DNA of 64,000 bases from Arthrobacter sp. PM3 (lineage in GTDB: Bacteria > Actinomycetota > Actinomycetes > Actinomycetales > Micrococcaceae), in assembly GCF_003352915.1 (NCBI RefSeq), contig NZ_CP022314.1, positions 4,033,611-4,097,610 of the forward strand. Direction: 5' to 3'. This document shows positions 1-64,000 of this stretch, piece after piece. Each line of letters begins with the position of its first letter. Within the stretch, counting starts at the first letter, position 1. The notes below the pieces were generated by a model. The model was not told the origin of the DNA, made no database searches, and saw only the letters and a program-made list of their open reading frames with translations. Made by a program: the position numbers and the translations under genes.

Positions 1-261
1 GTGTCCTGGCGTGTTCTGCTCGAGGACGCCGGCGCGGTCCAATCGATGTCCCGCAAGGGCAACTGCTACGACAACGCGGTCATGGAGAACTTCTTCGGCC
101 ACCTCAAGGAAGAACTCTTCCACCATGCCCGGTTCCCCGGCACCGACGCCCTGGCAACGGCCCTGAACGAGTACATCCGCTGGTACAACACCGAAAGAAT
201 CTCAACAAAACTCAAAGGCCTGAGCCCGGTCCAATACCGCGCCCAGACCCTCGCAGCTTAG
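1..261 (+). CDS. IS3-family transposase, C-terminal fragment (cut by window edge)
   Basis: This is the C-terminal 86 residues of an IS3-family OrfB transposase with the DDE (rve integrase) fold. Visible are the block SRKGNCYDNAVMENFFGHLK, whose Glu is the last acidic residue of the DDE triad, and the typical tail YIRWYNTERI...LSPVQYR. OrfB proteins are usually about 270-300 aa, so the catalytic Asp residues and the OrfA reading frame lie to the left of the window. The first base is simply the window edge and the GTG there is not evidence of a real start. Whether the element is complete cannot be judged. It acts in cut-and-paste or copy-out transposition of its own element. Confidence 0.9.
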   Translation: MSWRVLLEDAGAVQSMSRKGNCYDNAVMENFFGHLKEELFHHARFPGTDALATALNEYIRWYNTERISTKLKGLSPVQYRAQTLAA

Positions 262-299
262 GCTGTAACCAACCAGTCCAACAATCGGGGACCAGTTCA
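262..299 (+). mobile_element. Probable right end (inverted repeat) of the IS3-family element
   Basis: After the transposase stop, about 38 bp follow that read on the minus strand as TGAACTGGTCCCCGATTGTT and onward. That is a typical IS3-family terminal repeat beginning with TG. Position 299 is the likely last base, because homology to the second GCATGTCC array resumes exactly at 300. The left end is outside the window, so the repeat pair and any target duplication cannot be checked. Confidence 0.65.
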
Positions 300-460
300 G
301 CCGCACCGTGGGACATGCTCATTCCGGGCGGCGAAGACTGGACATTGTGGCCTTATGTCCAGCCGTCGGAACCACCAGAGGGCATGTCCAGAGAGGGGCC
401 TGGGCCACCGGAGGGTATGTCCAACCGCCGGATCCTCCACAGAGCATGTCCAGAGGCAGA
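300..460 (+). repeat. GCATGTCC array, locus 1 (abuts the IS end)
   Basis: There are four direct cores starting near 353, 382, 415 and 444, with spacings of 29, 33 and 29 bp. Two inverted cores (GGACAT at 311 and 340) are also 29 bp apart. Each core is a degenerate GCATGTCCAG with near-dyad RRRCATGYYY symmetry. The left 22 bp (300-321) match 62083-62104 of the second array at 20 of 22 positions. The array ends about 60-70 bp before the stop codon of the minus-strand DUF4395 gene. No protein-coding role is supported. Confidence 0.75.
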
Positions 461-480
461 GGCAGAGGCAGCGGCAGCGG
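451..480 (+). repeat. Hexameric GAGGCA/GCGGCA microsatellite
   Basis: A short run of about five hexamers (AGAGGC then AGCGGC phases) directly follows the last GCATGTCC core of locus 1. It probably arose by slippage. No function is apparent. Confidence 0.5.
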
Positions 481-522
481 AAGGGACGCGCCGGAGAGGC
501 CAGCCGGCCGGGACGACGTGGG

Positions 523-1074
523 TCAGGCGCGCCGGAGCGAGATGTTGTTGCAGGCCTCGCAGACGTCCTCCGGGATGACTCCCCGCCGCTGCAGGAAGCC
601 GAAGATGGCGCAGCCGAGGCAGAACCCGGCGAAGGCCTCCAGCGACGCCGCGGCGATCAGCACGGCCAGCAGGACCCAGGCCGCAGGCGCGAGGCCGGCG
701 GCCAGCAGGACCGCGGCGGCCGTGGACATGGCGGCGCCAATGCCCTGGGCAAAGCGCTTGGGCGGGCCGGGGACAAGCCGGGTCCGCCCGAGCCACGGAG
801 TCAGGACCTTGACGGAGAGCAGGGCCAGGGGCGAGATCCGCGGGCCGAACAGTACACGCAGCCAGAATCCCGCCGCGATGGCGGCCAGGCCCCAGCCGAA
901 GCCGGTCAGCAGGGTCACCGCAGAGAGCGCCACCACCAGGGCGGCCGTGATGCGGGCGGAGTACTCGTTCACCGGGTTCGGGAACGCGAACACGCGGCGC
1001 CAGTCGATTCCGCGCTCCGACGCCACCGGCGTCGACGAAACCGCGGGCGTCTGTCCATCCATCAGTTTGCTCAT
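523..1074 (-). CDS. DUF4395 family membrane protein
   Basis: This 183-residue protein belongs to the DUF4395 family by its FPNPVNEYSARITA start motif and the two cysteine pairs CLGC (152-155) and CEAC (172-175) near the C terminus. Hydrophobic segments at about 36-60, 62-80 and 112-148 predict an integral membrane protein. The biochemical role of the family is not established. Members often lie near thioredoxin or sulfurtransferase genes, which suggests thiol chemistry, but no such gene is adjacent here. The ATG at 1074 is supported by TAGCCT 6 nt upstream, so the mRNA is probably leaderless. The gene is monocistronic and ends beside the GCATGTCC array. Confidence 0.85.
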   Translation of the reverse strand: MSKLMDGQTPAVSSTPVASERGIDWRRVFAFPNPVNEYSARITAALVVALSAVTLLTGFGWGLAAIAAGFWLRVLFGPRISPLALLSVKVLTPWLGRTRLVPGPPKRFAQGIGAAMSTAAAVLLAAGLAPAAWVLLAVLIAAASLEAFAGFCLGCAIFGFLQRRGVIPEDVCEACNNISLRRA

Positions 1075-1080
1075 CCGCCA

Positions 1081-1086
1081 AGGCTA
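1081..1086 (-). promoter_or_regulatory. -10 box TAGCCT for leaderless DUF4395 mRNA
   Basis: TANNNT lies 6 nt before the ATG with no Shine-Dalgarno sequence between. This fixes the start at 1074. Confidence 0.55.
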
Positions 1087-1182
1087 CGAGCCGGCGCGCA
1101 CTGGAGGTAATGAATGTTGCGCCGTATGACTGCGGGCGTTTTCAGGCGGGCGCCGCGGAGGTGGTACGTCCGGCGGCAGCAG

Positions 1183-2202
1183 TCAGGCGGGGGCTGCGGC
1201 CACGTGGCCGCCGACCATCTGGAGGAATTCGCCTTCGGACAGGACTTCGATCCGCTGCCCGCGGTCGTGCAGTTCCAGGACGCGGCGGGCCTTGCCCGTG
1301 AGCCGGCCGGAGCGCAGGTCCGCGGCGACGAAGCCGTCGCCGACCACCAGGACGGTGGTGCGGGCCGTCACCCGGCTTTCGGGCCGGGCGCCGAGCTCGG
1401 CGGAGCGGATCTTCGCCTCGGGCCGGGGAATCGCCAGCTCACCGGTGAACACGACCGTCTGGCCGAACAGCGGGTGGTCGGGGCTGGCGGCAGCGTTGGG
1501 CTCCGGGTTGGCGCCTTCCTCCGGCCATCCGGCAGCGAACGGCCGCCGCAGCGGCACGCCTGCAGGTCGGCCGCCGGCGAGCGCCTCCAGCGCGGCCGCG
1601 GTGGCTTTGGACAACGGGTCGCGGCGCGGATCGAAGGCGGCCTGGCGGGACACCGGCAGGCCCAGGGCGAGATGGAGCTCAGCGATGCTCGCTGCCCCGT
1701 TCCGGGCGGCGATGTCGATCAGGATGCCGGCACAGGCACGTGCGTCCTCGGCCGCATCGTGGTGGTTGACCAACGGCACGCCGGCCTCCTCGGCGGCATA
1801 TGGCAGCGAATTGGACACCAGCGAGTAGCAGCGCCGGGACAGCATCACCGTACACACGTAGTCATAGGCCGGCCCGGGCAGACCGGACACCTCCAGACCC
1901 GAGCGGATCACACCGAGATCGAACGCCGCGTTATGGGCTGCCAGCACGTCCCCGCCAATGAACGCCCCGATCTCGGGGAACAGTTCCCCAAAGCGCGGCA
2001 GCCCGGCCACCTGGTCCGGACGAATACCGTGGATCCGGACGTTGTGGGGGTCGAAGGTGTCGTGGTTTTCGGGCGGCCGCATCAGCCACGAGGCCTCCTC
2101 GACGACGACGCCGCCGCGGACCCTGCTCAGGCCAACGGCGCACGGTGACCCGCGGAAGCCGTTCGCGGTCTCAAAGTCGATCGCCGTAAAGTCCAAACCC
2201 AC
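1183..2202 (-). CDS. DEDDh 3'-5' exonuclease with C-terminal BRCT domain
   Basis: The N-terminal 170 residues form a DnaQ-like exonuclease: Exo I motif IDFETAN (Asp9, Glu11), Exo II HNAAFDLGV, and Exo III HHDAAEDARA carrying the His and last Asp. A linker of about 70 residues follows. Residues about 250-335 resemble a BRCT domain (QTVVFTGELAIPR, then a TTVLVVGDG segment), as in NAD-dependent DNA ligase. This exonuclease-BRCT arrangement is common in actinobacteria. It probably trims 3' ends in DNA repair, but the substrate is unknown. The GTG start at 2202 has TAAAGT 6 nt upstream. The gene diverges from dedA with only 53 bp between start codons. Confidence 0.88.
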   Translation of the reverse strand: MGLDFTAIDFETANGFRGSPCAVGLSRVRGGVVVEEASWLMRPPENHDTFDPHNVRIHGIRPDQVAGLPRFGELFPEIGAFIGGDVLAAHNAAFDLGVIRSGLEVSGLPGPAYDYVCTVMLSRRCYSLVSNSLPYAAEEAGVPLVNHHDAAEDARACAGILIDIAARNGAASIAELHLALGLPVSRQAAFDPRRDPLSKATAAALEALAGGRPAGVPLRRPFAAGWPEEGANPEPNAAASPDHPLFGQTVVFTGELAIPRPEAKIRSAELGARPESRVTARTTVLVVGDGFVAADLRSGRLTGKARRVLELHDRGQRIEVLSEGEFLQMVGGHVAAAPA

Positions 2203-2208
2203 GGCTCA

Positions 2209-2214
2209 ACTTTA
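2209..2214 (-). promoter_or_regulatory. -10 box TAAAGT for leaderless exonuclease mRNA
   Basis: TAAAGT is separated by TGAGCC from the GTG at 2202. It lies back to back with the dedA -10 box 30 bp away. Confidence 0.5.
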
Positions 2215-2243
2215 CCGCCCGGTAGCGGCCGCCGGCTGTCAAG

Positions 2244-2249
2244 TACCCT
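2244..2249 (+). promoter_or_regulatory. -10 box TACCCT for leaderless dedA mRNA
   Basis: TACCCT plus TAACGG precedes the GTG at 2256. No ribosome binding site is present, which argues for leaderless initiation. Confidence 0.5.
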
Positions 2250-2255
2250 TAACGG

Positions 2256-3038
2256 GTGAACCCAATAGCAATGAGCGCCCTCGCCGTGCCCGCCTTCGGC
2301 GGCGCCGGACCCGTACAGCCGCAGCTGGCCTCCTTCCTGCCCGACTGGCTCAATCCGCAGGTTTTCCTGGCGAATCCGGCCTTCGCGCCGTGGGTGGTCC
2401 TGCTGATCTGCGGCATCATTTTTGCCGAGACCGGCCTGCTGATCGGCTTCTTCCTGCCGGGCGACTCCATGCTGTTCACGGCCGGGCTCCTCGTGGCTAC
2501 CGGCACCATCCAGGTCAACATCTGGGTCCTGACGGCGCTCATCATCATCGCCGCCATCATCGGCAACCAGGTGGGCTACCTGATCGGCTCCAAGGCCGGC
2601 CCTGCCCTGTTCAACAAGCCCGATTCGAAGCTGTTCAAGCGGGAAAACGTGGAAAACGCGCACGCCTTCTTCGAAAAGCACGGCGGCAAGGCCCTCATCC
2701 TGGCCCGCTTCGTCCCGATCATCCGCACGTTCGTCCCGGTGATCGTGGGCGTCGCGCAGATGAGCAAGCGCAAATTCTTCACCTACAACGTGATCGGCGC
2801 GGTCCTGTGGGGCGGCGGCGTCACCCTCCTGGGCTACCTGCTCGGGGACAAAGTGCCGTGGGTCCGGGACAACCTGGACATCATCTTCATCGCGATCGTG
2901 CTGGTCTCCGTGATCCCGATCGCCATCGAGGTCATCCGCGGCGCGGTCGCCAAGCGGCAGTCCGAGAAGTACGGCACCGACATCGTGGACGAATTCATCG
3001 AAGAGCACGAGCCCGAAGAGGAGCGCCGGACGCCCTGA
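2256..3038 (+). CDS. DedA family (VTT domain) membrane protein
   Basis: This 260-aa polytopic membrane protein carries the SNARE-associated/VTT domain. Typical signs are the ETGLLIGFFLPGDSML block near residues 60-78 and RFVPIIRTFVPVIVG near 145-160, which contains the Arg required in characterised DedA proteins. DedA proteins help move lipid carriers such as undecaprenyl phosphate, or other phospholipids, across the inner membrane and support proton-motive force. The cargo of this paralogue is not known. The C terminus is an acidic cytoplasmic tail. The gene stands alone, starts with GTG and probably has a leaderless mRNA. It converges with rdgB. Confidence 0.9.
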   Translation: MNPIAMSALAVPAFGGAGPVQPQLASFLPDWLNPQVFLANPAFAPWVVLLICGIIFAETGLLIGFFLPGDSMLFTAGLLVATGTIQVNIWVLTALIIIAAIIGNQVGYLIGSKAGPALFNKPDSKLFKRENVENAHAFFEKHGGKALILARFVPIIRTFVPVIVGVAQMSKRKFFTYNVIGAVLWGGGVTLLGYLLGDKVPWVRDNLDIIFIAIVLVSVIPIAIEVIRGAVAKRQSEKYGTDIVDEFIEEHEPEEERRTP

Positions 3039-3043
3039 CCGCC

Positions 3044-3062
3044 CGGGGCGGCTCACGCCCCG
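3044..3062. terminator. Possible GC-rich hairpin between convergent dedA and rdgB
   Basis: GGGGCG (3045-3050), GCTCA, CGCCCC (3056-3061) form a short stem in the 30-bp gap between two convergent stop codons. There is no T run, so termination is only a guess. Confidence 0.3.
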
Positions 3063-3068
3063 CCCCGC

Positions 3069-3740
3069 CTACGCGCCGGCCAGCGCCTCGACGATGGCCG
3101 GCAGGAGCGCCCGGAACGCGTGGCCGCGGTGGCTGATGGCGTTCTTCTCCTCGGCACTGAGTTCCGCGCAGCTGCGGTCCAGGCCGCTGGGCTGCAGGAC
3201 GGGGTCGTAGCCGAAACCGCCCGCCCCGCGGGGTTCGCGCAGGAGCATCCCTTCCAGCTGGCCGTATTCCACGACTTCGCGGCCGCCGTCGGGTCCTGCC
3301 CCGGGTACTGCCAGTGCCGCGGCGCAGACGAACGCGGCCCCGCGGTACTCGTCCGGCACATCGGCCAGCTGGGCCAGCAGCAGCCGCAGGTTCGCGGCGT
3401 CGTCGCCGTGCCGGCCGGACCAGCGCGCCGAGAAGATGCCGGGCGCGCCGCCGAGCACGTCGACGGCAAGGCCGGAGTCATCGGCAATCGCCACGAGCCC
3501 GGTGGCTTCCGCCACGGCCCGCGCCTTCAGGAGCGAATTTTCGGCGAACGTCACGCCGGTCTCGGCGACGTCGGGGGCGCCGGCAGCGCCGGCATCCACC
3601 ACCTGTGTGTCGACGTCGAGCCCGGGCACCTGCCCGCGCAGCAGTTCGCGCAGTTCGCGCAGCTTGCCCTTGTTGTGCGTGGCCAGGACGAGCCGGGGAG
3701 CCGGGGCACCGGCCGGGCCCGTGCCCGGGAGCCCGGTCAC
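3069..3740 (-). CDS. rdgB: RdgB/HAM1 dITP/XTP pyrophosphatase
   Basis: The 223-aa protein hydrolyses non-canonical purine nucleoside triphosphates (dITP, XTP, ITP) to monophosphates, keeping them out of DNA and RNA. Family motifs are [16 protein letters not shown] near residues 18-33, the [22 protein letters not shown] block with the catalytic Asp pair (about 85-105), and GGFGYDPV followed by SHRG(H)AFRALL at the C terminus. The first 14 residues are a Pro/Gly-rich extension. The start overlaps the rph stop by 4 bp (ATGA), so translation is coupled to RNase PH. The pairing rph-rdgB is common in actinobacteria. Confidence 0.95.
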
Positions 3741-4495
3741 GGTGCCTCGGCCAGGGTGTCGCGCTGGATCGCGGCCAGCTGCCCGGTGCCCAGCAGTGCC
3801 AGGTCCAGCAGCTGGTTCAGCTCGTCACGGTCGAACGGTGCGCCCTCCGCCGTGCCCTGGACCTCGACGAACTTCCCGGAGCCGGTCACCACAACGTTCA
3901 TGTCCGTCTCGGCGCGGACGTCCTCGACGTAGGGCAGGTCGAGCATCGGCACGCCGTCGATGATGCCGACCGACACCGCGGCGATGGTGTCGATGAGCGG
4001 CTCGGCGTTCTTAGCGATCATCTTCTTTTCGCGGGCAAAGCGGATGGCGTCCGCGAGCGCGACGTAGGCGCCGGTGATCGCCGCGGTGCGGGTGCCGCCG
4101 TCGGCCTGCAGGACATCGCAGTCCAGCACGATCGTGATTTCGCCGAGGGCCTTGGTGTCGATGATCGAGCGCAGCGAACGGCCAATCAGCCGGGAGATCT
4201 CGTGGGTGCGGCCGCCGATCTTCCCCTTGACCGATTCGCGGTCCGAGCGGGTGTTCGTCGCCCGCGGGAGCATGGCGTACTCGGCGGTGACCCAGCCGCG
4301 CCCCTCACCCTTGAGCCAGCGCGGCACGCCTTCCGTCAGGGAAGCGGTGCACAGGACACGGGTGTTGCCGAACTCGATCAGGGCCGAGCCTTCGGCCTGC
4401 TTGGACCAGCCGCGGGTGATGCTGATCGGCCGCAGCTGGTCGGCGGTGCGGCCGTCGGCGCGGATGACGGGGACAGAGGGAGCTTGGGAAGTCAT
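3737..4495 (-). CDS. rph: Ribonuclease PH
   Basis: This 252-aa phosphorolytic 3'-5' exoribonuclease trims the 3' ends of tRNA precursors. The length is usual for the family. Motifs: [13 protein letters not shown] at the N terminus, [16 protein letters not shown], the RSLR stretch and [18 protein letters not shown] with the catalytic and phosphate-binding residues. The ATG at 4495 is preceded by TAAGCT and a 6-nt gap, so a leaderless transcript is likely. It is the first gene of a two-gene rph-rdgB operon with a 4-bp overlap. Confidence 0.96.
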
Positions 4496-4501
4496 GCCTT
4501 T

Positions 4502-4507
4502 AGCTTA
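4502..4507 (-). promoter_or_regulatory. -10 box TAAGCT for leaderless rph-rdgB mRNA
   Basis: TAAGCT then AAAGGC then ATG (4495). It lies in the 42-bp gap after the MBL hydrolase gene, showing that rph has its own promoter. Confidence 0.5.
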
Positions 4508-4537
4508 TCGACATGCGGGCCTCTCCCCCCGTCCCCC

Positions 4538-5335
4538 TCAGACGGTGTAGTGCACGCCCGCGACGGCGACGGCCACGTCCTTGCCGAAGACGTCCTTGGC
4601 CTCGGCCATGACCTTGGTCTGGGAGGTCCAGACGGGGATGTGGGTCAGCAGCAGCCGCCGCGCCCCGGCAGCGACGGCGGCCTCCCCCGCCCGTTTGCCG
4701 GTCAGGTGGACGTCCTTGATGTCGTCGTCGCGGCCTTCCTCGAAGGCCGCCTCGCAGAGGAACAGGTCCGCGTCGCGGGCCGCGTCTTCCAGCCCGGTGC
4801 AGGCGTCGGTGTCCCCCGAGTAGCTCAGGACGCGCGTGACGGGGGTGCCGTCCTTGTCCGGTTCGGTCACCTCGACGCGGAGGGCGTAGGCCTCTTCCAC
4901 AGGGTGGTTGACCGCGTAGGGGGTCACCGTGAAGGGACCCACGCTCACGGGCTTGTGCTCGGCCCAGTTGCTGAAGTCGAATTCCTCGTGCATGCCCGGG
5001 TCCAGGTCCAGGCCGTACGCGGTGGCCATCCGGTCGGCGGTGGCGGCGGGTCCCCATACCGGAATCCGGCCCCGGCCCCAGCCGCCCGGCTTCCAGCGCA
5101 CGGCGACATGCAGCCCGCACAGGTCCATGCAGTGGTCCGGGTGCAGGTGGGTCAGGAAGATCGCGTCGATGTCCTCGAGGTCCGTGTAGCGCTGGATGGC
5201 GCCGAGCGCCCCGCTGCCGAGGTCCAGGACAATCTTCCAGTTCCGTTCGCCGTCAGTGGCGGTCAGCAGATAGCACGACGCCGGCGAGCCGGGCCCGGGG
5301 AAGGACCCCGTGCAGCCCACGATGGTCAGCTTCAC
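4538..5335 (-). CDS. MBL-fold metallo-hydrolase (RNase Z / cyclic-nucleotide phosphodiesterase-like)
   Basis: The 265-aa protein has the metallo-beta-lactamase fold with metal motif [11 protein letters not shown] (near 60-70), SYSGDTDAC supplying the bridging Asp, and LLTHIPVW near the C terminus supplying the last His. It resembles the RNase Z-related subfamily that actinobacterial genomes label as a cyclic-nucleotide-degrading phosphodiesterase. The substrate cannot be read from sequence. Its ATG overlaps the murI stop by 4 bp, so it is translated with glutamate racemase. This murI-MBL order also occurs in mycobacteria. Confidence 0.88.
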
Positions 5336-6369
5336 AGCAGTGATCCTCCGCCCGCGGGACCGCCCACAAAGTTCGAGATCCGCGGCCGGCCCGTGCCCGC
5401 CCGGGCGGCGGCGATCATCTCCGGGGTGATCCTGGCCAGGCTTCCGGTGGGGTATTGCGCGGCGACGTGGTCCACATGGCGCACGCTGAGAACCTCGGGG
5501 CCCAGGAAACGCCGGGCGAGGTGCTCAAACTGTGCGGCGTCGCCGGTGGCAATGAAATTGTGTTCGGGGGCGGCGGCGTCCGTGCGCTCCAGCCCCCGGG
5601 ACGCCAGGGCACGATAGACGTCCTTGGCCGTTTCCTCGGCACTGGAAACCAGGGTGACGTCCTCGCCCATGACGTAGGAGATCACACCGGTCAGCAGCGG
5701 GTAGTGGGTGCAGCCGAGCACCACGGTGTCCACGCCCGCGGCCTTCAGCGGTGCCAGGTAGTCCCGGGCGACGGCCAGCAGTTCCGGCCCTGTGGTGATC
5801 CCGGCCTCCACATAGGGCACGAACGCCGGGCACGCCACGGACGTGATCGCCAGGTCCGGGGCGGCCGCGAAGGTGTCCTCATAGGCGCGCGAGCCCACCG
5901 TGGCCGACGTCCCGATCACGCCCACCCGGCCGGTCCGGGTGGCCGCGACGGCACGCCGGACCGCCGGCTGGATCACTTCGATCACGGGGATCCCGTACCG
6001 GGCCGTGTAGCGTTCCCGGGCGTCGCGCAGCACGGCCGCCGAGGCCGAGTTGCAGGCGATGGTCAGCAGCTTCACGCCGGAGTCCACGAGCTCGTCCATG
6101 ACGCCGAGGGCGTTCGCGCGGACCTCGGCGATGGGCAGGGGGCCGTAGGGGCCGTTGGCGGTGTCACCGACGTACAGGATGGATTCGTTGGGCAGCTGGT
6201 CAATGATCGACCGGGCCACCGTGAGGCCGCCGACGCCGGAGTCGAAGACGCCGATGGGCCGTGTCCCCAGCTCTGTTGCCTCTTCGGCGCCCGCGGGGCC
6301 GGTTGCTGCGTTGTCCGCCAACTCCGCAGCAGCAGCGGCGGCCGGGTCCATACTTGATGCTGAAGTCAT
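5332..6369 (-). CDS. murI: Glutamate racemase
   Basis: This PLP-independent racemase makes D-glutamate for peptidoglycan. Motifs: [17 protein letters not shown] near the N terminus, TIACNSASA with the first catalytic Cys, and [11 protein letters not shown] with the second. The N-terminal 30 or so residues before the fold are Ala-rich and poorly conserved. An in-frame ATG at 6408 would give 358 aa. The ATG at 6369 (345 aa) is preferred because TATCCT lies 9 nt upstream of it. Neither start has a clear Shine-Dalgarno sequence. It is the first gene of the murI-MBL operon. Confidence 0.94.
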
Positions 6370-6378
6370 GATTATTCG

Positions 6379-6384
6379 AGGATA
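6379..6384 (-). promoter_or_regulatory. Candidate -10 box TATCCT for murI
   Basis: TATCCT lies 9 nt before the ATG at 6369 and supports that start over the upstream in-frame ATG. The leader would be only a few nucleotides. Confidence 0.4.
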
Positions 6385-6464
6385 GGGCTTCACCACAGGT
6401 GCGGCCATCTGATTGTGTCGAGTAACTCGTGTGGGTTAGGTCACACCGGCGGGCGGATGCCGTT

Positions 6465-7004
6465 TCAGTCAGCGGCGCCGGTCCGGCGCCCTGTTCCGCG
6501 GTTGAGGGCCAGGTGGCCGCCCAGGAATCCGGCTGCTGCCAGGATGGCGTTGCCAGCGAGGCCAAGTTTCACTCCCAGGGCGTGGCGGCCGCGTGTCCTG
6601 GCGATCAGGGAACCCAGGAAAAGGAAGACGGCGGTGTCGGTGCCCAGTGCGTGCACCGCGCCGATCCGGCGCTCCGGCCCCGTCATGTCCGCCCAGTCGC
6701 TGGTGCCCGCGATAGCGGTCGGCACGGCCGCTGCCAGCCCGGCGCCGACCAGGATCGTGGCACTGCGGCGCGCTTGGGGTCCTCCGGCCAGATCGAGGAT
6801 GCCCGCACTGGTCCAGCACCCGAGCGTCAGGTCGGTGAACATCGGATGTACCGGGTGGCCCAGGGCGCCGGTGTGGAAGGGGCTGCGCCGCGCCCAGCCG
6901 ATGACCGGCCCGTAGACCCGCTCCTGGGCCACGGCCACACGTTCCGACCAGGGGCTTTCGCCGACGGCCCGGACCAGGCGCTGCGGCAGCGGCACCCCGT
7001 TCAT
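6465..7004 (-). CDS. DUF2231-like membrane protein
   Basis: This 179-aa membrane protein has at least four hydrophobic segments. The motif GHPVHPMFTDLTLGCW is the signature of the DUF2231 family, with two conserved His residues that may bind a ligand or metal. The role is unknown. The ATG at 7004 begins one base after the stop of the DUF2017 gene (TGA C ATG), so it belongs to the clpS-DUF2017 operon. A longer upstream reading frame exists but runs inside DUF2017 and lacks family residues. Confidence 0.82.
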   Translation of the reverse strand: MNGVPLPQRLVRAVGESPWSERVAVAQERVYGPVIGWARRSPFHTGALGHPVHPMFTDLTLGCWTSAGILDLAGGPQARRSATILVGAGLAAAVPTAIAGTSDWADMTGPERRIGAVHALGTDTAVFLFLGSLIARTRGRHALGVKLGLAGNAILAAAGFLGGHLALNRGTGRRTGAAD

Positions 7005-7005
7005 G

Positions 7006-7572
7006 TCAGCGCCGGGCATCCAGCGAATGCACCATGGCCTGGACCAGCGACTCCTGCAGCCAGGTGGTGAAGTTGTACACGAGGGCCAGGTAGCTTTCCA
7101 CGTCCTCGGCCTGGGACCAATCCTGCATGAGGTGGACGTTGTCGGCGTCGGCGTCGTCGCGGATGTCGAGGCGCTCGGCGAGCACCAGCCGCACGTCATT
7201 GAGGGCGGCGGCCCAGTGCCGGGCGTCGGCCGGGGTCAGGACGAGATCCTCCCGGTCCAGGCTGAGGGCGGCAGCTTTCAACGCGCCGATCTTGCTTTCG
7301 CGCAGCGACCGCTCGGTGTAGCGGCGGAACTCGAGGGAGGCGGCATCGTCGTTCTTCATCACGTTGGGCAGCAGCCGCCGCAGGGCCCGGTCCGAGGGTT
7401 CGCGGGCGTCGGCGTCCAGTCCCACCAGGGCGGCCAGGGGGTCCTCGTTGGCCCGCTCTGCCGGTTCGAGCATGGAGATGACGTCGTCGAAAAGGCTGCG
7501 CAGCAGGTCCCGTTCGGCCGGTTCCAGGAAACCGCGGATGCCCTTGAGCCCGTACTTGAATGCCTTAGCCAC
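7006..7572 (-). CDS. DUF2017 family protein
   Basis: A 188-aa cytoplasmic protein of the actinobacterial DUF2017 family, recognised by the FLEPAERDLLRSLFDDVISML block and its position directly after clpS, where this family nearly always sits. No catalytic motif is visible. The protein is predicted to be mainly helical and rich in acidic and Arg residues. The start overlaps the end of clpS by 8 bp, so translation is probably coupled. The constant link to clpS suggests a role around regulated proteolysis, but that is only an inference. Confidence 0.88.
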   Translation of the reverse strand: MAKAFKYGLKGIRGFLEPAERDLLRSLFDDVISMLEPAERANEDPLAALVGLDADAREPSDRALRRLLPNVMKNDDAASLEFRRYTERSLRESKIGALKAAALSLDREDLVLTPADARHWAAALNDVRLVLAERLDIRDDADADNVHLMQDWSQAEDVESYLALVYNFTTWLQESLVQAMVHSLDARR

Positions 7573-7930
7573 GTTTGCCCTTGCCTTTGCCGGATCCGCC
7601 CGCGTTGCCGCCGGTGGCTTTTTCCACGGTCGCCCAGAGGCCGTAGCCGTGCATGGCGACGGCGTGCTGCTCCACCTGCTCCTTGCTGCCGTGCGCCACG
7701 ATCGAGCGGCCCTTCTTGTGGACCTCCATCATGAGCTTGTTGGCCTTGGTCTCCGAGTAGCCGAAATAGCTGCGGAACACGTAGCTGACGTAGCTCATCA
7801 GGTTCACGGGATCGTTCCAGATGACGAGGTTCCAGGGGATGTCCGGGGCGGTCAGGACGTCGATGGACGCCGCTGTGCCGGTCTGGGTGCTCTCCCGCGT
7901 GTCGGGGCCGAGCGCAACGCTGAGGGTCAT
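7565..7930 (-). CDS. clpS: ClpS adaptor of the Clp protease
   Basis: The 121-aa adaptor delivers N-end-rule substrates to ClpC or ClpA with ClpP. The core is clear: WNLVIWNDPVNLMSYV supplies the Asn-Asp of the N-degron pocket, followed by KANKLMMEVHKKGRSIVAHG with the conserved His. A disordered N-terminal arm of about 35 residues and a Gly/Lys-rich tail flank the core. The ATG at 7930 has TAGAAT 6 nt upstream, indicating leaderless mRNA. It diverges from pncB across a minisatellite. Confidence 0.95.
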   Translation of the reverse strand: MTLSVALGPDTRESTQTGTAASIDVLTAPDIPWNLVIWNDPVNLMSYVSYVFRSYFGYSETKANKLMMEVHKKGRSIVAHGSKEQVEQHAVAMHGYGLWATVEKATGGNAGGSGKGKGKRG

Positions 7931-7936
7931 CTGTCC

Positions 7937-7942
7937 ATTCTA
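7937..7942 (-). promoter_or_regulatory. -10 box TAGAAT for leaderless clpS operon
   Basis: TAGAAT plus GGACAG precedes the ATG at 7930. Any -35 element must lie inside the first repeat unit of the adjacent 59-bp minisatellite. Confidence 0.55.
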
Positions 7943-7950
7943 TGGGGAGG

Positions 7951-8170
7951 TGGGCCCGCGCCGGCGAGGGTCCCGCGGCGAAGCGGAGCGAGACGTGGGA
8001 GCCGGTGGGTGGGCCCACGCCGGCGAGGGCCCCGCGGCGAAGCGAAGCGAGACGTGGGAGCCGGTGGGTGGGCCCCGCGGCGAAGCGAAGCGAGACGTGG
8101 GAGCCGGTGGGTGGGCCCACGCCGGCGAGGGCCCCGCGGCGAAGCGGAGCGAGACGTGGGAGCCGGTGGG
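7951..8170. repeat. 59-bp minisatellite, four units, between clpS and pncB
   Basis: Units start at 7951, 8010, 8069 and 8112. Three are 59 bp and the third is 43 bp through a 16-bp internal deletion. Units differ by only a few bases (for example GAAGCGGAGC versus GAAGCGAAGC) and include the palindromes GTGGGCCCAC and CCGCGG. The array leaves only 20 bp to clpS and 15 bp to pncB, so it occupies the upstream half of both divergent promoters. All six frames are mostly open, which produces spurious ORFs. Confidence 0.9.
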
Positions 8171-8173
8171 GAC

Positions 8174-8179
8174 TAGAGT
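8174..8179 (+). promoter_or_regulatory. -10 box TAGAGT for leaderless pncB mRNA
   Basis: TAGAGT plus GAATTT precedes the GTG at 8186. It begins 3 bp after the last minisatellite unit. Confidence 0.55.
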
Positions 8180-8185
8180 GAATTT

Positions 8186-9514
8186 GTGAGTTCATCAGCT
8201 GGCTGGGACCGTCCCCGCACGTCCCTGTACACCGATCACTACGAGCTGACGATGCTGCAGGGTGCCCTGCAGTCCGGTGCGGCTCACCGGAAATCCGTCT
8301 TCGAGGCCTTTGCCCGGCGGCTCCCGGACGGCCGTCGCTACGGGATCGTCGCCGGCACCGGACGGCTGCTGGAAGGACTCGCGAACTTCCGTTTCGGCGA
8401 ACCGGAGCTCGACTACCTGCGCCGCACGAAGGTCGTCAACGACCAGACCCTGGACTACCTGGCCGGCTACAACTTCTCCGGCGACATCTGGGGGTACCCG
8501 GAGGGTGAGGCGTACTTCCCCAACTCCCCCGTCCTGATCGTGGAGTCCACGTTCGCCGAGGCCTGCATCCTGGAGACGTACCTGCTCTCGGTGCTCAACC
8601 ACGACTGCGCGATTGCCTCGGCCGCGTCCCGGATGATCTCCGCGGCCGGCAACCGCCCGTGCATCGAGATGGGCTCGCGGCGGACGCATGAGGAATCAGC
8701 GGTTGCCGCCGCCCGGGCCGCGGTCATCGCCGGGTTCGACAGCACCTCCAACCTGGAGGCCGGCCTGCGCTACGGGCTCAAGACGGTGGGCACGGCCGCG
8801 CACTCCTTCACCCTCCTCCACGACACGGAGCGGGAGGCCTTTGAGGCGCAGATCGCCGCCTTCGGGCCGGACACCTCGCTCCTGGTGGACACGTACGACG
8901 TCGAAACGGCCGTCCGCACGGCCGTCGGCCTTGCCGGGGATAAACTCGGCGCGGTCCGGCTCGACTCCGGGGACCTCGTGGCCCAGGCCCAATGGGTCCG
9001 GCAGCTGCTCGACGATCTCGGCAATGACCACACCAAGATCGTGGTGACCTCCGACCTCGACGAATTCGCCATCGCGGCGCTGCAGTCCGCCCCCGTGGAC
9101 TCCTACGGCGTCGGTACCTCCCTGGTGACCGGCTCCGGCGCCCCGACGGCGAGCATGGTCTACAAGCTGGTCAGCCGCACCGACGACGCCGGCGAGTTCG
9201 TCTCGGTCGCCAAGGCCGCGAAGAACAAGGCCAGCAAGGGCGGCCGCAAGTATGCGCTGCGCAAGCTCAACGAGCGCGGGACCGCCACGGCGGAAATCGT
9301 CGGCGTCGGCCATCACCCGGAGGACGACGGCAACGACCGCCCGCTGCTGCAGCAGTTCGTCAAGAACGGCGAGCTCCTGCCCGGCTGGACCGGCCCCGAA
9401 GGGGTCCAGCGCGCCCGCCGGCGCCACGCGGAGACCATGAAGGAACTCCCCGCCGTCGTCAACCGGCTGCAGCGCGGCGAGGCCGCCATCCCCACCACGT
9501 ACGAGGAGGACTGA
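8186..9514 (+). CDS. pncB: Nicotinate phosphoribosyltransferase
   Basis: This 442-aa enzyme joins nicotinate and PRPP to form nicotinate mononucleotide in the Preiss-Handler NAD salvage route. Motifs: TDHYELTMLQGAL at the N terminus, EMGSRRTHEESAV with the conserved phosphate-binding and His region, VRLDSGDL for PRPP binding, and VTSDLDEFAI. The length fits the actinobacterial PncB1/PncB2 type. It starts with GTG, ends with TGA, and pncA begins at the very next base, so the two genes form a salvage operon from nicotinamide to NaMN. Confidence 0.96.
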   Translation: MSSSAGWDRPRTSLYTDHYELTMLQGALQSGAAHRKSVFEAFARRLPDGRRYGIVAGTGRLLEGLANFRFGEPELDYLRRTKVVNDQTLDYLAGYNFSGDIWGYPEGEAYFPNSPVLIVESTFAEACILETYLLSVLNHDCAIASAASRMISAAGNRPCIEMGSRRTHEESAVAAARAAVIAGFDSTSNLEAGLRYGLKTVGTAAHSFTLLHDTEREAFEAQIAAFGPDTSLLVDTYDVETAVRTAVGLAGDKLGAVRLDSGDLVAQAQWVRQLLDDLGNDHTKIVVTSDLDEFAIAALQSAPVDSYGVGTSLVTGSGAPTASMVYKLVSRTDDAGEFVSVAKAAKNKASKGGRKYALRKLNERGTATAEIVGVGHHPEDDGNDRPLLQQFVKNGELLPGWTGPEGVQRARRRHAETMKELPAVVNRLQRGEAAIPTTYEED

Positions 9515-10165
9515 ATGTCCCGCGCCCTGATCATCGTTGATGTCCAGAACGATTTCTGCGAGGGAGGGGCCCTGCCGGTCACCGGCGGGGCGGACCTCGC
9601 CGGCGAGATCAGCGAGTATGTTGACGCGCACCACGGCCAGTTCGACCACATCGTGGCCACCCAGGACTGGCACGTCGATCCGGGGGCGCATTTCTCGGAC
9701 GATCCCGACCACGTGGACAGCTGGCCGCGGCACTGCGTCGCGGGCACCCGCGGAGCCGAGCTGCACCCCGACCTCGATCCCGAGTACATCCAGGCGTACT
9801 TCCGCAAAGGCCAGTTCGCTGCCGCGTACTCCGGCTTTGAAGGCCTGCTGGCCCCGGAAGACGACGTCCCCACCGGCGCCCGGACACCCGGCGCCCTGCC
9901 CGGTACCCCCGCCCCCGGGGAGGACGCCGAGAGCGCTTTCGTCGGCGAGGACGCGATCGGTCTGGACGACTGGCTGCAAAGCCACGACGTCGAGGACATC
10001 GTGGTGGTCGGGATTGCCACGGACTACTGCGTCAAGGCGACGGCGCTGGACGCCGTGCAGGCCGGCTACTCCGTCACGGTGCTGCGGGGCTTGACGGTCG
10101 GCATCGCCGAAGACCTCGACGACGCCGTGGCCGAGATGGAGCTTGGCGGCGTCGATGTCCTCTGA
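9515..10165 (+). CDS. pncA: Nicotinamidase/pyrazinamidase
   Basis: The 216-aa cysteine hydrolase converts nicotinamide to nicotinate and ammonia, feeding PncB. Visible are LIIVDVQNDFCEGG with the catalytic Asp, the metal-binding DWHVDPGAHF, and GIATDYCVKATALDA with the nucleophilic Cys. Compared with the core family there is an insertion of about 30 residues near 118-145 that is Pro/Gly/Glu-rich. It begins directly after the pncB stop (TGA ATG), so it is co-transcribed and translationally coupled. Confidence 0.95.
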   Translation: MSRALIIVDVQNDFCEGGALPVTGGADLAGEISEYVDAHHGQFDHIVATQDWHVDPGAHFSDDPDHVDSWPRHCVAGTRGAELHPDLDPEYIQAYFRKGQFAAAYSGFEGLLAPEDDVPTGARTPGALPGTPAPGEDAESAFVGEDAIGLDDWLQSHDVEDIVVVGIATDYCVKATALDAVQAGYSVTVLRGLTVGIAEDLDDAVAEMELGGVDVL

Positions 10166-10182
10166 GCCCGCCGCCGCCGCAG

Positions 10183-10188
10183 TAGACT
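10183..10188 (+). promoter_or_regulatory. Candidate -10 box TAGACT for the lipoprotein gene
   Basis: TAGACT lies just after pncA. It could drive a leader of about 55 nt to the ATG at 10248, or a leaderless start at the in-frame ATG at 10197 (8-nt gap). Confidence 0.4.
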
Positions 10189-10247
10189 CGAAACCAATGC
10201 CACCCAGCTGGCCATACAGCCTGACCCGTAGAACTCCGGAGTACACC

Positions 10248-10595
10248 ATGAAGAAGACCCTGACCGTTTTGATTGCCGCCGGAGCGCTGCTCGGCGCCGC
10301 AGGCTGCTCGGCCTCGCCGCAGCTGACCAACGCGGAAACCTGCGCCCGGGTCAAGACGGTGGTCTCCGCCCAGTCCGCCACCTCAGACCAGGCCGGCATG
10401 GCCAGGGTCGCCAACCAGCTGCGGCCCATCAAGGCGGTGGCCTCGGATGACCTCAAGGGCCCGCTGCAGACCATCATTGAGTACTTCGACGAGTCTGCCA
10501 AGCCCAACCCGGACACCACCAAGCTCGAGGCCATGAAGGCCGACTACACCGCCGCCGGCCAGAGCTACGGCAAGATCTGCGGCAGCGGCCAATAG
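10248..10595 (+). CDS. Small predicted lipoprotein
   Basis: The 115-aa protein begins with MKKTLTVLIAAGALLGAAGC, a classic lipoprotein signal with the lipobox Cys at residue 20, so it should be lipidated and anchored outside the membrane. The remaining 95 residues are soluble with two further Cys (CARVKT and KICGSG). No family was recognised. The start at 10248 gives an ideal signal peptide and has CCGGAG upstream. An in-frame ATG at 10197 would add 17 residues before the signal. A strong hairpin terminator follows the gene. Confidence 0.82.
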   Translation: MKKTLTVLIAAGALLGAAGCSASPQLTNAETCARVKTVVSAQSATSDQAGMARVANQLRPIKAVASDDLKGPLQTIIEYFDESAKPNPDTTKLEAMKADYTAAGQSYGKICGSGQ

Positions 10596-10639
10596 CCCCG
10601 CGCAGCACACCGCTACACAGCGCAGCGCACTAGTTCCTA

Positions 10640-10676
10640 CGGAAAGGGACCAGGCCCCGGGCCTGGTCCCTTTCCG
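10640..10676. terminator. Strong bidirectional hairpin terminator
   Basis: A near-perfect inverted repeat, CGGAAAGGGACCAGGCCC pairing with its complement ending at 10676, has an 18-bp stem. It lies between the convergent lipoprotein and helicase genes and can serve both strands (the arms contain AAAGGG and CCCTTT). Confidence 0.85.
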
Positions 10677-10710
10677 CATCCCGCGCTGTCCCAGCGCTGT
10701 TACGTAACTG

Positions 10711-12501
10711 CTATTTCCGCCCGATGAACCAGTCCTGCAGCTTCCGCAGGCGGGTCTGCAGCTGTTGCTCGTTGGCCTGGGCGACGGCGGGGCCGCCGCA
10801 GACGGTCCGGAGCTTGGTGTGGATGACGCCGTGCGGTGTGCCGGTCCGGGCGGACCACGCCGCCACGTTCTTCGCCAGCTCCGTGCGCAGGTCCATGAGC
10901 ATCCGGTGGTCGGGCACCGCGGGGGCTGCCGTCTCGGGTGCGGCTCCGGACTGCGGGGCGCGCTTGTTCTTGCGGTTCAGCTGCTCGTGCTGGCGCTGGC
11001 GCAACAGCGTGCCGACCTGTTCGGCGTCCAGCAGCCCCGGGATGCCCAGGAAGTCGAGCTCGTCCTCCGAGCCCACCTCGCCGCCGGTGCCGAACTCGCC
11101 GCCGTCGAAGAGCACCCGGTCGAAGGACGCCTGCGAGTCGAGGGCCTCGAACTTGCCCTTCATCAGGGTGTCAGAGGCCTTCTCCTCGCGGTTCGCCTCG
11201 TCCATGAGCGAGTCCTCGGGGTTGAAAAGGCCGTCGGCGTCTTCCTTCTCCGGGCGGTCCAGGGCGTGGTCCCGCTCGGCTTCCATCGAGTTGGCCAGCG
11301 CCATCAGCTGCGGCACCGAGGGCAGGAACACCGACGCCGTCTCGCCGCGCTTGCGGGCACGCACGAAGCGGCCCACGGCCTGGGCGAAGAACAGCGGGGT
11401 GGAGGTGGAGGTCGCGTAGACGCCGACGGAAAGCCGCGGAACGTCCACGCCTTCGGACACCATCCGGACAGCCACCATCCAGCGTTTGTCGCCGGCCGAG
11501 AACTCCTCGATCTTGCTGGAGGCCTTGGCGTCGTCGGACAGGATCACGGTGGGAGATTCCCCGGTGATCTTCTTCAGCTGGCCGGCGTAGGCCCGTGCGT
11601 CCTCGTGGTCGGTCGCAATGACCAGGCCGCCGGCATCCGGAACGCTGCGCCGGACCTCGCTCAGGCGTTTGTCCGCCCCGGCCAGAACGGCCGGGATCCA
11701 TTCGCCGGCAGGGTTCAGGGCTGTGCGCCAGGCCTGCGAGGTGATGTCCTTCGTCACGGCGGCCTCGCCCAGGGAGGCGGCCATCTCATCGCCCGCGCTC
11801 GTGCGCCAGCGCATCTGGCCGGAGTAGGCCATGAACATGACCGGGCGGACCACGTGGTCCCGCAGTGCCTTGCCGTACCCGTAGGTGTAGTCGGCCTTCG
11901 ACCGCCGGATCCCGTCCCGGTCCTCGGCATACTCCACGAACGGGATCGGCGAGGTATCGGAGCGGAACGGGGTACCGGTCAGGGACAGCCGGCGGGCCGC
12001 GGGATCGAACGCCTCGCGAAGGCCGTCACCCCAGGACAGCGCCTCGCCGCCGTGGTGGATTTCATCCAGGATCACCAGGGTGCGGGCGGCCTCTGTCTTG
12101 GCCCGGTGCAGCATCGGCTTGCTGGCCACCTGCGCGTACGTCACGGCGACGCCGATGAAGCCGCGGCCGTGCTGGCCGTCGGCGTTCTTGAAATTGGGGT
12201 CGATCGCGATCCCCACCCGGGCGGCGGCGTCGGCCCACTGGCGCTTGAGGTGGTCGGTCGGCGCCACGATGGTCACGCGGTTCACCACGCCGGAATCGAT
12301 GAGCATCGACGCCACCCGCAGGGCGAAGGTGGTCTTGCCGGCACCGGGGGTAGCCACGGCAAGGAAATCCTTGGGGTGGGTGCTGAAATAGTTGTCCAGC
12401 GCTTCCTGCTGCCAGGCGCGCAGTTTCGGGGCGGTGCCCCAGGCCGCCCGTTCCGGATAGGCGGGAGGAAGCGTGGGTCCGCCGAAGAGTGTCTCTGTCA
12501 C
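10711..12501 (-). CDS. SF2 DEAD/DEAH-type helicase
   Basis: This protein of about 596 aa has both RecA-like domains of superfamily 2: Walker A TPGAGKTTFALRVA, motif II LDEIHH, motif III-like LTGTPFRSD and motif VI QAVGRFVRARKRGE. It resembles the UvrB/ERCC3-like restriction-type helicases widespread in actinobacteria. No nuclease or methylase gene is beside it, so a restriction role is not supported. The GTG at 12501 is preferred because GGGGGG lies 7 nt upstream. An ATG at 12516 would add five residues and the frame stays open to 12675. The upstream region holds a 16-bp tandem repeat. Confidence 0.87.
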   Translation of the reverse strand: MTETLFGGPTLPPAYPERAAWGTAPKLRAWQQEALDNYFSTHPKDFLAVATPGAGKTTFALRVASMLIDSGVVNRVTIVAPTDHLKRQWADAAARVGIAIDPNFKNADGQHGRGFIGVAVTYAQVASKPMLHRAKTEAARTLVILDEIHHGGEALSWGDGLREAFDPAARRLSLTGTPFRSDTSPIPFVEYAEDRDGIRRSKADYTYGYGKALRDHVVRPVMFMAYSGQMRWRTSAGDEMAASLGEAAVTKDITSQAWRTALNPAGEWIPAVLAGADKRLSEVRRSVPDAGGLVIATDHEDARAYAGQLKKITGESPTVILSDDAKASSKIEEFSAGDKRWMVAVRMVSEGVDVPRLSVGVYATSTSTPLFFAQAVGRFVRARKRGETASVFLPSVPQLMALANSMEAERDHALDRPEKEDADGLFNPEDSLMDEANREEKASDTLMKGKFEALDSQASFDRVLFDGGEFGTGGEVGSEDELDFLGIPGLLDAEQVGTLLRQRQHEQLNRKNKRAPQSGAAPETAAPAVPDHRMLMDLRTELAKNVAAWSARTGTPHGVIHTKLRTVCGGPAVAQANEQQLQTRLRKLQDWFIGRK

Positions 12502-12632
12502 TGGGTCGCCCCCCATCCGCGCATGGCTGCAGCCGACGGAGAAACCCAAGTAAGCACAAAAACACCAATCTTTTTCGGATGGGATGCCGGGCGGAACCCG
12601 GCCGGCCAGAAAATGACGGCGGCGCGCTAGAG

Positions 12633-12696
12633 CACCGCCGCAAACAGACACCGCCGCAAACAGACACCGCCGCAAACAGACACCGCCGCAAACAGA
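12633..12696. repeat. Four perfect 16-bp tandem repeats upstream of the helicase gene
   Basis: The unit CACCGCCGCAAACAGA is repeated exactly four times; in the sense of the helicase it reads TCTGTTTGCGGCGGTG. Identical copies imply recent slippage. The repeat sits 130-195 bp upstream of the helicase start, in the 271-bp gap to the DUF3039 gene, where nothing else recognisable was found apart from AT-richer sequence at 12548-12578. Confidence 0.9.
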
Positions 12697-12772
12697 CGCA
12701 GTCTACCGACGCCGGCTACCGGCGGAAACGGCTACGGAACCTCTGCGGGCCGCCCGTTGCCGTCACGTGCAG

Positions 12773-13090
12773 TTACTTGTCGCCGGAGCCCTTGCCGCCG
12801 TCGTCCCCGGGGCGCAGGCCCTCGTAGACTTCCTTGCACTCGGGGCAGACCGGGAACTTCTGCGGGTCCCGCCCGGGTGTCCAGACCTTACCGCACAGTG
12901 CGATCACGGGCTCGCCGGTCAGTGCGGATTCCATGATCTTTTCCTTGCGCACATAGTGCGCGAAGCGCTCCCGGTCGCCCGGTTCCACTTCCTGGCGCAG
13001 TTCCTCGCGCTCGATCGTGGCCGTAGACGTCCCTGCTCCGGAGAGCTCGCGCATCGGGTCGTTTTCGAGGGGATCGGTCATGCTTGTCAT
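12773..13090 (-). CDS. DUF3039 family protein
   Basis: This 105-aa soluble protein has the conserved actinobacterial core HYVRKEKIMESAL...ALCGKVWTPGRDPQKFPVCPECK. The Cys residues in ALCGK and CPEC suggest a metal-binding ribbon. The N-terminal 35 residues are acidic and probably disordered, and so is the Gly/Lys tail. The function of the family is unknown. The ATG at 13090 is chosen over 13099 because TAAGAT lies 7 nt upstream of it, which would make the mRNA leaderless. The gene is monocistronic. Confidence 0.88.
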   Translation of the reverse strand: MTSMTDPLENDPMRELSGAGTSTATIEREELRQEVEPGDRERFAHYVRKEKIMESALTGEPVIALCGKVWTPGRDPQKFPVCPECKEVYEGLRPGDDGGKGSGDK

Positions 13091-13097
13091 GTCACCC

Positions 13098-13103
13098 ATC
13101 TTA
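13098..13103 (-). promoter_or_regulatory. -10 box TAAGAT for leaderless DUF3039 mRNA
   Basis: TAAGAT plus a 7-nt gap (GGGTGAC) precedes the ATG at 13090. The box overlaps the alternative upstream ATG region, which argues against that start. Confidence 0.5.
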
Positions 13104-13150
13104 GCCGTTGGAAGCGTGCCGCCGGACCCGCAGGGTGCCGGCGGGGGCGT

Positions 13151-13933
13151 TCAGAGGCCCTGCCAGGCGGGTTTGTGCTCATAGCTGTGACGGTAGTAGT
13201 CGGCCAGCCGGAGGGAGGACGCCGCCGCCTCATCGACGAGGATCGTGGCGTGCGGGTGCAACTGCAGGACCGAGGCCGCGCAGATGGCCGCGACGGGGCC
13301 TTCGGCGAGGTCCCGGACGGCCTGCGCCTTCTGCGCCCCGGTGGCGATGAGGATCACGTGCCGGGCCTCCAGGATGGTGCCCAGCCCCTGGGTCAGGACA
13401 TGGCGGGGGACCTCGGAAAGGCTGCCGAAAAACCGTGCGTTGTCCCGGCGTGTCTGCTCGATCAGGGTCTTGATCCGGGTCCGGGACGCCAGGGATGAAC
13501 CGGGCTCATTGAACCCGATGTGGCCGTCGGTTCCGACCCCGAGGAGCTGCAGGTCCACTCCCCCGGCGTCGCGGATGGCGTCCTCGAAGGCCCGGCAGGC
13601 CGCGGGAATGTCCGCGGCGGCGCCGTCGGGCACGTGGACGTTGGCCGGGCTGACGTTAACCCTGGCGGTGAATTCGCGGGCGATCACCTGGCGGTATGCT
13701 TCCGGATGGTCCGCCGGCAGTCCCACGTACTCGTCCAGGGCGAAGGCGCGCACCTGGCTGAAGTCCAGGCCGTCGCGCTCATGCCGCAGGGCAAGCTCGC
13801 TGTAGACGGGCAGCGGTGTGGAGCCCGTCGCCACCCCCAGGACGGCGTCCGGCTTGCGGCGGAGCAGCGCTTCCACTGCATCCGCCGCGAGCGACGCGAT
13901 CTGCCTGCTGCCGGGGAGAATGACAACTTCCAT
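13151..13933 (-). CDS. nagB: Glucosamine-6-phosphate deaminase
   Basis: The 260-aa enzyme converts glucosamine 6-phosphate to fructose 6-phosphate and ammonia in amino-sugar catabolism. Motifs: LGVATGSTPLPVYSEL for phosphate binding, FALDEYVGLP with the catalytic Asp, and LGVGTDGHIGFNEPGSS with the catalytic His and Glu. The size is normal for the family. No nagA or PTS gene is adjacent; the gene stands between DUF3039 and the ABC permease with 52-60 bp gaps. AGGCAGGG upstream could act as a ribosome binding site. Confidence 0.95.
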   Translation of the reverse strand: MEVVILPGSRQIASLAADAVEALLRRKPDAVLGVATGSTPLPVYSELALRHERDGLDFSQVRAFALDEYVGLPADHPEAYRQVIAREFTARVNVSPANVHVPDGAAADIPAACRAFEDAIRDAGGVDLQLLGVGTDGHIGFNEPGSSLASRTRIKTLIEQTRRDNARFFGSLSEVPRHVLTQGLGTILEARHVILIATGAQKAQAVRDLAEGPVAAICAASVLQLHPHATILVDEAAASSLRLADYYRHSYEHKPAWQGL

Positions 13934-13985
13934 GAACCCTGCCTATGCCGGGCGCCGATGCCGGCGCACTCCCAGCATGCACCTG

Positions 13986-15557
13986 TCAGCGGTTGACGGC
14001 CAGTTGTGCCAGCAGCTCCGGTGCCCGGCGGTCAAGCCATGCCCCGCCGGCGCGTATCCCGGCGACGAAGAGCGCGAGGCCCAGCACGGGCCCCAGCACC
14101 AGTGCGGTCCACCCCGGCACAGGGCTGCCGGTGATGAACTGCCCGGCAACGAGCGCCACTTCGGGCGCGACGAGGACCATGAGGACCGCCATGCCGCCGA
14201 GCTGCACGGCAAGGGTCTGGGCCACGTTGCCCGGCGGCTTCTTGAACGGGCTGTCGCCCGGCAGCGGGACGCTCACGGTGTAACGGGCCGAGACCACCGA
14301 GGCCAGGCCGAGGCCGCTGAACAGGACGCCGAGCGAGAGCCCGAGGACCCCGGGCAGCTTGTCCCAGGCACCCGTGACGAAGAAGGATCCGATGCTGAAC
14401 AAGATCACGACGGGCAGGGCGAAGCTCAGGCACGCCAGGGCCCGGCCAAGCCGGTCGTCCGCGCCGCGCACGCCGGCGGACACGTGCAGGGCGAACGCGG
14501 TGCTGTCATAGGACACATCCGAGGAAATCGACCACGCCAGGAGGAACGCCGTGAGCGGACCGACAAACTGGAGGGGCCCGTAGAACCCGCTCTGGCTGCC
14601 CTGGAACAGGAACAGCACGGGCAGCAGCGGGACCACCACGAGTGCCCCGGCGTAACGCGGGTCGCGCAGCCAGTAGTACAGCGACCTCGCGGCGATGGCG
14701 GCCGCCGGGGTCGCCGGCAGCACCCCGAACAGCCCGGTGCCGCCGGAGCGCCGCTTGGCGCTTCCCGCGTAGGGCGGGGTCACCAGGGCACGCTGCAGCA
14801 GGACCTGCCAGGCCAGGGTGAGCCCGGCAAGCGTGGCCGTGGCGATGAGGAATTTCACGGCTCCTGGCCCGTAGTTGCCGGCGGCGAACTCGCCGCCGAG
14901 CGCGAAGGCCGCACCGGCCGGCGTCCAGGACAGCGTCCGGGCCAGGCCGGGCAGGTAACCGCCGGAGCCGGCGATCCCCTCGGCGACGGCCGCCACAATG
15001 GGCCCGGTGAGCACGAGCGGAATGAGGAACGCGACGGCGCTGATGTCCTTGAAGCGCCGTGAACTGGCAAGGCCCGCCGTCGCGGTGGTCACCACCTTGG
15101 ACAGCACGATGCAGCTCAGGACGCCCAGGACGGCTCCCGCCAGGGCGCCGGCTGCGCCCGGCACGTTGCGGGACCAGGTGCCGACGGTGGCGAGTGCCAC
15201 GAGGGAGGTGGCCACGCCGGGCAGCCCGATCAGCCCGCCCAGCGCCAGCCCGGCCAGCAGCTGCGGCATGGGCACCGCGAACGTGGTGAACCGGGCCGGG
15301 TCCAGGGTCATGTCCGCGGCGGAGATGGCCACGGGAATGACGGCCCAGCCCAGCAGCGCGGCCGCGCCGCCGAGGACCACGACCGTCTGGGCGAGCTCGA
15401 TCTCCTGGCCGCGCAGGACCAAAAGCCCGGCGGCGAGGAGGACGACGATCCCCAGGGCGTACAGGGCGCCGATCCCGAGGCCCACCAGCTGCCAGGGACT
15501 GCGCCTGACGCTGTTGCGCAGCAGCGCCAGCTTGAGTCTCAGAAGGTGCGCAACCAT
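13986..15557 (-). CDS. ABC transporter permease, multi-TM
   Basis: This 523-aa protein has about 12 hydrophobic segments and no ATPase motifs, consistent with the membrane subunit of an ABC exporter. Its start overlaps the end of the ATP-binding subunit gene by 19 bp, so the two form one transporter. The ATG at 15557 begins MVAHLLRLKLALLRNSVRR, a normal cytoplasmic N terminus. The frame stays open to 15692, but that extension is Arg/Gly/Pro junk from the other frame. The substrate is unknown. Confidence 0.85.
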   Translation of the reverse strand: MVAHLLRLKLALLRNSVRRSPWQLVGLGIGALYALGIVVLLAAGLLVLRGQEIELAQTVVVLGGAAALLGWAVIPVAISAADMTLDPARFTTFAVPMPQLLAGLALGGLIGLPGVATSLVALATVGTWSRNVPGAAGALAGAVLGVLSCIVLSKVVTTATAGLASSRRFKDISAVAFLIPLVLTGPIVAAVAEGIAGSGGYLPGLARTLSWTPAGAAFALGGEFAAGNYGPGAVKFLIATATLAGLTLAWQVLLQRALVTPPYAGSAKRRSGGTGLFGVLPATPAAAIAARSLYYWLRDPRYAGALVVVPLLPVLFLFQGSQSGFYGPLQFVGPLTAFLLAWSISSDVSYDSTAFALHVSAGVRGADDRLGRALACLSFALPVVILFSIGSFFVTGAWDKLPGVLGLSLGVLFSGLGLASVVSARYTVSVPLPGDSPFKKPPGNVAQTLAVQLGGMAVLMVLVAPEVALVAGQFITGSPVPGWTALVLGPVLGLALFVAGIRAGGAWLDRRAPELLAQLAVNR

Positions 15558-16345
15558 TCCAGGCCTTCCGTGTGGTTCCGGCCGCCCACGAGCTGGACAA
15601 AGCGGTCCTCGAGGCTTGCCCCGGCCCGGACCTCGTCCACGGTGCCGGCCGCCAGGACCCGGCCGGCGGCGACGACGGCGACGTGGTCGCACATCCGCTG
15701 GACGAGGTCCATGACGTGGCTGGAGACGATCACCGTGCCGCCGGAGGACACGTAGCGGTCCAGGATGTCGCGGATGTTGGCCGCGGAGATGGGGTCCACC
15801 GATTCGAACGGCTCGTCCAGGACCAGGAGCCGCGGCGCGTGGATCAGGGCCGAGGCGAGGGCGATCTTTTTGGTCATGCCGGCGGAGTAGTCCACCACCA
15901 GCGTCCCGGCGTCGTTGCCCAGGTCCAGGGCCGCAAGCAGCTCCGTGACCCGGGAAGCCACCAGGTCCCGGTCCATCCCGCGCAGCAGGCCGGCGTAGGT
16001 GACAAGTTGTTCGCCGCTGAGGCGGTCGAACAACCGGACGCCGTCGGGCAGGATCCCCATCAGCTTCTTGGCCTCGAGCGGATGCTGCCAGACGTCGACG
16101 CCGTGAACCAGCGCTGTGCCGAAGTCGGGGCGCAGCAGGCCGGTCGCCATGGACAGGGTGGTGGTCTTGCCGGCGCCGTTGGGCCCGACCACGCCGTAGA
16201 AAGATCCGGCCGGGACGTCCAGGCTGATGCCATCGACGGCGATTTTCGCGCCGAAACGCTTGGCGAGGCCGCGCAGGGACAGGGCGGGAACCGGCGCCGC
16301 GGAGGGGCCCTGCGGGGCGCGGGCAACAGGAGGCTGGAAAGTCAT
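15539..16345 (-). CDS. ABC transporter ATP-binding protein
   Basis: The 268-aa nucleotide-binding subunit has Walker A VGPNGAGKTTTLSMA, a degenerate signature YSAGMTKKIALASAL in place of LSGGQ, Walker B LLVLDEPFESVDP and an H-loop SSHVMDLVQRM. It powers the permease encoded just downstream. The export direction is inferred from the absence of a binding protein. The ATG at 16345 has TAGTCT 6 nt upstream, so the operon mRNA is probably leaderless. Confidence 0.92.
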   Translation of the reverse strand: MTFQPPVARAPQGPSAAPVPALSLRGLAKRFGAKIAVDGISLDVPAGSFYGVVGPNGAGKTTTLSMATGLLRPDFGTALVHGVDVWQHPLEAKKLMGILPDGVRLFDRLSGEQLVTYAGLLRGMDRDLVASRVTELLAALDLGNDAGTLVVDYSAGMTKKIALASALIHAPRLLVLDEPFESVDPISAANIRDILDRYVSSGGTVIVSSHVMDLVQRMCDHVAVVAAGRVLAAGTVDEVRAGASLEDRFVQLVGGRNHTEGLEWLRTF

Positions 16346-16351
16346 GTCGCT

Positions 16352-16357
16352 AGACTA
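16352..16357 (-). promoter_or_regulatory. -10 box TAGTCT for leaderless ABC exporter mRNA
   Basis: TAGTCT plus AGCGAC precedes the ATG at 16345. No Shine-Dalgarno sequence is present. Confidence 0.5.
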
Positions 16358-16421
16358 ACCGCCGCCGGAGGCTAAAAGGATCGTCCGGAAGGCGGAGTTT
16401 TTGGCGTTCCCGCCGCCCCGT

Positions 16422-17522
16422 TTAGAACGTGTGCCGGGGGATGGCGCGCTCGTACTGCGGCGGCCACGCCAGGTCATGGCCGAGCTCGAACGCGGCGCGC
16501 AGCCACCAGTGCGGGTCCCGGAGGGCGGCCCGGGCGATGAACACCCCGTCTGCCTGGCCGGTGGCCACCGCGTGCTCGGCCTGCCCGGACGAGGTCAGGA
16601 GCCCCACGGTGCCGGTTTTGACCCCGGCCTCGCGCCGGATACGGGCGGAGAACCCGGTCTGGTAGCCGGGGCCGAGCGGGATCTGCTGGTGGGCGACAGC
16701 GCCGCCGCTGGACACATCCACCAGGTCCACCCCGTGTTCCGCGGCGGTCCGGGCCATCCGGACCGAGAGTTCCGCGTCGATCCCGCCGGGTGCCCAGTCG
16801 GAGGCTGAGATGCGCAGCAGCAGCGGCATGGAGTCGGGGATGACGGCGCGGACGGCGTCCACGACGGCGAGCGTCAGCCTGTTCCTGCCTGCCTCGTCGC
16901 CGCCCCAGCGGTCCGTCCGGTCGTTGACGAGCGGGCTCTGGAACTGGTGCAGGAGGTAGCCGTGGGCGCCGTGGATTTCGATGGTGTCGAAGCCGGCGTC
17001 GACGGCCCGCACGGCGGCGGCGGCAAAGTCGGCGATGACGCCGTCGATTTCCGCTTCGGTCATGGCCGACGGCGGGGCGTAGCCGTCGAAGGCGCCGGTG
17101 CCCGGCCCGACGGTGTCCCAGCCGCCGTCGGATGCCGGCACGCTGCCCTTCCTGCCGGAGAACGGCCAGTAGGAGGATGCTTTCCTGCCGGCGTGCGCCA
17201 GCTGGGTGCCGATCTTGGTCTCCGCGGTGCCGTGCCGGTGCACGAAGGCGGTGATGCGTGCCCAGGCCGCGGCCTGGGCGTCGTTGTAGATGCCGGCGTC
17301 CCGCGGGCTGATCCGGCCAGCCGCGTTCACGGAGTTGGCCTCGGTGAGGATCAGGGCCGCTCCCCCGGTGGCGAACGAGCCCAGGTGCATGAGGTGCCAG
17401 TCGGTGGGCACCCCTTCGCCGGTCTCGGGCTCGCAGCTGTACTGGCACATCGGCGACACCCAGCCGCGGTGCTGCAGCCGCAGGGACCTCAGCTCCAGCG
17501 GCGCGAAGAGTGCGGACCCCAC
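16422..17522 (-). CDS. Old-yellow-enzyme family NADH:flavin oxidoreductase (YqjM-like)
   Basis: The 366-aa FMN-dependent ene-reductase family protein has the TIM-barrel motifs of the YqjM subgroup: SPMCQYSC with the Cys near FMN, QLAHAGRKAS, EIHGAHGYLLHQFQSPLVNDR with the substrate-binding His, and RISASDW. It probably reduces activated C=C bonds with NAD(P)H. The physiological substrate is unknown. The GTG at 17522 shares one base with the stop codon of the YbbN-like gene (TAGTG), so translation is coupled and the two genes form an operon. Confidence 0.93.
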   Translation of the reverse strand: MGSALFAPLELRSLRLQHRGWVSPMCQYSCEPETGEGVPTDWHLMHLGSFATGGAALILTEANSVNAAGRISPRDAGIYNDAQAAAWARITAFVHRHGTAETKIGTQLAHAGRKASSYWPFSGRKGSVPASDGGWDTVGPGTGAFDGYAPPSAMTEAEIDGVIADFAAAAVRAVDAGFDTIEIHGAHGYLLHQFQSPLVNDRTDRWGGDEAGRNRLTLAVVDAVRAVIPDSMPLLLRISASDWAPGGIDAELSVRMARTAAEHGVDLVDVSSGGAVAHQQIPLGPGYQTGFSARIRREAGVKTGTVGLLTSSGQAEHAVATGQADGVFIARAALRDPHWWLRAAFELGHDLAWPPQYERAIPRHTF

Positions 17523-18523
17523 TAGAAGAGCACCCGGGCCAGGCCCTGCCGGGCCTTGGCGACGCGCTCGTCGCCGGTGCCCACGACGTCGAAGAGTTCC
17601 AGCAGCCGGACACGGGCGGTTTCGCGTTCCGGGCCGAAGTTCCGGCCGATGAACGCCACGAGCCGGCCCAGGCCGTCCTCGACATGGCCGCCGGCGATGT
17701 CCAGGTCGGCGACACCGAACTGGGCGTCGAGGTTGTCGGGTTCGTCGGCTGCGAGCCGGCGGAGGGCGTCGGCGTCGGGTCCGGACACGGACTGCAGACG
17801 CATCATGAGCTCCACCTGCGCCAGCCCGGCCTTGGCGTCGGCATCGGTGGGCATCTCGGTCAGGGCCTGCCGGTACGCCGCGGCAGCGGCCTCGTAGTGC
17901 CCGGCCTCGATGGCGTCGAAGGCCGCCTGGTGCAGGGGCGGCAGGGGCGGGGCCTCGGGTTCCCCGCTGCCGGGCCCGCCGGCGCCGATCCGGCCGGTGA
18001 CGCCGTTGGCCGCGGCAACTTTGAGGAGTTCATCGAATAGGTCGCGGATCTGCTGCTCGTCGGCGCCGCCTTGGAAGAGGGGGACGGGCTGGCCTTTGAC
18101 GACGGCCACGGCGGTCGGCACGGCCTGGACCTGGAAGGCCTGGGCCAGTTGCGGGAAGACCTCGATGTCGGCGGCGCCGAGCACCATCCGTCCGTCGTAG
18201 TTCTCGACGATGCCCTCCAGGACGGTCACCAGCCGGCCCGACTCGGGCGAATACGAGGCCCACAGGGCGATCACCACGGGGACCTGGGCGGAGAGTTCCA
18301 CCAGTTCCTGGAAATTTCCCTCGGTCACGTCCACGCGCAGCGGACGGCGGGGGTGGTCGCCGCCGTCCCCGGATCCCGGGGCGCCGGCGGCGCGGGCATC
18401 AGCCGGGGCAGGTGCGGCGGCCGGCGCGGGCCGCTGTTTCAGGGCGGAAAGATCGACGGCGCCGCGCAGGTTCAGCGGGCTGGCGGCAACTGGCGGGACC
18501 GGGCGGGAAGCTGGCGTTGTCAT
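17522..18523 (-). CDS. YbbN/CnoX-like thioredoxin-fold and TPR protein
   Basis: The 333-aa protein has an N-terminal disordered Ala/Pro stretch, a thioredoxin fold at about 65-175 (VTEGNFQELVELS, VPVVIALWASYSPESG, AVPTAVAVVKGQPV) and TPR-like helical repeats in the last 130 residues. The redox CxxC of thioredoxin is replaced by SYSPES, so the domain lacks both cysteines. E. coli YbbN (CnoX) is a holdase co-chaperone that passes clients to GroEL or DnaK; a similar role is inferred here. The ATG at 18523 has TAGAGT 6 nt upstream. It is the first gene of an operon with the OYE gene. Confidence 0.88.
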   Translation of the reverse strand: MTTPASRPVPPVAASPLNLRGAVDLSALKQRPAPAAAPAPADARAAGAPGSGDGGDHPRRPLRVDVTEGNFQELVELSAQVPVVIALWASYSPESGRLVTVLEGIVENYDGRMVLGAADIEVFPQLAQAFQVQAVPTAVAVVKGQPVPLFQGGADEQQIRDLFDELLKVAAANGVTGRIGAGGPGSGEPEAPPLPPLHQAAFDAIEAGHYEAAAAAYRQALTEMPTDADAKAGLAQVELMMRLQSVSGPDADALRRLAADEPDNLDAQFGVADLDIAGGHVEDGLGRLVAFIGRNFGPERETARVRLLELFDVVGTGDERVAKARQGLARVLF

Positions 18524-18529
18524 AGCTCC

Positions 18530-18535
18530 ACTCTA
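18530..18535 (-). promoter_or_regulatory. -10 box TAGAGT for leaderless ybbN-like operon
   Basis: TAGAGT plus GGAGCT precedes the ATG at 18523. GGAG could also act as a very close Shine-Dalgarno, so leaderless status is likely but not certain. Confidence 0.5.
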
Positions 18536-18548
18536 GCCAGTCAGGCCG

Positions 18549-18583
18549 CGGCCGGCGCCACCCAAGAAGGGCGGCGCCGGCCG
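18549..18583 (-). terminator. GC-rich hairpin after the 644-aa orphan gene
   Basis: CGGCCGGCGCC (18549-18559) pairs with GGCGCCGGCCG (18573-18583), an 11-bp stem with a 13-nt loop. It lies downstream of the stop at 18599 and upstream of the ybbN-like promoter. There is no U tract. Confidence 0.55.
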
Positions 18584-18598
18584 GGCGCGAAGCGGCGG

Positions 18599-20533
18599 CT
18601 ACTTGAATGCCGCCCCGACCAGGCCGCGGGTGGCGGCCACGAGCTTCATCGGGTCCTTCGATCCCGCCGGCGGGACATAGACGGCCACCGACTCGGCGAA
18701 GTTCAGCACCATGCCCGTACTGGTCTCCTTGCCGCCGGCCAGGGCCGCGGCGTCGTCGCCGATCGTGAGCTTGTCGCCGTCGGCCTTGGGGGTGCCGTCG
18801 AAGGCGAAGTTCAGCCGGCCCAGGACCAGCGCACCGCCGTCGGCCGTGCGGAACACCACCGTGCTTTCGGGCGCCACCTTGTGGGTGAAGGCGAAGGTGC
18901 CGTTGACGCCGGAACTGACGACGTCGGCCTGGTACGCAAGCGTGTCCGCGATGTACGGGGACGACTGGCCCTCAACGAGCTTGTCTTTGAACGCGGAGTC
19001 GGACTTGGTCAGCCGGTCTCCCAGCCCTGCGAGCGCTTCCTCACCGCTGTAGAGCAGCCCGGACTTGTCCGACGGCGCCAGCGTTTCGGTGCCGGCCCGG
19101 CCGATCGCCGGGAACGTGGCGCCGGGCTGCAGCGGCGTGGTGCCGACGAGCTTGTAGTTCTCCCGCGGGGAAGCCTGCGTCAGGGTCAGCAGCTGCGGGA
19201 CGACGTTCCCGTCGCCCTGCGTGACGGCCATGACGGAGCGGGGCCAGCTGCGCTTGTTGGTCACCACGGTGGTCAGCAGCTTCGTGGAGCGGACCGGCAT
19301 GCGGGACTCATAGGAGCCGACCTGGGACCGGATCTTGTAGTTCTGCGTGCGCACTTCGAGCTCGGACTTCGCCACGCGGCCCTGCAGCTTGGCGGCGTCC
19401 TTGGCGGCATCGCCGGCGTCGACGGCACCGGCGACCTGTTCCAGGACGCGGCGGAACTGGGCATCCAGCAGCACCGGGGCATCGCCGGCCGGGTCTTGGG
19501 TGGCGTCGCCCGGAGCTGCGCTGGTGGAGGCCGGGGCACTTGGCGACGGCGCGGGAGTCTGGCTGGCCTGGGCCGCCACGGACGTGCCGGCGACGGCCGC
19601 CGCCGTCAGCACGGCCACCACAACACCGTTCCGGCGTGCGGTGCGGCCGTTACGGCTGGCGCGCCTGTTCTCGCTGGCGCCCCTGCCCTTCTCCGGAACG
19701 GTCGGCTGCTGCACCGTGGCCGGCGCAGCAGGTGCGGAGGCACCCCGGACGTCGGCATCCTGGCCTGCGGTTTTCTCGCCTGCGGTTTTCTCGCCTGCGG
19801 CGTCCTGGCCGCCGCGGCGCACCGCGGCCTTGGCCCGCGCACGGCGGACAAACGAGTCACCGTCGCCTCCGCCGGCCGGGGTGTCCGGCCGCTTGCCGGA
19901 CTTGGGCTTGAGGACCAGCAGCGGCCCGCCGGCGATAATCAGCAGGCCGCCGAGCACCATGAGCGGAATGGCCCACGGCGTGGAGGTGTCGTTGGGGAAG
20001 GTCATCGTGATGGAGCTCGGTGCGGGCTTGGTGCCGTCCGCGGCCAGGAGCAGGGACCAGTCCCCGTCGGCCGGGGCGTTCCAGGAGTAGTTCATTTCAC
20101 CGCTGGCGTTCTCAGTGCTGACCCAGAGGTCCGAACCGGCCGGCGACGGCGCGGTGGCCTCGCCGTCGGTATGTGTGACCTGCAGCGCCTTACCGTCGTC
20201 GGAGACGCCGGCAACAGTGTTGTGCGCCGTCTTGCCAACCCAGGCATCGACGTCGTCCGGACGCCCGGCGGCCAGCAGGAAACTGCCCTCCCCCTTGACG
20301 CTGATCGTCACGGTTCCGGGGTGGAGGGCCCTTAGCTTCTCGTCAAAGACGGTCAACGGCGCGGCCGTACCGGCCGGGGCCGTGGCTGTGATTGTCTCCG
20401 GAGGAGCCCAGAACGTCTTCTGGCCAATGCCGGCCAGCAGCGTCAGGAGGCCGAGCAGCACCAGGGCAACTGCAGTCTTGAAACGCAAAATACACCTATT
20501 CATCAGCGGACACGTAGCTTCAATAGTAACCAT
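18599..20533 (-). CDS. Large membrane-anchored protein of unknown function
   Basis: The frame encodes 644 aa. I do not recognise a characterised family. The layout is: hydrophobic segment at about 18-40, an extracytoplasmic beta-rich domain at about 55-165 (phrases such as NYSWNAPADGDWSLLLAADG), a second membrane segment at about 175-200, a basic cytoplasmic linker with the repeat KTAGEKTAGQ, a third membrane segment at about 300-320, a Pro/Ser/Ala-rich stalk, and a large exported C-terminal domain of about 300 residues. An alternative ATG at 20503 (MNRCILRFKT) gives a better N terminus. It diverges from the AI-2E transporter gene. Confidence 0.75.
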   Translation of the reverse strand: MVTIEATCPLMNRCILRFKTAVALVLLGLLTLLAGIGQKTFWAPPETITATAPAGTAAPLTVFDEKLRALHPGTVTISVKGEGSFLLAAGRPDDVDAWVGKTAHNTVAGVSDDGKALQVTHTDGEATAPSPAGSDLWVSTENASGEMNYSWNAPADGDWSLLLAADGTKPAPSSITMTFPNDTSTPWAIPLMVLGGLLIIAGGPLLVLKPKSGKRPDTPAGGGDGDSFVRRARAKAAVRRGGQDAAGEKTAGEKTAGQDADVRGASAPAAPATVQQPTVPEKGRGASENRRASRNGRTARRNGVVVAVLTAAAVAGTSVAAQASQTPAPSPSAPASTSAAPGDATQDPAGDAPVLLDAQFRRVLEQVAGAVDAGDAAKDAAKLQGRVAKSELEVRTQNYKIRSQVGSYESRMPVRSTKLLTTVVTNKRSWPRSVMAVTQGDGNVVPQLLTLTQASPRENYKLVGTTPLQPGATFPAIGRAGTETLAPSDKSGLLYSGEEALAGLGDRLTKSDSAFKDKLVEGQSSPYIADTLAYQADVVSSGVNGTFAFTHKVAPESTVVFRTADGGALVLGRLNFAFDGTPKADGDKLTIGDDAAALAGGKETSTGMVLNFAESVAVYVPPAGSKDPMKLVAATRGLVGAAFK

Positions 20534-20697
20534 TTTGTTACCCGCGAGTCAGATCCGCGCCCCTGCCCGGCCCCGACAGCGGGTCCCGCGCGGACGCCCC
20601 GCCCTTGAGCTGACAAGCCTGCTGATAGTGTTTGCGGTGATCATCACACCCGCGCCGCCAAGGCGGTGCGGTACGAGAATTAGGGGCATTCAACGCA

Positions 20698-21996
20698 GTG
20701 ACTGAACATACGGATTCGTCCCCCGCCGGACAGGAACACAGCCAGGAATCCGGAAGCCAGGAACGCGGCCCCCAGCAGCCGGCCACCACGCCCCGCGCCC
20801 ACCGGGCCGCGGCCCTGACCGCGCTCGCGCGCCGGCTGCGGCAGCCCATCCCGGGCGCGCAGCCTCGGCTCCGTTTTGAAATGCCGCCGGAGCACGAGGA
20901 CGATGTTGCCGCCGCGGAGGGCGGCCCCGACACCCGCTTCGGTGCTCCCGGCCCGCGGATGTCCTCCCAGCACCCCCTCTATGTCGGATTCATGGGCACG
21001 GTGGGCGTCGGCATCGCCCTGCTGGTCTACTGGATCGGTTCCAACACGACCCAGCTGATCCTGTGGATCGTGACCGCACTCTTCATTGCCCTCGGCCTGG
21101 AACCGGTGGTGCGCTGGCTCGAAGGCAAGAATGTCCCCCGGGCCGCCGGCATCTTCGTGTCCGTCGCCACCCTGACCGTGGGCGTGGCAAGCTTCTTCGC
21201 AACCCTGATCCCCACGATCGTCCAGCAGGTGACCCAGATCGTGCAGCAGGCGCCGCGCTGGATCCAGGAATTCATCGACTCCGACTTCTTCCGCACCGTC
21301 GACAGCCAGTTCGGCGTGCGGGACCGCATCACGCAGGAAGTCGAAAAATTCGTCAACAACCCCGAAGCCATGGGAGGCATCTTCGGCGGAGTCGTCGGCT
21401 TCGGCACCACCGTTGCCAACGGGCTCTTCGGGGCGCTGATCGTCCTGGTCCTCAGCCTCTACTTCCTCGCCGCCATGCCCTCGATGAAGAAATGGGGCTA
21501 CCGGCTGGCCCCGCGCTCCCGCCGCGCCCGGGTCGCGGCCCTCTCGGAGGAAATCACCGGCTCGGTGGGCAACTACGTGATCGGCCAGGCCGTCGTCGCC
21601 CTGGTAAACGCCACCTTTGCATTCATCGTGATGACGATCGCCGGGGTTCCGTTTGCCGTGCTGCTGGCATTCGTCGTGGCGCTGCTGGCCTTCATCCCGC
21701 TGGTCGGCGGCGTGATTGCCGGACTGATCGTGACCCTGATTGCCCTGACCGCCGGATGGCAGACCGCACTGGCCTACGCCGTCTGCTACTTCGCCTACCT
21801 GCAGTTCGAGGCCTACTTCATCTCCCCGCGCATCATGCAGAAAGCCGTCGCCGTGCCCGGCGCCGTGGCCGTCATTTCGGTGATCGCCGGCGGCAGCCTG
21901 CTCGGCGTACTCGGCGCCCTGATCGCGATCCCCACCGCCGCGGCGATCATGCTGCTGGTGAAGGAAATCTTCATCGCCCGCCAGGACAAGCACTAG
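20698..21996 (+). CDS. AI-2E family transporter (permease)
   Basis: The 432-aa membrane protein belongs to the AI-2E/PerM family, with about eight transmembrane segments and the typical GGIFGGVVGFGTTVANGLFGALIV and AVPGAVAVISVIAGGSLLGVLGALIAIPTAA regions, quoted here only in part as AVPGAVAVISVIAGG. The N-terminal 90 residues are hydrophilic. Some members export quorum signal AI-2 and others are Na+/H+ antiporters, so the substrate is open. It uses a GTG start with no clear Shine-Dalgarno sequence, and its stop is 13 bp from the convergent hydrolase stop. Confidence 0.9.
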   Translation: MTEHTDSSPAGQEHSQESGSQERGPQQPATTPRAHRAAALTALARRLRQPIPGAQPRLRFEMPPEHEDDVAAAEGGPDTRFGAPGPRMSSQHPLYVGFMGTVGVGIALLVYWIGSNTTQLILWIVTALFIALGLEPVVRWLEGKNVPRAAGIFVSVATLTVGVASFFATLIPTIVQQVTQIVQQAPRWIQEFIDSDFFRTVDSQFGVRDRITQEVEKFVNNPEAMGGIFGGVVGFGTTVANGLFGALIVLVLSLYFLAAMPSMKKWGYRLAPRSRRARVAALSEEITGSVGNYVIGQAVVALVNATFAFIVMTIAGVPFAVLLAFVVALLAFIPLVGGVIAGLIVTLIALTAGWQTALAYAVCYFAYLQFEAYFISPRIMQKAVAVPGAVAVISVIAGGSLLGVLGALIAIPTAAAIMLLVKEIFIARQDKH

Positions 21997-22009
21997 CAAG
22001 CATGAGGCT

Positions 22010-22816
22010 TTAGGTGTGGGCGGTGGCGACCGGCCCGTCCCATTCCTGCGGCAGCACGGTGCCGACGCCGGGCAGGGCGCCGGGCAGGACCTCCTCGACG
22101 ATCTCGTTGAGCACCCGTCCGGCGTACTTCTCCCCCACCCAGAGGTGCTTGGCGCCGTCGACACCGATAACCTGCGCCTGCGGAACGGCCGCGAACCGCT
22201 CGGCCGCGGCGTCCGGCTGCAGGTAGTCATCATGCTCCGGGACCAGCACCTTCAGCGGCTTGCCGGCGCCGGCCCACTCAGCCAGGTGCTTGTCCGTGGC
22301 CCGGTGCAGCGGGGGTGAGAGCAGCACGGCCCCCTCGATCTCGGAGGCCACCGGTTCCGTGGCCCCGTACATGAGCGCCAGTTCGGTGCCGAAGGACCAG
22401 CCCACCAGCCAGCGGTTGGGCAGGCCGCGGTCCACGGCGAACTGCACGGCGGCCTCGACGTCGAGACGCTCGCCGATGCCTTCCTCGAACGCTCCCCCGC
22501 TGGTGCCCCGCGGCGAGGTCGTGCCCCGGGTGTTGAAGCGCAGCACGGCGATTCCCGCCAGCGCCGGCAGCCGGTAGGAGGCTTTGCGGTAAACGTGCGA
22601 GTCCATGAAGCCGCCGTGCGTCGGCAGCGGGTGCAGTGTGATGAGTGTTGCCCTGATTTCGCCGGATTCCGGCACGGCGAGTTCGCCTACCAGCCGGTGC
22701 CCGTCCGAGGTGCGGAGTTCGACGTTCTCCCGGCGGGCCGGCAGGACGGTGGAGGCTCGGATGGCGGTCGGTGCGGACGGCTGTGTGAAGACGTACGACG
22801 CGGGATCAAAAGTCAT
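22010..22816 (-). CDS. Alpha/beta hydrolase
   Basis: This 268-aa serine hydrolase of the alpha/beta fold has an oxyanion segment TLHPLPTHGGFMDSHV, a strand motif VLRFNTRGTTSPRGTS, nucleophile elbow VGWSFGTELAL (Gly-x-Ser-x-Gly), acid VLVPEHDDYLQPD and catalytic His in VDGAKHLWVGE. It resembles the YqiA/CocE-unrelated small dienelactone-hydrolase-like proteins, and the substrate is unknown. The ATG at 22816 has TAAGGT 7 nt upstream. Longer frames to 23038 are not used because that region encodes the next gene. Confidence 0.88.
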   Translation of the reverse strand: MTFDPASYVFTQPSAPTAIRASTVLPARRENVELRTSDGHRLVGELAVPESGEIRATLITLHPLPTHGGFMDSHVYRKASYRLPALAGIAVLRFNTRGTTSPRGTSGGAFEEGIGERLDVEAAVQFAVDRGLPNRWLVGWSFGTELALMYGATEPVASEIEGAVLLSPPLHRATDKHLAEWAGAGKPLKVLVPEHDDYLQPDAAAERFAAVPQAQVIGVDGAKHLWVGEKYAGRVLNEIVEEVLPGALPGVGTVLPQEWDGPVATAHT

Positions 22817-22823
22817 GCTGTCC

Positions 22824-22829
22824 ACCTTA
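22824..22829 (-). promoter_or_regulatory. -10 box TAAGGT for leaderless hydrolase mRNA
   Basis: TAAGGT plus a 7-nt gap precedes the ATG at 22816. It lies between this gene and the stop at 22840, so the hydrolase has its own promoter. Confidence 0.5.
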
Positions 22830-22839
22830 GCGAAGCCGG

Positions 22840-23187
22840 TCAGCGGTACCGGTACGTCCGCGAGGTCCAGCAGTTGGTGTGCCAGTGCCGGCGTTCGGCG
22901 AGGCCGGCCGCCGCCCCGTAGATGTGGTCCTCGGCCCAGACCACCAGGTGGGCGATCCCGGGCAGCACGGCGGTGGAGCAGCCCGGGCAGATGTACGTCT
23001 TTTCGGCCCGGCTCGCGGTCATGGACCGGACCATCCACTCCCCGTCCGGCGCGCTCTCCCGGCGGGCAAAACCGGACCGGGCGCGTTCCAAGTCCAGTTC
23101 AGGGGGCGGGCCGTGCTTGCCTCCGGCTCTGGCTCCGGATCCTGCCTTTCCGGAAGGCGCGCGGCGGGGTCGGTTGGAGCGGGGCAT
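22840..23187 (-). CDS. Small zinc-ribbon-like protein (annotated elsewhere as ATP/GTP-binding)
   Basis: The 115-aa protein has a basic, low-complexity N-terminal 50 residues and a compact C-terminal part with [21 protein letters not shown] and HWHTNCW. The CxxC pair plus later His and Cys suggest one bound zinc. Homologues beside nucS in actinobacteria carry the name ATP/GTP-binding protein without evidence; no P-loop is present. The ATG at 23187 has CAGAAT 6 nt upstream, a weak leaderless-type promoter. It diverges from nucS with 60 bp between starts, hinting at joint control. Confidence 0.8.
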
Positions 23188-23234
23188 GCTTCCATTCTGC
23201 CCCAGCCCGGGCACCCGGCATTGCCTCCAGCCGG

Positions 23235-23240
23235 TAAAGT
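23235..23240 (+). promoter_or_regulatory. -10 box TAAAGT for leaderless nucS mRNA
   Basis: TAAAGT plus a 7-nt gap precedes the GTG at 23248. Confidence 0.5.
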
Positions 23241-23247
23241 GGTCCGG

Positions 23248-23943
23248 GTGCGTTTAGTCATAGCCCGCTGCTCCGTCGATTATGTCGGCCGCCTCAAAGC
23301 CCACCTGCCACTGGCCACCCGGCTCCTGCTGGTCAAGGCCGACGGCTCAGTCCTGGTCCATTCCGACGGCGGATCCTACAAACCGCTGAACTGGATGAGT
23401 CCGCCCGCCTCGCTGCGGGTTTCCACCCCGGAGGAGGTCGACGTCGAGGTTGGCGTCATCGAGCAGTGGACGGTCCAGTCGGCCAAGACCGATGACCGGC
23501 TCATCATCAATATCCATGAGCAGCTGCACGACACCTCCCACGAACTCGGCCAGGACCCCGGGCTGATCAAGGACGGCGTCGAGGCCGACCTCCAGCGCCT
23601 GCTGGCCGCCCAGATTGACCTGCTCGGTGCCGGATTCTCGCTGATCCGCCGTGAATACTTCACGGCGATCGGCCCCGTGGACATCCTCGCCCGGGACGCG
23701 GACGGCGCCACCGTGGCCATCGAGCTGAAGCGGCGCGGCGATATCGACGGCGTCGAGCAGCTCACGCGGTACCTGGAGCTGCTCAACCGGGACCCGCTCC
23801 TGGCTCCGGTCCGGGGCATCTTCGCGGCCCAGCAGATCAAGCCGCAGGCCCGGGTACTCGCCAAGGACCGCGGAATTGACTGTGTGACCCTTGACTACGA
23901 CGCCATGCGCGGTGTGGACGACAGCGAATCCCGGCTCTTCTGA
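23248..23943 (+). CDS. nucS: Mismatch-specific endonuclease NucS/EndoMS
   Basis: The 231-aa nuclease makes double-strand cuts at mismatches (G-T, T-T, G-G) and replaces MutS/MutL mismatch repair in actinobacteria and many archaea. An N-terminal beta domain with DNA-binding loops is followed by a RecB-like nuclease domain with GPVDILARD (Asp145) and AIELKRRG (Glu159, Lys161). The protein ends DDSESRLF, fitting the C-terminal Leu-Phe motif that docks on the DNA clamp. The GTG at 23248 begins [12 protein letters not shown], the usual N terminus. The stop codon lies inside a short tandem repeat. Confidence 0.96.
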
Positions 23944-23977
23944 AGCTCTTCTGAAGCTCCTCTGATGCTCTTTCAAG
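23934..23977 (+). repeat. 11-bp tandem repeat across the nucS stop codon
   Basis: GCTCTTCTGAA occurs twice exactly (23934, 23945), then two degenerate units follow (GCTCCTCTGAT, GCTCTTTCAAG). The first unit encodes the last residues Leu-Phe and the TGA stop. Confidence 0.75.
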
Positions 23978-24285
23978 TACGCGTCCGGGGACACGCCATT
24001 GCCTGCGCCTATGGCCCTTCACCTGCGGCGATTCGTGTTAAGCGGTTCTTTGCACAAAATTTATACAATTCCCCCGTGCGCCCGTTGACCTGACGCAAGT
24101 GTCATGAAATTCTTATACGAGTCTTTGTGTAGGTGTTTTTCATGCTCGCAAGACATGTTGCGAGCGTGAAGCTCCTGCCGCCACGATCCGGGATCCGGAT
24201 CTGTTGCCAAGGTTCTTCTCGCAGAGTGACCAAGTCCGGTGTGAAGTGCGCCGGCCTTAACCAAGATCCACAATGAGGAGAAAAA
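23978..24285 (+). promoter_or_regulatory. cspA promoter region and long structured 5' leader
   Basis: This stretch has no gene. A plausible promoter is TTAAGC (24038), an 18-nt spacer, then TATACA (24062); TTGACC at 24085 with TATACG at 24114 is too widely spaced. Downstream are two hairpins: GCTCGCAA/TTGCGAGC (24144-24151, 24158-24165, loop GACATG) and GATCCG/CGGATC (24185-24190, 24196-24201). AGGAG stands 5 nt before the cspA ATG. A leader of about 200 nt matches the thermosensing leaders of other cold-shock genes. Which promoter is used is unknown. Confidence 0.5.
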
Positions 24286-24489
24286 ATGGCACAGGGAACC
24301 GTGAAGTGGTTCAACGCTGAAAAGGGCTTCGGCTTCATCACCCCGGATGACTCCGAGGGCGATGTCTTCGTTCACTACTCCGAGATCCAGACCGGCGGCT
24401 TCAAGACCCTCGACGAGAACCAGCGCGTTCAGTTCGAGATCGGTCAGGGCGCCAAGGGTCCCCAGGCTACCGGCGTTACGGTCGTCTAG
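24286..24489 (+). CDS. cspA: Cold-shock protein, CspA family
   Basis: The 67-aa single OB-fold protein binds single-stranded RNA and DNA and melts mRNA structure at low temperature. RNP1 KGFGFI and RNP2 VFVHYS are intact, and the start [14 protein letters not shown] is canonical. A strong ribosome site (AGGAG, 5-nt spacing) and a Rho-independent terminator frame the gene, so it is monocistronic and probably highly expressed. Confidence 0.97.
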
Positions 24490-24528
24490 TTTTCCGCAGG
24501 GAACTGCCCGGCGCATTCCCCGCAATAA

Positions 24529-24563
24529 ATGGTCCCCGGCATTTGTGCCGGGGATCATTTTTT
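24529..24563 (+). terminator. Rho-independent terminator of cspA
   Basis: Stem ATGGTCCCCGGCA (24529-24541) pairs with TGCCGGGGATCAT (24546-24558), with loop TTTG and one G-T wobble, followed by a T run to 24563. Confidence 0.9.
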
Positions 24564-24669
24564 ATTGCCGGAGCACGGTTTTGGTAGGCGCCCTATTCCG
24601 ACGGCAATTGCCGCCGGGTTTCAATGCGACCCGGCGTAGATGTGTTTTCCGCGGCCCCGTATGCCCGCG

Positions 24670-27177
24670 CTAGCGCACCAGCGTGCGCAACAGGCGAGCA
24701 CTCTGCCGTACTGAAAGCCCGGGAAGGTAGGCCCGGCTCAGGGCCCGGCCCATTGCCGGCAGCTGCAGCGGGTCCTGGTAGTACAGGTATAGCGTGCGGT
24801 ACTCCGGCTTGAAGCGCGATTTGAAGGTTGCCAGCGAGCGGAAGCCGTAGACGGGTTCGAGGGCGCGGCCCACCACGTCGAGGATTCCGGACAAGCCTTC
24901 CAGTCCCGCCTCGCCGCCGTCCTGGGCCAGCGGCGAACCGGACAGCGAGATGACCTCCACGCTCTTCTTGAGCTCCTGCACCGCGGAGGCGATCAGGAAT
25001 TCCATGACGCCGGGGAAGGCGTCGCCGCGCCGGCGCATGAAATCAAGGGTCCAGCTCACCAGCCGCCCGTCCTCATACACCGGCAGCCAGCTCGTGACGC
25101 CCTGTACCCGCGCCTCGGCGTCCACGGCCAGGCAGCACAGGACCGCGTCGTCGTCGAGCTCGTCCAGGCTGCCGAGCGTGAACCCCATCTCAGGGACAGG
25201 CTTGCGGGCCGCCCACTCTTCGGAGACCTCGCTGAGCTGGGCCCGCAGCGGCGCCGGGAAGCTGCTGTAGCGGCCCCACACGGCGCGCACGCCGGTCTTG
25301 GCGGCCCGGTTGAGCGCCGTGCGCACGTTCTGCCATTCCTTGCCCTTGAATTCCAGTTCGCGCACGGCAAGCCTGGTTTCCTGGGCCACGGCCACCCGCC
25401 GGAAACCCCGGGCCCGGAGCATCGGCCACAGCTCATCGGTGCACGAGTAGAAGCACGGGATCAGGGCGTGCTCCGCGCAGTACCGCATGAAAGCTGCCGC
25501 CGTTTCCTCATGGAGCGCGGCGGGTCCGAACGGGCCGGCCAGCGTCAGGGCAACGTTGCCGTGCTGCTGGTAGGCGACGCCGCCGCGCCGGTCCGGCGTG
25601 AACCAGTATTTGTTGGGTTCCCAAAGAGCCATCCAGGACAGCGAGTCTCCGCCTTGGCGGATCAGGTCCCGGGCCGTGTCCCGGTCCCAGGAGCCGACGT
25701 CGGTACTGTTGCCGGCGCTGCGCAGCCCGGTATTGTGCAGCCGGCGCCGCAGGACCACCCAGACCGCGGCCAGCGCCACACCCCAGAAGATAATCCCGGC
25801 ATACGTGAACAGGAAGGCCTCGACGGCGTTACGGTACTGGAAGAGCCGGCTGTACAGGCCCGGAATGGGCAGCGGCAGGAACTGCCTTGCCAGTTCCGCG
25901 GCCAGGCCCTCCGGGCCTCCGTCGCGATTCAGGCCGCCGGCGGCAAGCCAAGCCACCGTGTAGGTACCGGCGAGCACCAGCCACGTGCCGCCGACCACAA
26001 TGCCCAGGTTTCTCCGGGCCCACGGGGCCGTCTCCACCCGGAACTGGCGGCGGTTGAGCCAGAGCAGCACGGCCAGCAGCAGCGGCACGGCGACGAGCGG
26101 CAGGATGTGGACGAACCCTGACCCCATCACCGCGGTGCGCGGCCGGCTGGGATAGTGCGGAATCCGGGCGAACAGGGCGAGGTAGACGGCGGCGAGGGCC
26201 GTCACCCCAAGCTGGACGATGATGGCGATCCGCAGGGCCAGCCGGCGCCCGTGCCGCATGCCGTCCGCGCAGATCAGCAGGAGGATCACCGGGACCACGG
26301 CCAGGGCCAGGCCGAGCGGCCCGGCGAGGCCGGGCCTGCCCGCCTCCAGGCAGCTGACGTCGACGGTGCCTCCGCAGTTCTGCTCCAACTGGCCGAGCGT
26401 GGGCAGCGGATTCAGCACGATGTCGCGCAACAGGGCCAGCGGCCCGGTGGGGCTGCTGACAACGGCCGTGAGGATCGGCCCCACCGCGAAGATGGCGATG
26501 GTGAGCGCCAGGAGGTTGCGTGTCTCCCGTCCCGTCGAGCGGTGCCGGCGCGGTGTCCCCAGGTCGTCCTGGATCCACCATCCGGCGGCCAGGCCGGCCA
26601 GGGCGCCGGTGAGCCCCACCACGGTCTCCGCATGGCCCACGTAAAGGACCAGCAGCAGGGCTGCGGACACGACGGCGGTCCGGAGCCGCCGCTGCCACAG
26701 GGGGGACAGGAGCCCGCTCGCGGCCAGGGCGACGGCGAGGATGGCGGCGTAGGGCCCGATCAGCCGGGCGCTGACCATAAGGCCCAGCCAGCCGTCGCCG
26801 AGGTACCGTGCCAGCTGGGTGACCAGCAAGAACAAGGTCACGGCAGCGAACTGGCCCGCGAAGAAGAACACGGCGGTGCGCAGCGTACCCAGCCGCCGCT
26901 CGGCCAGGCCCAGCAGAAGAAGGATCATCAGCGATGCGGCGAGGTAGGCCAGCAGGTTTGTTGCGAAGAACAGCGAAGTGAACAGCGACCACCAGTTCCC
27001 GGCCTTGAGCCCCGGGGCGCTGACGGACGCGACCGGAAGCAGCGCTTTCGGCGGCCCGGACAGGAAGCTGCCGGTGACGGCCCCGACCGCCAGGAAGACG
27101 GTGAGCACCGAGAGGGTGAAAGGCACGGACCGGAAGTGTGCCCGCGCCTGCCGCCGGCCCTGCCGCCAGACACTCAT
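24670..27177 (-). CDS. Aminoacyl-phosphatidylglycerol synthase (MprF/DUF2156) with N-terminal rhomboid-like domain
   Basis: The 835-aa membrane enzyme has at least 12 hydrophobic segments in residues 1-500 and a cytosolic C-terminal DUF2156 (GNAT-like) domain at about 510-815. Such domains move an amino acid from aminoacyl-tRNA to phosphatidylglycerol or another lipid, lowering surface charge. Residues about 20-200 look like a rhomboid fold: LGLAERRLGTLRTAVFFFAG resembles loop 1 and GHAETVVGLTGALAGLAAG resembles TM6 with its His. The active-site GxSG is absent (VSARLIGPYAA), so it is probably not a protease. The gene overlaps the esterase gene by 4 bp (ATGA). Confidence 0.8.
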   Translation of the reverse strand: MSVWRQGRRQARAHFRSVPFTLSVLTVFLAVGAVTGSFLSGPPKALLPVASVSAPGLKAGNWWSLFTSLFFATNLLAYLAASLMILLLLGLAERRLGTLRTAVFFFAGQFAAVTLFLLVTQLARYLGDGWLGLMVSARLIGPYAAILAVALAASGLLSPLWQRRLRTAVVSAALLLVLYVGHAETVVGLTGALAGLAAGWWIQDDLGTPRRHRSTGRETRNLLALTIAIFAVGPILTAVVSSPTGPLALLRDIVLNPLPTLGQLEQNCGGTVDVSCLEAGRPGLAGPLGLALAVVPVILLLICADGMRHGRRLALRIAIIVQLGVTALAAVYLALFARIPHYPSRPRTAVMGSGFVHILPLVAVPLLLAVLLWLNRRQFRVETAPWARRNLGIVVGGTWLVLAGTYTVAWLAAGGLNRDGGPEGLAAELARQFLPLPIPGLYSRLFQYRNAVEAFLFTYAGIIFWGVALAAVWVVLRRRLHNTGLRSAGNSTDVGSWDRDTARDLIRQGGDSLSWMALWEPNKYWFTPDRRGGVAYQQHGNVALTLAGPFGPAALHEETAAAFMRYCAEHALIPCFYSCTDELWPMLRARGFRRVAVAQETRLAVRELEFKGKEWQNVRTALNRAAKTGVRAVWGRYSSFPAPLRAQLSEVSEEWAARKPVPEMGFTLGSLDELDDDAVLCCLAVDAEARVQGVTSWLPVYEDGRLVSWTLDFMRRRGDAFPGVMEFLIASAVQELKKSVEVISLSGSPLAQDGGEAGLEGLSGILDVVGRALEPVYGFRSLATFKSRFKPEYRTLYLYYQDPLQLPAMGRALSRAYLPGLSVRQSARLLRTLVR

Positions 27178-28523
27178 GGCGTTATCCCCCAGCGCCGGGC
27201 CAGAAAGTCCAAGCCGCCGGGCAGTCCGGTGGCGGCGGTGGCCCAGGAATGCCCGGTGTCTGCAATCCGGCGGGTCTCCACCGCGAATCCGGCGTTGCGG
27301 GCCGCCGCGGCGATTTCATCCATGTAGCCGGCGAACTCGGCGTCGTCCTCCCCGACGGCGAGGTACACTCCGTGGCCGTCGAAGCGGCGTTCCGCCATGT
27401 GGTGCAGCGGCGGCTGCCTGTCGAAGGCGCCGGTGTCTCCGCCGAAGGCGGCCTCGACGGTCTTTTCTCGCTCCTTCGCGAGGGCCGGCTCCCGCTCGCT
27501 CGAAAAGGACAGCGCGGCGCTGTAGAGGTCGGGATGCCGGGTGACCATCTGCATGGCGCAGGTGCCGCCGAAGGAGAAGCCTCCCGCGGCCCACTGCCGG
27601 TGATCCGGGTCGACGGCGAGGGTGGTCTTGATCCAGTCGGGCACGTCGCGGGCCAGGAAGGTGTCCGCCTGGGCAATCCGACTGTCCATGCACAGCGTGT
27701 TGGCCGACTGTGAGCCGTTGGGATCGACCACCACCACCACGGGCGCAACCCCGGCATGCCCGGCGGCGAACCGGTCCAGTCGGTTCCGCAGAGCCCCGCC
27801 CGTCAGCCAGTCGGCTGGACCGCCGGGCTGTCCGGAAAAGAGCACGAGTACCGGCAGCGCGGGCCGCGGGGAACTCTGGTAGGCCGGGGGCAGGTAGACA
27901 TAGGCCTCCCGGCTGCTGAATCCGGAGACAGTGCCGGGGATGGAAGCCTTGCGGACGACGCCGGAAGCCAGGTGCGTGGGAGCCCGCCACCGGGCAAGGT
28001 CAATGGCGGCCGGGCCGCCGGCGGCGCGCGTCAGGGCCGCCTCGAGCGGCTGGATCCTTGCCACGGCCGTCCCGGTGAGGTCGCTGACAGTGTGATTCAA
28101 GCCGAAGTAGCTGTTGATCTGGATGGCCGAGAGCGTGAGAACGGCCAGGAAAGCGGCCGTGGCGGCGGCCGAACGCCGCAGCCGGCGCCGGATCCGGCCG
28201 CTGCCGTGCAGGCCCGCGAGGCACAGTAGCCACAGCAGGAGCGCGGCGACGGCGGGAAAGGACCAGGCAAGCGGTTCCCACGGGAGCTCATCGGCGAAAA
28301 CGGCGACGGCGTAGATCAGGAACCAGTGCACCGCCGCGACGAGCGCGGCGGCGAGCACGGCCACGGCTGCCACGACGGCGGCGGAGCGGGCGGCGCTGTG
28401 CCGGCTGACGCTGTGCCTTATGACACCGTGCCATAGGAGGTAGGCCAGGCCTGCGGCCGCGGCAGCCCACGAGAACCAGACCACCGGGCCGTCGACCAGC
28501 CTGAGGTCTTCAAGGGATCCCAC
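27174..28523 (-). CDS. Membrane-anchored alpha/beta-hydrolase esterase
   Basis: The 449-aa protein has four predicted transmembrane helices in the first 160 residues and an extracytoplasmic esterase-D/antigen-85-like domain after about 190. The nucleophile elbow is AGGFSFGGTCAMQM; VGEDDAEF and DTGHSWATA supply the acid and His. Its stop overlaps the aminoacyl-lipid synthase start by 4 bp, so the two are made together. In other actinobacteria and enterococci an esterase beside the synthase removes amino acids from lipids; the same pairing is inferred here. The GTG start lies 5 bp after the DUF2550 stop. Confidence 0.85.
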   Translation of the reverse strand: MGSLEDLRLVDGPVVWFSWAAAAAGLAYLLWHGVIRHSVSRHSAARSAAVVAAVAVLAAALVAAVHWFLIYAVAVFADELPWEPLAWSFPAVAALLLWLLCLAGLHGSGRIRRRLRRSAAATAAFLAVLTLSAIQINSYFGLNHTVSDLTGTAVARIQPLEAALTRAAGGPAAIDLARWRAPTHLASGVVRKASIPGTVSGFSSREAYVYLPPAYQSSPRPALPVLVLFSGQPGGPADWLTGGALRNRLDRFAAGHAGVAPVVVVVDPNGSQSANTLCMDSRIAQADTFLARDVPDWIKTTLAVDPDHRQWAAGGFSFGGTCAMQMVTRHPDLYSAALSFSSEREPALAKEREKTVEAAFGGDTGAFDRQPPLHHMAERRFDGHGVYLAVGEDDAEFAGYMDEIAAAARNAGFAVETRRIADTGHSWATAATGLPGGLDFLARRWGITP

Positions 28524-28528
28524 CGGCG

Positions 28529-28960
28529 CTAGCGCCAGGTGCCGACGCCGATGACCGGTCCGGCCTCAAGCCAGGACGACAATCCCGTGTAGGCGTCAAA
28601 GCGCATCGCGAGCAGCACTTCCTGCCCCTCGTACCGCAGCTCCACGATCACGGCGTCGGGCTGGACCTTCAGGAGTTCGGATTCGGTGGGCTTGCGCCGG
28701 CCCAGAAGCTCCAGTGAGCTGCGCCGGAAGGTGTGTTTGGGACGGACGCTCAGCGAGACCAGCCGGAACCACTCGAGGTCGTTGTCCTGATAACGACAAA
28801 CCCCCATCTGCCAGCTTTTTCCAGCCATGCAGATGGAGGCGTCCACCGTGCCGAGGGCGCGCCGCAGGTTGAAGCGGCGCACCCCCGAAAGACACAGTGC
28901 AAAGACCAGCAACGCAAACGCAGTCGCCAGGACGATGAACGGCAAACCAATATCGTTCAT
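28529..28960 (-). CDS. DUF2550 family membrane protein
   Basis: The 143-aa protein has one N-terminal transmembrane helix (about residues 6-24) and a cytoplasmic domain with SWQMGVCRYQDNDLEWFRLVS, quoted in part as GVCRYQDNDLEWFRL, the signature of DUF2550. It follows atpC by 10 bp, the same position as in mycobacteria, so it is probably read from the atp operon. The function is unknown. A longer frame to 29068 runs inside atpC and is not used. Confidence 0.9.
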   Translation of the reverse strand: MNDIGLPFIVLATAFALLVFALCLSGVRRFNLRRALGTVDASICMAGKSWQMGVCRYQDNDLEWFRLVSLSVRPKHTFRRSSLELLGRRKPTESELLKVQPDAVIVELRYEGQEVLLAMRFDAYTGLSSWLEAGPVIGVGTWR

Positions 28961-28970
28961 CAAGGTCGTG

Positions 28971-29255
28971 CTAGCGGATCCCCGCAGTAGCCGCTTCGCC
29001 CAGCTGGGCGTTGTCAGCAACAATGACCACCCGGTTGTTATCGACGGAGAAGAACCCGCCGTCGACAACTACCAAGATGCGGTCACCGGACACCGGCTCG
29101 ATTGCCAGCTCACCTTCGGCCAGAATCGCCAGCAGGGGCGAGTGGCCGGGCAGGATTCCGATTTCACCATCGCTGGTGCGGGCCTTGACCATCTTGGCCG
29201 CTCCGGACCACACGAAGTGGTCCGCTGCGACAATCTCAACCTCAAGCTCAGCCAT
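28971..29255 (-). CDS. atpC: F1Fo ATP synthase epsilon subunit
   Basis: This 94-aa protein is the central-stalk regulatory subunit. It has only the N-terminal beta-sandwich (VEIVAADHFVWSGAAKMVKA, GEIGILPGHSPLLAIL) and lacks the C-terminal helical hairpin that inhibits ATP hydrolysis in longer homologues of about 130-138 aa. Short epsilon subunits are common in actinobacteria. The ATG at 29255 is 1 bp after the atpD stop. The frame extends to 29519 but only by reading inside atpD. Confidence 0.94.
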   Translation of the reverse strand: MAELEVEIVAADHFVWSGAAKMVKARTSDGEIGILPGHSPLLAILAEGELAIEPVSGDRILVVVDGGFFSVDNNRVVIVADNAQLGEAATAGIR

Positions 29256-29256
29256 A

Positions 29257-30792
<1,536 letters not shown>

Positions 30793-31686
30793 CTAGGACG
30801 CGGACAACGCGTCGGCACCGGCCACGATTTCGGAAAGCTCCTGCGTAATCTCAGCCTGGCGGGCAGTGTTGCGCAGACGCGTGTACTTCTTGATGAGCTC
30901 CGTCGCGTTGTCGCCGGCGGACTTCATCGCCCGCTGGCGGGCGGCGAGCTCGGAGGCTGCTGCCTGCAACATGGCGGCGAAGATACGTGATTCGATGTAG
31001 CGCGGCAGCAGGGCGTCGAGGACCTGCTCCGTTTCCGGCTCGAACTCGTAGAGGGGCAGCAGGTCCGATTCGGACTCGGCCTTCTCTTCGACGACCTCGA
31101 GCGGCAGCAGCCTGACGACCGTCGGCTCCTGGGTCACCATCGACTTGAAGCGGGTGTACACGACGTGGATTTCATCGACGCCGCCCTCTTCATAGGCGGT
31201 GGCGAAGTCGGCCAGCAGTGCTTCGCTGACCTCGCGGGCCGTTGCAAACTGCGGAGCGTCCGTGTTGCCGGTCCATACCTGGTGGTACGGACGGTTCCGG
31301 AAGTCGAAGTACGCCTGCGCCTTGCGGCCGATCAGGAACGTCTTGACTTCCTTGCCTTCCTCGTGGAGCAGCTCGTTGAGGCCTTCGGCCTGCTTGAGGA
31401 CGCTCGCGGAGTACGACCCTGCAAGGCCGCGGTCCGAGGTGATGACCAGGACGGCGGCCCGGCGGATCTGCGCCGGCTCGGTGACCAGCGGGTGGTCGAT
31501 TTCACTCTGGCTTGCGACAGCAGAAACGGCACGCGTGATCGCGTTTGCGTAAGGCAGTGAAGCTGCTACGCGTGCGCGGGCCTTGCCGATGCGCGAGGTA
31601 GCGATCAGTTCCATCGCCTTGAAGATCTTGCGCATCGACGTCGTCGAGCTGATCTTCTGGCGGTAGACCCGGATCTGGGCTCCCAT
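30793..31686 (-). CDS. atpG: F1Fo ATP synthase gamma subunit
   Basis: The 297-aa rotor shaft has the invariant N-terminal coiled helix ([20 protein letters not shown]) and a matching C-terminal helix ([19 protein letters not shown]). It couples c-ring rotation to catalysis in the alpha/beta hexamer. AGGAAAGGA stands 5 nt before the ATG. It lies between atpA and atpD as in all F-type operons. Confidence 0.97.
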
Positions 31687-31762
31687 ACTTATCCTTTCCT
31701 AAGATCCCGTTGGCCGGGACTGCCGGAACCCGTGCGGGCCCCGGCAGTCCCTGCCAGCGAAA

Positions 31763-33400
<1,638 letters not shown>

Positions 33401-33483
33401 CTGCAGTCCCTGCTCTCCTGTATTCGTGATCATCGTTGCTCACGATGACCGGGGTTTCTTGTCGTTAGGTTGTGCTTGTCCGG

Positions 33484-34310
33484 CTAGCCGGCAAGCTGAC
33501 GGTGGAGTTCACCGAGGCGGGCGAGGACGGAAGCGTCAACCACTTCGTCGCCAACCTGGATCCGGATTCCACCGATCAGCGCCGGGTCAACGTTCATGTT
33601 GATCTTGAGCTCGCGCCCGTAAAGGGAGTTGAGCCCGGCCTGCAGGCGGCTGGTCTGGGTCTCCGTCAGCGGACGGGTGACGCTGACCGTGGCAATCCAG
33701 CGCTGCTGGCGCTTGGCGGCAAGCTCGGCGAACCGGCCAACGAGCCCGGTGACCTTAAGGCCACGCGGAGCCGAGACGGCCTGTCCGATCAGGACTTTCG
33801 CTTCCTCGCTCGCACCGGGTACGAGCTTCTCGGCGAGGGATACCTTGGCAGCCGGGCTGGCCTGCGGCTCGGACAGAGCACGCTGGACCTCGTGGCTGGA
33901 CCCAACGGCCTGGTTGAAGGAGAACAGGTCGTTCTCCAGGGCTTCCAGTCCGCTGAGTCCGGAGGCAGAGACGGCCGACTTGTTCTCGGCAACAGCGATG
34001 ACCACCGAAGCGGCAAGAGTCTCGAGTGCATCGCCGATGTCCCGTGCCGATGCCCAGCGGGAGCTGGCCAGTCCGGCCGCGATCTCGACAGCGTCAGCGG
34101 ACGTTTTCCCGCTGAACAGCTGCTTGACCAGCGCTGACTTTTCCTCACCGCTGCGGGACGGGTCAGTCAAGGCGCGGCGCAAGCCGGCCGAGCTGTCCAC
34201 GGTACCCAGGATTCCGAAGAGGTCCTTTGCCAACTGCAGCGACGCAAAGGGAAGCTTGGCTTCCAGTGCCGCCAGCGCAGCGGCCAGCGATTCGCTCGAT
34301 ACACCTGCCA

Positions 34311-34311
<1 letters not shown>
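33484..34311 (-). CDS. atpH: F1Fo ATP synthase delta subunit
   Basis: The 275-aa peripheral-stalk subunit links F1 to the b subunits. It has an N-terminal six-helix domain and the C-terminal VSVTRPLTETQTSRLQAGLN, INMNVDPALIGGIRIQVGDEV signature. At 275 aa it is longer than E. coli delta (177), as in Micrococcaceae. Its ATG shares one base with the atpF stop (TAATG), so translation is coupled. Confidence 0.95.
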
Positions 34312-34865
<554 letters not shown>

Positions 34866-34911
34866 TCACCCGTCCTTATCTACTCGGTTCTGGATGTTCG
34901 GTTTGTTCTGT

Positions 34912-35130
34912 TTACTTGAGAACGAACGCGAAGACGAGACCAAGGATGGCGAGGGCTTCAGTCAGCGCGAGGCCGAGGAATGCGATCGGCTGCAGGACGC
35001 GCTGGGCTTCCGGCTGACGTGCCACGCCGTTGATGTAGGCGGCGAACACGAGACCCACGCCGATACCACCGCCGATGGCGGAGAGGCCGTAGCCGACGAG
35101 GTTGAGGGAGCCGTTGATGGAGCCTTCCAT
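34912..35130 (-). CDS. atpE: F1Fo ATP synthase c subunit (proteolipid)
   Basis: The 72-aa hairpin of two transmembrane helices forms the rotor ring. The first helix has the glycine-rich [19 protein letters not shown], the polar loop is ARQPEAQ, and the proton-binding Glu is in [28 protein letters not shown] precedes the ATG. Too short to be listed alone in many ORF scans, but its identity is certain. Confidence 0.98.
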
Positions 35131-35210
35131 TTTTCTTCCTTTCAAGATGCCACCCATGTGGCAGGTTGTTTGGGTTGCTTCATCCCCGCAAGGGGAAGTT
35201 TGTGGGTGCC

Positions 35211-36011
35211 TTAGTGGCTGTCGGCGTGCAGGGCGCCTTCGATGTAGATCGCGGTCAGCAGCGTGAACACGTACGCCTGCAGCACCATGATCAGTGCTTC
35301 GAGCATGTACATGGCGACGGCGCCGACGAGGACGAGTGCGGATGCGCCCTTGAGCAGGACGTTCTCCTGCATGACGAGGAACTCGACACCGGCACCGGCG
35401 ATCATCACGATCAGGTGGCCGGCCAGCATGGTGGCGAACAGACGGAGGCTGTGCGTGACCGGGCGGACCAGGAAGTTGGAGATGATTTCGATCGGGATAA
35501 CGATCGGGAGGATGTACCACGGGACGCCGGACGGAACGGTGGCCAGCTTGAAGTAGCGCAGGCCGTTCTTCTTGACGCCGATCGCGATCCAGGTGATGTA
35601 CACGATCCCTGCGAGCACGTAGGCGCCGCCGACGTGCGAGAAGGTGGGAAGCTGGATCAGCGGGATGGCACCGTAGATGTTGTTCACGAGGATGAAGAAG
35701 AAGAGGCTGAACAACAGCGGGACATACTTGATGAAGTCACGGCCGCCGATGATGTCCTTGGCGATGCCGTTGCGGACGAAGCTGTAGGCGGACTCGCCTG
35801 CGAACTGCAGCTTGCCGGGAACGAGCTGCTGCTTCCGCGCAGCGAGCACAAAGAATGTCGCGACAATGACAACCGACAGGATGACCAGCAGCATCTGCTT
35901 GGAAAAACCGTCGGCAGCACCCCAGGGGATGATAGCCGGCAGGTGAAGTTCTTCAATTCCAGGAGGCGTAAAAGTTCCTGAATCTTGGGCCGGGAGCGCA
36001 AGCGCGATCAA
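35211..36011 (-). CDS. atpB: F1Fo ATP synthase a subunit
   Basis: The 266-aa proton-channel subunit has five to six transmembrane helices. The essential Arg is in [18 protein letters not shown]. It starts with TTG at 36011; AGAGGAAA lies 5 nt upstream and supports this rare start. It is followed by atpE after 80 bp. Confidence 0.94.
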
Positions 36012-36102
36012 CGCGTTTCCTCTCTGCAGTGTCCATCATTGGGCGTTGGGCGGGGACCGGCGACATTGGTGCCCGCCTCTCCCCCTGTGAAATTATTTGG
36101 CA

Positions 36103-36453
36103 TTACTGTTTTTCGTCCTGGGACGGGCCACGTGCAGCTTTGCCGTCATCAGCTGACATTTTGTTACTGGTGAGGCCGTGCATATGGGAAAGATAGAACC
36201 CTCCCGCAGCTCCAAGCAGAGCGCCTGCGAGCACAATCCAGCGGGTTCCCCACAGATTATCCAGTCCCCACCCTATCAAACTCCAGACGATGATTCCGCC
36301 AACAATGTAGCTGAAGACGGCGATCCCGGCGTTGTATCCGCCGTCGCTGCCGTCCCCGGAAACACCGGGGGCACCGGCTGTTGATTCGGGTGTTTTTGCG
36401 GCCTTGTTCTGGGGGCCGTCAACCGGTCCCCGGCCACCTTTGCGGCTAAACAT
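36103..36453 (-). CDS. AtpZ/AtpI-like small membrane protein of the ATP synthase operon
   Basis: The 116-aa protein has a hydrophilic N-terminal 38 residues and two transmembrane helices (AGIAVFSYIVGGIIVWSLIG, IVLAGALLGAAGGFYLSHMH), the AtpZ/F1Fo assembly-factor pattern. Related proteins help assemble the c ring or move Mg2+ or Ca2+. The start overlaps the preceding gene by 8 bp, so it is coupled. Longer in-frame sequence upstream lies inside that gene. Confidence 0.85.
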   Translation of the reverse strand: MFSRKGGRGPVDGPQNKAAKTPESTAGAPGVSGDGSDGGYNAGIAVFSYIVGGIIVWSLIGWGLDNLWGTRWIVLAGALLGAAGGFYLSHMHGLTSNKMSADDGKAARGPSQDEKQ

Positions 36454-36931
36454 CAGTGCCGCCTTTTCGGGGTTCGGGGTCGTTGTAAATCTGCAGCCGC
36501 GCCTTGCTGAAACCGTAAATCTCGGCCGCCTGCCAGACCACCACGGTGACAACGGCACCGATCAGGAACCAGCGGCCGTGCAGCCAGGCCGGAGCGCCGA
36601 TGACGAAGAGCACCACGGCAAAGCCCACGACCTTGACGAAGTACGTCGCGACGAACAGTCCGATCGCGCCGGAAGGGTTGTTGCGGCCCACGAAGTGGCC
36701 CACAGCGAGGCTGATGGCAAAGAACACCATCACCAAAGCTCCGCCGAACAAGGCGGACCACAGTCCGGCCGCGCCGTTGACGATGAAGGCGACGACGCCG
36801 GTCAGCACCAGGGCGGCCGCAGAAGCGGCTGAGCTCATGGCCAGCAGCCTCAGCCACAGGGATTTTGTGGGGCCGGAGACACCAACGGGTCCGTTGCCGG
36901 AAGCGGGTTCCGGTCCGGCGTTGGAGGTCAT
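36446..36931 (-). CDS. atpI: AtpI-like ATP synthase operon membrane protein
   Basis: The 161-aa protein has four transmembrane helices (from about 27, 55, 85 and 110), the layout of ATP synthase subunit I proteins. It is the first gene of the operon, before the AtpZ-like gene, as in other actinobacteria. The C terminus is hydrophilic (IYNDPEPRKGGTDV). GGGAT is the only possible ribosome site. The role is assembly or regulation, inferred from position. Confidence 0.85.
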   Translation of the reverse strand: MTSNAGPEPASGNGPVGVSGPTKSLWLRLLAMSSAASAAALVLTGVVAFIVNGAAGLWSALFGGALVMVFFAISLAVGHFVGRNNPSGAIGLFVATYFVKVVGFAVVLFVIGAPAWLHGRWFLIGAVVTVVVWQAAEIYGFSKARLQIYNDPEPRKGGTDV

Positions 36932-36992
36932 GAGATCCCAATCGTCGTGTGCGTGGTGCTGGTCAAGGCAGGCGGCGAAGTGCCGCCCCTGA

Positions 36993-37021
36993 ATTCTACA
37001 TTAGATAGAAATTATTCTGAA
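36993..37021 (-). promoter_or_regulatory. Promoter of the ATP synthase operon
   Basis: TTCAGA (37016-37021), a 17-bp AT-rich spacer and TAGAAT (36993-36998) form a good sigma-70-type promoter. The leader to the atpI ATG would be about 55 nt. Confidence 0.65.
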
Positions 37022-37047
37022 AATTTCCTGTGAGTGACGCGTCACAG

Positions 37048-38193
37048 CTATTCGGCCTGTCGGGCAGGTTTTTCCGTCGTTCCGGCCATGTGCCGCGGCC
37101 CGCGCTGCCGCAGGTACGGCCAGGCGGTCACCAAGGCCATGATGGCCGCGGCGGCGAGATCGACGGCGAGGACAATGTGCCACGGGAAGATCGCGAACGC
37201 CAGGCCGCCGAAGGCGAGGATGCAGGTCCACAGGTACATCAGCACCACGGCGCCGCGGTGCGAATACCCAATGTCCAGCAGTTTGTGGTGCAGGTGTCCC
37301 CGGTCCGCGGACCACGGCGACCGGCCCAGCGCGGTCCGCCGCACCACGGCCAGGCAGAGGTCCAGCAGCGGCAGGAACAGCACCGCGAACGGCAGCAGGA
37401 TCGGGATGACGGTGGGAATGCCGTTGGCGCGGTCGTAGAGCCCGGAGCTGATCTGACCGGTGGAGACGACGCCGGCCGATGCCATCAGCAGGCCGATCAG
37501 CATAGCCCCGGAGTCCCCCATGAAGATTTTCGAAGGGAACCAGTTGTGCGGCAGGAAGCCGACGCAGCTGCCCACCACGACGGCGGTCAGGAGCGTGGCG
37601 AGGTCCGAGCGGTCCAGCAGCACCGCCGTCCGGTGGACCCAGTAGGCAGTCAGGAAGAACGCCGCGCCCCCGATGATCGCCACCCCCGCCGCGAGCCCGT
37701 CCAGTCCGTCGATGAAGTTGAAGGCGTTCATGGTGGTCACGATCAGTCCGGCCGTCAGAAGGATGCTCACGGCCTCGTTCTGGATCACGAGCGGTTCCGG
37801 GATGAACGGGATGACCGTCATCCGGACGCCCCAGATGGCCACGACCAGTGCCGCCGCACTCTGGCCGATCAGCTTGATCCACCAGCGCAGGTCCAACAGG
37901 TCGTCCGCGACGCCGACGATCACGATCAGCGCGGCCCCGGCGAGGATTCCCCACGGTGCGGTGTTGTTGCGGAAGATGTCCTTGACGAAGAACGAATTGC
38001 CGGCCAGGACCAGGGCCACCAGGACTCCTGCGAAGATGCCGAGTCCGCCGAGCCGGGAGATCGGGGTCGAATGCATGTCGCGGCTGCGGATGGGGGAATA
38101 CAGCTCCAGCTTGTTGCCCGCCAGCCGGGCACCCCAGGTGGCCGTGTAGCTCACGATGGCTGCCGTCAGCATCATGAGCAGGTACATGATCAC
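37048..38193 (-). CDS. wecA: WecA/Rfe-type polyprenyl-phosphate sugar-1-phosphate transferase
   Basis: The 381-aa membrane enzyme of the MraY/WecA family has about 11 transmembrane helices. Cytoplasmic motifs: VGVADDLLDLRWWIKL (Asp-Asp), NAFNFIDGLDGLAAG, MGDSGAMLIG and RGHLHHKLLDIGYSHR with the His cluster. It adds a UDP-GlcNAc-type sugar phosphate to decaprenyl or undecaprenyl phosphate, the first step of wall polysaccharide or teichoic-acid linkage synthesis. In mycobacteria rfe sits at this position before atpI. The start is GTG 38193 or ATG 38187. Confidence 0.92.
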   Translation of the reverse strand: MIMYLLMMLTAAIVSYTATWGARLAGNKLELYSPIRSRDMHSTPISRLGGLGIFAGVLVALVLAGNSFFVKDIFRNNTAPWGILAGAALIVIVGVADDLLDLRWWIKLIGQSAAALVVAIWGVRMTVIPFIPEPLVIQNEAVSILLTAGLIVTTMNAFNFIDGLDGLAAGVAIIGGAAFFLTAYWVHRTAVLLDRSDLATLLTAVVVGSCVGFLPHNWFPSKIFMGDSGAMLIGLLMASAGVVSTGQISSGLYDRANGIPTVIPILLPFAVLFLPLLDLCLAVVRRTALGRSPWSADRGHLHHKLLDIGYSHRGAVVLMYLWTCILAFGGLAFAIFPWHIVLAVDLAAAAIMALVTAWPYLRQRGPRHMAGTTEKPARQAE

Positions 38194-38426
38194 GGGAAGA
38201 CCACCGGCCCGGGGCTGGCGGTGTTATTCAGTTGCCGTGGGACTGTCTTTCGAAAAATGAAACTTCTCCGTCGCCGTGCGCAGGGCAGGCAGTGCGTAGT
38301 GCCTGACAGGGCTGTATTACAGTGGACTCTAGTCAAGATACTAATGCCAACGGCCACCTGTCTTCGCGTCACACGGCCCTCCGCCGGCGGGAAAACCACT
38401 GACGGTCGTGCTGAAAGGACCCCGCG

Positions 38427-39323
38427 ATGACCCCCTCGGTTGCAGTCGCCGCCGTGACGTTTGACCGCCCCAGGGAACTGGCGGTCCTGCTGGATGCCAT
38501 CAACGGCCAGAGCACCCCGGTCCACTCAATTTGCCTCGTTGACAGCGGCACGGTGCCCGCAAAAGACGTCGCCGCCGGGCACGCGAATGTGGACTACGTC
38601 CGGTCCGAGGCGAACCTCGGCGGAGCCGGCGGCTTTTCCCTGGCGGTCCTCAAGGCGGTGGCGAGCGGGGCGGACTGGATCTGGATGATGGATGACGACG
38701 CCGAGCCGGCCGACCCGGAATGCCTCGCCACGCTGCTCCGCGAGGCGCAAGCGCGGGACCTGGAAGCTGTGGTCCCGCTGGTGGTCGCCCCCGGCCACCC
38801 GGACCGGCTGTCCTTCTTCTTCCGGCTGGGCGGCAAGGTCACCCACGAGCGCGCCGAGGTCGAGAAGCTCGGCTTCCTGCCCGGCGACGGGCACTTCTTC
38901 AACGGCGCCCTGATCCGGTCCGACGTCTTTTTCAAGGTGGGGCTGCCGGACATGCGCCTGTTCATCCGCGGCGACGAAGTGGACTTCACGCTGCGGCTCC
39001 GGAAGGCCGGAATCCGCTTCGGCACCGTCACCACGGCCGCCATCACCCACCCGCACGCGTTCTCCGAGACCAAGCACGTTTTCGGCGCACGGTGGCACGT
39101 GATCGTTCCGGACTCCGCGTTCAAACGCTACTTCTACTACCGGAACCGCGGCTACATGATCCGCCGGCACTTCCGGGTCAAGTCCTTTGTCGCGGATGTC
39201 GGCGGCTACCTCGGCTACTTCCTGCGCAGCGGCGACTTCCGCGGCCTGGCCGGCTGGTTCCGCGCCTTTTCCGCCGGGCTCCGCGGCAAGGGCTTCGGCC
39301 CGCTGGAGGACCAGAAGTTCTAG
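38427..39323 (+). CDS. Family 2 glycosyltransferase (GlfT/RfbN-like)
   Basis: The 298-aa GT-A enzyme has the nucleotide-binding start VAAVTFDRPRELAVLLDAIN, the metal-binding triplet IWMMDDDAEP and the catalytic region LFIRGDEVDFTLRLRKAG. It looks like galactofuranosyl or rhamnosyl transferases of surface polysaccharide synthesis; the sugar is not known. AAAGGA lies 8 nt before the ATG. It is the only plus-strand gene between rho and the ATP operon and splits wecA from wecG, so it looks inserted, although its GC content is like its neighbours. Confidence 0.88.
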   Translation: MTPSVAVAAVTFDRPRELAVLLDAINGQSTPVHSICLVDSGTVPAKDVAAGHANVDYVRSEANLGGAGGFSLAVLKAVASGADWIWMMDDDAEPADPECLATLLREAQARDLEAVVPLVVAPGHPDRLSFFFRLGGKVTHERAEVEKLGFLPGDGHFFNGALIRSDVFFKVGLPDMRLFIRGDEVDFTLRLRKAGIRFGTVTTAAITHPHAFSETKHVFGARWHVIVPDSAFKRYFYYRNRGYMIRRHFRVKSFVADVGGYLGYFLRSGDFRGLAGWFRAFSAGLRGKGFGPLEDQKF

Positions 39324-39326
39324 CTG

Positions 39327-40400
39327 TCACCAACCGCCGCGCGTTGGCGTGTGTCCTTTGCGGGCGTCGCCGGGCATGGTCATTTCGGCCCGCAGGCCCA
39401 GGAGCCGGATCGGGCGGCCCGCTTCGATCCCGGCAGCGAGGTCCAGGGCGCGGGCGAGGATCTCGTCGCGGTCGACGGTCTCGGGGATCTTCCTCGCGTG
39501 TGTCGTGGTGAAAAACGGCGCGTACCGGACTTTGAGGGTCAGCCCGACCACGGGCCGACCTTCGGCGGCAACATCCTCCAGGACACGCGCTGTCAGTTCC
39601 CTCACGGCGTCGTCCACCTGGGCCGGATCGGTGAGGTCGCGCTGGAACGTGGTCTCCCTGCTGTGCCCGCGGGCGACCCAGGGGGTGTCGTCCACCACGC
39701 TCGCGCCGTCCCCGCGGCCGAGCTCCGCGTACCAGGGGCCCATCCCGGGGCCGAACTCCGGGACCAGGTCCCGGGGGTCGGACGCGGCGAGCCCGGCGAC
39801 GGTTGTGATGCCGAGCTTGGCCAGCCGGGCCGACACTTTGGTCCCGACGCCCCACAGGTCCCTTGTCGGCCGGGGTCCCATGACGTCGAGCCAGTTCGCG
39901 GACGTGAGGCGAAAGACGCCCGCCGGCTTTCCGAAACCTGTGGCCACCTTGGCCCGGACCAGGGTGTCGCCGATCCCCACGCTGCAATGCAGCTGTGTCC
40001 GTTCCAGGACAGCTGCCTGCACCCGCCGCGCGTAGGCCTCCGGGTCCTCCGTCTCAATCCCCATGAAGGCTTCATCCCATCCCAGCACCTGCACAGTGGC
40101 GCCGGGCTGCGCGCGGAGGGTGGCCATCACCGTGTCGGACGCCGCGAGGTAAGCCTCCTGGTCGACGGGCAGGATCACGGCGTCGGGCACTTTCCGGGCG
40201 GCCACGCGCAAGGGCATGCCGGAACCGACCCCGAACGCCCTGGCTTCGTAGGATGCTGTCGACACCACGGCCCGTTCCGTGGGGTCGCCCCGGCCGCCGA
40301 CAATGACCGGCCTGCCCGCAAGCTCGGGCCGCCGGAGCACTTCGACGGCCGCGATGAACTGGTCGAGATCGACATGCAACACCCACGGGATTCCGCTCAC
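39327..40400 (-). CDS. Y-family DNA polymerase IV, DinB2-like
   Basis: The 357-aa translesion polymerase has palm motif HVDLDQFIAAVEVLRRPELA (catalytic Asp11), VVSTASYEARAFGVGSGMP, the second carboxylate block VLGWDEAFMGIE and helix-hairpin-helix motifs in LWGVGTKVSARLAKLGI. It resembles mycobacterial DinB2 more than E. coli DinB. The steric-gate position (usually Tyr or Phe) is Ile16. No clamp-binding tail of the QxxLF type is visible. The GTG at 40400 has CAGACT 6 nt upstream. The open frame to 40757 is the shadow of wecG. Confidence 0.9.
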   Translation of the reverse strand: MSGIPWVLHVDLDQFIAAVEVLRRPELAGRPVIVGGRGDPTERAVVSTASYEARAFGVGSGMPLRVAARKVPDAVILPVDQEAYLAASDTVMATLRAQPGATVQVLGWDEAFMGIETEDPEAYARRVQAAVLERTQLHCSVGIGDTLVRAKVATGFGKPAGVFRLTSANWLDVMGPRPTRDLWGVGTKVSARLAKLGITTVAGLAASDPRDLVPEFGPGMGPWYAELGRGDGASVVDDTPWVARGHSRETTFQRDLTDPAQVDDAVRELTARVLEDVAAEGRPVVGLTLKVRYAPFFTTTHARKIPETVDRDEILARALDLAAGIEAGRPIRLLGLRAEMTMPGDARKGHTPTRGGW

Positions 40401-40450
40401 GCCCCCAGTCTGCCCCAAAACACCCCGGGCAGGCAGGGGTTCCCCACTGC

Positions 40451-41227
40451 CTAGGACCCGGCGGGCTGGCGGCGCAGACGCCGGCGCAGCAGCAGGCCCA
40501 GGAGCACCCACGGCTCGCCGAACACCCGGTAGGCCACCCGCTGCGGGTGCAGCAGGAGCCGCCAGGCCCACTCGAGCCCGAGCCGGCCGATCCAGCGCGG
40601 TGCCAGTTTCTGGACGCCGGCAATCTGTTCGATGGCGCCGCCGACGGCGCAGTAGACGGCCGGAGGCAGAGTGCCGAGCCGGCGGGCGAGGACCTGTTCC
40701 TGCAACGGCATGCCAAGGCCCAGGAGCACGAGCTGCGGGCGCAGCCGGGTCAGCCACTCAACGGCGGTCTCTTCGACGTCCTTGTTCCAGCCTTCGCCGG
40801 CCATGCCGTCGATGCGCGCCCCCGGGACGATCTCCCTCAGTTTGGCCACGGCGCCCGCGTTGGCCACGGCACCGGCGCCGATCACGGCAATCCGTTCCAG
40901 CCCCTCGACGTTGCCCAGCGCCGGGATCCAGTCCGTCGACCCCAGCCGGTAGTCCATGACCGGGCCGCGGCCGTCGCCTTCTTCAGCCGTTTTGGCCCAG
41001 AGCCACAGGACCGGGGCGCCGTCGAGCAGCACCACGTCGCTGTGCTCGTAGAAGGACCGGAAGGCCGGGTCCGAGTGCAGCAGCGTCACGCTGTGCAGGT
41101 TGTGCCCCACCACGATCCGGGTCCGGCCCTCGGCCACGAAGGTGCTGAGCACCGCGGTCAGCTCGGACACCGTCAGTGGGGTCGCGTCGACGTCGAGGAA
41201 CGGGACGGACTGGCGCTCCAGCGTCAT
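40451..41227 (-). CDS. WecG/TagA/CpsF family glycosyltransferase
   Basis: The 258-aa GT26 enzyme has SVTLLHSDPAFRSFYEHSDV with a DVVLLDGAPVLW block and LVLLGLGMPLQEQVLARRL near the C-terminal third. Such enzymes add ManNAc or ManNAcA to lipid-linked GlcNAc, the step after WecA. The C-terminal amphipathic helix (about 205-255) fits membrane docking. Its start overlaps the tsaC stop by 4 bp (ATGA), so it is coupled to a tRNA-modification gene by position only. WecA, 2.3 kb away, is the likely partner. Confidence 0.88.
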   Translation of the reverse strand: MTLERQSVPFLDVDATPLTVSELTAVLSTFVAEGRTRIVVGHNLHSVTLLHSDPAFRSFYEHSDVVLLDGAPVLWLWAKTAEEGDGRGPVMDYRLGSTDWIPALGNVEGLERIAVIGAGAVANAGAVAKLREIVPGARIDGMAGEGWNKDVEETAVEWLTRLRPQLVLLGLGMPLQEQVLARRLGTLPPAVYCAVGGAIEQIAGVQKLAPRWIGRLGLEWAWRLLLHPQRVAYRVFGEPWVLLGLLLRRRLRRQPAGS

Positions 41228-41940
41228 GCGGAGCCGGACTCCGGGCCCGGTGCGGTCTCAGCTTCAGGCTCGGGGGCGTTGCCGTCGATGTCCACCAGGC
41301 CGGGAACCACAGCGCGCAGCCGTTCGAGGCTGATAGCACCCTGGCGGACCACACGCAGCGGCAGTGCAGTCGCGTCGATGATGGTCGAGGCCAAGGCCTC
41401 GGCACCGTCGGCAGGCCTGGGCCCGCCCTCGAGGTAGACCTCCACGGACTCAGCCAGCTGGGCCTCGGCGTCGGCTGCGGTCTGCGCGGCCGCGTGCCCG
41501 GTACGGTTCGCGGACGAGACAGCCAGCGGCCCGGTGAGGGTCAGCAGGTCCTGGGCGATCTCGTCGGCCGGGATCCGCAGCGCCACGGTCCCCTTGGTCT
41601 CGCCGAGGTCCCAGTCCAGTGACGGCTGCGCGTGCAGGATCAGGGTGAGGCCGCCCGGCCAGAACGTTTCGGCCAGCCGGCGTGCCTCGGCCGGGACGTC
41701 CGTGGCCAGGCCGTCAAGCGCGTTGAGCCTGGGGATCAGCACGGGCGGGGGCATCTTCCGGCTGCGGCCCTTGGACGCCAGGAGCAGCGTCACGCCGAGG
41801 GGAGAAAAAGCGTCGGCGGCAATGCCGTAGACGGTGTCCGTGGGGAAGACCACGCACTTGTTCTCGCGGATGGCCCGCTGGGCGTGTTCGAGTCCTGCGG
41901 CGCGCTGCTCAGCCGCCGTGCAATCGTAGCTAGTCGTCAC
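41224..41940 (-). CDS. tsaC: L-threonylcarbamoyladenylate synthase (Sua5/YrdC/TsaC)
   Basis: The 238-aa YrdC-fold enzyme makes threonylcarbamoyl-AMP from Thr, bicarbonate and ATP for t6A37 of ANN-decoding tRNAs. Motifs: VVFPTDTVYGIAADAF near residue 30, LLLASKGRSRKMPPPVLIP, and SSANRTGHAAA. The C-terminal 25 residues are acidic low complexity. The GTG start at 41940 has AAGAAT 6 nt upstream. Order prmC-tsaC is conserved in actinobacteria. Confidence 0.93.
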   Translation of the reverse strand: MTTSYDCTAAEQRAAGLEHAQRAIRENKCVVFPTDTVYGIAADAFSPLGVTLLLASKGRSRKMPPPVLIPRLNALDGLATDVPAEARRLAETFWPGGLTLILHAQPSLDWDLGETKGTVALRIPADEIAQDLLTLTGPLAVSSANRTGHAAAQTAADAEAQLAESVEVYLEGGPRPADGAEALASTIIDATALPLRVVRQGAISLERLRAVVPGLVDIDGNAPEPEAETAPGPESGSA

Positions 41941-41970
41941 TGGCCTATTCTTTCATCACTTGTCACACGT

Positions 41971-42852
41971 TTAGTTCGGCGGCGTCAGCACGGCGCTGGT
42001 GGCACGGTCCCTGCCGTTGAGGTCCCGGTGGGTGGTGACATCGGACCACAGCCCGGTGCGGGTCATCATGGCGGCGATCCAGTCCGACTGCACTTCGGCG
42101 TGTTCCATCACGAAGTAGCCGCCGGGCCGCAGCAGCCGGGCCGCCGAGGCAGCCGCCGCCGTCGGTAGTTCCATGCCGTCCGCTCCCCCTCCGTAAAGCG
42201 CCTCGGGCGGGTCGTGCAGCGCCACTTCCGGTTCGTTCGGGATCGCCTCGGCCGGAATGTACGGCGGGTTGGAGACCACGACGTCGAAGGTGCCGTTGTG
42301 TTCGGGCAGCGCATCGCGCAGATCGCCACGGACAAGGTGGACCCCCAGCGGAGCCAGGTTTTTCGCCGCCCAGGCATGCGCGAATTCGCTGTATTCCACT
42401 GCGTACACCTCGGCGCCGGGAACCTCATGCGCGATCGACCCCGCGATCGCGCCGGACCCGGTACCCAGGTCCGCGACCTTGGGGTGCGCCGTGCCGCCGG
42501 GCAGCGCAGCATCGTTGAGCCGGTCGATTACCAGCTGGACCACGGATTCGGTCTCCGGCCGCGGAACGAAAACGCCGGGGCCGACCGCCAGTTCGAGGTG
42601 GCGGAAATGCGCCACACCCGTGATGTGCTGCAGCGGGATCCGCTGCGCCCGTTCAGCGACGAGGTCGCCGTAGCCTTCCGGTGCCGGCACGTCGCCGAGC
42701 ATCATGGCCCGCAGCCGGCCGGGCCCGACGCCCAGCAGGTGCGCGGCCAGGAGCTCGGCGTCGACGCGGGGGCTCGGGACCCCGGCCTCGGCCAGGACGG
42801 CGGCCGCCTCGCGGACGGCCTGCGCCAGGCCCGGGCCGTTGCCTGCTGTCAT
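41971..42852 (-). CDS. prmC: Release factor glutamine methyltransferase
   Basis: The 293-aa SAM-dependent enzyme methylates the Gln of the GGQ motif in release factors 1 and 2. VADLGTGSGAIAGSIA binds SAM and FDVVVSNPPYIP is the catalytic NPPY motif. The N-terminal helical substrate domain covers about 1-85. An overlapping GTG at 42855 would add one residue. It follows prfA by 16 bp, so enzyme and substrate are made from one mRNA. Confidence 0.94.
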   Translation of the reverse strand: MTAGNGPGLAQAVREAAAVLAEAGVPSPRVDAELLAAHLLGVGPGRLRAMMLGDVPAPEGYGDLVAERAQRIPLQHITGVAHFRHLELAVGPGVFVPRPETESVVQLVIDRLNDAALPGGTAHPKVADLGTGSGAIAGSIAHEVPGAEVYAVEYSEFAHAWAAKNLAPLGVHLVRGDLRDALPEHNGTFDVVVSNPPYIPAEAIPNEPEVALHDPPEALYGGGADGMELPTAAAASAARLLRPGGYFVMEHAEVQSDWIAAMMTRTGLWSDVTTHRDLNGRDRATSAVLTPPN

Positions 42853-42868
42853 CACGACTGGCCCGCGC

Positions 42869-43942
42869 TTACTCGCCGAGGGCGTCGAGCCGGGACTGTT
42901 CGTCCAGTTCGATGGCCGACTGGATCACCGGTTCGAGATCGCCGTTCATGACCTGGTCCAGGTTGTAGGCCTTGTACCCGGTGCGGTGGTCCGCGATCCG
43001 GTTTTCCGGGTAGTTGTAGGTGCGGATGCGCTCGGAGCGGTCCATGGTGCGGATCTGCGACTTTCGCTGGGCCGAGTTCTCGGCGTCGATCAGTTCCTGC
43101 TGGTGGGCCAGGATGCGGGCGCGGAGCACGCGCATGCCGGCTTCACGGTTCTGCAGCTGCGATTTCTCGTTCTGCATGGCCACGACGATGCCGGTGGGAA
43201 GGTGGGTGATGCGGACCGCCGAGTCGGTGGTGTTGACGGACTGGCCGCCGGGGCCCGAGGATCGGTAGACGTCGATCTTGAGGTCATTCTGGTTGATCTC
43301 GAGTTCCTCGGGCTCGTCCACCTCGGGCAGCACCAGCACGCCGGCGGCCGAGGTGTGGATGCGGCCCTGGGATTCAGTGACCGGCACGCGCTGCACGCGG
43401 TGGACCCCGCCTTCGAACTTGAGCCGGGCGTACACGCCCTCGGCGGGGTCGTTCGAGCTGCCCTTGACGGCCATCTGGACGTCTTTGTAGCCGCCCAGGT
43501 CCGATTCGGTCGCCGAGATGATCTCGGTCTTCCAGCCACGGGATTCCGCGTAGCGGCTGTACATCCGCAGGAGGTCCGCGGCGAACAGCGCAGCCTCGTC
43601 GCCGCCTTCGCCGCCCTTGACCTCAAGGATCACGTTGCGGGCGTCGTCCGGGTCCCGCGGGATGAGCAGCCGGCGCAGCTTGGCCGCGGCCGCCTCCAGC
43701 GAAGCCTCCAGTTCAGGTACTTCCGCGGCGAATTCGGGGTCCTCGTCCGCCATTTCCTTGGCCGCGGCCAGGTCATCGCGAAGGCCTTCCCAACGGTGGT
43801 ACGCCTCGACGATGCCGTTCAACTGCGCAGACCGCCGCCCCAGCTTCCGCGCCAGCTTCTGGTCAGCATAGACAGCAGGATCGCCCAGCTGGGCCTGGAT
43901 GGAATCATGCTCATCCAACAGTCCCTGTACGGACTCAAACAT
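42869..43942 (-). CDS. prfA: Peptide chain release factor 1
   Basis: The 357-aa factor reads UAA and UAG stop codons. The codon-recognition tripeptide appears as Pro-Val-Thr in [14 protein letters not shown], and [18 protein letters not shown] holds the GGQ that triggers peptide release. The ATG at 43942 begins [14 protein letters not shown], the standard N terminus; the frame extends to 44137 through an inverted repeat, which is not family sequence. It is separated from rho by 229 bp that contain no gene. Confidence 0.96.
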
Positions 43943-44015
43943 TTTCAAAACCTTTCGTTCTGCACCTATTTTATTCAGGCGCAAAATCGGGCGCCACGGT
44001 GAGCGAGCCCCGTAA

Positions 44016-44133
44016 GTGCCGCGCGGATGTTCCGCCCCGGGAGTGGCATCGGGCCTGTCGAAGCGTTGCAGCCGACGTACGCAGTACGTCAGCTGCAACG
44101 CGAAGGGGCGGGGGCGGAACATCCGCGCGGCAC
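44016..44133. repeat. Compound inverted repeat between rho and prfA
   Basis: Outer arms of 23 bp (44016-44038 and 44111-44133) are perfect complements. Inside, 44063-44080 pairs with 44084-44101 with one mismatch around the triplet GCA. RNA from either strand could fold into a long two-part hairpin. The element lies 39 bp after the rho stop and 73 bp before prfA. It may be a terminator, an attenuator, or a dispersed repeat of the REP or MITE type. rpmE occupies this position in mycobacteria, and no rpmE is here. Confidence 0.9.
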
Positions 44134-44171
44134 CCACCGCACGAACGCACCGGCGCCCGCCCCTAGCTCAG

Positions 44172-46265
<2,094 letters not shown>

Positions 46266-46598
46266 GAAGGATCCTTCCCCCTCGACGGCGTCCAGGCTAA
46301 GAGCTGGACGCGGTGATTTGATCTGGGCTGCAGTTCAGATCTGCAGCCGGGATTTCGGCCTTGCCGGATGGATTTCGGCCAGCAGGGCCGGATACTGCTT
46401 CACCATGCACGATCCGGGAAATAAGGAACGGCGGGCTGACGTATCAGGGGGCAGCACAATTCTGCTGATTCCTGCGTCAGACCGAAAGCAGGTGGCACCG
46501 GAAAGTATTGCGCAGTGAAAGATGAGGGAGGCTACATGGCCAACATCGCGGTCGTACAACGGTGAAAGACTTACCGACTAGATGTACCGCCTGCGTAT
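46266..46598 (-). promoter_or_regulatory. rho 5' leader and upstream region with two hairpins
   Basis: This 333-bp stretch has no supported gene. Read toward rho it holds a hairpin GCTGCAG/CTGCAGC (46327-46333, 46341-46347) and one GCGTCCAG/CTGGACGC (46288-46295, 46304-46311), then the palindrome GAAGGATCCTTC (46266-46277) that includes the ribosome site. Rho is autoregulated by its leader in several bacteria; the hairpins make that plausible here. A short frame MVKQYPALLAEIHPARPKSR ends near 46335 and could be a leader peptide, but this is weak. The promoter was not identified with confidence. Confidence 0.45.
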
Positions 46599-47585
46599 TT
46601 ACCGCCGGTGCACTTCCACTTTAGCACCTTCGACGTCCACGGCCAGCTTCAGCACACGCCAGCCCACTTCCGGCGTGTTGGCCGCCGTGTAGGTGCCGAT
46701 GAAGTCCACAATCCCGGCGGCTTCCGCTTCCCCGTTGGCCAGGACCAGCACGGTGGGGCCGGCTCCGGAAACGACGGCGGCGTGCCCGGCCCGCCGCAGC
46801 GCGGCGATCAGCCCGGCGCTGGGCCGCATGGCCTCGGCACGGTAGCTCTGGTGCAGGTAGTCCTCGGTGCCGGCCAGAAGGAACTCGGGGTTGGCGGTCA
46901 GCGCGTGGATCAGCAGGGCGGCGCGGCCGGAGTTCATGGCCGCGGCATGGTGCCCCACCGACGCCGGCAGCAGCGCCCGGGCCGCTTCCGTGGAGAGCTC
47001 GTAGTCCGGAACGGCGACCACCGGGATCACTGAGGGGGCCACGGTCGCGCACGTGCTGCTGTACTGGTCACTGTCCTGCCACGACAGCGCCAGACCGCCG
47101 AAAATCGCGGGAGCGACGTTGTCCGGGTGGCCTTCCATTTCGCTCGTCAGCTGCAGGATCCACTCCCGTCCGCGCCGGGATTCCGCCGGGACCAGCGCGT
47201 TCGCGGCGCTGACGGCTGCCACGACGGCCGAGGCCGAGGACCCCAGGCCGCGTCCGTGCGGGTTGACGTTGTCCGCCGTGATCCGCAGGCCTTCGTGCCG
47301 GTAGCCGAGGCGGTGCAGCGCCTCGGTGAGGGCCTTGACCACCAGGTGCGTCGCGTCGCGGGGCAGCGACTCCGCCCCCTCGCCGCTGAGCTCGAATTCA
47401 AGTTCGCCGCTGGTCAGGGTTTCCACGGTGAGCGTGTCGTGGAGAGTGAGCGCGAGGCCGAGGCTGTCATACCCGGGGCCCAGGTTGGCGCTCGTAGCCG
47501 GGACGCGCACGGTGACCACCTGGCCCGCCGGAACGGCCGGCGAGCCGGCAGCTGATTCGGCCGGGACGGTGAGCGTGGTTTCCAA
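46599..47585 (-). CDS. thrB: Homoserine kinase
   Basis: The 328-aa GHMP kinase phosphorylates homoserine for threonine synthesis. VRVPATSANLGPGYDSLGLA is motif 1 and NPHGRGLGSSASAVVAAVSA is the ATP-binding glycine-rich motif 2. The TTG at 47585 lies 2 bp after the thrC stop, with GGAAG 10 nt upstream. It is the last gene of argS-lysA-hom-thrC-thrB. A frame continuing to 48020 is the shadow of thrC. Confidence 0.94.
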   Translation of the reverse strand: METTLTVPAESAAGSPAVPAGQVVTVRVPATSANLGPGYDSLGLALTLHDTLTVETLTSGELEFELSGEGAESLPRDATHLVVKALTEALHRLGYRHEGLRITADNVNPHGRGLGSSASAVVAAVSAANALVPAESRRGREWILQLTSEMEGHPDNVAPAIFGGLALSWQDSDQYSSTCATVAPSVIPVVAVPDYELSTEAARALLPASVGHHAAAMNSGRAALLIHALTANPEFLLAGTEDYLHQSYRAEAMRPSAGLIAALRRAGHAAVVSGAGPTVLVLANGEAEAAGIVDFIGTYTAANTPEVGWRVLKLAVDVEGAKVEVHRR

Positions 47586-47587
47586 GG

Positions 47588-48694
47588 CTATTTTTCTTCC
47601 AGTCCCAGGGCCGCGGCGACGGTGACGACGTCGTTGGAGACCTTGACCGGCTGCACGTCGCTGCCGTCCTCGGTGCGCAGGGCCCACTGCGGGTCCTTGA
47701 GGCCGTGACCGGTCACGGTGATCACGATCGTCTTGCCGGCGGGCACCTGCCCGGCCGCGTGCTTCTTGATCAGGCCCGCGACGCCGGCGGCGGAGCCCGG
47801 CTCCACGAAGACGCCTTCCCGGGAGGAAAGCCAGCGGTGCGCGGAGAGGATTTCCTCGTCCGTGACGGCCTCGATCACGCCGCCGGATTCGTCCCGGGCC
47901 GCCACGGCGGTATCCCAGGAGGCGGGGTTGCCGATCCGGATGGCGGTGGCGATGGTGTCCGGCTCGGTGATGGGGTGGCCGGCCACGAACGGGGCGGCGC
48001 CGGCGGCCTGGAAGCCCCACATGACGGGCGTCTTCGTGGCCACGGCGGGCAGCGTGCCTGCGGCGGGCGACTCATACGCCGAGGCGTATTCCTTGTAGCC
48101 CTTCCAGTAGGCGCTGATGTTGCCGGCGTTGCCGACCGGCAGCACGTGGAAGTCGGGGGCGTCGCCGAGGAAGTCGACCACCTCGAACGCGCCGGTCTTC
48201 TGGCCCTCGATGCGGGCGGGGTTGACCGAGTTGACCAGGAACACCGGGTAGGACTCCCCGAGCTTGCGGGCGATGTCGAGGCAGTCGTCGAAGTTGCCAT
48301 CGACCTGCAGCAAGGTGGCGCCGTGGGCGATCGCCTGGCTGAGTTTGCCCATCGAGATCTTGCCCTCCGGGACCAGCACGGCGCACTGCAGCCCGGCCGC
48401 CGTGGCGTAGGCGGCCGCCGAGGCGGAGGTGTTGCCGGTGGACGCGCAGACCACGGCTTTGGCGCCGGCGGCCACCGCTGCCGTCATGGCCATGGTCATG
48501 CCGCGGTCCTTGAACGAGCCGGTCGGGTTCATGCCCTCGACCTTGAGGTAGACGGTGCTGCCGGTCAGCTCGGAGAGGTGGCGGGCGTGCACGAGCGGGG
48601 TGCCGCCCTCGCCCAGGGTAATGACCTTAGTGGCTTCCGTGACAGGAAGACGATCAGCGTATTCGCGGATGACACCGCGCCATTGGTGAGCCAC
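47588..48694 (-). CDS. thrC: Threonine synthase
   Basis: The 368-aa PLP enzyme converts O-phosphohomoserine to threonine. The PLP Lys is in [15 protein letters not shown], with [15 protein letters not shown] binding phosphate and [20 protein letters not shown] holding the cofactor. It is the short actinobacterial/Bacillus type, without the long N-terminal domain. It starts with GTG directly after the hom stop (TAA GTG) and ends 2 bp before thrB. Confidence 0.96.
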
Positions 48695-50011
48695 TTAGAC
48701 CCCTTCTACCCGCAGTACGGATGTGACGGAATTGATGACGTCCAGGCCCTTCACGGCCTCGACGGTTGCTGCAAGTGCGGCTTCGCGTGCACGGTGTGTC
48801 ACGATCCGCAGCTCGGCCGACTCCACGTTGGACTCGGCGTCGCGGTGGATGGTCTGCCGCATGATCTCGATGGACACGCCGTGCTCGGCGAAGAGCTGGG
48901 CGATCCTGGCCAGGACGCCGGGCTGGTCCGCGACGTCGAGGCCGATGTAGTAGCTCGTGATGGATGCGTCGATGGGCAGCGCGGGCACGTGCCCCGTGGT
49001 GGTCTCGGTCCGGCCGGGGCCGCCCAGGACAACGCGCCGGGCTGCGGAAACGAGGTCGCCCAGCACGGCGGACGCGGTCGGGGTGCCGCCGGCGCCCTGG
49101 CCGTAGAACATAAGCTCCCCGGCGTTCTCGGCCTCGATGAAGACGGCGTTGAACGCACCGCGGACGGCGGCGAGGGGGTGTTCGCGGGGCAGGAGCGTGG
49201 GATGCACGCGGACAGAGACGCCGGTTTTTCCGTCCTCATCCGTCAGCTTCTCCGCGATGGCCAGAAGCTTGATGACGAAGCCGGCCTCCTTCGCCGCGGC
49301 GATATCCGCGGCGCTGACGGCCGTGATGCCTTCGCACGAGACGTCTTCCAGGGCGAACCGGGTGTGGAAGGACAGGGAGGCCAGGATCGCGGCCTTGGCG
49401 GCGGCGTCGTACCCTTCGATATCGGCCGTGGGATCGGCTTCCGCGTAGCCCAGGCGCTGGGCCTCGGCCAGGGCGTCGGCGAACTGCGCGCCGGTGGAGT
49501 CCATCTGGTCGAGGATGTAGTTGGTGGTGCCGTTGACGATTCCGAGCACGCGGGTGATGCGGTCGCCGGACAGGCTGTCGCGGATGGGCCGCAGGATCGG
49601 GATGGCACCGGCGACGGCGGCCTCGTAGGACAGCTGCACGCCGGCCTTGTCGGCTTCCTCATACAGTGTGGGACCGTCCTGGGCCAGGAGTGCCTTGTTG
49701 CCGCTGACAACGCAGGCGCCGTTGCGCATGGCCGTGAGGATCAGGGTGCGGGCCGGTTCGATCCCGCCCATGAGCTCGATCACGACGTCGGCGTCTTTGA
49801 CGAGGGTGTCGGCGTCGGTGGTAAACAGCTCGCGCGGCAGCTCGACATCGCGTTCGGCGTCAACGTTGCGCACCGCGATGCCGCTCAGTTCGAGGCGGGC
49901 ACCCGTGCGTGCGGCGAGGGCGCCGGCGTCGTCAATGAGAATCCGCGCAACCTGGGCCCCAACGTTGCCACAGCCCAGCAGGGCCACTTTCAGGGTTCGC
50001 AATTCGGTCAT
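48695..50011 (-). CDS. hom: Homoserine dehydrogenase
   Basis: The 438-aa enzyme reduces aspartate semialdehyde to homoserine. The NAD(P) Rossmann motif is VALLGCGNVGAQVARIL, the catalytic block is YAEADPTADIEGYDAAAKAA, and residues about 355-430 are an ACT domain (YYIGLDVADQPGVLARIAQL) for threonine feedback inhibition. It begins directly after the lysA stop (TGA ATG) and abuts thrC with no gap. Confidence 0.96.
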   Translation of the reverse strand: MTELRTLKVALLGCGNVGAQVARILIDDAGALAARTGARLELSGIAVRNVDAERDVELPRELFTTDADTLVKDADVVIELMGGIEPARTLILTAMRNGACVVSGNKALLAQDGPTLYEEADKAGVQLSYEAAVAGAIPILRPIRDSLSGDRITRVLGIVNGTTNYILDQMDSTGAQFADALAEAQRLGYAEADPTADIEGYDAAAKAAILASLSFHTRFALEDVSCEGITAVSAADIAAAKEAGFVIKLLAIAEKLTDEDGKTGVSVRVHPTLLPREHPLAAVRGAFNAVFIEAENAGELMFYGQGAGGTPTASAVLGDLVSAARRVVLGGPGRTETTTGHVPALPIDASITSYYIGLDVADQPGVLARIAQLFAEHGVSIEIMRQTIHRDAESNVESAELRIVTHRAREAALAATVEAVKGLDVINSVTSVLRVEGV

Positions 50012-51481
50012 TCAGACTCCCATGTCGCGGTTGAGCAGATCTTCTTCGGTTTCCCCGCGGACAATGAGCCGGGCAGATCCGTCGCTGACAGCGACAACGC
50101 CCGGCCGGGCCAGATAGTTGTAGTTGCTTGACAGGGCCCAGCAGTAGGCGCCGGTCCCCGGTACAGCAAGCAGATCACCGGCTGCCACGTCCTCGGGCAG
50201 ATATACATCTCTAACAACTATGTCGCCGCTCTCGCAATGTTTGCCCACTACTCGGGACAGCTGCGGCGCCGCGTCGGAGCTCCGGGAGGCGAGAATTGCC
50301 GAATAATCCGCGTCATAAAGCACCGGGCGGGGGTTATCGCTCATCCCGCCATCCACCGACACATACCGGCGGGGGTACGTAACGTCGCCGCCGGGGTTCC
50401 CGCCTTCCGCGGCGGCCGGGGCGTCCACCCGGACGGTCTTGAGCGTGCCGACCTCGTACAGCGTGAAGGTGGTGCTGCCGACGATCGCGCGGCCGGGCTC
50501 AATCGAGATCCGCGGGGCGGAAATTCCCAGCGCCTCGCACTTGGAACGGACGACGGCGGCCATCGCCTGCGCGATTTCGGCGGCCGGGCGGGGGGTGTCA
50601 ACGGGCGTGTAGGCGATCCCGTAGCCGCCTCCGAGGTCCAGTTCGGGCAGCACGATGGAATACTTGGACTGCATCGCGGCCAGGAAATCCAGGAGCTTCT
50701 CGGCGGCGAGGGCGAAGCCGTCGGGTTCGAAGATCTGCGAGCCGATGTGGCAGTGCAGGCCCAGCAGTTCGATGCTCGCGTGCCCGGTGGCGGCGGCCAC
50801 GGCCTCCTCGGCGGCGGAGAGCCCGGCCTGTTCGGTGGAGTCCGCGGCCATGGAGAGGCCGAACTTCTGGTCCTCGTGGGCCGTGGCGATGAATTCGTGG
50901 GTGTGGGCATGCACGCCCGGGGTCAGCCGGAGCATCACCTTGGCGGTGTCGCCCCGGTTGGCGGCGATTGCGGCGACGCGCTCGAGCTCATCGAGGCTGT
51001 CCACGACGATCCGGCCCAGCTGCATGTCCAGCGCCCGGTGGATTTCGCCGTCGGACTTGTTGTTGCCGTGCAGCGCGACGTCGGCGCCGGGGATGCCGGC
51101 CCGGGCGGCGACGGCGAGTTCGCCGCCGGATGCGGTGTCCAGGCGCAGCCCCTCTTCTTCGACCCAGCGGACCACGGAAGTGCACAGGAAGGACTTGCCG
51201 GCGTAGTAGACGTCCACTCCCCCGCAGATGTCCGCGAAGGCGTCGTTGAAGGCGTCGCTGAACGCCCGGGCCCTGGCCCGGAAGTCGGTCTCGCTCAGCA
51301 CGAACAGCGGTGTGCCGTACTGTCGCTGCAGTTCACTGACGGTGATGCCCTCAATGGTGAGCTCGCCGGCGTCGTTCCTTTCGACACCGCCGGCCCACAG
51401 CGGTTCGTGGAGGGCGTTGAGGTCTTCGGGGACCTCGAGCCAGGCCGGCGCGAGCGGGGACTGTGCTGACTTAGCGTTCAT
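50012..51481 (-). CDS. lysA: Diaminopimelate decarboxylase
   Basis: The 489-aa fold-III PLP enzyme makes lysine from meso-DAP. DVYYAGKSFLCTSVVRW carries the PLP Lys, LGLHCHIGSQIFEP and ISIEPGRAIVGSTT bind PLP phosphate and substrate, and GKHCESGDIVVRD holds the catalytic Cys. The ATG at 51481 lies 5 bp after the argS stop. The frame upstream to 51565 is inside argS. The association argS-lysA is standard in actinobacteria. Confidence 0.96.
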   Translation of the reverse strand: MNAKSAQSPLAPAWLEVPEDLNALHEPLWAGGVERNDAGELTIEGITVSELQRQYGTPLFVLSETDFRARARAFSDAFNDAFADICGGVDVYYAGKSFLCTSVVRWVEEEGLRLDTASGGELAVAARAGIPGADVALHGNNKSDGEIHRALDMQLGRIVVDSLDELERVAAIAANRGDTAKVMLRLTPGVHAHTHEFIATAHEDQKFGLSMAADSTEQAGLSAAEEAVAAATGHASIELLGLHCHIGSQIFEPDGFALAAEKLLDFLAAMQSKYSIVLPELDLGGGYGIAYTPVDTPRPAAEIAQAMAAVVRSKCEALGISAPRISIEPGRAIVGSTTFTLYEVGTLKTVRVDAPAAAEGGNPGGDVTYPRRYVSVDGGMSDNPRPVLYDADYSAILASRSSDAAPQLSRVVGKHCESGDIVVRDVYLPEDVAAGDLLAVPGTGAYCWALSSNYNYLARPGVVAVSDGSARLIVRGETEEDLLNRDMGV

Positions 51482-51486
51482 GGCGG

Positions 51487-53151
51487 TTACATCCGTTCCG
51501 GCGCCGAGACGCCCAGCAGTTCCAGTCCGTTGGCCAGTACCTGGCTGGTGGCGTCGTTGAGCCACAGCCGGGTCCGGTTGGTGTCGGTGACGGGTTCCTC
51601 GCCCTGGGGCGCAACCCGGCAGGCGTCGTACCAGCGGTGGTAGGCGCCGGCAATGACTTCCAGGTGGCGGGCCACGCGGTGCGGCTCGCGCAGTTCGGCG
51701 GCTTTGGCCACCACGGAGGGGTAGCTGCCCAGGTGTGAAAGCAGCTCGTTTTCGGTGGCGTGGTCCAGCAGTGCCGCCTCGAAGCGGTCCTCACCGTCCA
51801 CGCGGCGCTCGACGCCGGCGGCCACGGCGTTGCGGGCGGCGCCGCGGGAGCGGGCGTGCGCGTACTGGACGTAGAACACCGGGTTTTCGTTGCTGTGCTT
51901 CTTCAGCAGCTCGGGGTCCAGGGTCAGCGGCGAGTCGGCGGGGAACCGGGCGAGCGAGTAGCGCACAGCGTCCTTGCCGAGCCAGTCGATGAGGTCCTTG
52001 AGCTCGATGATGTTGCCGGCGCGCTTGGACAACTTGGCGCCGTTGACCGAGACCAGCTGGCCGATCAGGACCTCGATGTTGACCTCGGGATCGTCGCCGG
52101 CGGCCGCGGCAATGGCCTTGAGCCGGTTGATGTAGCCGTGGTGGTCGGCGCCGAGGAGGTAGATCTTCTCGGTGAAGCCGCGGTCCTTCTTGGACAGGTA
52201 GTAGGCGGCGTCGGCCGCGAAGTAGGTCGGTTCGCCGTTGGCGCGGACCATCACGCGGTCCTTGTCGTCACCGAAGTCGGTGGTGCGCAGCCACACGGCG
52301 CCGCCGTCGTCAAAGACGTGGCCCTGCTCGCGGAGGCGGGCGACGGCATCCTCGATAGCGCCGGCGTCGTGAAGCTCCTGCTCGGAGAAGAAGACATCGA
52401 AGTCGACGCCGAACGCGGCCAGCGTCTGCTTGATGTCGTGCATCTGCGCCTTGTACGCGGCTCCCCGGATCACCGGCAGGGCCGCGACCTCGGTGAGTTC
52501 ACGGATCCCGGGGTGCTCGCTGAGCACCTCGTGGCCGAGGTCGGCGATGTACTGGCCCGGGTAGCCGCCCTCGGGCACGTCCCGGCCGTGCAGCCGCGCG
52601 TACACGGAGTTGGCGAAGACGTTCATCTGGGAGCCGGCGTCGTTGATGTAGTACTCAGCGGTGACGTCGGCGCCGGAGGCCCTCAGGACGCGGGCGATCG
52701 CGTCGCCAAGGGCGGCCCAGCGGGTGTGGCCGATGTGCAACGGGCCGGTGGGGTTGGCCGAGACGAACTCCATGTTCACGACATGGCCGGCGAGCGCGGT
52801 GTTGGTGCCGTAGTCCGCTCCCGCCTCGACGATGACCTTGGCCAGGGCGCCGGCGGCAGCGGCGTCCACCGTAATGTTCAGGAAGCCCGGGCCGGCGATG
52901 TCCACGGCAGACACACCGTCGATCATTTTCAGCCGGTCGCTGAGGACGGACGCGAACTGCCGCGGGTTGGTCCCGGCGGTCTTGGCCAGCTGGAGGGCGA
53001 CGTTGGTGGCCCAGTCTCCGTGGTCCCTGTTCTTGGGGCGCTCGACGCGCACCTCTTCCGGGAGGTCGGCAGCGGAAAGGGCGATGTCACCAGCCGCGAC
53101 GGCGTCCTTCAGGCAGGCGGAAATGGCGAGGGAGAGTTCTTCTGGGGTCAC
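51487..53151 (-). CDS. argS: Arginyl-tRNA synthetase
   Basis: The 554-aa class I synthetase charges tRNA-Arg. Visible are the HIGH motif in NPTGPLHIGHTRWAALGDAI, the N-terminal Add-1 domain (about 1-110), and KLSKRAGN in the KMSKS position. The C-terminal DALR anticodon-binding domain starts near 435 (NPVFYVQYAHARSRG). The GTG start at 53151 has TAGGCT 6 nt upstream. It heads the argS-lysA-hom-thrC-thrB operon and diverges from a tRNA-Arg gene 184 bp away. Confidence 0.96.
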   Translation of the reverse strand: MTPEELSLAISACLKDAVAAGDIALSAADLPEEVRVERPKNRDHGDWATNVALQLAKTAGTNPRQFASVLSDRLKMIDGVSAVDIAGPGFLNITVDAAAAGALAKVIVEAGADYGTNTALAGHVVNMEFVSANPTGPLHIGHTRWAALGDAIARVLRASGADVTAEYYINDAGSQMNVFANSVYARLHGRDVPEGGYPGQYIADLGHEVLSEHPGIRELTEVAALPVIRGAAYKAQMHDIKQTLAAFGVDFDVFFSEQELHDAGAIEDAVARLREQGHVFDDGGAVWLRTTDFGDDKDRVMVRANGEPTYFAADAAYYLSKKDRGFTEKIYLLGADHHGYINRLKAIAAAAGDDPEVNIEVLIGQLVSVNGAKLSKRAGNIIELKDLIDWLGKDAVRYSLARFPADSPLTLDPELLKKHSNENPVFYVQYAHARSRGAARNAVAAGVERRVDGEDRFEAALLDHATENELLSHLGSYPSVVAKAAELREPHRVARHLEVIAGAYHRWYDACRVAPQGEEPVTDTNRTRLWLNDATSQVLANGLELLGVSAPERM

Positions 53152-53157
53152 GCTTCT

Positions 53158-53163
53158 AGCCTA
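53158..53163 (-). promoter_or_regulatory. -10 box TAGGCT for leaderless argS operon
   Basis: TAGGCT plus AGAAGC precedes the GTG at 53151. It would drive the whole five-gene operon as a leaderless mRNA. Confidence 0.5.
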
Positions 53164-53335
53164 CCGGTGGGCCCGAGGTGTGGCGGAATCTGGCGCCCGG
53201 CATGACGGGCGGCCCCTGACCGTCAAGCACCCGGGGCGGTCTATCCTGCAACCCCGGTTAACCCGGATTTTCCTTTGGGGGCCACCTTCCTGCTAAGCTC
53301 TAGGACGTCCCGCCGGTAAGGCAGGATCCCTGACT

Positions 53336-53408
53336 GCCCTCGTAGCTCAGGGGATAGAGCGTCTGCCTCCGGAGCAGAAGGTCGTAGGTTCGAATCCTAT
53401 CGAGGGCA
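53336..53408 (+). tRNA. tRNA-Arg (anticodon CCG)
   Basis: The cloverleaf is complete: acceptor GCCCTCG with CGAGGGC, D arm GCTCAGGGGATAGAGC, anticodon stem TCTGC/GCAGA with loop CTCCGGA (anticodon CCG at 53369-53371), variable loop AGGTC, and T arm GTAGGTTCGAATCCTAT. The discriminator is A and the CCA end is not encoded. It reads CGG codons. TAAGCT at 53294 may be its -10 box. An intrinsic terminator follows at once. Confidence 0.97.
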
Positions 53409-53413
53409 CAGAA

Positions 53414-53451
53414 AAGACCCCGCCACTTCAAGGAAGTGGCGGGGTCTTCTG
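53414..53451 (+). terminator. Terminator after tRNA-Arg
   Basis: AAGACCCCGCCACTT (53414-53428) pairs with AAGTGGCGGGGTCTT (53434-53448) around the loop CAAGG. The 15-bp stem begins 6 nt after the tRNA. The T run after it is short. Confidence 0.88.
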
Positions 53452-53543
53452 CATTGGATCTGCCTATTGTCTGTGCCCGCTCGTAGGCTGTCTTCATCGG
53501 TGGCGGGCGACCCTGCACGCCCCGGAACGTGAAGGGGTCTCAC

Positions 53544-54617
53544 ATGCACCGTTCCGTTGATCACTTTTCAGGTGTTCACTGCTCCATCGTTCCGCCCTAC
53601 CTCCTGCGCCGCATAGCCGCCCAGCAGGACCCCGGGTTCTCCGGTGCGGCGGAGGCTGCCCGCAAGGCGCTGCTGCACACCAAGGGCTTCCAGGCGGCCC
53701 GCGCCGAGCCCGTCCCGCTCGCAGCCCCGGGCATGCGGAGCCTCAAGCCCGGGACGCCGGACCGTACCATTTATGACGCCCGCTCCCTGGAACAGCTGCC
53801 GGGGAGCCTGGTCCGCAAAGAGGGCACCCCGCCCACCGGCGATCCGGCGGCGGACGAGGCATATGACGGGTTGGGCGACACCCACCGGCTCTACGCGGAC
53901 GCCTTTGGCCGCGACTCCATCGACGGGCAGGGCCTGCCCCTCGAGGCCACGGTCCACTACGGGAAACGCTATGACAACGCGTTTTGGGATGGCCGGCAGA
54001 TGGTGTTCGGCGACGGCGACGGTGAGGTCTTCGGCCGGTTCACGAAGTCCCTGAGCGTGATCGGGCACGAGCTCGCCCACGGCGTCACGCAGTATTCCGG
54101 GGGCCTGAACTACCGCAACCAGGCCGGCGCCCTCAACGAATCGTTGTCCGACGTCTTCGGTGCCCTCGTGGAACAGTACGCGAAAGAGCAGTCCACCGCG
54201 GAGGCAAGCTGGCTGATCGGCGAAGGCCTCTTCACCGAGCAGGTCCAGGGAACGGCGCTGCGGTCGATGAAGGCACCGGGCACCGCGTACGACGACGACG
54301 TCCTCGGCAAGGATCCGCAGCCGGACTCGATGGACGGCTACGTGCACACGAGCGCGGACAACGGCGGGGTGCACATCAATTCCGGCATCCCCAACCGTGC
54401 CTTCTGCCTCGTCGCCACGGCCCTCGGCGGCAATGCGTGGGATGCCCCCGCACAGATCTGGTACGACACCCTGACCGGCGGCACCCTCAAACCAAACGCC
54501 ACGTTCGGTGCCTTCGCCAGGGCCACCGCGGCCTCCGCCACAGAGCTCTTCGGCGCCGGGTCCCCGGCGCATGACGCCGTCCGGGCTGCGTGGGACACTG
54601 TGAAAGTGAAGCTGTAA
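53544..54617 (+). CDS. M4 family metallopeptidase (protealysin-like)
   Basis: The 357-aa zinc endopeptidase has HELAHGVTQY (His175, Glu176, His179), the third zinc ligand Glu199 in GALNESLSDVFG, and catalytic His277 in DNGGVHINSGIPNRAF. There is no signal peptide and only a short propeptide of about 70 residues, with PPYLLRRI matching the PPY motif of the protealysin subfamily. Members are made in the cytoplasm and leave by unclear routes. The ATG at 53544 has AAGGGG 8 nt upstream; a GTG at 53529 lies 15 nt earlier. The inhibitor gene follows 43 bp downstream. Confidence 0.95.
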   Translation: MHRSVDHFSGVHCSIVPPYLLRRIAAQQDPGFSGAAEAARKALLHTKGFQAARAEPVPLAAPGMRSLKPGTPDRTIYDARSLEQLPGSLVRKEGTPPTGDPAADEAYDGLGDTHRLYADAFGRDSIDGQGLPLEATVHYGKRYDNAFWDGRQMVFGDGDGEVFGRFTKSLSVIGHELAHGVTQYSGGLNYRNQAGALNESLSDVFGALVEQYAKEQSTAEASWLIGEGLFTEQVQGTALRSMKAPGTAYDDDVLGKDPQPDSMDGYVHTSADNGGVHINSGIPNRAFCLVATALGGNAWDAPAQIWYDTLTGGTLKPNATFGAFARATAASATELFGAGSPAHDAVRAAWDTVKVKL

Positions 54618-54643
54618 CCCAACGCCGTGAGGTTGGCACGCTC

Positions 54644-54664
54644 ATGAAAATCGCACGCCTGTGA
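54644..54664 (+). CDS. Possible six-codon minicistron overlapping the emfourin-like start
   Basis: ATG AAA ATC GCA CGC CTG TGA encodes Met-Lys-Ile-Ala-Arg-Leu and ends at TGA, which overlaps the GTG of the next gene (GTGA). GAGG at 54629-54632 is 11 nt before this ATG. It looks like a tandem copy of the downstream initiation region and may couple translation. It may also be an accident of the duplication. Confidence 0.4.
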   Translation: MKIARL

Positions 54665-54963
54665 AAATAACTGTCCAGCGCAGCGGCGGCGTGGCCGGAA
54701 TGAAACGGACCTGGACCGTTCAGCCGGAGCCGCCGGAGGACACCGAGCGGTGGCAACCGCTCATTGAAGCGTGCCCGTGGGACGACGTCGCCGGGACCGG
54801 CCGGGGCGGCCAGCCTGACAGGTTCATGTACAGCATCCGGGCCGGTCAGCGCCGGGCGGTACTGCCGGAGCGTGAAGTGACAGGACCGTGGCGCGACCTC
54901 ATCGACTGTGCCAGGGCCGCGGCGGAGCAGGAACTGCCGCCCGACACGTTGTCGCCGGGGTAG
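54661..54963 (+). CDS. Emfourin-like M4 peptidase inhibitor
   Basis: The 100-aa protein starts MKITVQRSGGVAGMKRTW and matches the short emfourin (M4in) proteins encoded beside protealysin in Serratia, which block M4 peptidases tightly. The GG in RSGG is typical of the family. The order peptidase then inhibitor, on one strand, is the same as in the protealysin operon. Homology was judged by eye. It begins with GTG, overlapped by the stop of a tiny minicistron. An alternative is an unrelated beta-rich small protein, but the context makes an inhibitor most likely. Confidence 0.78.
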   Translation: MKITVQRSGGVAGMKRTWTVQPEPPEDTERWQPLIEACPWDDVAGTGRGGQPDRFMYSIRAGQRRAVLPEREVTGPWRDLIDCARAAAEQELPPDTLSPG

Positions 54964-54971
54964 CCGGGTTC

Positions 54972-55937
54972 CTAGGCCGTGGCCAGGTGGCCACGGAACG
55001 TGCGCCGGTAGGACTGCGGGCTGGTGTCGAGGGCTTTGACAAAGTGGTGCCGCAACAGAACCGAATGCCCGAAGCCGGATTCGCGTGCGACTTCGTCAAT
55101 GTTCAGCTCTGTCGTCTCCAGCAGTTCCTGGGCGCGCAGCACCCGCTGGGAGTTCAGCCACGCTGCCGGCGTGGCCCCCGTTTCCGAGCGGAAGCGCCGG
55201 GCAAACGTCCGCGGCGACATGTGCACCCGGGCCGCCAGTTCGTTGACCGGGTGTTCCTCATCCAGATGCCGGACCATCCACTGCAGCAGCTGTTCCATGG
55301 GCTCCGATCCGCACCGCGGAATGGGCCGGTCGATGTACTGGGCCTGGCCGCCGTCGCGGTGCGGCGGGACCACCATGTCCCGGGCAATACCGGCGGCCAC
55401 CTTGGCGCCGAACTCAACCCGGATCAGGTGCAGGCAGGCATCGATCCCCGCTGCGGTCCCGGCGCTCGTGATGATCCGGTCGTCCTCCACATAAAGGACG
55501 TTTTCGTCCACCTGGACGGCGGGGTAACGGCTGGCGAGTTCCTGGGAGTAGTGCCAGTGCGTGGTGCAGCGGCGTCCGTCGAGCAGCCCCGCCCGGGCCA
55601 GGGCGAAGGCGCCGGAACAGATCGACATCACCCAGGCGCCGCGGGCATGCGCGGCCCGCAACGCGTCCAGGACGGATTCCGGAACGTCCTCGTCCCGGCC
55701 GTACGGCGCCATCACCACCAGGTCCGCGTCCGCAGCCGCGTCCAGCCCGAATTCCACGTGCATGGACAGGCCGGATTTGAGCGGGACGTCGCCCGGCTCC
55801 GGGGTGCAGACCCGGAAATCAAACGAAGGCACGCCGCTTCCGCGCTCCGAACGGTCAATGCCGAAGACCTCGAAGGCTGTGGCGAACTCGAAGATCGAGA
55901 AGTTGGGGACGACGATCATGGCCACTGATTTGATCAT
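54972..55937 (-). CDS. GlxA family regulator (DJ-1/PfpI domain plus AraC HTH)
   Basis: The 321-aa transcription factor has an N-terminal DJ-1/PfpI-like domain (SVAMIVVPNFSIFEFATAFE, MSICSGAFALARAGLLDGRR with the nucleophile-elbow Cys) and a C-terminal AraC-type double helix-turn-helix (about 225-315; MSPRTFARRFRSETGATP, ARESGFGHSVLLRHHFVKAL). Such regulators sense small ligands and often control amino-acid or choline catabolism. It converges with the emfourin gene, 8 bp apart, and diverges from a small membrane protein gene. The target is unknown. Confidence 0.93.
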   Translation of the reverse strand: MIKSVAMIVVPNFSIFEFATAFEVFGIDRSERGSGVPSFDFRVCTPEPGDVPLKSGLSMHVEFGLDAAADADLVVMAPYGRDEDVPESVLDALRAAHARGAWVMSICSGAFALARAGLLDGRRCTTHWHYSQELASRYPAVQVDENVLYVEDDRIITSAGTAAGIDACLHLIRVEFGAKVAAGIARDMVVPPHRDGGQAQYIDRPIPRCGSEPMEQLLQWMVRHLDEEHPVNELAARVHMSPRTFARRFRSETGATPAAWLNSQRVLRAQELLETTELNIDEVARESGFGHSVLLRHHFVKALDTSPQSYRRTFRGHLATA

Positions 55938-56018
55938 GATTACAGTGTGGCAGAAATTTTACCTTTTTGGGCATTTCTGCCACTTCTTTTCAATGTTGGC
56001 CGGGAGAACCATGGAGGT

Positions 56019-56186
56019 ATGGAACTCCTCGGAATCGCCCTCATCATCCTGGTCATCGGCATTATCACCGCCACGATCTCCGCCCTCCGCAAGGACGGCC
56101 TCGGCCACAACCCGCCCGTCCGCTCGGACGAATACTGGATGGCCCGGGACCTGCCCAGCGTCAACTACACCCTGCGGATCTTCTAG
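56019..56186 (+). CDS. Small single-span membrane protein
   Basis: The 55-aa protein begins MELLGIALIILVIGIITATI, one strong transmembrane helix, and has a 35-residue hydrophilic tail (SDEYWMARDLPSVNYTLRIF). GGAGG is placed 4 nt before the ATG at 56019, the best ribosome site nearby, so the gene is probably real; an upstream in-frame ATG at 55947 has none. No family was recognised. It is between the GlxA-like gene and hrpA. Confidence 0.65.
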   Translation: MELLGIALIILVIGIITATISALRKDGLGHNPPVRSDEYWMARDLPSVNYTLRIF

Positions 56187-56296
56187 GCCGCACCTGCGCA
56201 CCGGGCCCGACCCCTCCGACCGGGCCCGCACCCTGCGCCGGGACCGTCACGGCCCCGCACCGGCGGACAGTCCGCCCCAGTAGACTGTCTCCAGCC

Positions 56297-59200
56297 ATGA
56301 CATTGCATATCTCCTACCCTGCCGAGCTGCCCGTCTCCGAGCGCCGCGAAGACCTGATGGCCGCCATCGCCGCCAACCAGGTGACGATCATCGCCGGCGA
56401 GACCGGTTCGGGCAAGACCACCCAGATCCCGAAGATGTGCCTGGAACTCGGCCTGGGCGAGAACGGGCTGATCGGCCATACCCAGCCCCGCAGGCTCGCT
56501 GCCCGCACTGTCGCCGAGCGCATTGCGGAGGAACTCGGCGTCGGGATCGGCCAGGAAGTGGGCTTCCAGGTCCGGTTCACCGGCGAGGTCAGCCGGTCCA
56601 CCAAGGTCAAGCTCATGACCGACGGCATCCTGCTGGCAGAAATCCAGCGCGACAAGCTGCTGCGCAAATACAACGCCATCATCATCGACGAGGCCCACGA
56701 GCGCAGCCTCAATATCGACTTCATCCTCGGCTACCTCAAGCGCATTCTGCCGCAGCGCCCCGACCTGAAGATCATCATCACCTCGGCCACCATCGATCCG
56801 GAGCGCTTCGCGAAGCACTTCGGCTCGGAGGACGAACCCTCCCCCATCATCGAGGTCTCGGGCCGGACCTTCCCGGTGGAAATCCGCTACCGGCCGCTGT
56901 CCCAGCCCGCCGGCGGCGCCGGCGCTGGCGCCGAAGATGCAGAAGAGGCGGGGGAAGGCGTGGCCCCGGACGACGAACTCGAGGAGGACCGCGACCCCCT
57001 CGACGCCGTGTGCGACGCCGTCGACGAGCTCGCCCTGGAAGCCCCCGGCGATATCCTCATCTTCTTCTCCGGCGAGCGGGAAATCCGTGACGCCGCGGAG
57101 GCCCTCAATGCCCGCATCCAGTCCAACCGGCGGCTGGCCGGCACCGAGGTGCTGCCGTTGTTCGCCCGGCTGAGCCTGCAGGAGCAGCACAAGGTCTTCC
57201 ACCCGGGCGGCAAACGCCGGATCGTGCTGGCCACCAACGTGGCAGAAACCTCGCTCACGGTTCCGGGGATCAAGTACGTGATCGACACCGGCACGGCCCG
57301 CATCTCGCGCTATTCGCACCGCACCAAGGTCCAGCGCCTGCCGATCGAGCGAGTCTCACAGGCCTCCGCCAATCAGCGCTCCGGCCGCTGCGGCCGCGTC
57401 TCCGACGGCATCGCGATCCGGCTGTACTCGGAAGAGGATTTTCAGTCCCGCCCGCTGTTCACGGACCCGGAAATCCTGCGCACCAACCTCGCCGCCGTCA
57501 TCCTGCAGATGACGGCCATGGGTGTGGCGCGCGGACCCAAGGATGTGGAGAATTTCCCCTTCGTGGAGCCGCCGGATTCACGGGCCATTAACGACGGCGT
57601 CAGCCTCCTGCGCGAGCTCGGCGCCCTGAGCGCGGCGCGCGCGCCCGAACGGAACGGTGCCGGTCAAGAGAACGACGGCGGCGGGCGTCGCGGAGGCCGC
57701 CGGCCGGCGGGGGCCGGACGAAACGGCGGCGGGCTGACCGCCGTCGGACAGAAGCTGGCCCAGCTGCCGGTGGACCCGCGCCTTGGCCGCATGATCGTGG
57801 AAGCGGGCAAGCGCGGCTGCGTGCGTGAGGTCATGATCCTGGCGGCCGCCCTCACAATCCAGGACCCGCGTGAGCGTCCGACCGACAAGCAGCAGCTCGC
57901 GGCGGAGAAGCATGCGCGGTTCCGCGACGAGAACTCGGACTTCACCGGCTACCTGAACCTGTGGAACTACCTGCAGGAGAAGCAGCAGGAGCTGTCCTCC
58001 ACCGCGTTCCGCCGGCTCTGCCGCACCGAATTCATCAACTACCTCCGGGTCCGTGAGTGGCAGGACCTCTTCGCCCAGCTGCGCCAGCTCGCCCGGCCGC
58101 TGGGCATCAGCCTGGACAACAAACGGCTGGCCGATCCCGTGGGCAACCACGACGGCATCCACATCAGCCTGCTCTCGGGCCTGCTGAGCCACATCGGCAT
58201 CCTCGACGAGCGCAAGCGCGAGTACGCCGGCGCCCGCGGCAGCCGCTTCGCGATTTTCCCGGGCTCGGCGCTGTTCAAGAAGTCGCCCACCTTTGTGATG
58301 GCCGCCGAACTGGTGGAAACCAGCAGGCTCTGGGCGCGGGTGGCCGCGAAGTTCGATCCGTTGTGGGTTGAGCAGGTGGCGCCGGACCTGGTCAAGCGCA
58401 GCTACAGTGAACCGCACTGGTCCAAGAAGATGGGCTCGGTGATGGCCCACGAGAAGGTCACCCTCTACGGCGTGCCCATCATCCCGAACCGCCGCGTCAA
58501 CTACGGGAACGTGGACCCGGAGCTGTCCCGCGAGCTCTTCATCCGCCACGCCCTGGTGGAGGGCGACTGGCAGACGCACCACAAGTTCTTCCACCGCAAC
58601 CGCGCCCTGCTCCAGGAGGTTGAGGAGCTTGAGGCCCGGATGCGGCGCCGCGACATCCTGGTCGATGACGAGACCCTCTTCGAGTTTTATGACGCACGGA
58701 TCGGACAGGAGGTCGTCTCCGAGCGGCACTTCGACAAGTGGTGGAAGGACGCCCGGCAGCAGGACCCGACGCTGCTGGACTTCGAGAAATCCCTGCTGAT
58801 CAGCGAGGACGCCGCGGCGCTGGACGATTCGGCCTACCCGAAGACCCTGCTGCACAAGGGTTTCGAACTGCCGCTGAGCTACGAGTTCCACCCGGTTGCG
58901 CCGGGATCGCCGCCGAACCCGTCCGACGGCGTCACCGCCGAGGTGCCCGTCCTGTTCCTGAACCAGCTCGACGACGCCGCGTTCCGCTGGCTCATCCCCG
59001 GGCAGCGCGTGGAACTGGTGACGGCGCTCATCAAGTCACTGCCCAAACAGGTCCGCAAGAACTTCGTTCCCGCGCCCGACGTCGCCCGGCAGGCGGTGGC
59101 GGCACTGGACGCCGACTTCGATCCCGCCACGGACGAGCTTGAGCCGTCGCTCGAACTGGTGCTGCGCCGGATCCGCGGACAGGTCATCCCGCCGGGGTCC

Positions 59201-60352
59201 TGGAACTGGGACGCGGTGCCCGCCCATCTTCGCGTCAGCTTCCGCGTGGTGGATTCGCGCGGCAAGGTGCTGGATGAAGGCAAGGACCTCGCCGCACTGC
59301 AGGAACGCCTGGCCCCCGCCACCCGCCGGGCCGTCGCGGAATCCCTCGGTGCGACGCCGGGCACCACAGCACCAAAGGCGGCCGGCAAGGCCCCGGCCGG
59401 CAAGTCCGCCGGTTCCGCCCGGACGGTTGCCCCGCCGTCGGCGGCTCCGTCGACTGCAGGACCGGCAGCCCCGGGCGGGTTCACCGAACTGTCCGGGCTC
59501 AAGGACTGGACCTTCGGAACCCTGGCGCAGCAGGTCCAGGGCAGCGTCGGCGGGCACACCGTCACCGGCTACCCGGCCCTGGTGGATGAGGGAAGTTCGG
59601 TGGCGCTGCGGCTGTTCCAGACCGCATCCGAGCAGCAGGAGGCCATGCGCGCCGGCGTCATCCGGCTCCTGGCCCTGAAGGTTCCGCCGCCGGACCGCTA
59701 TGTTCTGGAGCACCTGAACAACACGGAGAAGCTGGCGTTCAGCCAGAACCCGCACGGCTCCGTGTCCGCGCTGATCGCCGACTGTTCCCTGGCCGCGATC
59801 GACAAGCTCACGCCGGCCGGGCTGCCGTGGGACGAGGCGTCGTTCAAAGCACTCTACGAAATCGTCCGGGCGGAGCTGATCGACACCGTCTTTACCGTCA
59901 CCGCCGTCGTCGAACGCGTCCTGGCCAGCACCCGCCGGATCGAAAAGCAGCTGAAGGGCACAACGAGCCTGGCACTGATCAGCGCGCTCAACGACATCCG
60001 GAGCCAGCTGGAGCAGCTGGTCTACCCGGGCTTTGTGGCACGCACGGGCTACGCCCAGCTCAGCCAGCTGCCGCGCTACCTCGCCGCGATTGAAAAGCGG
60101 CTCGAAAAGCTGCCCGGCAATGTCCAGCGGGATGCCCAGCACATGGCTGCGGTCCAGGCGCTCGAGGACGACTACGACGACGCCGTCTCAGCACTGCTGC
60201 CCGGCCGGCGGGCCGGCGCGGAGTTAACCCACGTGCGCTGGATGATTGAAGAACTCCGGGTGAGCTTCTTCGCCGTCGAACTCGGCACCGCCTATTCCGT
60301 CTCTGAGAAGCGGATCAGGGCGGCGCTGAACAAGGTGCTGGCGCCGGCGTAG
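56297..60352 (+). CDS. hrpA: ATP-dependent RNA helicase HrpA (DEAH)
   Basis: The 1351-aa protein is an SF2 DEAH-box helicase: Walker A AGETGSGKTTQIPKM, DEAH in IIDEAHERSLNIDFIL, SAT in IITSATIDPERFAKHF and QRSGRCGRV. A winged-helix/HA2/OB region follows and the large C-terminal DUF3418 region (about 720-1340) is present, so it is full length. An Asn/Gly/Arg-rich insert lies near 450-480. HrpA rescues stalled ribosomes and processes mRNA in E. coli. The ATG at 56297 has TAGACT 10 nt upstream. Confidence 0.96.
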   Translation: MTLHISYPAELPVSERREDLMAAIAANQVTIIAGETGSGKTTQIPKMCLELGLGENGLIGHTQPRRLAARTVAERIAEELGVGIGQEVGFQVRFTGEVSRSTKVKLMTDGILLAEIQRDKLLRKYNAIIIDEAHERSLNIDFILGYLKRILPQRPDLKIIITSATIDPERFAKHFGSEDEPSPIIEVSGRTFPVEIRYRPLSQPAGGAGAGAEDAEEAGEGVAPDDELEEDRDPLDAVCDAVDELALEAPGDILIFFSGEREIRDAAEALNARIQSNRRLAGTEVLPLFARLSLQEQHKVFHPGGKRRIVLATNVAETSLTVPGIKYVIDTGTARISRYSHRTKVQRLPIERVSQASANQRSGRCGRVSDGIAIRLYSEEDFQSRPLFTDPEILRTNLAAVILQMTAMGVARGPKDVENFPFVEPPDSRAINDGVSLLRELGALSAARAPERNGAGQENDGGGRRGGRRPAGAGRNGGGLTAVGQKLAQLPVDPRLGRMIVEAGKRGCVREVMILAAALTIQDPRERPTDKQQLAAEKHARFRDENSDFTGYLNLWNYLQEKQQELSSTAFRRLCRTEFINYLRVREWQDLFAQLRQLARPLGISLDNKRLADPVGNHDGIHISLLSGLLSHIGILDERKREYAGARGSRFAIFPGSALFKKSPTFVMAAELVETSRLWARVAAKFDPLWVEQVAPDLVKRSYSEPHWSKKMGSVMAHEKVTLYGVPIIPNRRVNYGNVDPELSRELFIRHALVEGDWQTHHKFFHRNRALLQEVEELEARMRRRDILVDDETLFEFYDARIGQEVVSERHFDKWWKDARQQDPTLLDFEKSLLISEDAAALDDSAYPKTLLHKGFELPLSYEFHPVAPGSPPNPSDGVTAEVPVLFLNQLDDAAFRWLIPGQRVELVTALIKSLPKQVRKNFVPAPDVARQAVAALDADFDPATDELEPSLELVLRRIRGQVIPPGSWNWDAVPAHLRVSFRVVDSRGKVLDEGKDLAALQERLAPATRRAVAESLGATPGTTAPKAAGKAPAGKSAGSARTVAPPSAAPSTAGPAAPGGFTELSGLKDWTFGTLAQQVQGSVGGHTVTGYPALVDEGSSVALRLFQTASEQQEAMRAGVIRLLALKVPPPDRYVLEHLNNTEKLAFSQNPHGSVSALIADCSLAAIDKLTPAGLPWDEASFKALYEIVRAELIDTVFTVTAVVERVLASTRRIEKQLKGTTSLALISALNDIRSQLEQLVYPGFVARTGYAQLSQLPRYLAAIEKRLEKLPGNVQRDAQHMAAVQALEDDYDDAVSALLPGRRAGAELTHVRWMIEELRVSFFAVELGTAYSVSEKRIRAALNKVLAPA

Positions 60353-60357
60353 CGGAT

Positions 60358-60786
60358 CTAGGCGGCCGGGACGTGCTCCGCGTGGCCCGCCTTCCGCAGG
60401 CCCTCGCGGAGTTTCTCCGCGTTGGCGTCCAGGCGGGCCGGATCCGGGTGCTGGTCCACCGAGCCGAAATCGAAGTCCGCCATCGAGTTCGACGGCCACA
60501 CGTGCACATGCATGTGGTTGATTTCGTAGCCGGCCACGATCAGGCCGGCCCGGGCGGCGTCGAACACGTCCACCTGGACGGCACCGATCTTGCGGGCGAC
60601 GTCCATGACCCGGCCGAGAACCTCGGGAGTAGCGTCGGTCCAGCGGTCCACTTCCTCGGTGGGCACCACGAGGGTGTGGCCGTCGGCCAGCGGGCCCACG
60701 GTCAGGAACGCCACGACGTCGTCCTCGCGCCAGACGAAGCGGCCGGGGATCTCGCCGTTGATGATTTTCGTGAAGAGAGTGCTCAT
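60358..60786 (-). CDS. HIT family protein
   Basis: The 142-aa histidine-triad hydrolase has the N-terminal FTKIINGEIPGRFVW and the catalytic HMHVHVWP (His-x-His-x-His-x) near residue 96. It hydrolyses nucleotide conjugates such as AMP-lysine or adenosine-5'-phosphoramidate. A Glu/Ala-rich helix forms the C terminus. Its ATG overlaps the ADH stop by 4 bp (ATGA), so it is translated with the dehydrogenase. It converges with hrpA 5 bp away. Confidence 0.94.
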   Translation of the reverse strand: MSTLFTKIINGEIPGRFVWREDDVVAFLTVGPLADGHTLVVPTEEVDRWTDATPEVLGRVMDVARKIGAVQVDVFDAARAGLIVAGYEINHMHVHVWPSNSMADFDFGSVDQHPDPARLDANAEKLREGLRKAGHAEHVPAA

Positions 60787-61952
60787 GCGTCCGCCTTTTC
60801 TGCCGGGGACCCCAGGGTGCTGGCGTCCAGGACAAAACGGTACTTTACATCGCCGGCCACCATGCGGTCGTACGCTTCGTTGAGCTGGTCCGCCGTGACC
60901 ACTTCGACGTCGGACACCACGCCGTGTTCGGCGCAGAAGTCCAGCATCTCCTGGGTTTCCGCGATCCCGCCGATGAGTGAACCGGCGTAGGCGATCCGGC
61001 GCCGGATCAGTGCGCCGGGGTTGACCGGAGGCATCGCTTCCGAGGGCAGTCCCAGCTGGAACAGCGCCCCGTCCAGGCGCAGCGTGCGGAAGTACGGGTT
61101 GAGGTCGTGCGGCGCGGCGACGGTGTCGATGATGACGTCGATGCTCCGGTTCGCGGCCTCCATCGCGGCCGGGTCCGTGGAGAGGATGACGTCGTCGGCG
61201 CCCAGTTCGCGGGCAGCGGCGAACTTCTTTTCCGACGTCGTGAAGACCTTCACCTCGGCCCCCATGGCCTTGGCGATCTTCACGGCCATGTGGCCGAGGC
61301 CGCCAAGTCCGACAACGCCGACGACGTCGCCTTCCTCGACCTCGAAGTGGTTCAAGGGCGAATAGGTGGTGATGCCGGCGCAGAGCAGGGGCGCCGCGGC
61401 GGCGGGGTCCAGGCTTTCCGGGACGCGCAGGACGTAGTTGCGGTCCACGACGATCGAGGTGGCGTACCCGCCTTGGGTGATGGCGCCGCCGTTGCGGGCG
61501 TCCCTGGCCCCGTACGTTCCCACCATGCCGTTCTCGCAGTACTGCTCGAGCCCGTCCAGGCAGCTCTCGCATTCGCGGCAGGAATCCACCATGCAGCCCA
61601 CGCCCACGCGCTCCCCCACCGTGAAATCGTCGACGGCGGAACCCACCCGGGTGACCCGGCCGACGATCTCGTGGCCCGGGATCAGCGGGTACGTGTCGCC
61701 GCCCCATTCGCCGCGGGTGGCGTGCACGTCCGAGTGGCAGAGGCCGCAGAACTCGATGGCGATCTCGACGTCGTCCTCCTTGGGCGCCCGGCGGGAGACC
61801 GTCAGCGGGACAAGCCCGCTATCCGGCGCGGTGGCGCCGTACGCGGCGGCCAGGGTGGGGCCGGCGGTGTTGGCGGACTTGGCGGCGCCCCCGTCCTCGA
61901 CGTCGGGAAGCGGCTTGGCAAAGGGCGGCGGTACGGGGCGTCCTGGAGTCAT
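60783..61952 (-). CDS. Zinc NAD(P)-dependent alcohol dehydrogenase (YahK/CAD-like)
   Basis: The 389-aa MDR-family enzyme has catalytic-zinc CGLCHSDVHATRGEWGG and GHEIVGRV, the structural-zinc four-Cys loop (SCRECESCLDGLEQYC), and the coenzyme motif GLGGLGHMAVKIAKAMG. It most resembles cinnamyl-alcohol/aldehyde reductases of the YahK type. The N-terminal 40 residues are a low-complexity extension. The ATG at 61952 has TAGCGT 7 nt upstream. It heads a two-gene operon with the HIT gene. Confidence 0.93.
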   Translation of the reverse strand: MTPGRPVPPPFAKPLPDVEDGGAAKSANTAGPTLAAAYGATAPDSGLVPLTVSRRAPKEDDVEIAIEFCGLCHSDVHATRGEWGGDTYPLIPGHEIVGRVTRVGSAVDDFTVGERVGVGCMVDSCRECESCLDGLEQYCENGMVGTYGARDARNGGAITQGGYATSIVVDRNYVLRVPESLDPAAAAPLLCAGITTYSPLNHFEVEEGDVVGVVGLGGLGHMAVKIAKAMGAEVKVFTTSEKKFAAARELGADDVILSTDPAAMEAANRSIDVIIDTVAAPHDLNPYFRTLRLDGALFQLGLPSEAMPPVNPGALIRRRIAYAGSLIGGIAETQEMLDFCAEHGVVSDVEVVTADQLNEAYDRMVAGDVKYRFVLDASTLGSPAEKADA

Positions 61953-61959
61953 GATCCCG

Positions 61960-61965
61960 ACGCTA
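61960..61965 (-). promoter_or_regulatory. -10 box TAGCGT for leaderless ADH-HIT mRNA
   Basis: TAGCGT plus a 7-nt gap (CGGGATC) precedes the ATG at 61952. Confidence 0.45.
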
Positions 61966-62082
61966 CCCCCGTGACCGGTTCCCATGCCACTTGGACCTGT
62001 GGCCCCCCGCACGCCGGGGCCTCGTGGTCCCCGCAACACCGCCCCGTTCCCGGTGCCCGGCGGGGACACCCTTGCGGGGCCC

Positions 62083-62429
62083 GCCGCCCCGCGGGACATG
62101 CTCAGTGGTGAACTCAAGGAGTGGGCATATGCCCCAAGTGTCCAGTGTTCAGAGCAAGCACTGGACATGCTCCTGGTCCGGAGCCACGTCCGGGGCGCAT
62201 GTCCAGCGGCAGAGCCCACGACGGAGCATTCCCAGTGGTTCCGACGAGGCCGAGGAAGCATGTCCAGCCGCGGGGTCCACGGCGGAGCATGTCCCTTGCC
62301 TGAACCCAGACTCGGGGAGCATGTCCAGTGCTGCGGACGAGCCCGAGGGGGCATGCCCAGCCGGGGAGGCCAAGACGGAGCATGTCCCTTGCCTTAGCCC
62401 AGACTCGGGGAGCATGTCCAGCGGTGAAC
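62083..62429 (+). repeat. GCATGTCC array, locus 2
   Basis: Eight direct cores start at 62197, 62226, 62258, 62287, 62319, 62351, 62380 and 62412, with spacings 29, 32, 29, 32, 32, 29 and 32 bp. Cores vary as GCATGTCCAG, GCATGTCCCT, GCATTCCCAG and GCATGCCCAG. To the left are inverted cores (GGACAT at 62094 and 62163, GGGCAT at 62123). A 9-bp inverted repeat TGTCCAGTG/CACTGGACA spans 62139-62167. The array fills most of the 477-bp gap between ADH and sulfurtransferase and ends 8 bp before the sulfurtransferase stop. The rest of the gap (61966-62082) is GC-rich with nothing recognised. Confidence 0.9.
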
Positions 62430-63326
62430 CTAGGAGACGCTGCCCGTGGACCTTCCGGCCGCAGTTTCAACGTCCTCGCCGTACGGTGCCTCGCCGGTGA
62501 CAACGTCACGCGCGGCATCATGGCACCACTCGGAGAACGAACCGGGATACAGGGCAGCGGCAAAGCCGGCAATCTCAAGGGCGGCAATTTCGTGGGCGGC
62601 CGTCACGCCGGAGCCGCAGTACACGGCGGTCGGGACGTCGGACCGGTAGCCGAGCCGCTCGAAGCGCTCCCGCAGCTCCGCCGGGCCCAGAAAGCGGCCG
62701 TCAGCCTGCAGATTGCCGGTGGTGGGGGCACTGACGGCACCGGGAATGTGGCCCGCGCGGGGATCCACGGGCTCGACTTCCCCGCGGTACCGCTCCCCCG
62801 CCCGGGCGTCGAGCAAAAGCCCGTACCGGCTCCAGGACGCGGCCTGCCCGGCGTCGATCGCGGGCATGGCGCCGGCAGACAGCGTGACATTGCCTGCTGG
62901 GGGCTGCTCGGCCCCGGCGGCCAGGCCGAACCCTGCCTCACGCCAGGCGGCCAGGCCGCCGTCGAGCAGCTGAACCGGACCGAAGCCGGCGTCGCGCAGC
63001 ATCCACCAGACCCGGGCGGCGGCCATGTTGCCGCTGTCGTCATACGCCACGACGGCGTCGCCGTCGCTGATGCCCCAGCGGCGAGCGCACTCCTGGAACT
63101 GCTCCGCCGGAGGCAGGGGATGCCGTCCGCGCCCCGGTTCCGCGGGTCCGGCGAGTTCGGTGGCAAGGTCCACGAAGACCGCGCCGGGGATATGTCCGTG
63201 CAGATAGTGGTCGTGGCCGTGCGGGTCACCCAGCGTCCAGCGAACATCGAGGAGCACGGTGCGCTGGCCGCTTTCGCGGTCGTCCAGCCGGCTCTTGAGG
63301 GCGGCGGCATCGATGAGGGTGTCCAT
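62430..63326 (-). CDS. Tandem-rhodanese sulfurtransferase
   Basis: The 298-aa thiosulfate/3-mercaptopyruvate sulfurtransferase type protein has two rhodanese domains. The N-terminal one has VAYDDSGNMAA, an Asp in place of the Cys, so it is inactive. The C-terminal one has AVYCGSGVTAAHEIAAL with the catalytic Cys, in the CGSGVTA loop of the mercaptopyruvate type. ATG 63326 has TAGAGT 6 nt upstream. It diverges from the Cds1-like gene 48 bp away, and the two share sulfur chemistry. The 3' end touches the GCATGTCC array. Confidence 0.93.
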   Translation of the reverse strand: MDTLIDAAALKSRLDDRESGQRTVLLDVRWTLGDPHGHDHYLHGHIPGAVFVDLATELAGPAEPGRGRHPLPPAEQFQECARRWGISDGDAVVAYDDSGNMAAARVWWMLRDAGFGPVQLLDGGLAAWREAGFGLAAGAEQPPAGNVTLSAGAMPAIDAGQAASWSRYGLLLDARAGERYRGEVEPVDPRAGHIPGAVSAPTTGNLQADGRFLGPAELRERFERLGYRSDVPTAVYCGSGVTAAHEIAALEIAGFAAALYPGSFSEWCHDAARDVVTGEAPYGEDVETAAGRSTGSVS

Positions 63327-63332
63327 CCGTCC

Positions 63333-63338
63333 ACTCTA
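63333..63338 (-). promoter_or_regulatory. -10 box TAGAGT for leaderless sulfurtransferase mRNA
   Basis: TAGAGT plus GGACGG precedes the ATG at 63326. It faces the divergent -10 box at 63363 with only 24 bp between. Confidence 0.5.
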
Positions 63339-63362
63339 TCTTCGCGGCCGCAGCACCCCCGG

Positions 63363-63368
63363 TAGGCT
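63363..63368 (+). promoter_or_regulatory. -10 box TAGGCT for leaderless cds1-like mRNA
   Basis: TAGGCT plus GAAGCA precedes the GTG at 63375. Its upstream element must overlap the divergent promoter. Confidence 0.5.
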
Positions 63369-63374
63369 GAAGCA

Positions 63375-64000
63375 GTGAACACCGCGCACCTGCAGGACCG
63401 GGACTGGGCCGACGAGGCCGTCCGCCGGATCAACGCCGAAAACAACCGGTCCGCCGATACCCACCTGTATTCGGTCCCGCTCCCCGACCACTGGGGCGTC
63501 CAGCTGTACCTGAAGGACGAATCTACGCACCGCACGGGCAGCCTCAAGCACCGGCTGGCACGGTCGCTGTTCCTGTTCGGCCTTGTCAACGGCTGGATCC
63601 GGGAAGGCACCACTATTGTGGAGGCCTCCAGCGGCAGCACCGCCGTGTCCGAAGCCTACTTTGCGCAGCTGCTGGGCCTGCCCTTCATCGCGGTGATGAC
63701 CCGGACCACCAGCCCGGAGAAGATCGCCCTGATTGAGCAGTTCGGCGGCTCGTGCCATCTGGTGGACCACGCCTCCGAGGTCTACGAGGCAGCCGCCGAT
63801 CTGGCCGCCAGCACGGGCGGGCACTACATGGACCAGTTCACGTACGCCGAGCGGGCTACGGACTGGCGCGGGAACAACAACATCGCCGAGTCGATCTTCG
63901 ACCAGTTGGCGCTGGAAGAGCACCCGGTCCCGCGCTGGGTGGTGGTCGGTGCGGGTACCGGCGGGACCAGCGCCACGATCGGCCGCTACCTGCGCTACCA
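63375..64000 (+). CDS. PLP-dependent cysteine synthase-family protein, Cds1-like (cut by window edge)
   Basis: The first 208 residues are present and the gene continues past the window with no stop. The PLP Lys is in [34 protein letters not shown] is the substrate/phosphate loop, and [20 protein letters not shown] is the start of the glycine loop that holds PLP. The sequence fits actinobacterial Cds1, a cysteine desulfhydrase that makes H2S, pyruvate and ammonia from cysteine, more than CysK. The GTG at 63375 has TAGGCT 6 nt upstream. It lies opposite a sulfurtransferase. Confidence 0.85.

Follow-up and report, generated by a model that had tools for sequence, protein, structure and literature searches.

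The usual view of interspersed repeats in bacterial genomes is that they are selfish elements or hairpins. CRISPR arrays, for their part, consist of identical repeats of roughly 24-47 bp and unrelated spacers. The arrays described here do not fit that pattern: only 8-10 bp of their unit are conserved, and cores occur in both orientations. A nearer kind is found in the STAR elements of staphylococci, in which a 14-bp consensus, T(G/A/T)TGTTG(G/T)GGCCC(C/A), recurs at least 40 bp apart (PMC3532100). As far as the accessible text of that source goes, STAR elements and our arrays share a short conserved core, variable spacers, intergenic location and a spread over tens of loci, as well as varying copy number, patchy occurrence within a genus and the lack of an assigned function. 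REP and BIME elements offer a second parallel in the accessible parts of their descriptions, being likewise extragenic, multi-copy, near-palindromic, present in both orientations and targeted by insertion sequences (PMC12306157, PMC3733652, PMC1525189).

The array that drew our attention, built on the core GCATGTCC, lies in a 64,000-nucleotide stretch of DNA (the window), positions 4033611-4097610 of the 4.35-Mb single-contig genome of Arthrobacter sp. PM3 (G000). The initial annotation of the window considered it unlike any described repeat class, which is too strong given STAR elements; the literature accessible to us contained no published description of GCATGTCC arrays, and none of a second core, GTGAGRGAGCGT, discussed below.

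Anatomy of the array and of its genome-wide family

The window contains the following features.

1..299, plus strand: right end of an IS3-type insertion sequence, with the end of orfB at 1-261
311..451, no strand: second GCATGTCC-family array, centre at 340-360
60783..61952, minus strand: flanking zinc-type alcohol dehydrogenase gene (start codon of our choosing)
62078..62429, no strand: whole array, from reading of the sequence and paralogue alignment
62094..62101, minus strand: inverted core, exact GCATGTCC
62123..62143, no strand: central inverted element GGGCATAT-n5-AAGTGTCC, laid out as in the central units of the genome
62163..62170, minus strand: inverted core, exact GCATGTCC
62197..62204, plus strand: direct core, exact GCATGTCC
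62226..62233, plus strand: direct core, degenerate GCATTCCC, two mismatches
62258..62265, plus strand: direct core, exact GCATGTCC
62287..62294, plus strand: direct core, exact GCATGTCC
62319..62326, plus strand: direct core, exact GCATGTCC
62351..62358, plus strand: direct core GCATGCCC, one mismatch
62380..62387, plus strand: direct core, exact GCATGTCC
62412..62419, plus strand: direct core, exact GCATGTCC, ending 10 bp from the sulfurtransferase stop codon
62430..63326, minus strand: flanking sulfurtransferase gene with two rhodanese-domain stretches

The eight direct cores reported by the initial annotation are all present, six of them exact, with steps of 29, 32, 29, 32, 32, 29 and 32 bp (mean 30.7). 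Its inverted copies on the left correspond to the two exact inverted cores at 62094 and 62163, and the array does adjoin the sulfurtransferase stop codon (62430-62432). That annotation mentioned neither the central inverted element, which stands 29 bp away from the first of the two inverted cores, nor the second array, whose cores begin at 311 (minus strand), 382, 415 (one mismatch) and 444. The window as a whole holds 14 copies of GCATGTCC where 3.09 are expected, a count reached in 0 of 100 shuffles, and eight of the 14 exact copies are packed within 326 bp. No Rfam 15 covariance model matched 61900-62700 at E<=1, ruling out a known structured RNA family for this array.

Across the PM3 genome, close pairs, defined as two cores with 6-71 bases between them, number 139 (67 forward, 72 reverse), compared with two (0 and 2) for the reversed control, which dispels the concern raised at the outset that the motif might occur elsewhere at random frequency and spacing. 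We fetched 20 stretches (184,520 bases) around such pairs, chosen among about 100 listed pair places; together with the window they contain 27 clusters of at least three cores, referred to here as arrays. All 27 are intergenic according to our simple gene caller, three of them overlapping the end of a called gene by 6, 18 and 37 bp. Of 94 steps between consecutive exact cores on the same strand, 41 measure 29 or 32 bp and 56 fall at 28-34 bp, with steps of 22-23, 31, 34 and 40 bp present as well. The DNA helix makes one turn in about 10.5 bp. The early suggestion that sites lie on nearly the same face is borne out insofar as 29 and 32 bp are close to three turns, but it is approximate, because these steps average 2.9 turns and others also occur.

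The arrays have a conserved polarity. From a single split point, 168 of 175 exact cores point outward (order-shuffled mean 143.6, maximum 153, 2000 trials), and 26 of the 27 arrays carry cores in both orientations, with arms that are sometimes very unequal (e.g., 13 versus 1) and units that have been tandemly duplicated. The profile over 247 sites reads G-R-G-C-A-T-G-Y-C-C; position C8 is invariant in all 247, and T6C, a change that leaves the purine/pyrimidine pattern RRRCATGYYY intact, accounts for 41 of the 72 single mismatches. We collected 96 central units, distinct by exact sequence and selected by outer cores 71 bp apart with at most one mismatch each. Most contain an inner pair, GG(A/G)CA...TG(T/C)CC, 29 bp inward of each outer core. 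Pairing at their spacer positions 11-16 is 0.10-0.48, below the 0.30-0.55 expected from column make-up, because the two sides tend to TCATTCTT and GGGAGG (top strand). Two spacer types alternate in the arrays. The unit is therefore not a plain hairpin, and with the spacer pairs beside the core anti-complementary, we rejected a simple hairpin element.

The gene end nearest to an array is a stop in 20 of 27 cases. In the fetched stretches, gaps with an array comprise 16 tandem, 8 convergent and 3 divergent gene pairs, and array-free gaps of at least 60 bp comprise 46, 14 and 26. Over all loci, from PM3 and other genomes, we gathered 119 array clusters, or 110 once identical ones were removed; distinct clusters with both neighbours called lie in 53 tandem, 38 convergent and 11 divergent gaps. 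Just one of the 110, from Nannocystis, is more than half inside a called gene. The arrays are thus not coding sequence, the other outcome against which the initial annotation had warned. No common pathway is apparent among the flanking genes. By eye, a conserved five-core array at three loci (L181 2078-2215, L182, L183) seems to overlap a possible N-terminal coding part.

The window array has a relative within the same genome. Positions 62078-62328 are homologous, gap-free over 251 bp and at 75% identity, to 2375422-2375672, which of the remaining 26 arrays matches it best. Between the two, 46 of 48 core positions and 143 of 203 spacer positions are alike, and 4 of 250 shifts do as well. Judged by this alignment, the window array was copied long ago from the one at 2.375 Mb and has since diverged. 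The highest-scoring pair among all 27 arrays is itself 75% identical (among the best 14 of 233 hits), so that these hits include no recent long copy.

Mobile elements adjoin the arrays. The IS3-type element that opens the window has five copies in the genome (L176-L180), and one copy was found to encode rve, HTH_21 and an HTH protein. All five right ends abut GCATGTCC arrays, and the four readable left ends lie near a core, the fifth being masked; a role as insertion target, as first proposed, thus holds as a secondary trait. A matching base triplet stands on both sides of three copies and not of one; in the window, GCC at 300-302 equals the triplet before the element's left end. Of 206 genus genomes, 72 carry relatives of the element, and some of these 72 have no GCATGTCC arrays. 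Among 30 loci of such relatives, 3 lie in GCATGTCC arrays and about 8 (by eye) in arrays of the second family. This element and Y1 transposase were the two examined for co-occurrence with arrays. Y1 transposase of the RAYT type (PF01797) is absent from the PM3 genome and was detected in 2 of 206 genus genomes, one of them above the cut-off, by a search positive in 5 of 14 control genomes. Mobilization of the RAYT/REPIN kind is accordingly unlikely in PM3.

Distribution, shared junctions and core conservation

In a sample of 120 genomes from the family, 24 had a match to paired GCATGTCC cores, including four of the six from the genus of the window (105, 9, 4 and 1 pairs). Outside the genus, 20 of 114 genomes had 1 to 3 pairs, and three cores in a row occurred in G116 only, in what by eye is a simple tandem repeat; we therefore rejected arrays in other genera. 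Within the genus, 71 of 206 genomes had a match and 50 had at least four pairs, a level confined to this genus in the scans made. A scan by name that used a longer pattern gave 40 stretches; 39 were from Arthrobacter, and one, inside a called gene, was from Nannocystis. A phage origin was also rejected: among 80 listed of at least 120 viral stretches, 19 passed the cluster filter, and these were coding or simple tandem repeats by eye.

Clustering the 119 clusters by flanking genes revealed that the same gene junctions bear arrays in different species. In PM3, domains place purD, purH, an S1-domain protein (taken as rpsA by length and domains) and groES at such junctions; lysC and others were named by eye. 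For purD, we looked at another 30 genomes of our own choice, of which 11 have arrays elsewhere and 19 do not. The junction carries an array in all 12 array-bearing genomes examined (PM3 included). Counted from the purD start, the first core begins at base 31 in 11 of them, including the distant G149, and at base 73 in G222. None of the 19 genomes without arrays elsewhere has one: 18 show a short gap, with the same neighbour gene in 15 and another in 3, and G288 retains one degenerate core. At the array centre, pairing is lost in several species while GGACA and TGTCC are retained (by eye). This array (L158 16418-16999; L321-L350) lies between divergent genes, and its base-31 core is near a would-be -35 element.

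On a purD tree of these 31 author-picked genomes, the array-bearers fall in one clade of 13 rows plus the distant G149. Three changes suffice to explain the GCATGTCC arrays, a number matched by 0 of 500 shuffles. G285 and G288 sit inside the 13-row clade and have no core pair.

Orthologous arrays allow cores and spacers to be compared directly. In 12 comparisons among six clade-2 genomes, 425 of 432 core positions and 1161 of 1374 spacer positions are conserved, so that change at these selected orthologous places is about tenfold lower in cores. The comparisons used 16 of 20 loci, picked as their arrays looked shared, with four purD junctions left out; they share reference rows, and cores were defined in the reference row alone. 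Taken singly, five are not significant by shift (203/270, 66/110, 33/159, 24/78 and 16/78).

Individual arrays are dispensable, since the window array is missing at the dehydrogenase-sulfurtransferase junction of five relatives (L133, L136, L151, L152 and L154), where the gaps span 12 to 374 bp. Likewise, no array stands beside the sulfurtransferase gene at 29 relatives' loci, several of which end before the junction and others of which have a different neighbour. Three small loose matches at L144, about 100 bp behind the sulfurtransferase gene at the start of the next gene, were taken as chance. In L127, a DUF222/HNH gene (2391-3812; Pfam, this locus only) directly follows the orthologous sulfurtransferase gene, at the junction that holds the array in the window, and similar DUF222/HNH-like genes were seen by eye behind the sulfurtransferase gene in several of L128-L153.

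The genus harbours a second core family, GTGAGRGAGCGT, with pairs in 126 of 206 genus genomes and in 0 of 114 genomes of other genera. It resembles the GCATGTCC family in its genus, similar step, intergenic location and inverted-left, direct-right arrangement; its core is different and non-palindromic, and other lineages of the genus often carry it. Of 29 same-strand steps counted over 16 distinct clusters, 27 measure precisely 32 bp. Every one of these 16 clusters is intergenic; both neighbours could be called for 13 of them, and 8 of those lie in convergent gaps. In each of the nine mixed clusters, the inverted copies stand to the left of the direct ones. Their spacers often have a mid A/T run of four or five (by eye; e.g., L381-L399). 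The PM3 genome has 12 GTGAGRGAGCGT pairs, with sites at 51679-51722, 52906-52981 and 2221359-2221466. Over the 206 genomes, kinship ignored, counts of the two families are anti-correlated, and GTGAGRGAGCGT-rich genomes are mostly without GCATGTCC arrays: of those with at least four GCATGTCC pairs, 5 of 50 have at least ten GTGAGRGAGCGT pairs and 25 of 50 at least one, compared with 61 of 156 having at least ten where GCATGTCC pairs number three or fewer. At most one pair of either family is present in 64 of the 206, so the genus as a whole needs no such system.

A third core, TTGAGCYTGTCGAAA, recurs 33 to 36 bp apart in G131 (L419, 15255-15335) and G009 (L420, 1501-1551); in G009, it occupies the sulfurtransferase-dehydrogenase junction where the window has its GCATGTCC array. 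A search for 8-mer pairs over 200 kb each yielded nothing clear in G225 and TTGAGCYTGTCGAAA units in one stretch of G131. As a class-wide core TTGAGCYTGTCGAAA was rejected, appearing in one of 296 genomes, from the same genus.

Proposed recognition by a protein and its rivals

Of the three roles first put forward for the array, namely multi-site binding, a 3'-end RNA structure and an insertion target, multi-site binding is the best supported, because cores are conserved over spacers. We therefore tentatively read the GCATGTCC arrays as recognition arrays of a DNA-binding protein, placed mostly near gene 3' ends, with a rough probability of 0.47. Each site is the 10-bp near-palindrome GRGCATGYCC, set with conserved polarity about three helical turns from the next and pointing outward from the central inverted element. 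A putative sequence-specific protein, probably a dimer, would read these sites and bind neighbouring ones cooperatively. Beside a gene 3' end, the bound array may serve as a local roadblock or boundary, stopping read-through transcription for instance, or may anchor the nucleoid. Core constraint, the narrow mismatch spectrum, the preferred steps and the pairless G285 and G288 all favour such a trans-acting reader; the state of the latter two genomes is as expected if the reader was lost.

An alternative, which we consider unlikely, is that the arrays serve as folded 3' ends. Complementary cores of the two arms would pair interchangeably into a long hairpin, in a transcript or in single-stranded or cruciform DNA, and this hairpin would protect or terminate mRNAs, a role that has been suggested for REP/BIME elements. 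The mixed orientation of cores in 26 of 27 arrays and the outward rule are consistent with this idea, as is the stop as nearest gene end of most arrays. Arrays also fold more stably than their shuffles (median z -4.1 for the 27, versus -1.3 for 30 other intergenic stretches), as the inverted cores require. Central-unit columns 37-43 covary (0.52 observed, 0.29 expected), as do columns 27-53 (0.55 versus 0.45), and a few copies have long perfect hairpins of differing sequence (by eye). The inverted layout of the non-palindromic GTGAGRGAGCGT family (nine of nine mixed clusters) and the insertion of some IS relatives beside other gene-end palindromes (by eye) point the same way. Against folding stand the low complementarity of spacer positions 11-16, the very unequal arms and the loss of centre pairing in several species that retain GGACA/TGTCC. 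Moreover, changes in the last two C that wobble pairing would permit are rare (4 of 494 positions), yet C2T occurs eight times.

We are similarly doubtful that the arrays are a selfish or hitch-hiking repeat, copied between intergenic sites through recombination or by some transposase and lengthened by slippage, with no benefit to the host. Such a history could account for the patchy, clade-wise distribution, the derivation of the window array from the 2.375-Mb array, the tandem duplication of units, the short array-free purD gap that 15 genomes show next to an unchanged neighbour gene and the avoidance of divergent gene pairs (3 of 27 gaps with an array, 26 of 86 without). It sits poorly with the orthologous comparison, in which cores changed roughly one-tenth as much as spacers, with the 75% identity of the top pair and with the scarcity of Y1 transposase; nor could a target-site duplication be established for any array. 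That the arrays exist only as landing sites for the IS3-type element is very improbable: all five copies abut arrays, but at least 27 arrays face those five, related elements extend to array-free genomes, and array-bearing G120, G143 and G144 lack a match to it at E<=1e-30.

Returning to the protein-read arrays, we speculate that they belong to a swappable addressing system, an extension we rate as improbable. Lineage-specific core words (GCATGTCC, GTGAGRGAGCGT and perhaps TTGAGCYTGTCGAAA), each with its own reader, would mark gene ends or organize the nucleoid, and once a reader was lost, every array built on its word would decay. At housekeeping junctions (purD, purH, rpsA-like, groES), the constraint on cores, the regularity of the steps and the outward polarity point to a reader, and the pairless G285 and G288 within the array clade make the search for it a direct genome comparison. 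A reader would offer a natural system in which to follow the origin, spread and replacement of a binding-site code that spans a chromosome.

Comparison with REP/BIME and STAR elements

Set against the accessible descriptions of REP/BIME, the arrays differ in that the PM3 genome lacks Y1/RAYT, the unit is no self-contained stem-loop, steps are regular and outward polarity is conserved. A single unit is a near-palindrome of 10 bp that has no loop, unlike the stem-loop unit of REP elements. Inspection of the unit profile revealed neither a GTAG nor a CGTC terminal tetranucleotide. As interspersed intergenic direct repeats, the arrays are STAR-like, yet they are not STAR elements proper, their core being GRGCATGYCC at mostly 29/32 bp. 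According to the accessible text on STAR (PMC3532100), those elements combine a 14-bp core with a 40-44-bp spacer and share no neighbourhood between two species, whereas GCATGTCC arrays have an 8-10-bp core at mostly 29/32-bp steps, cores that point outward from a centre and places common to several species.
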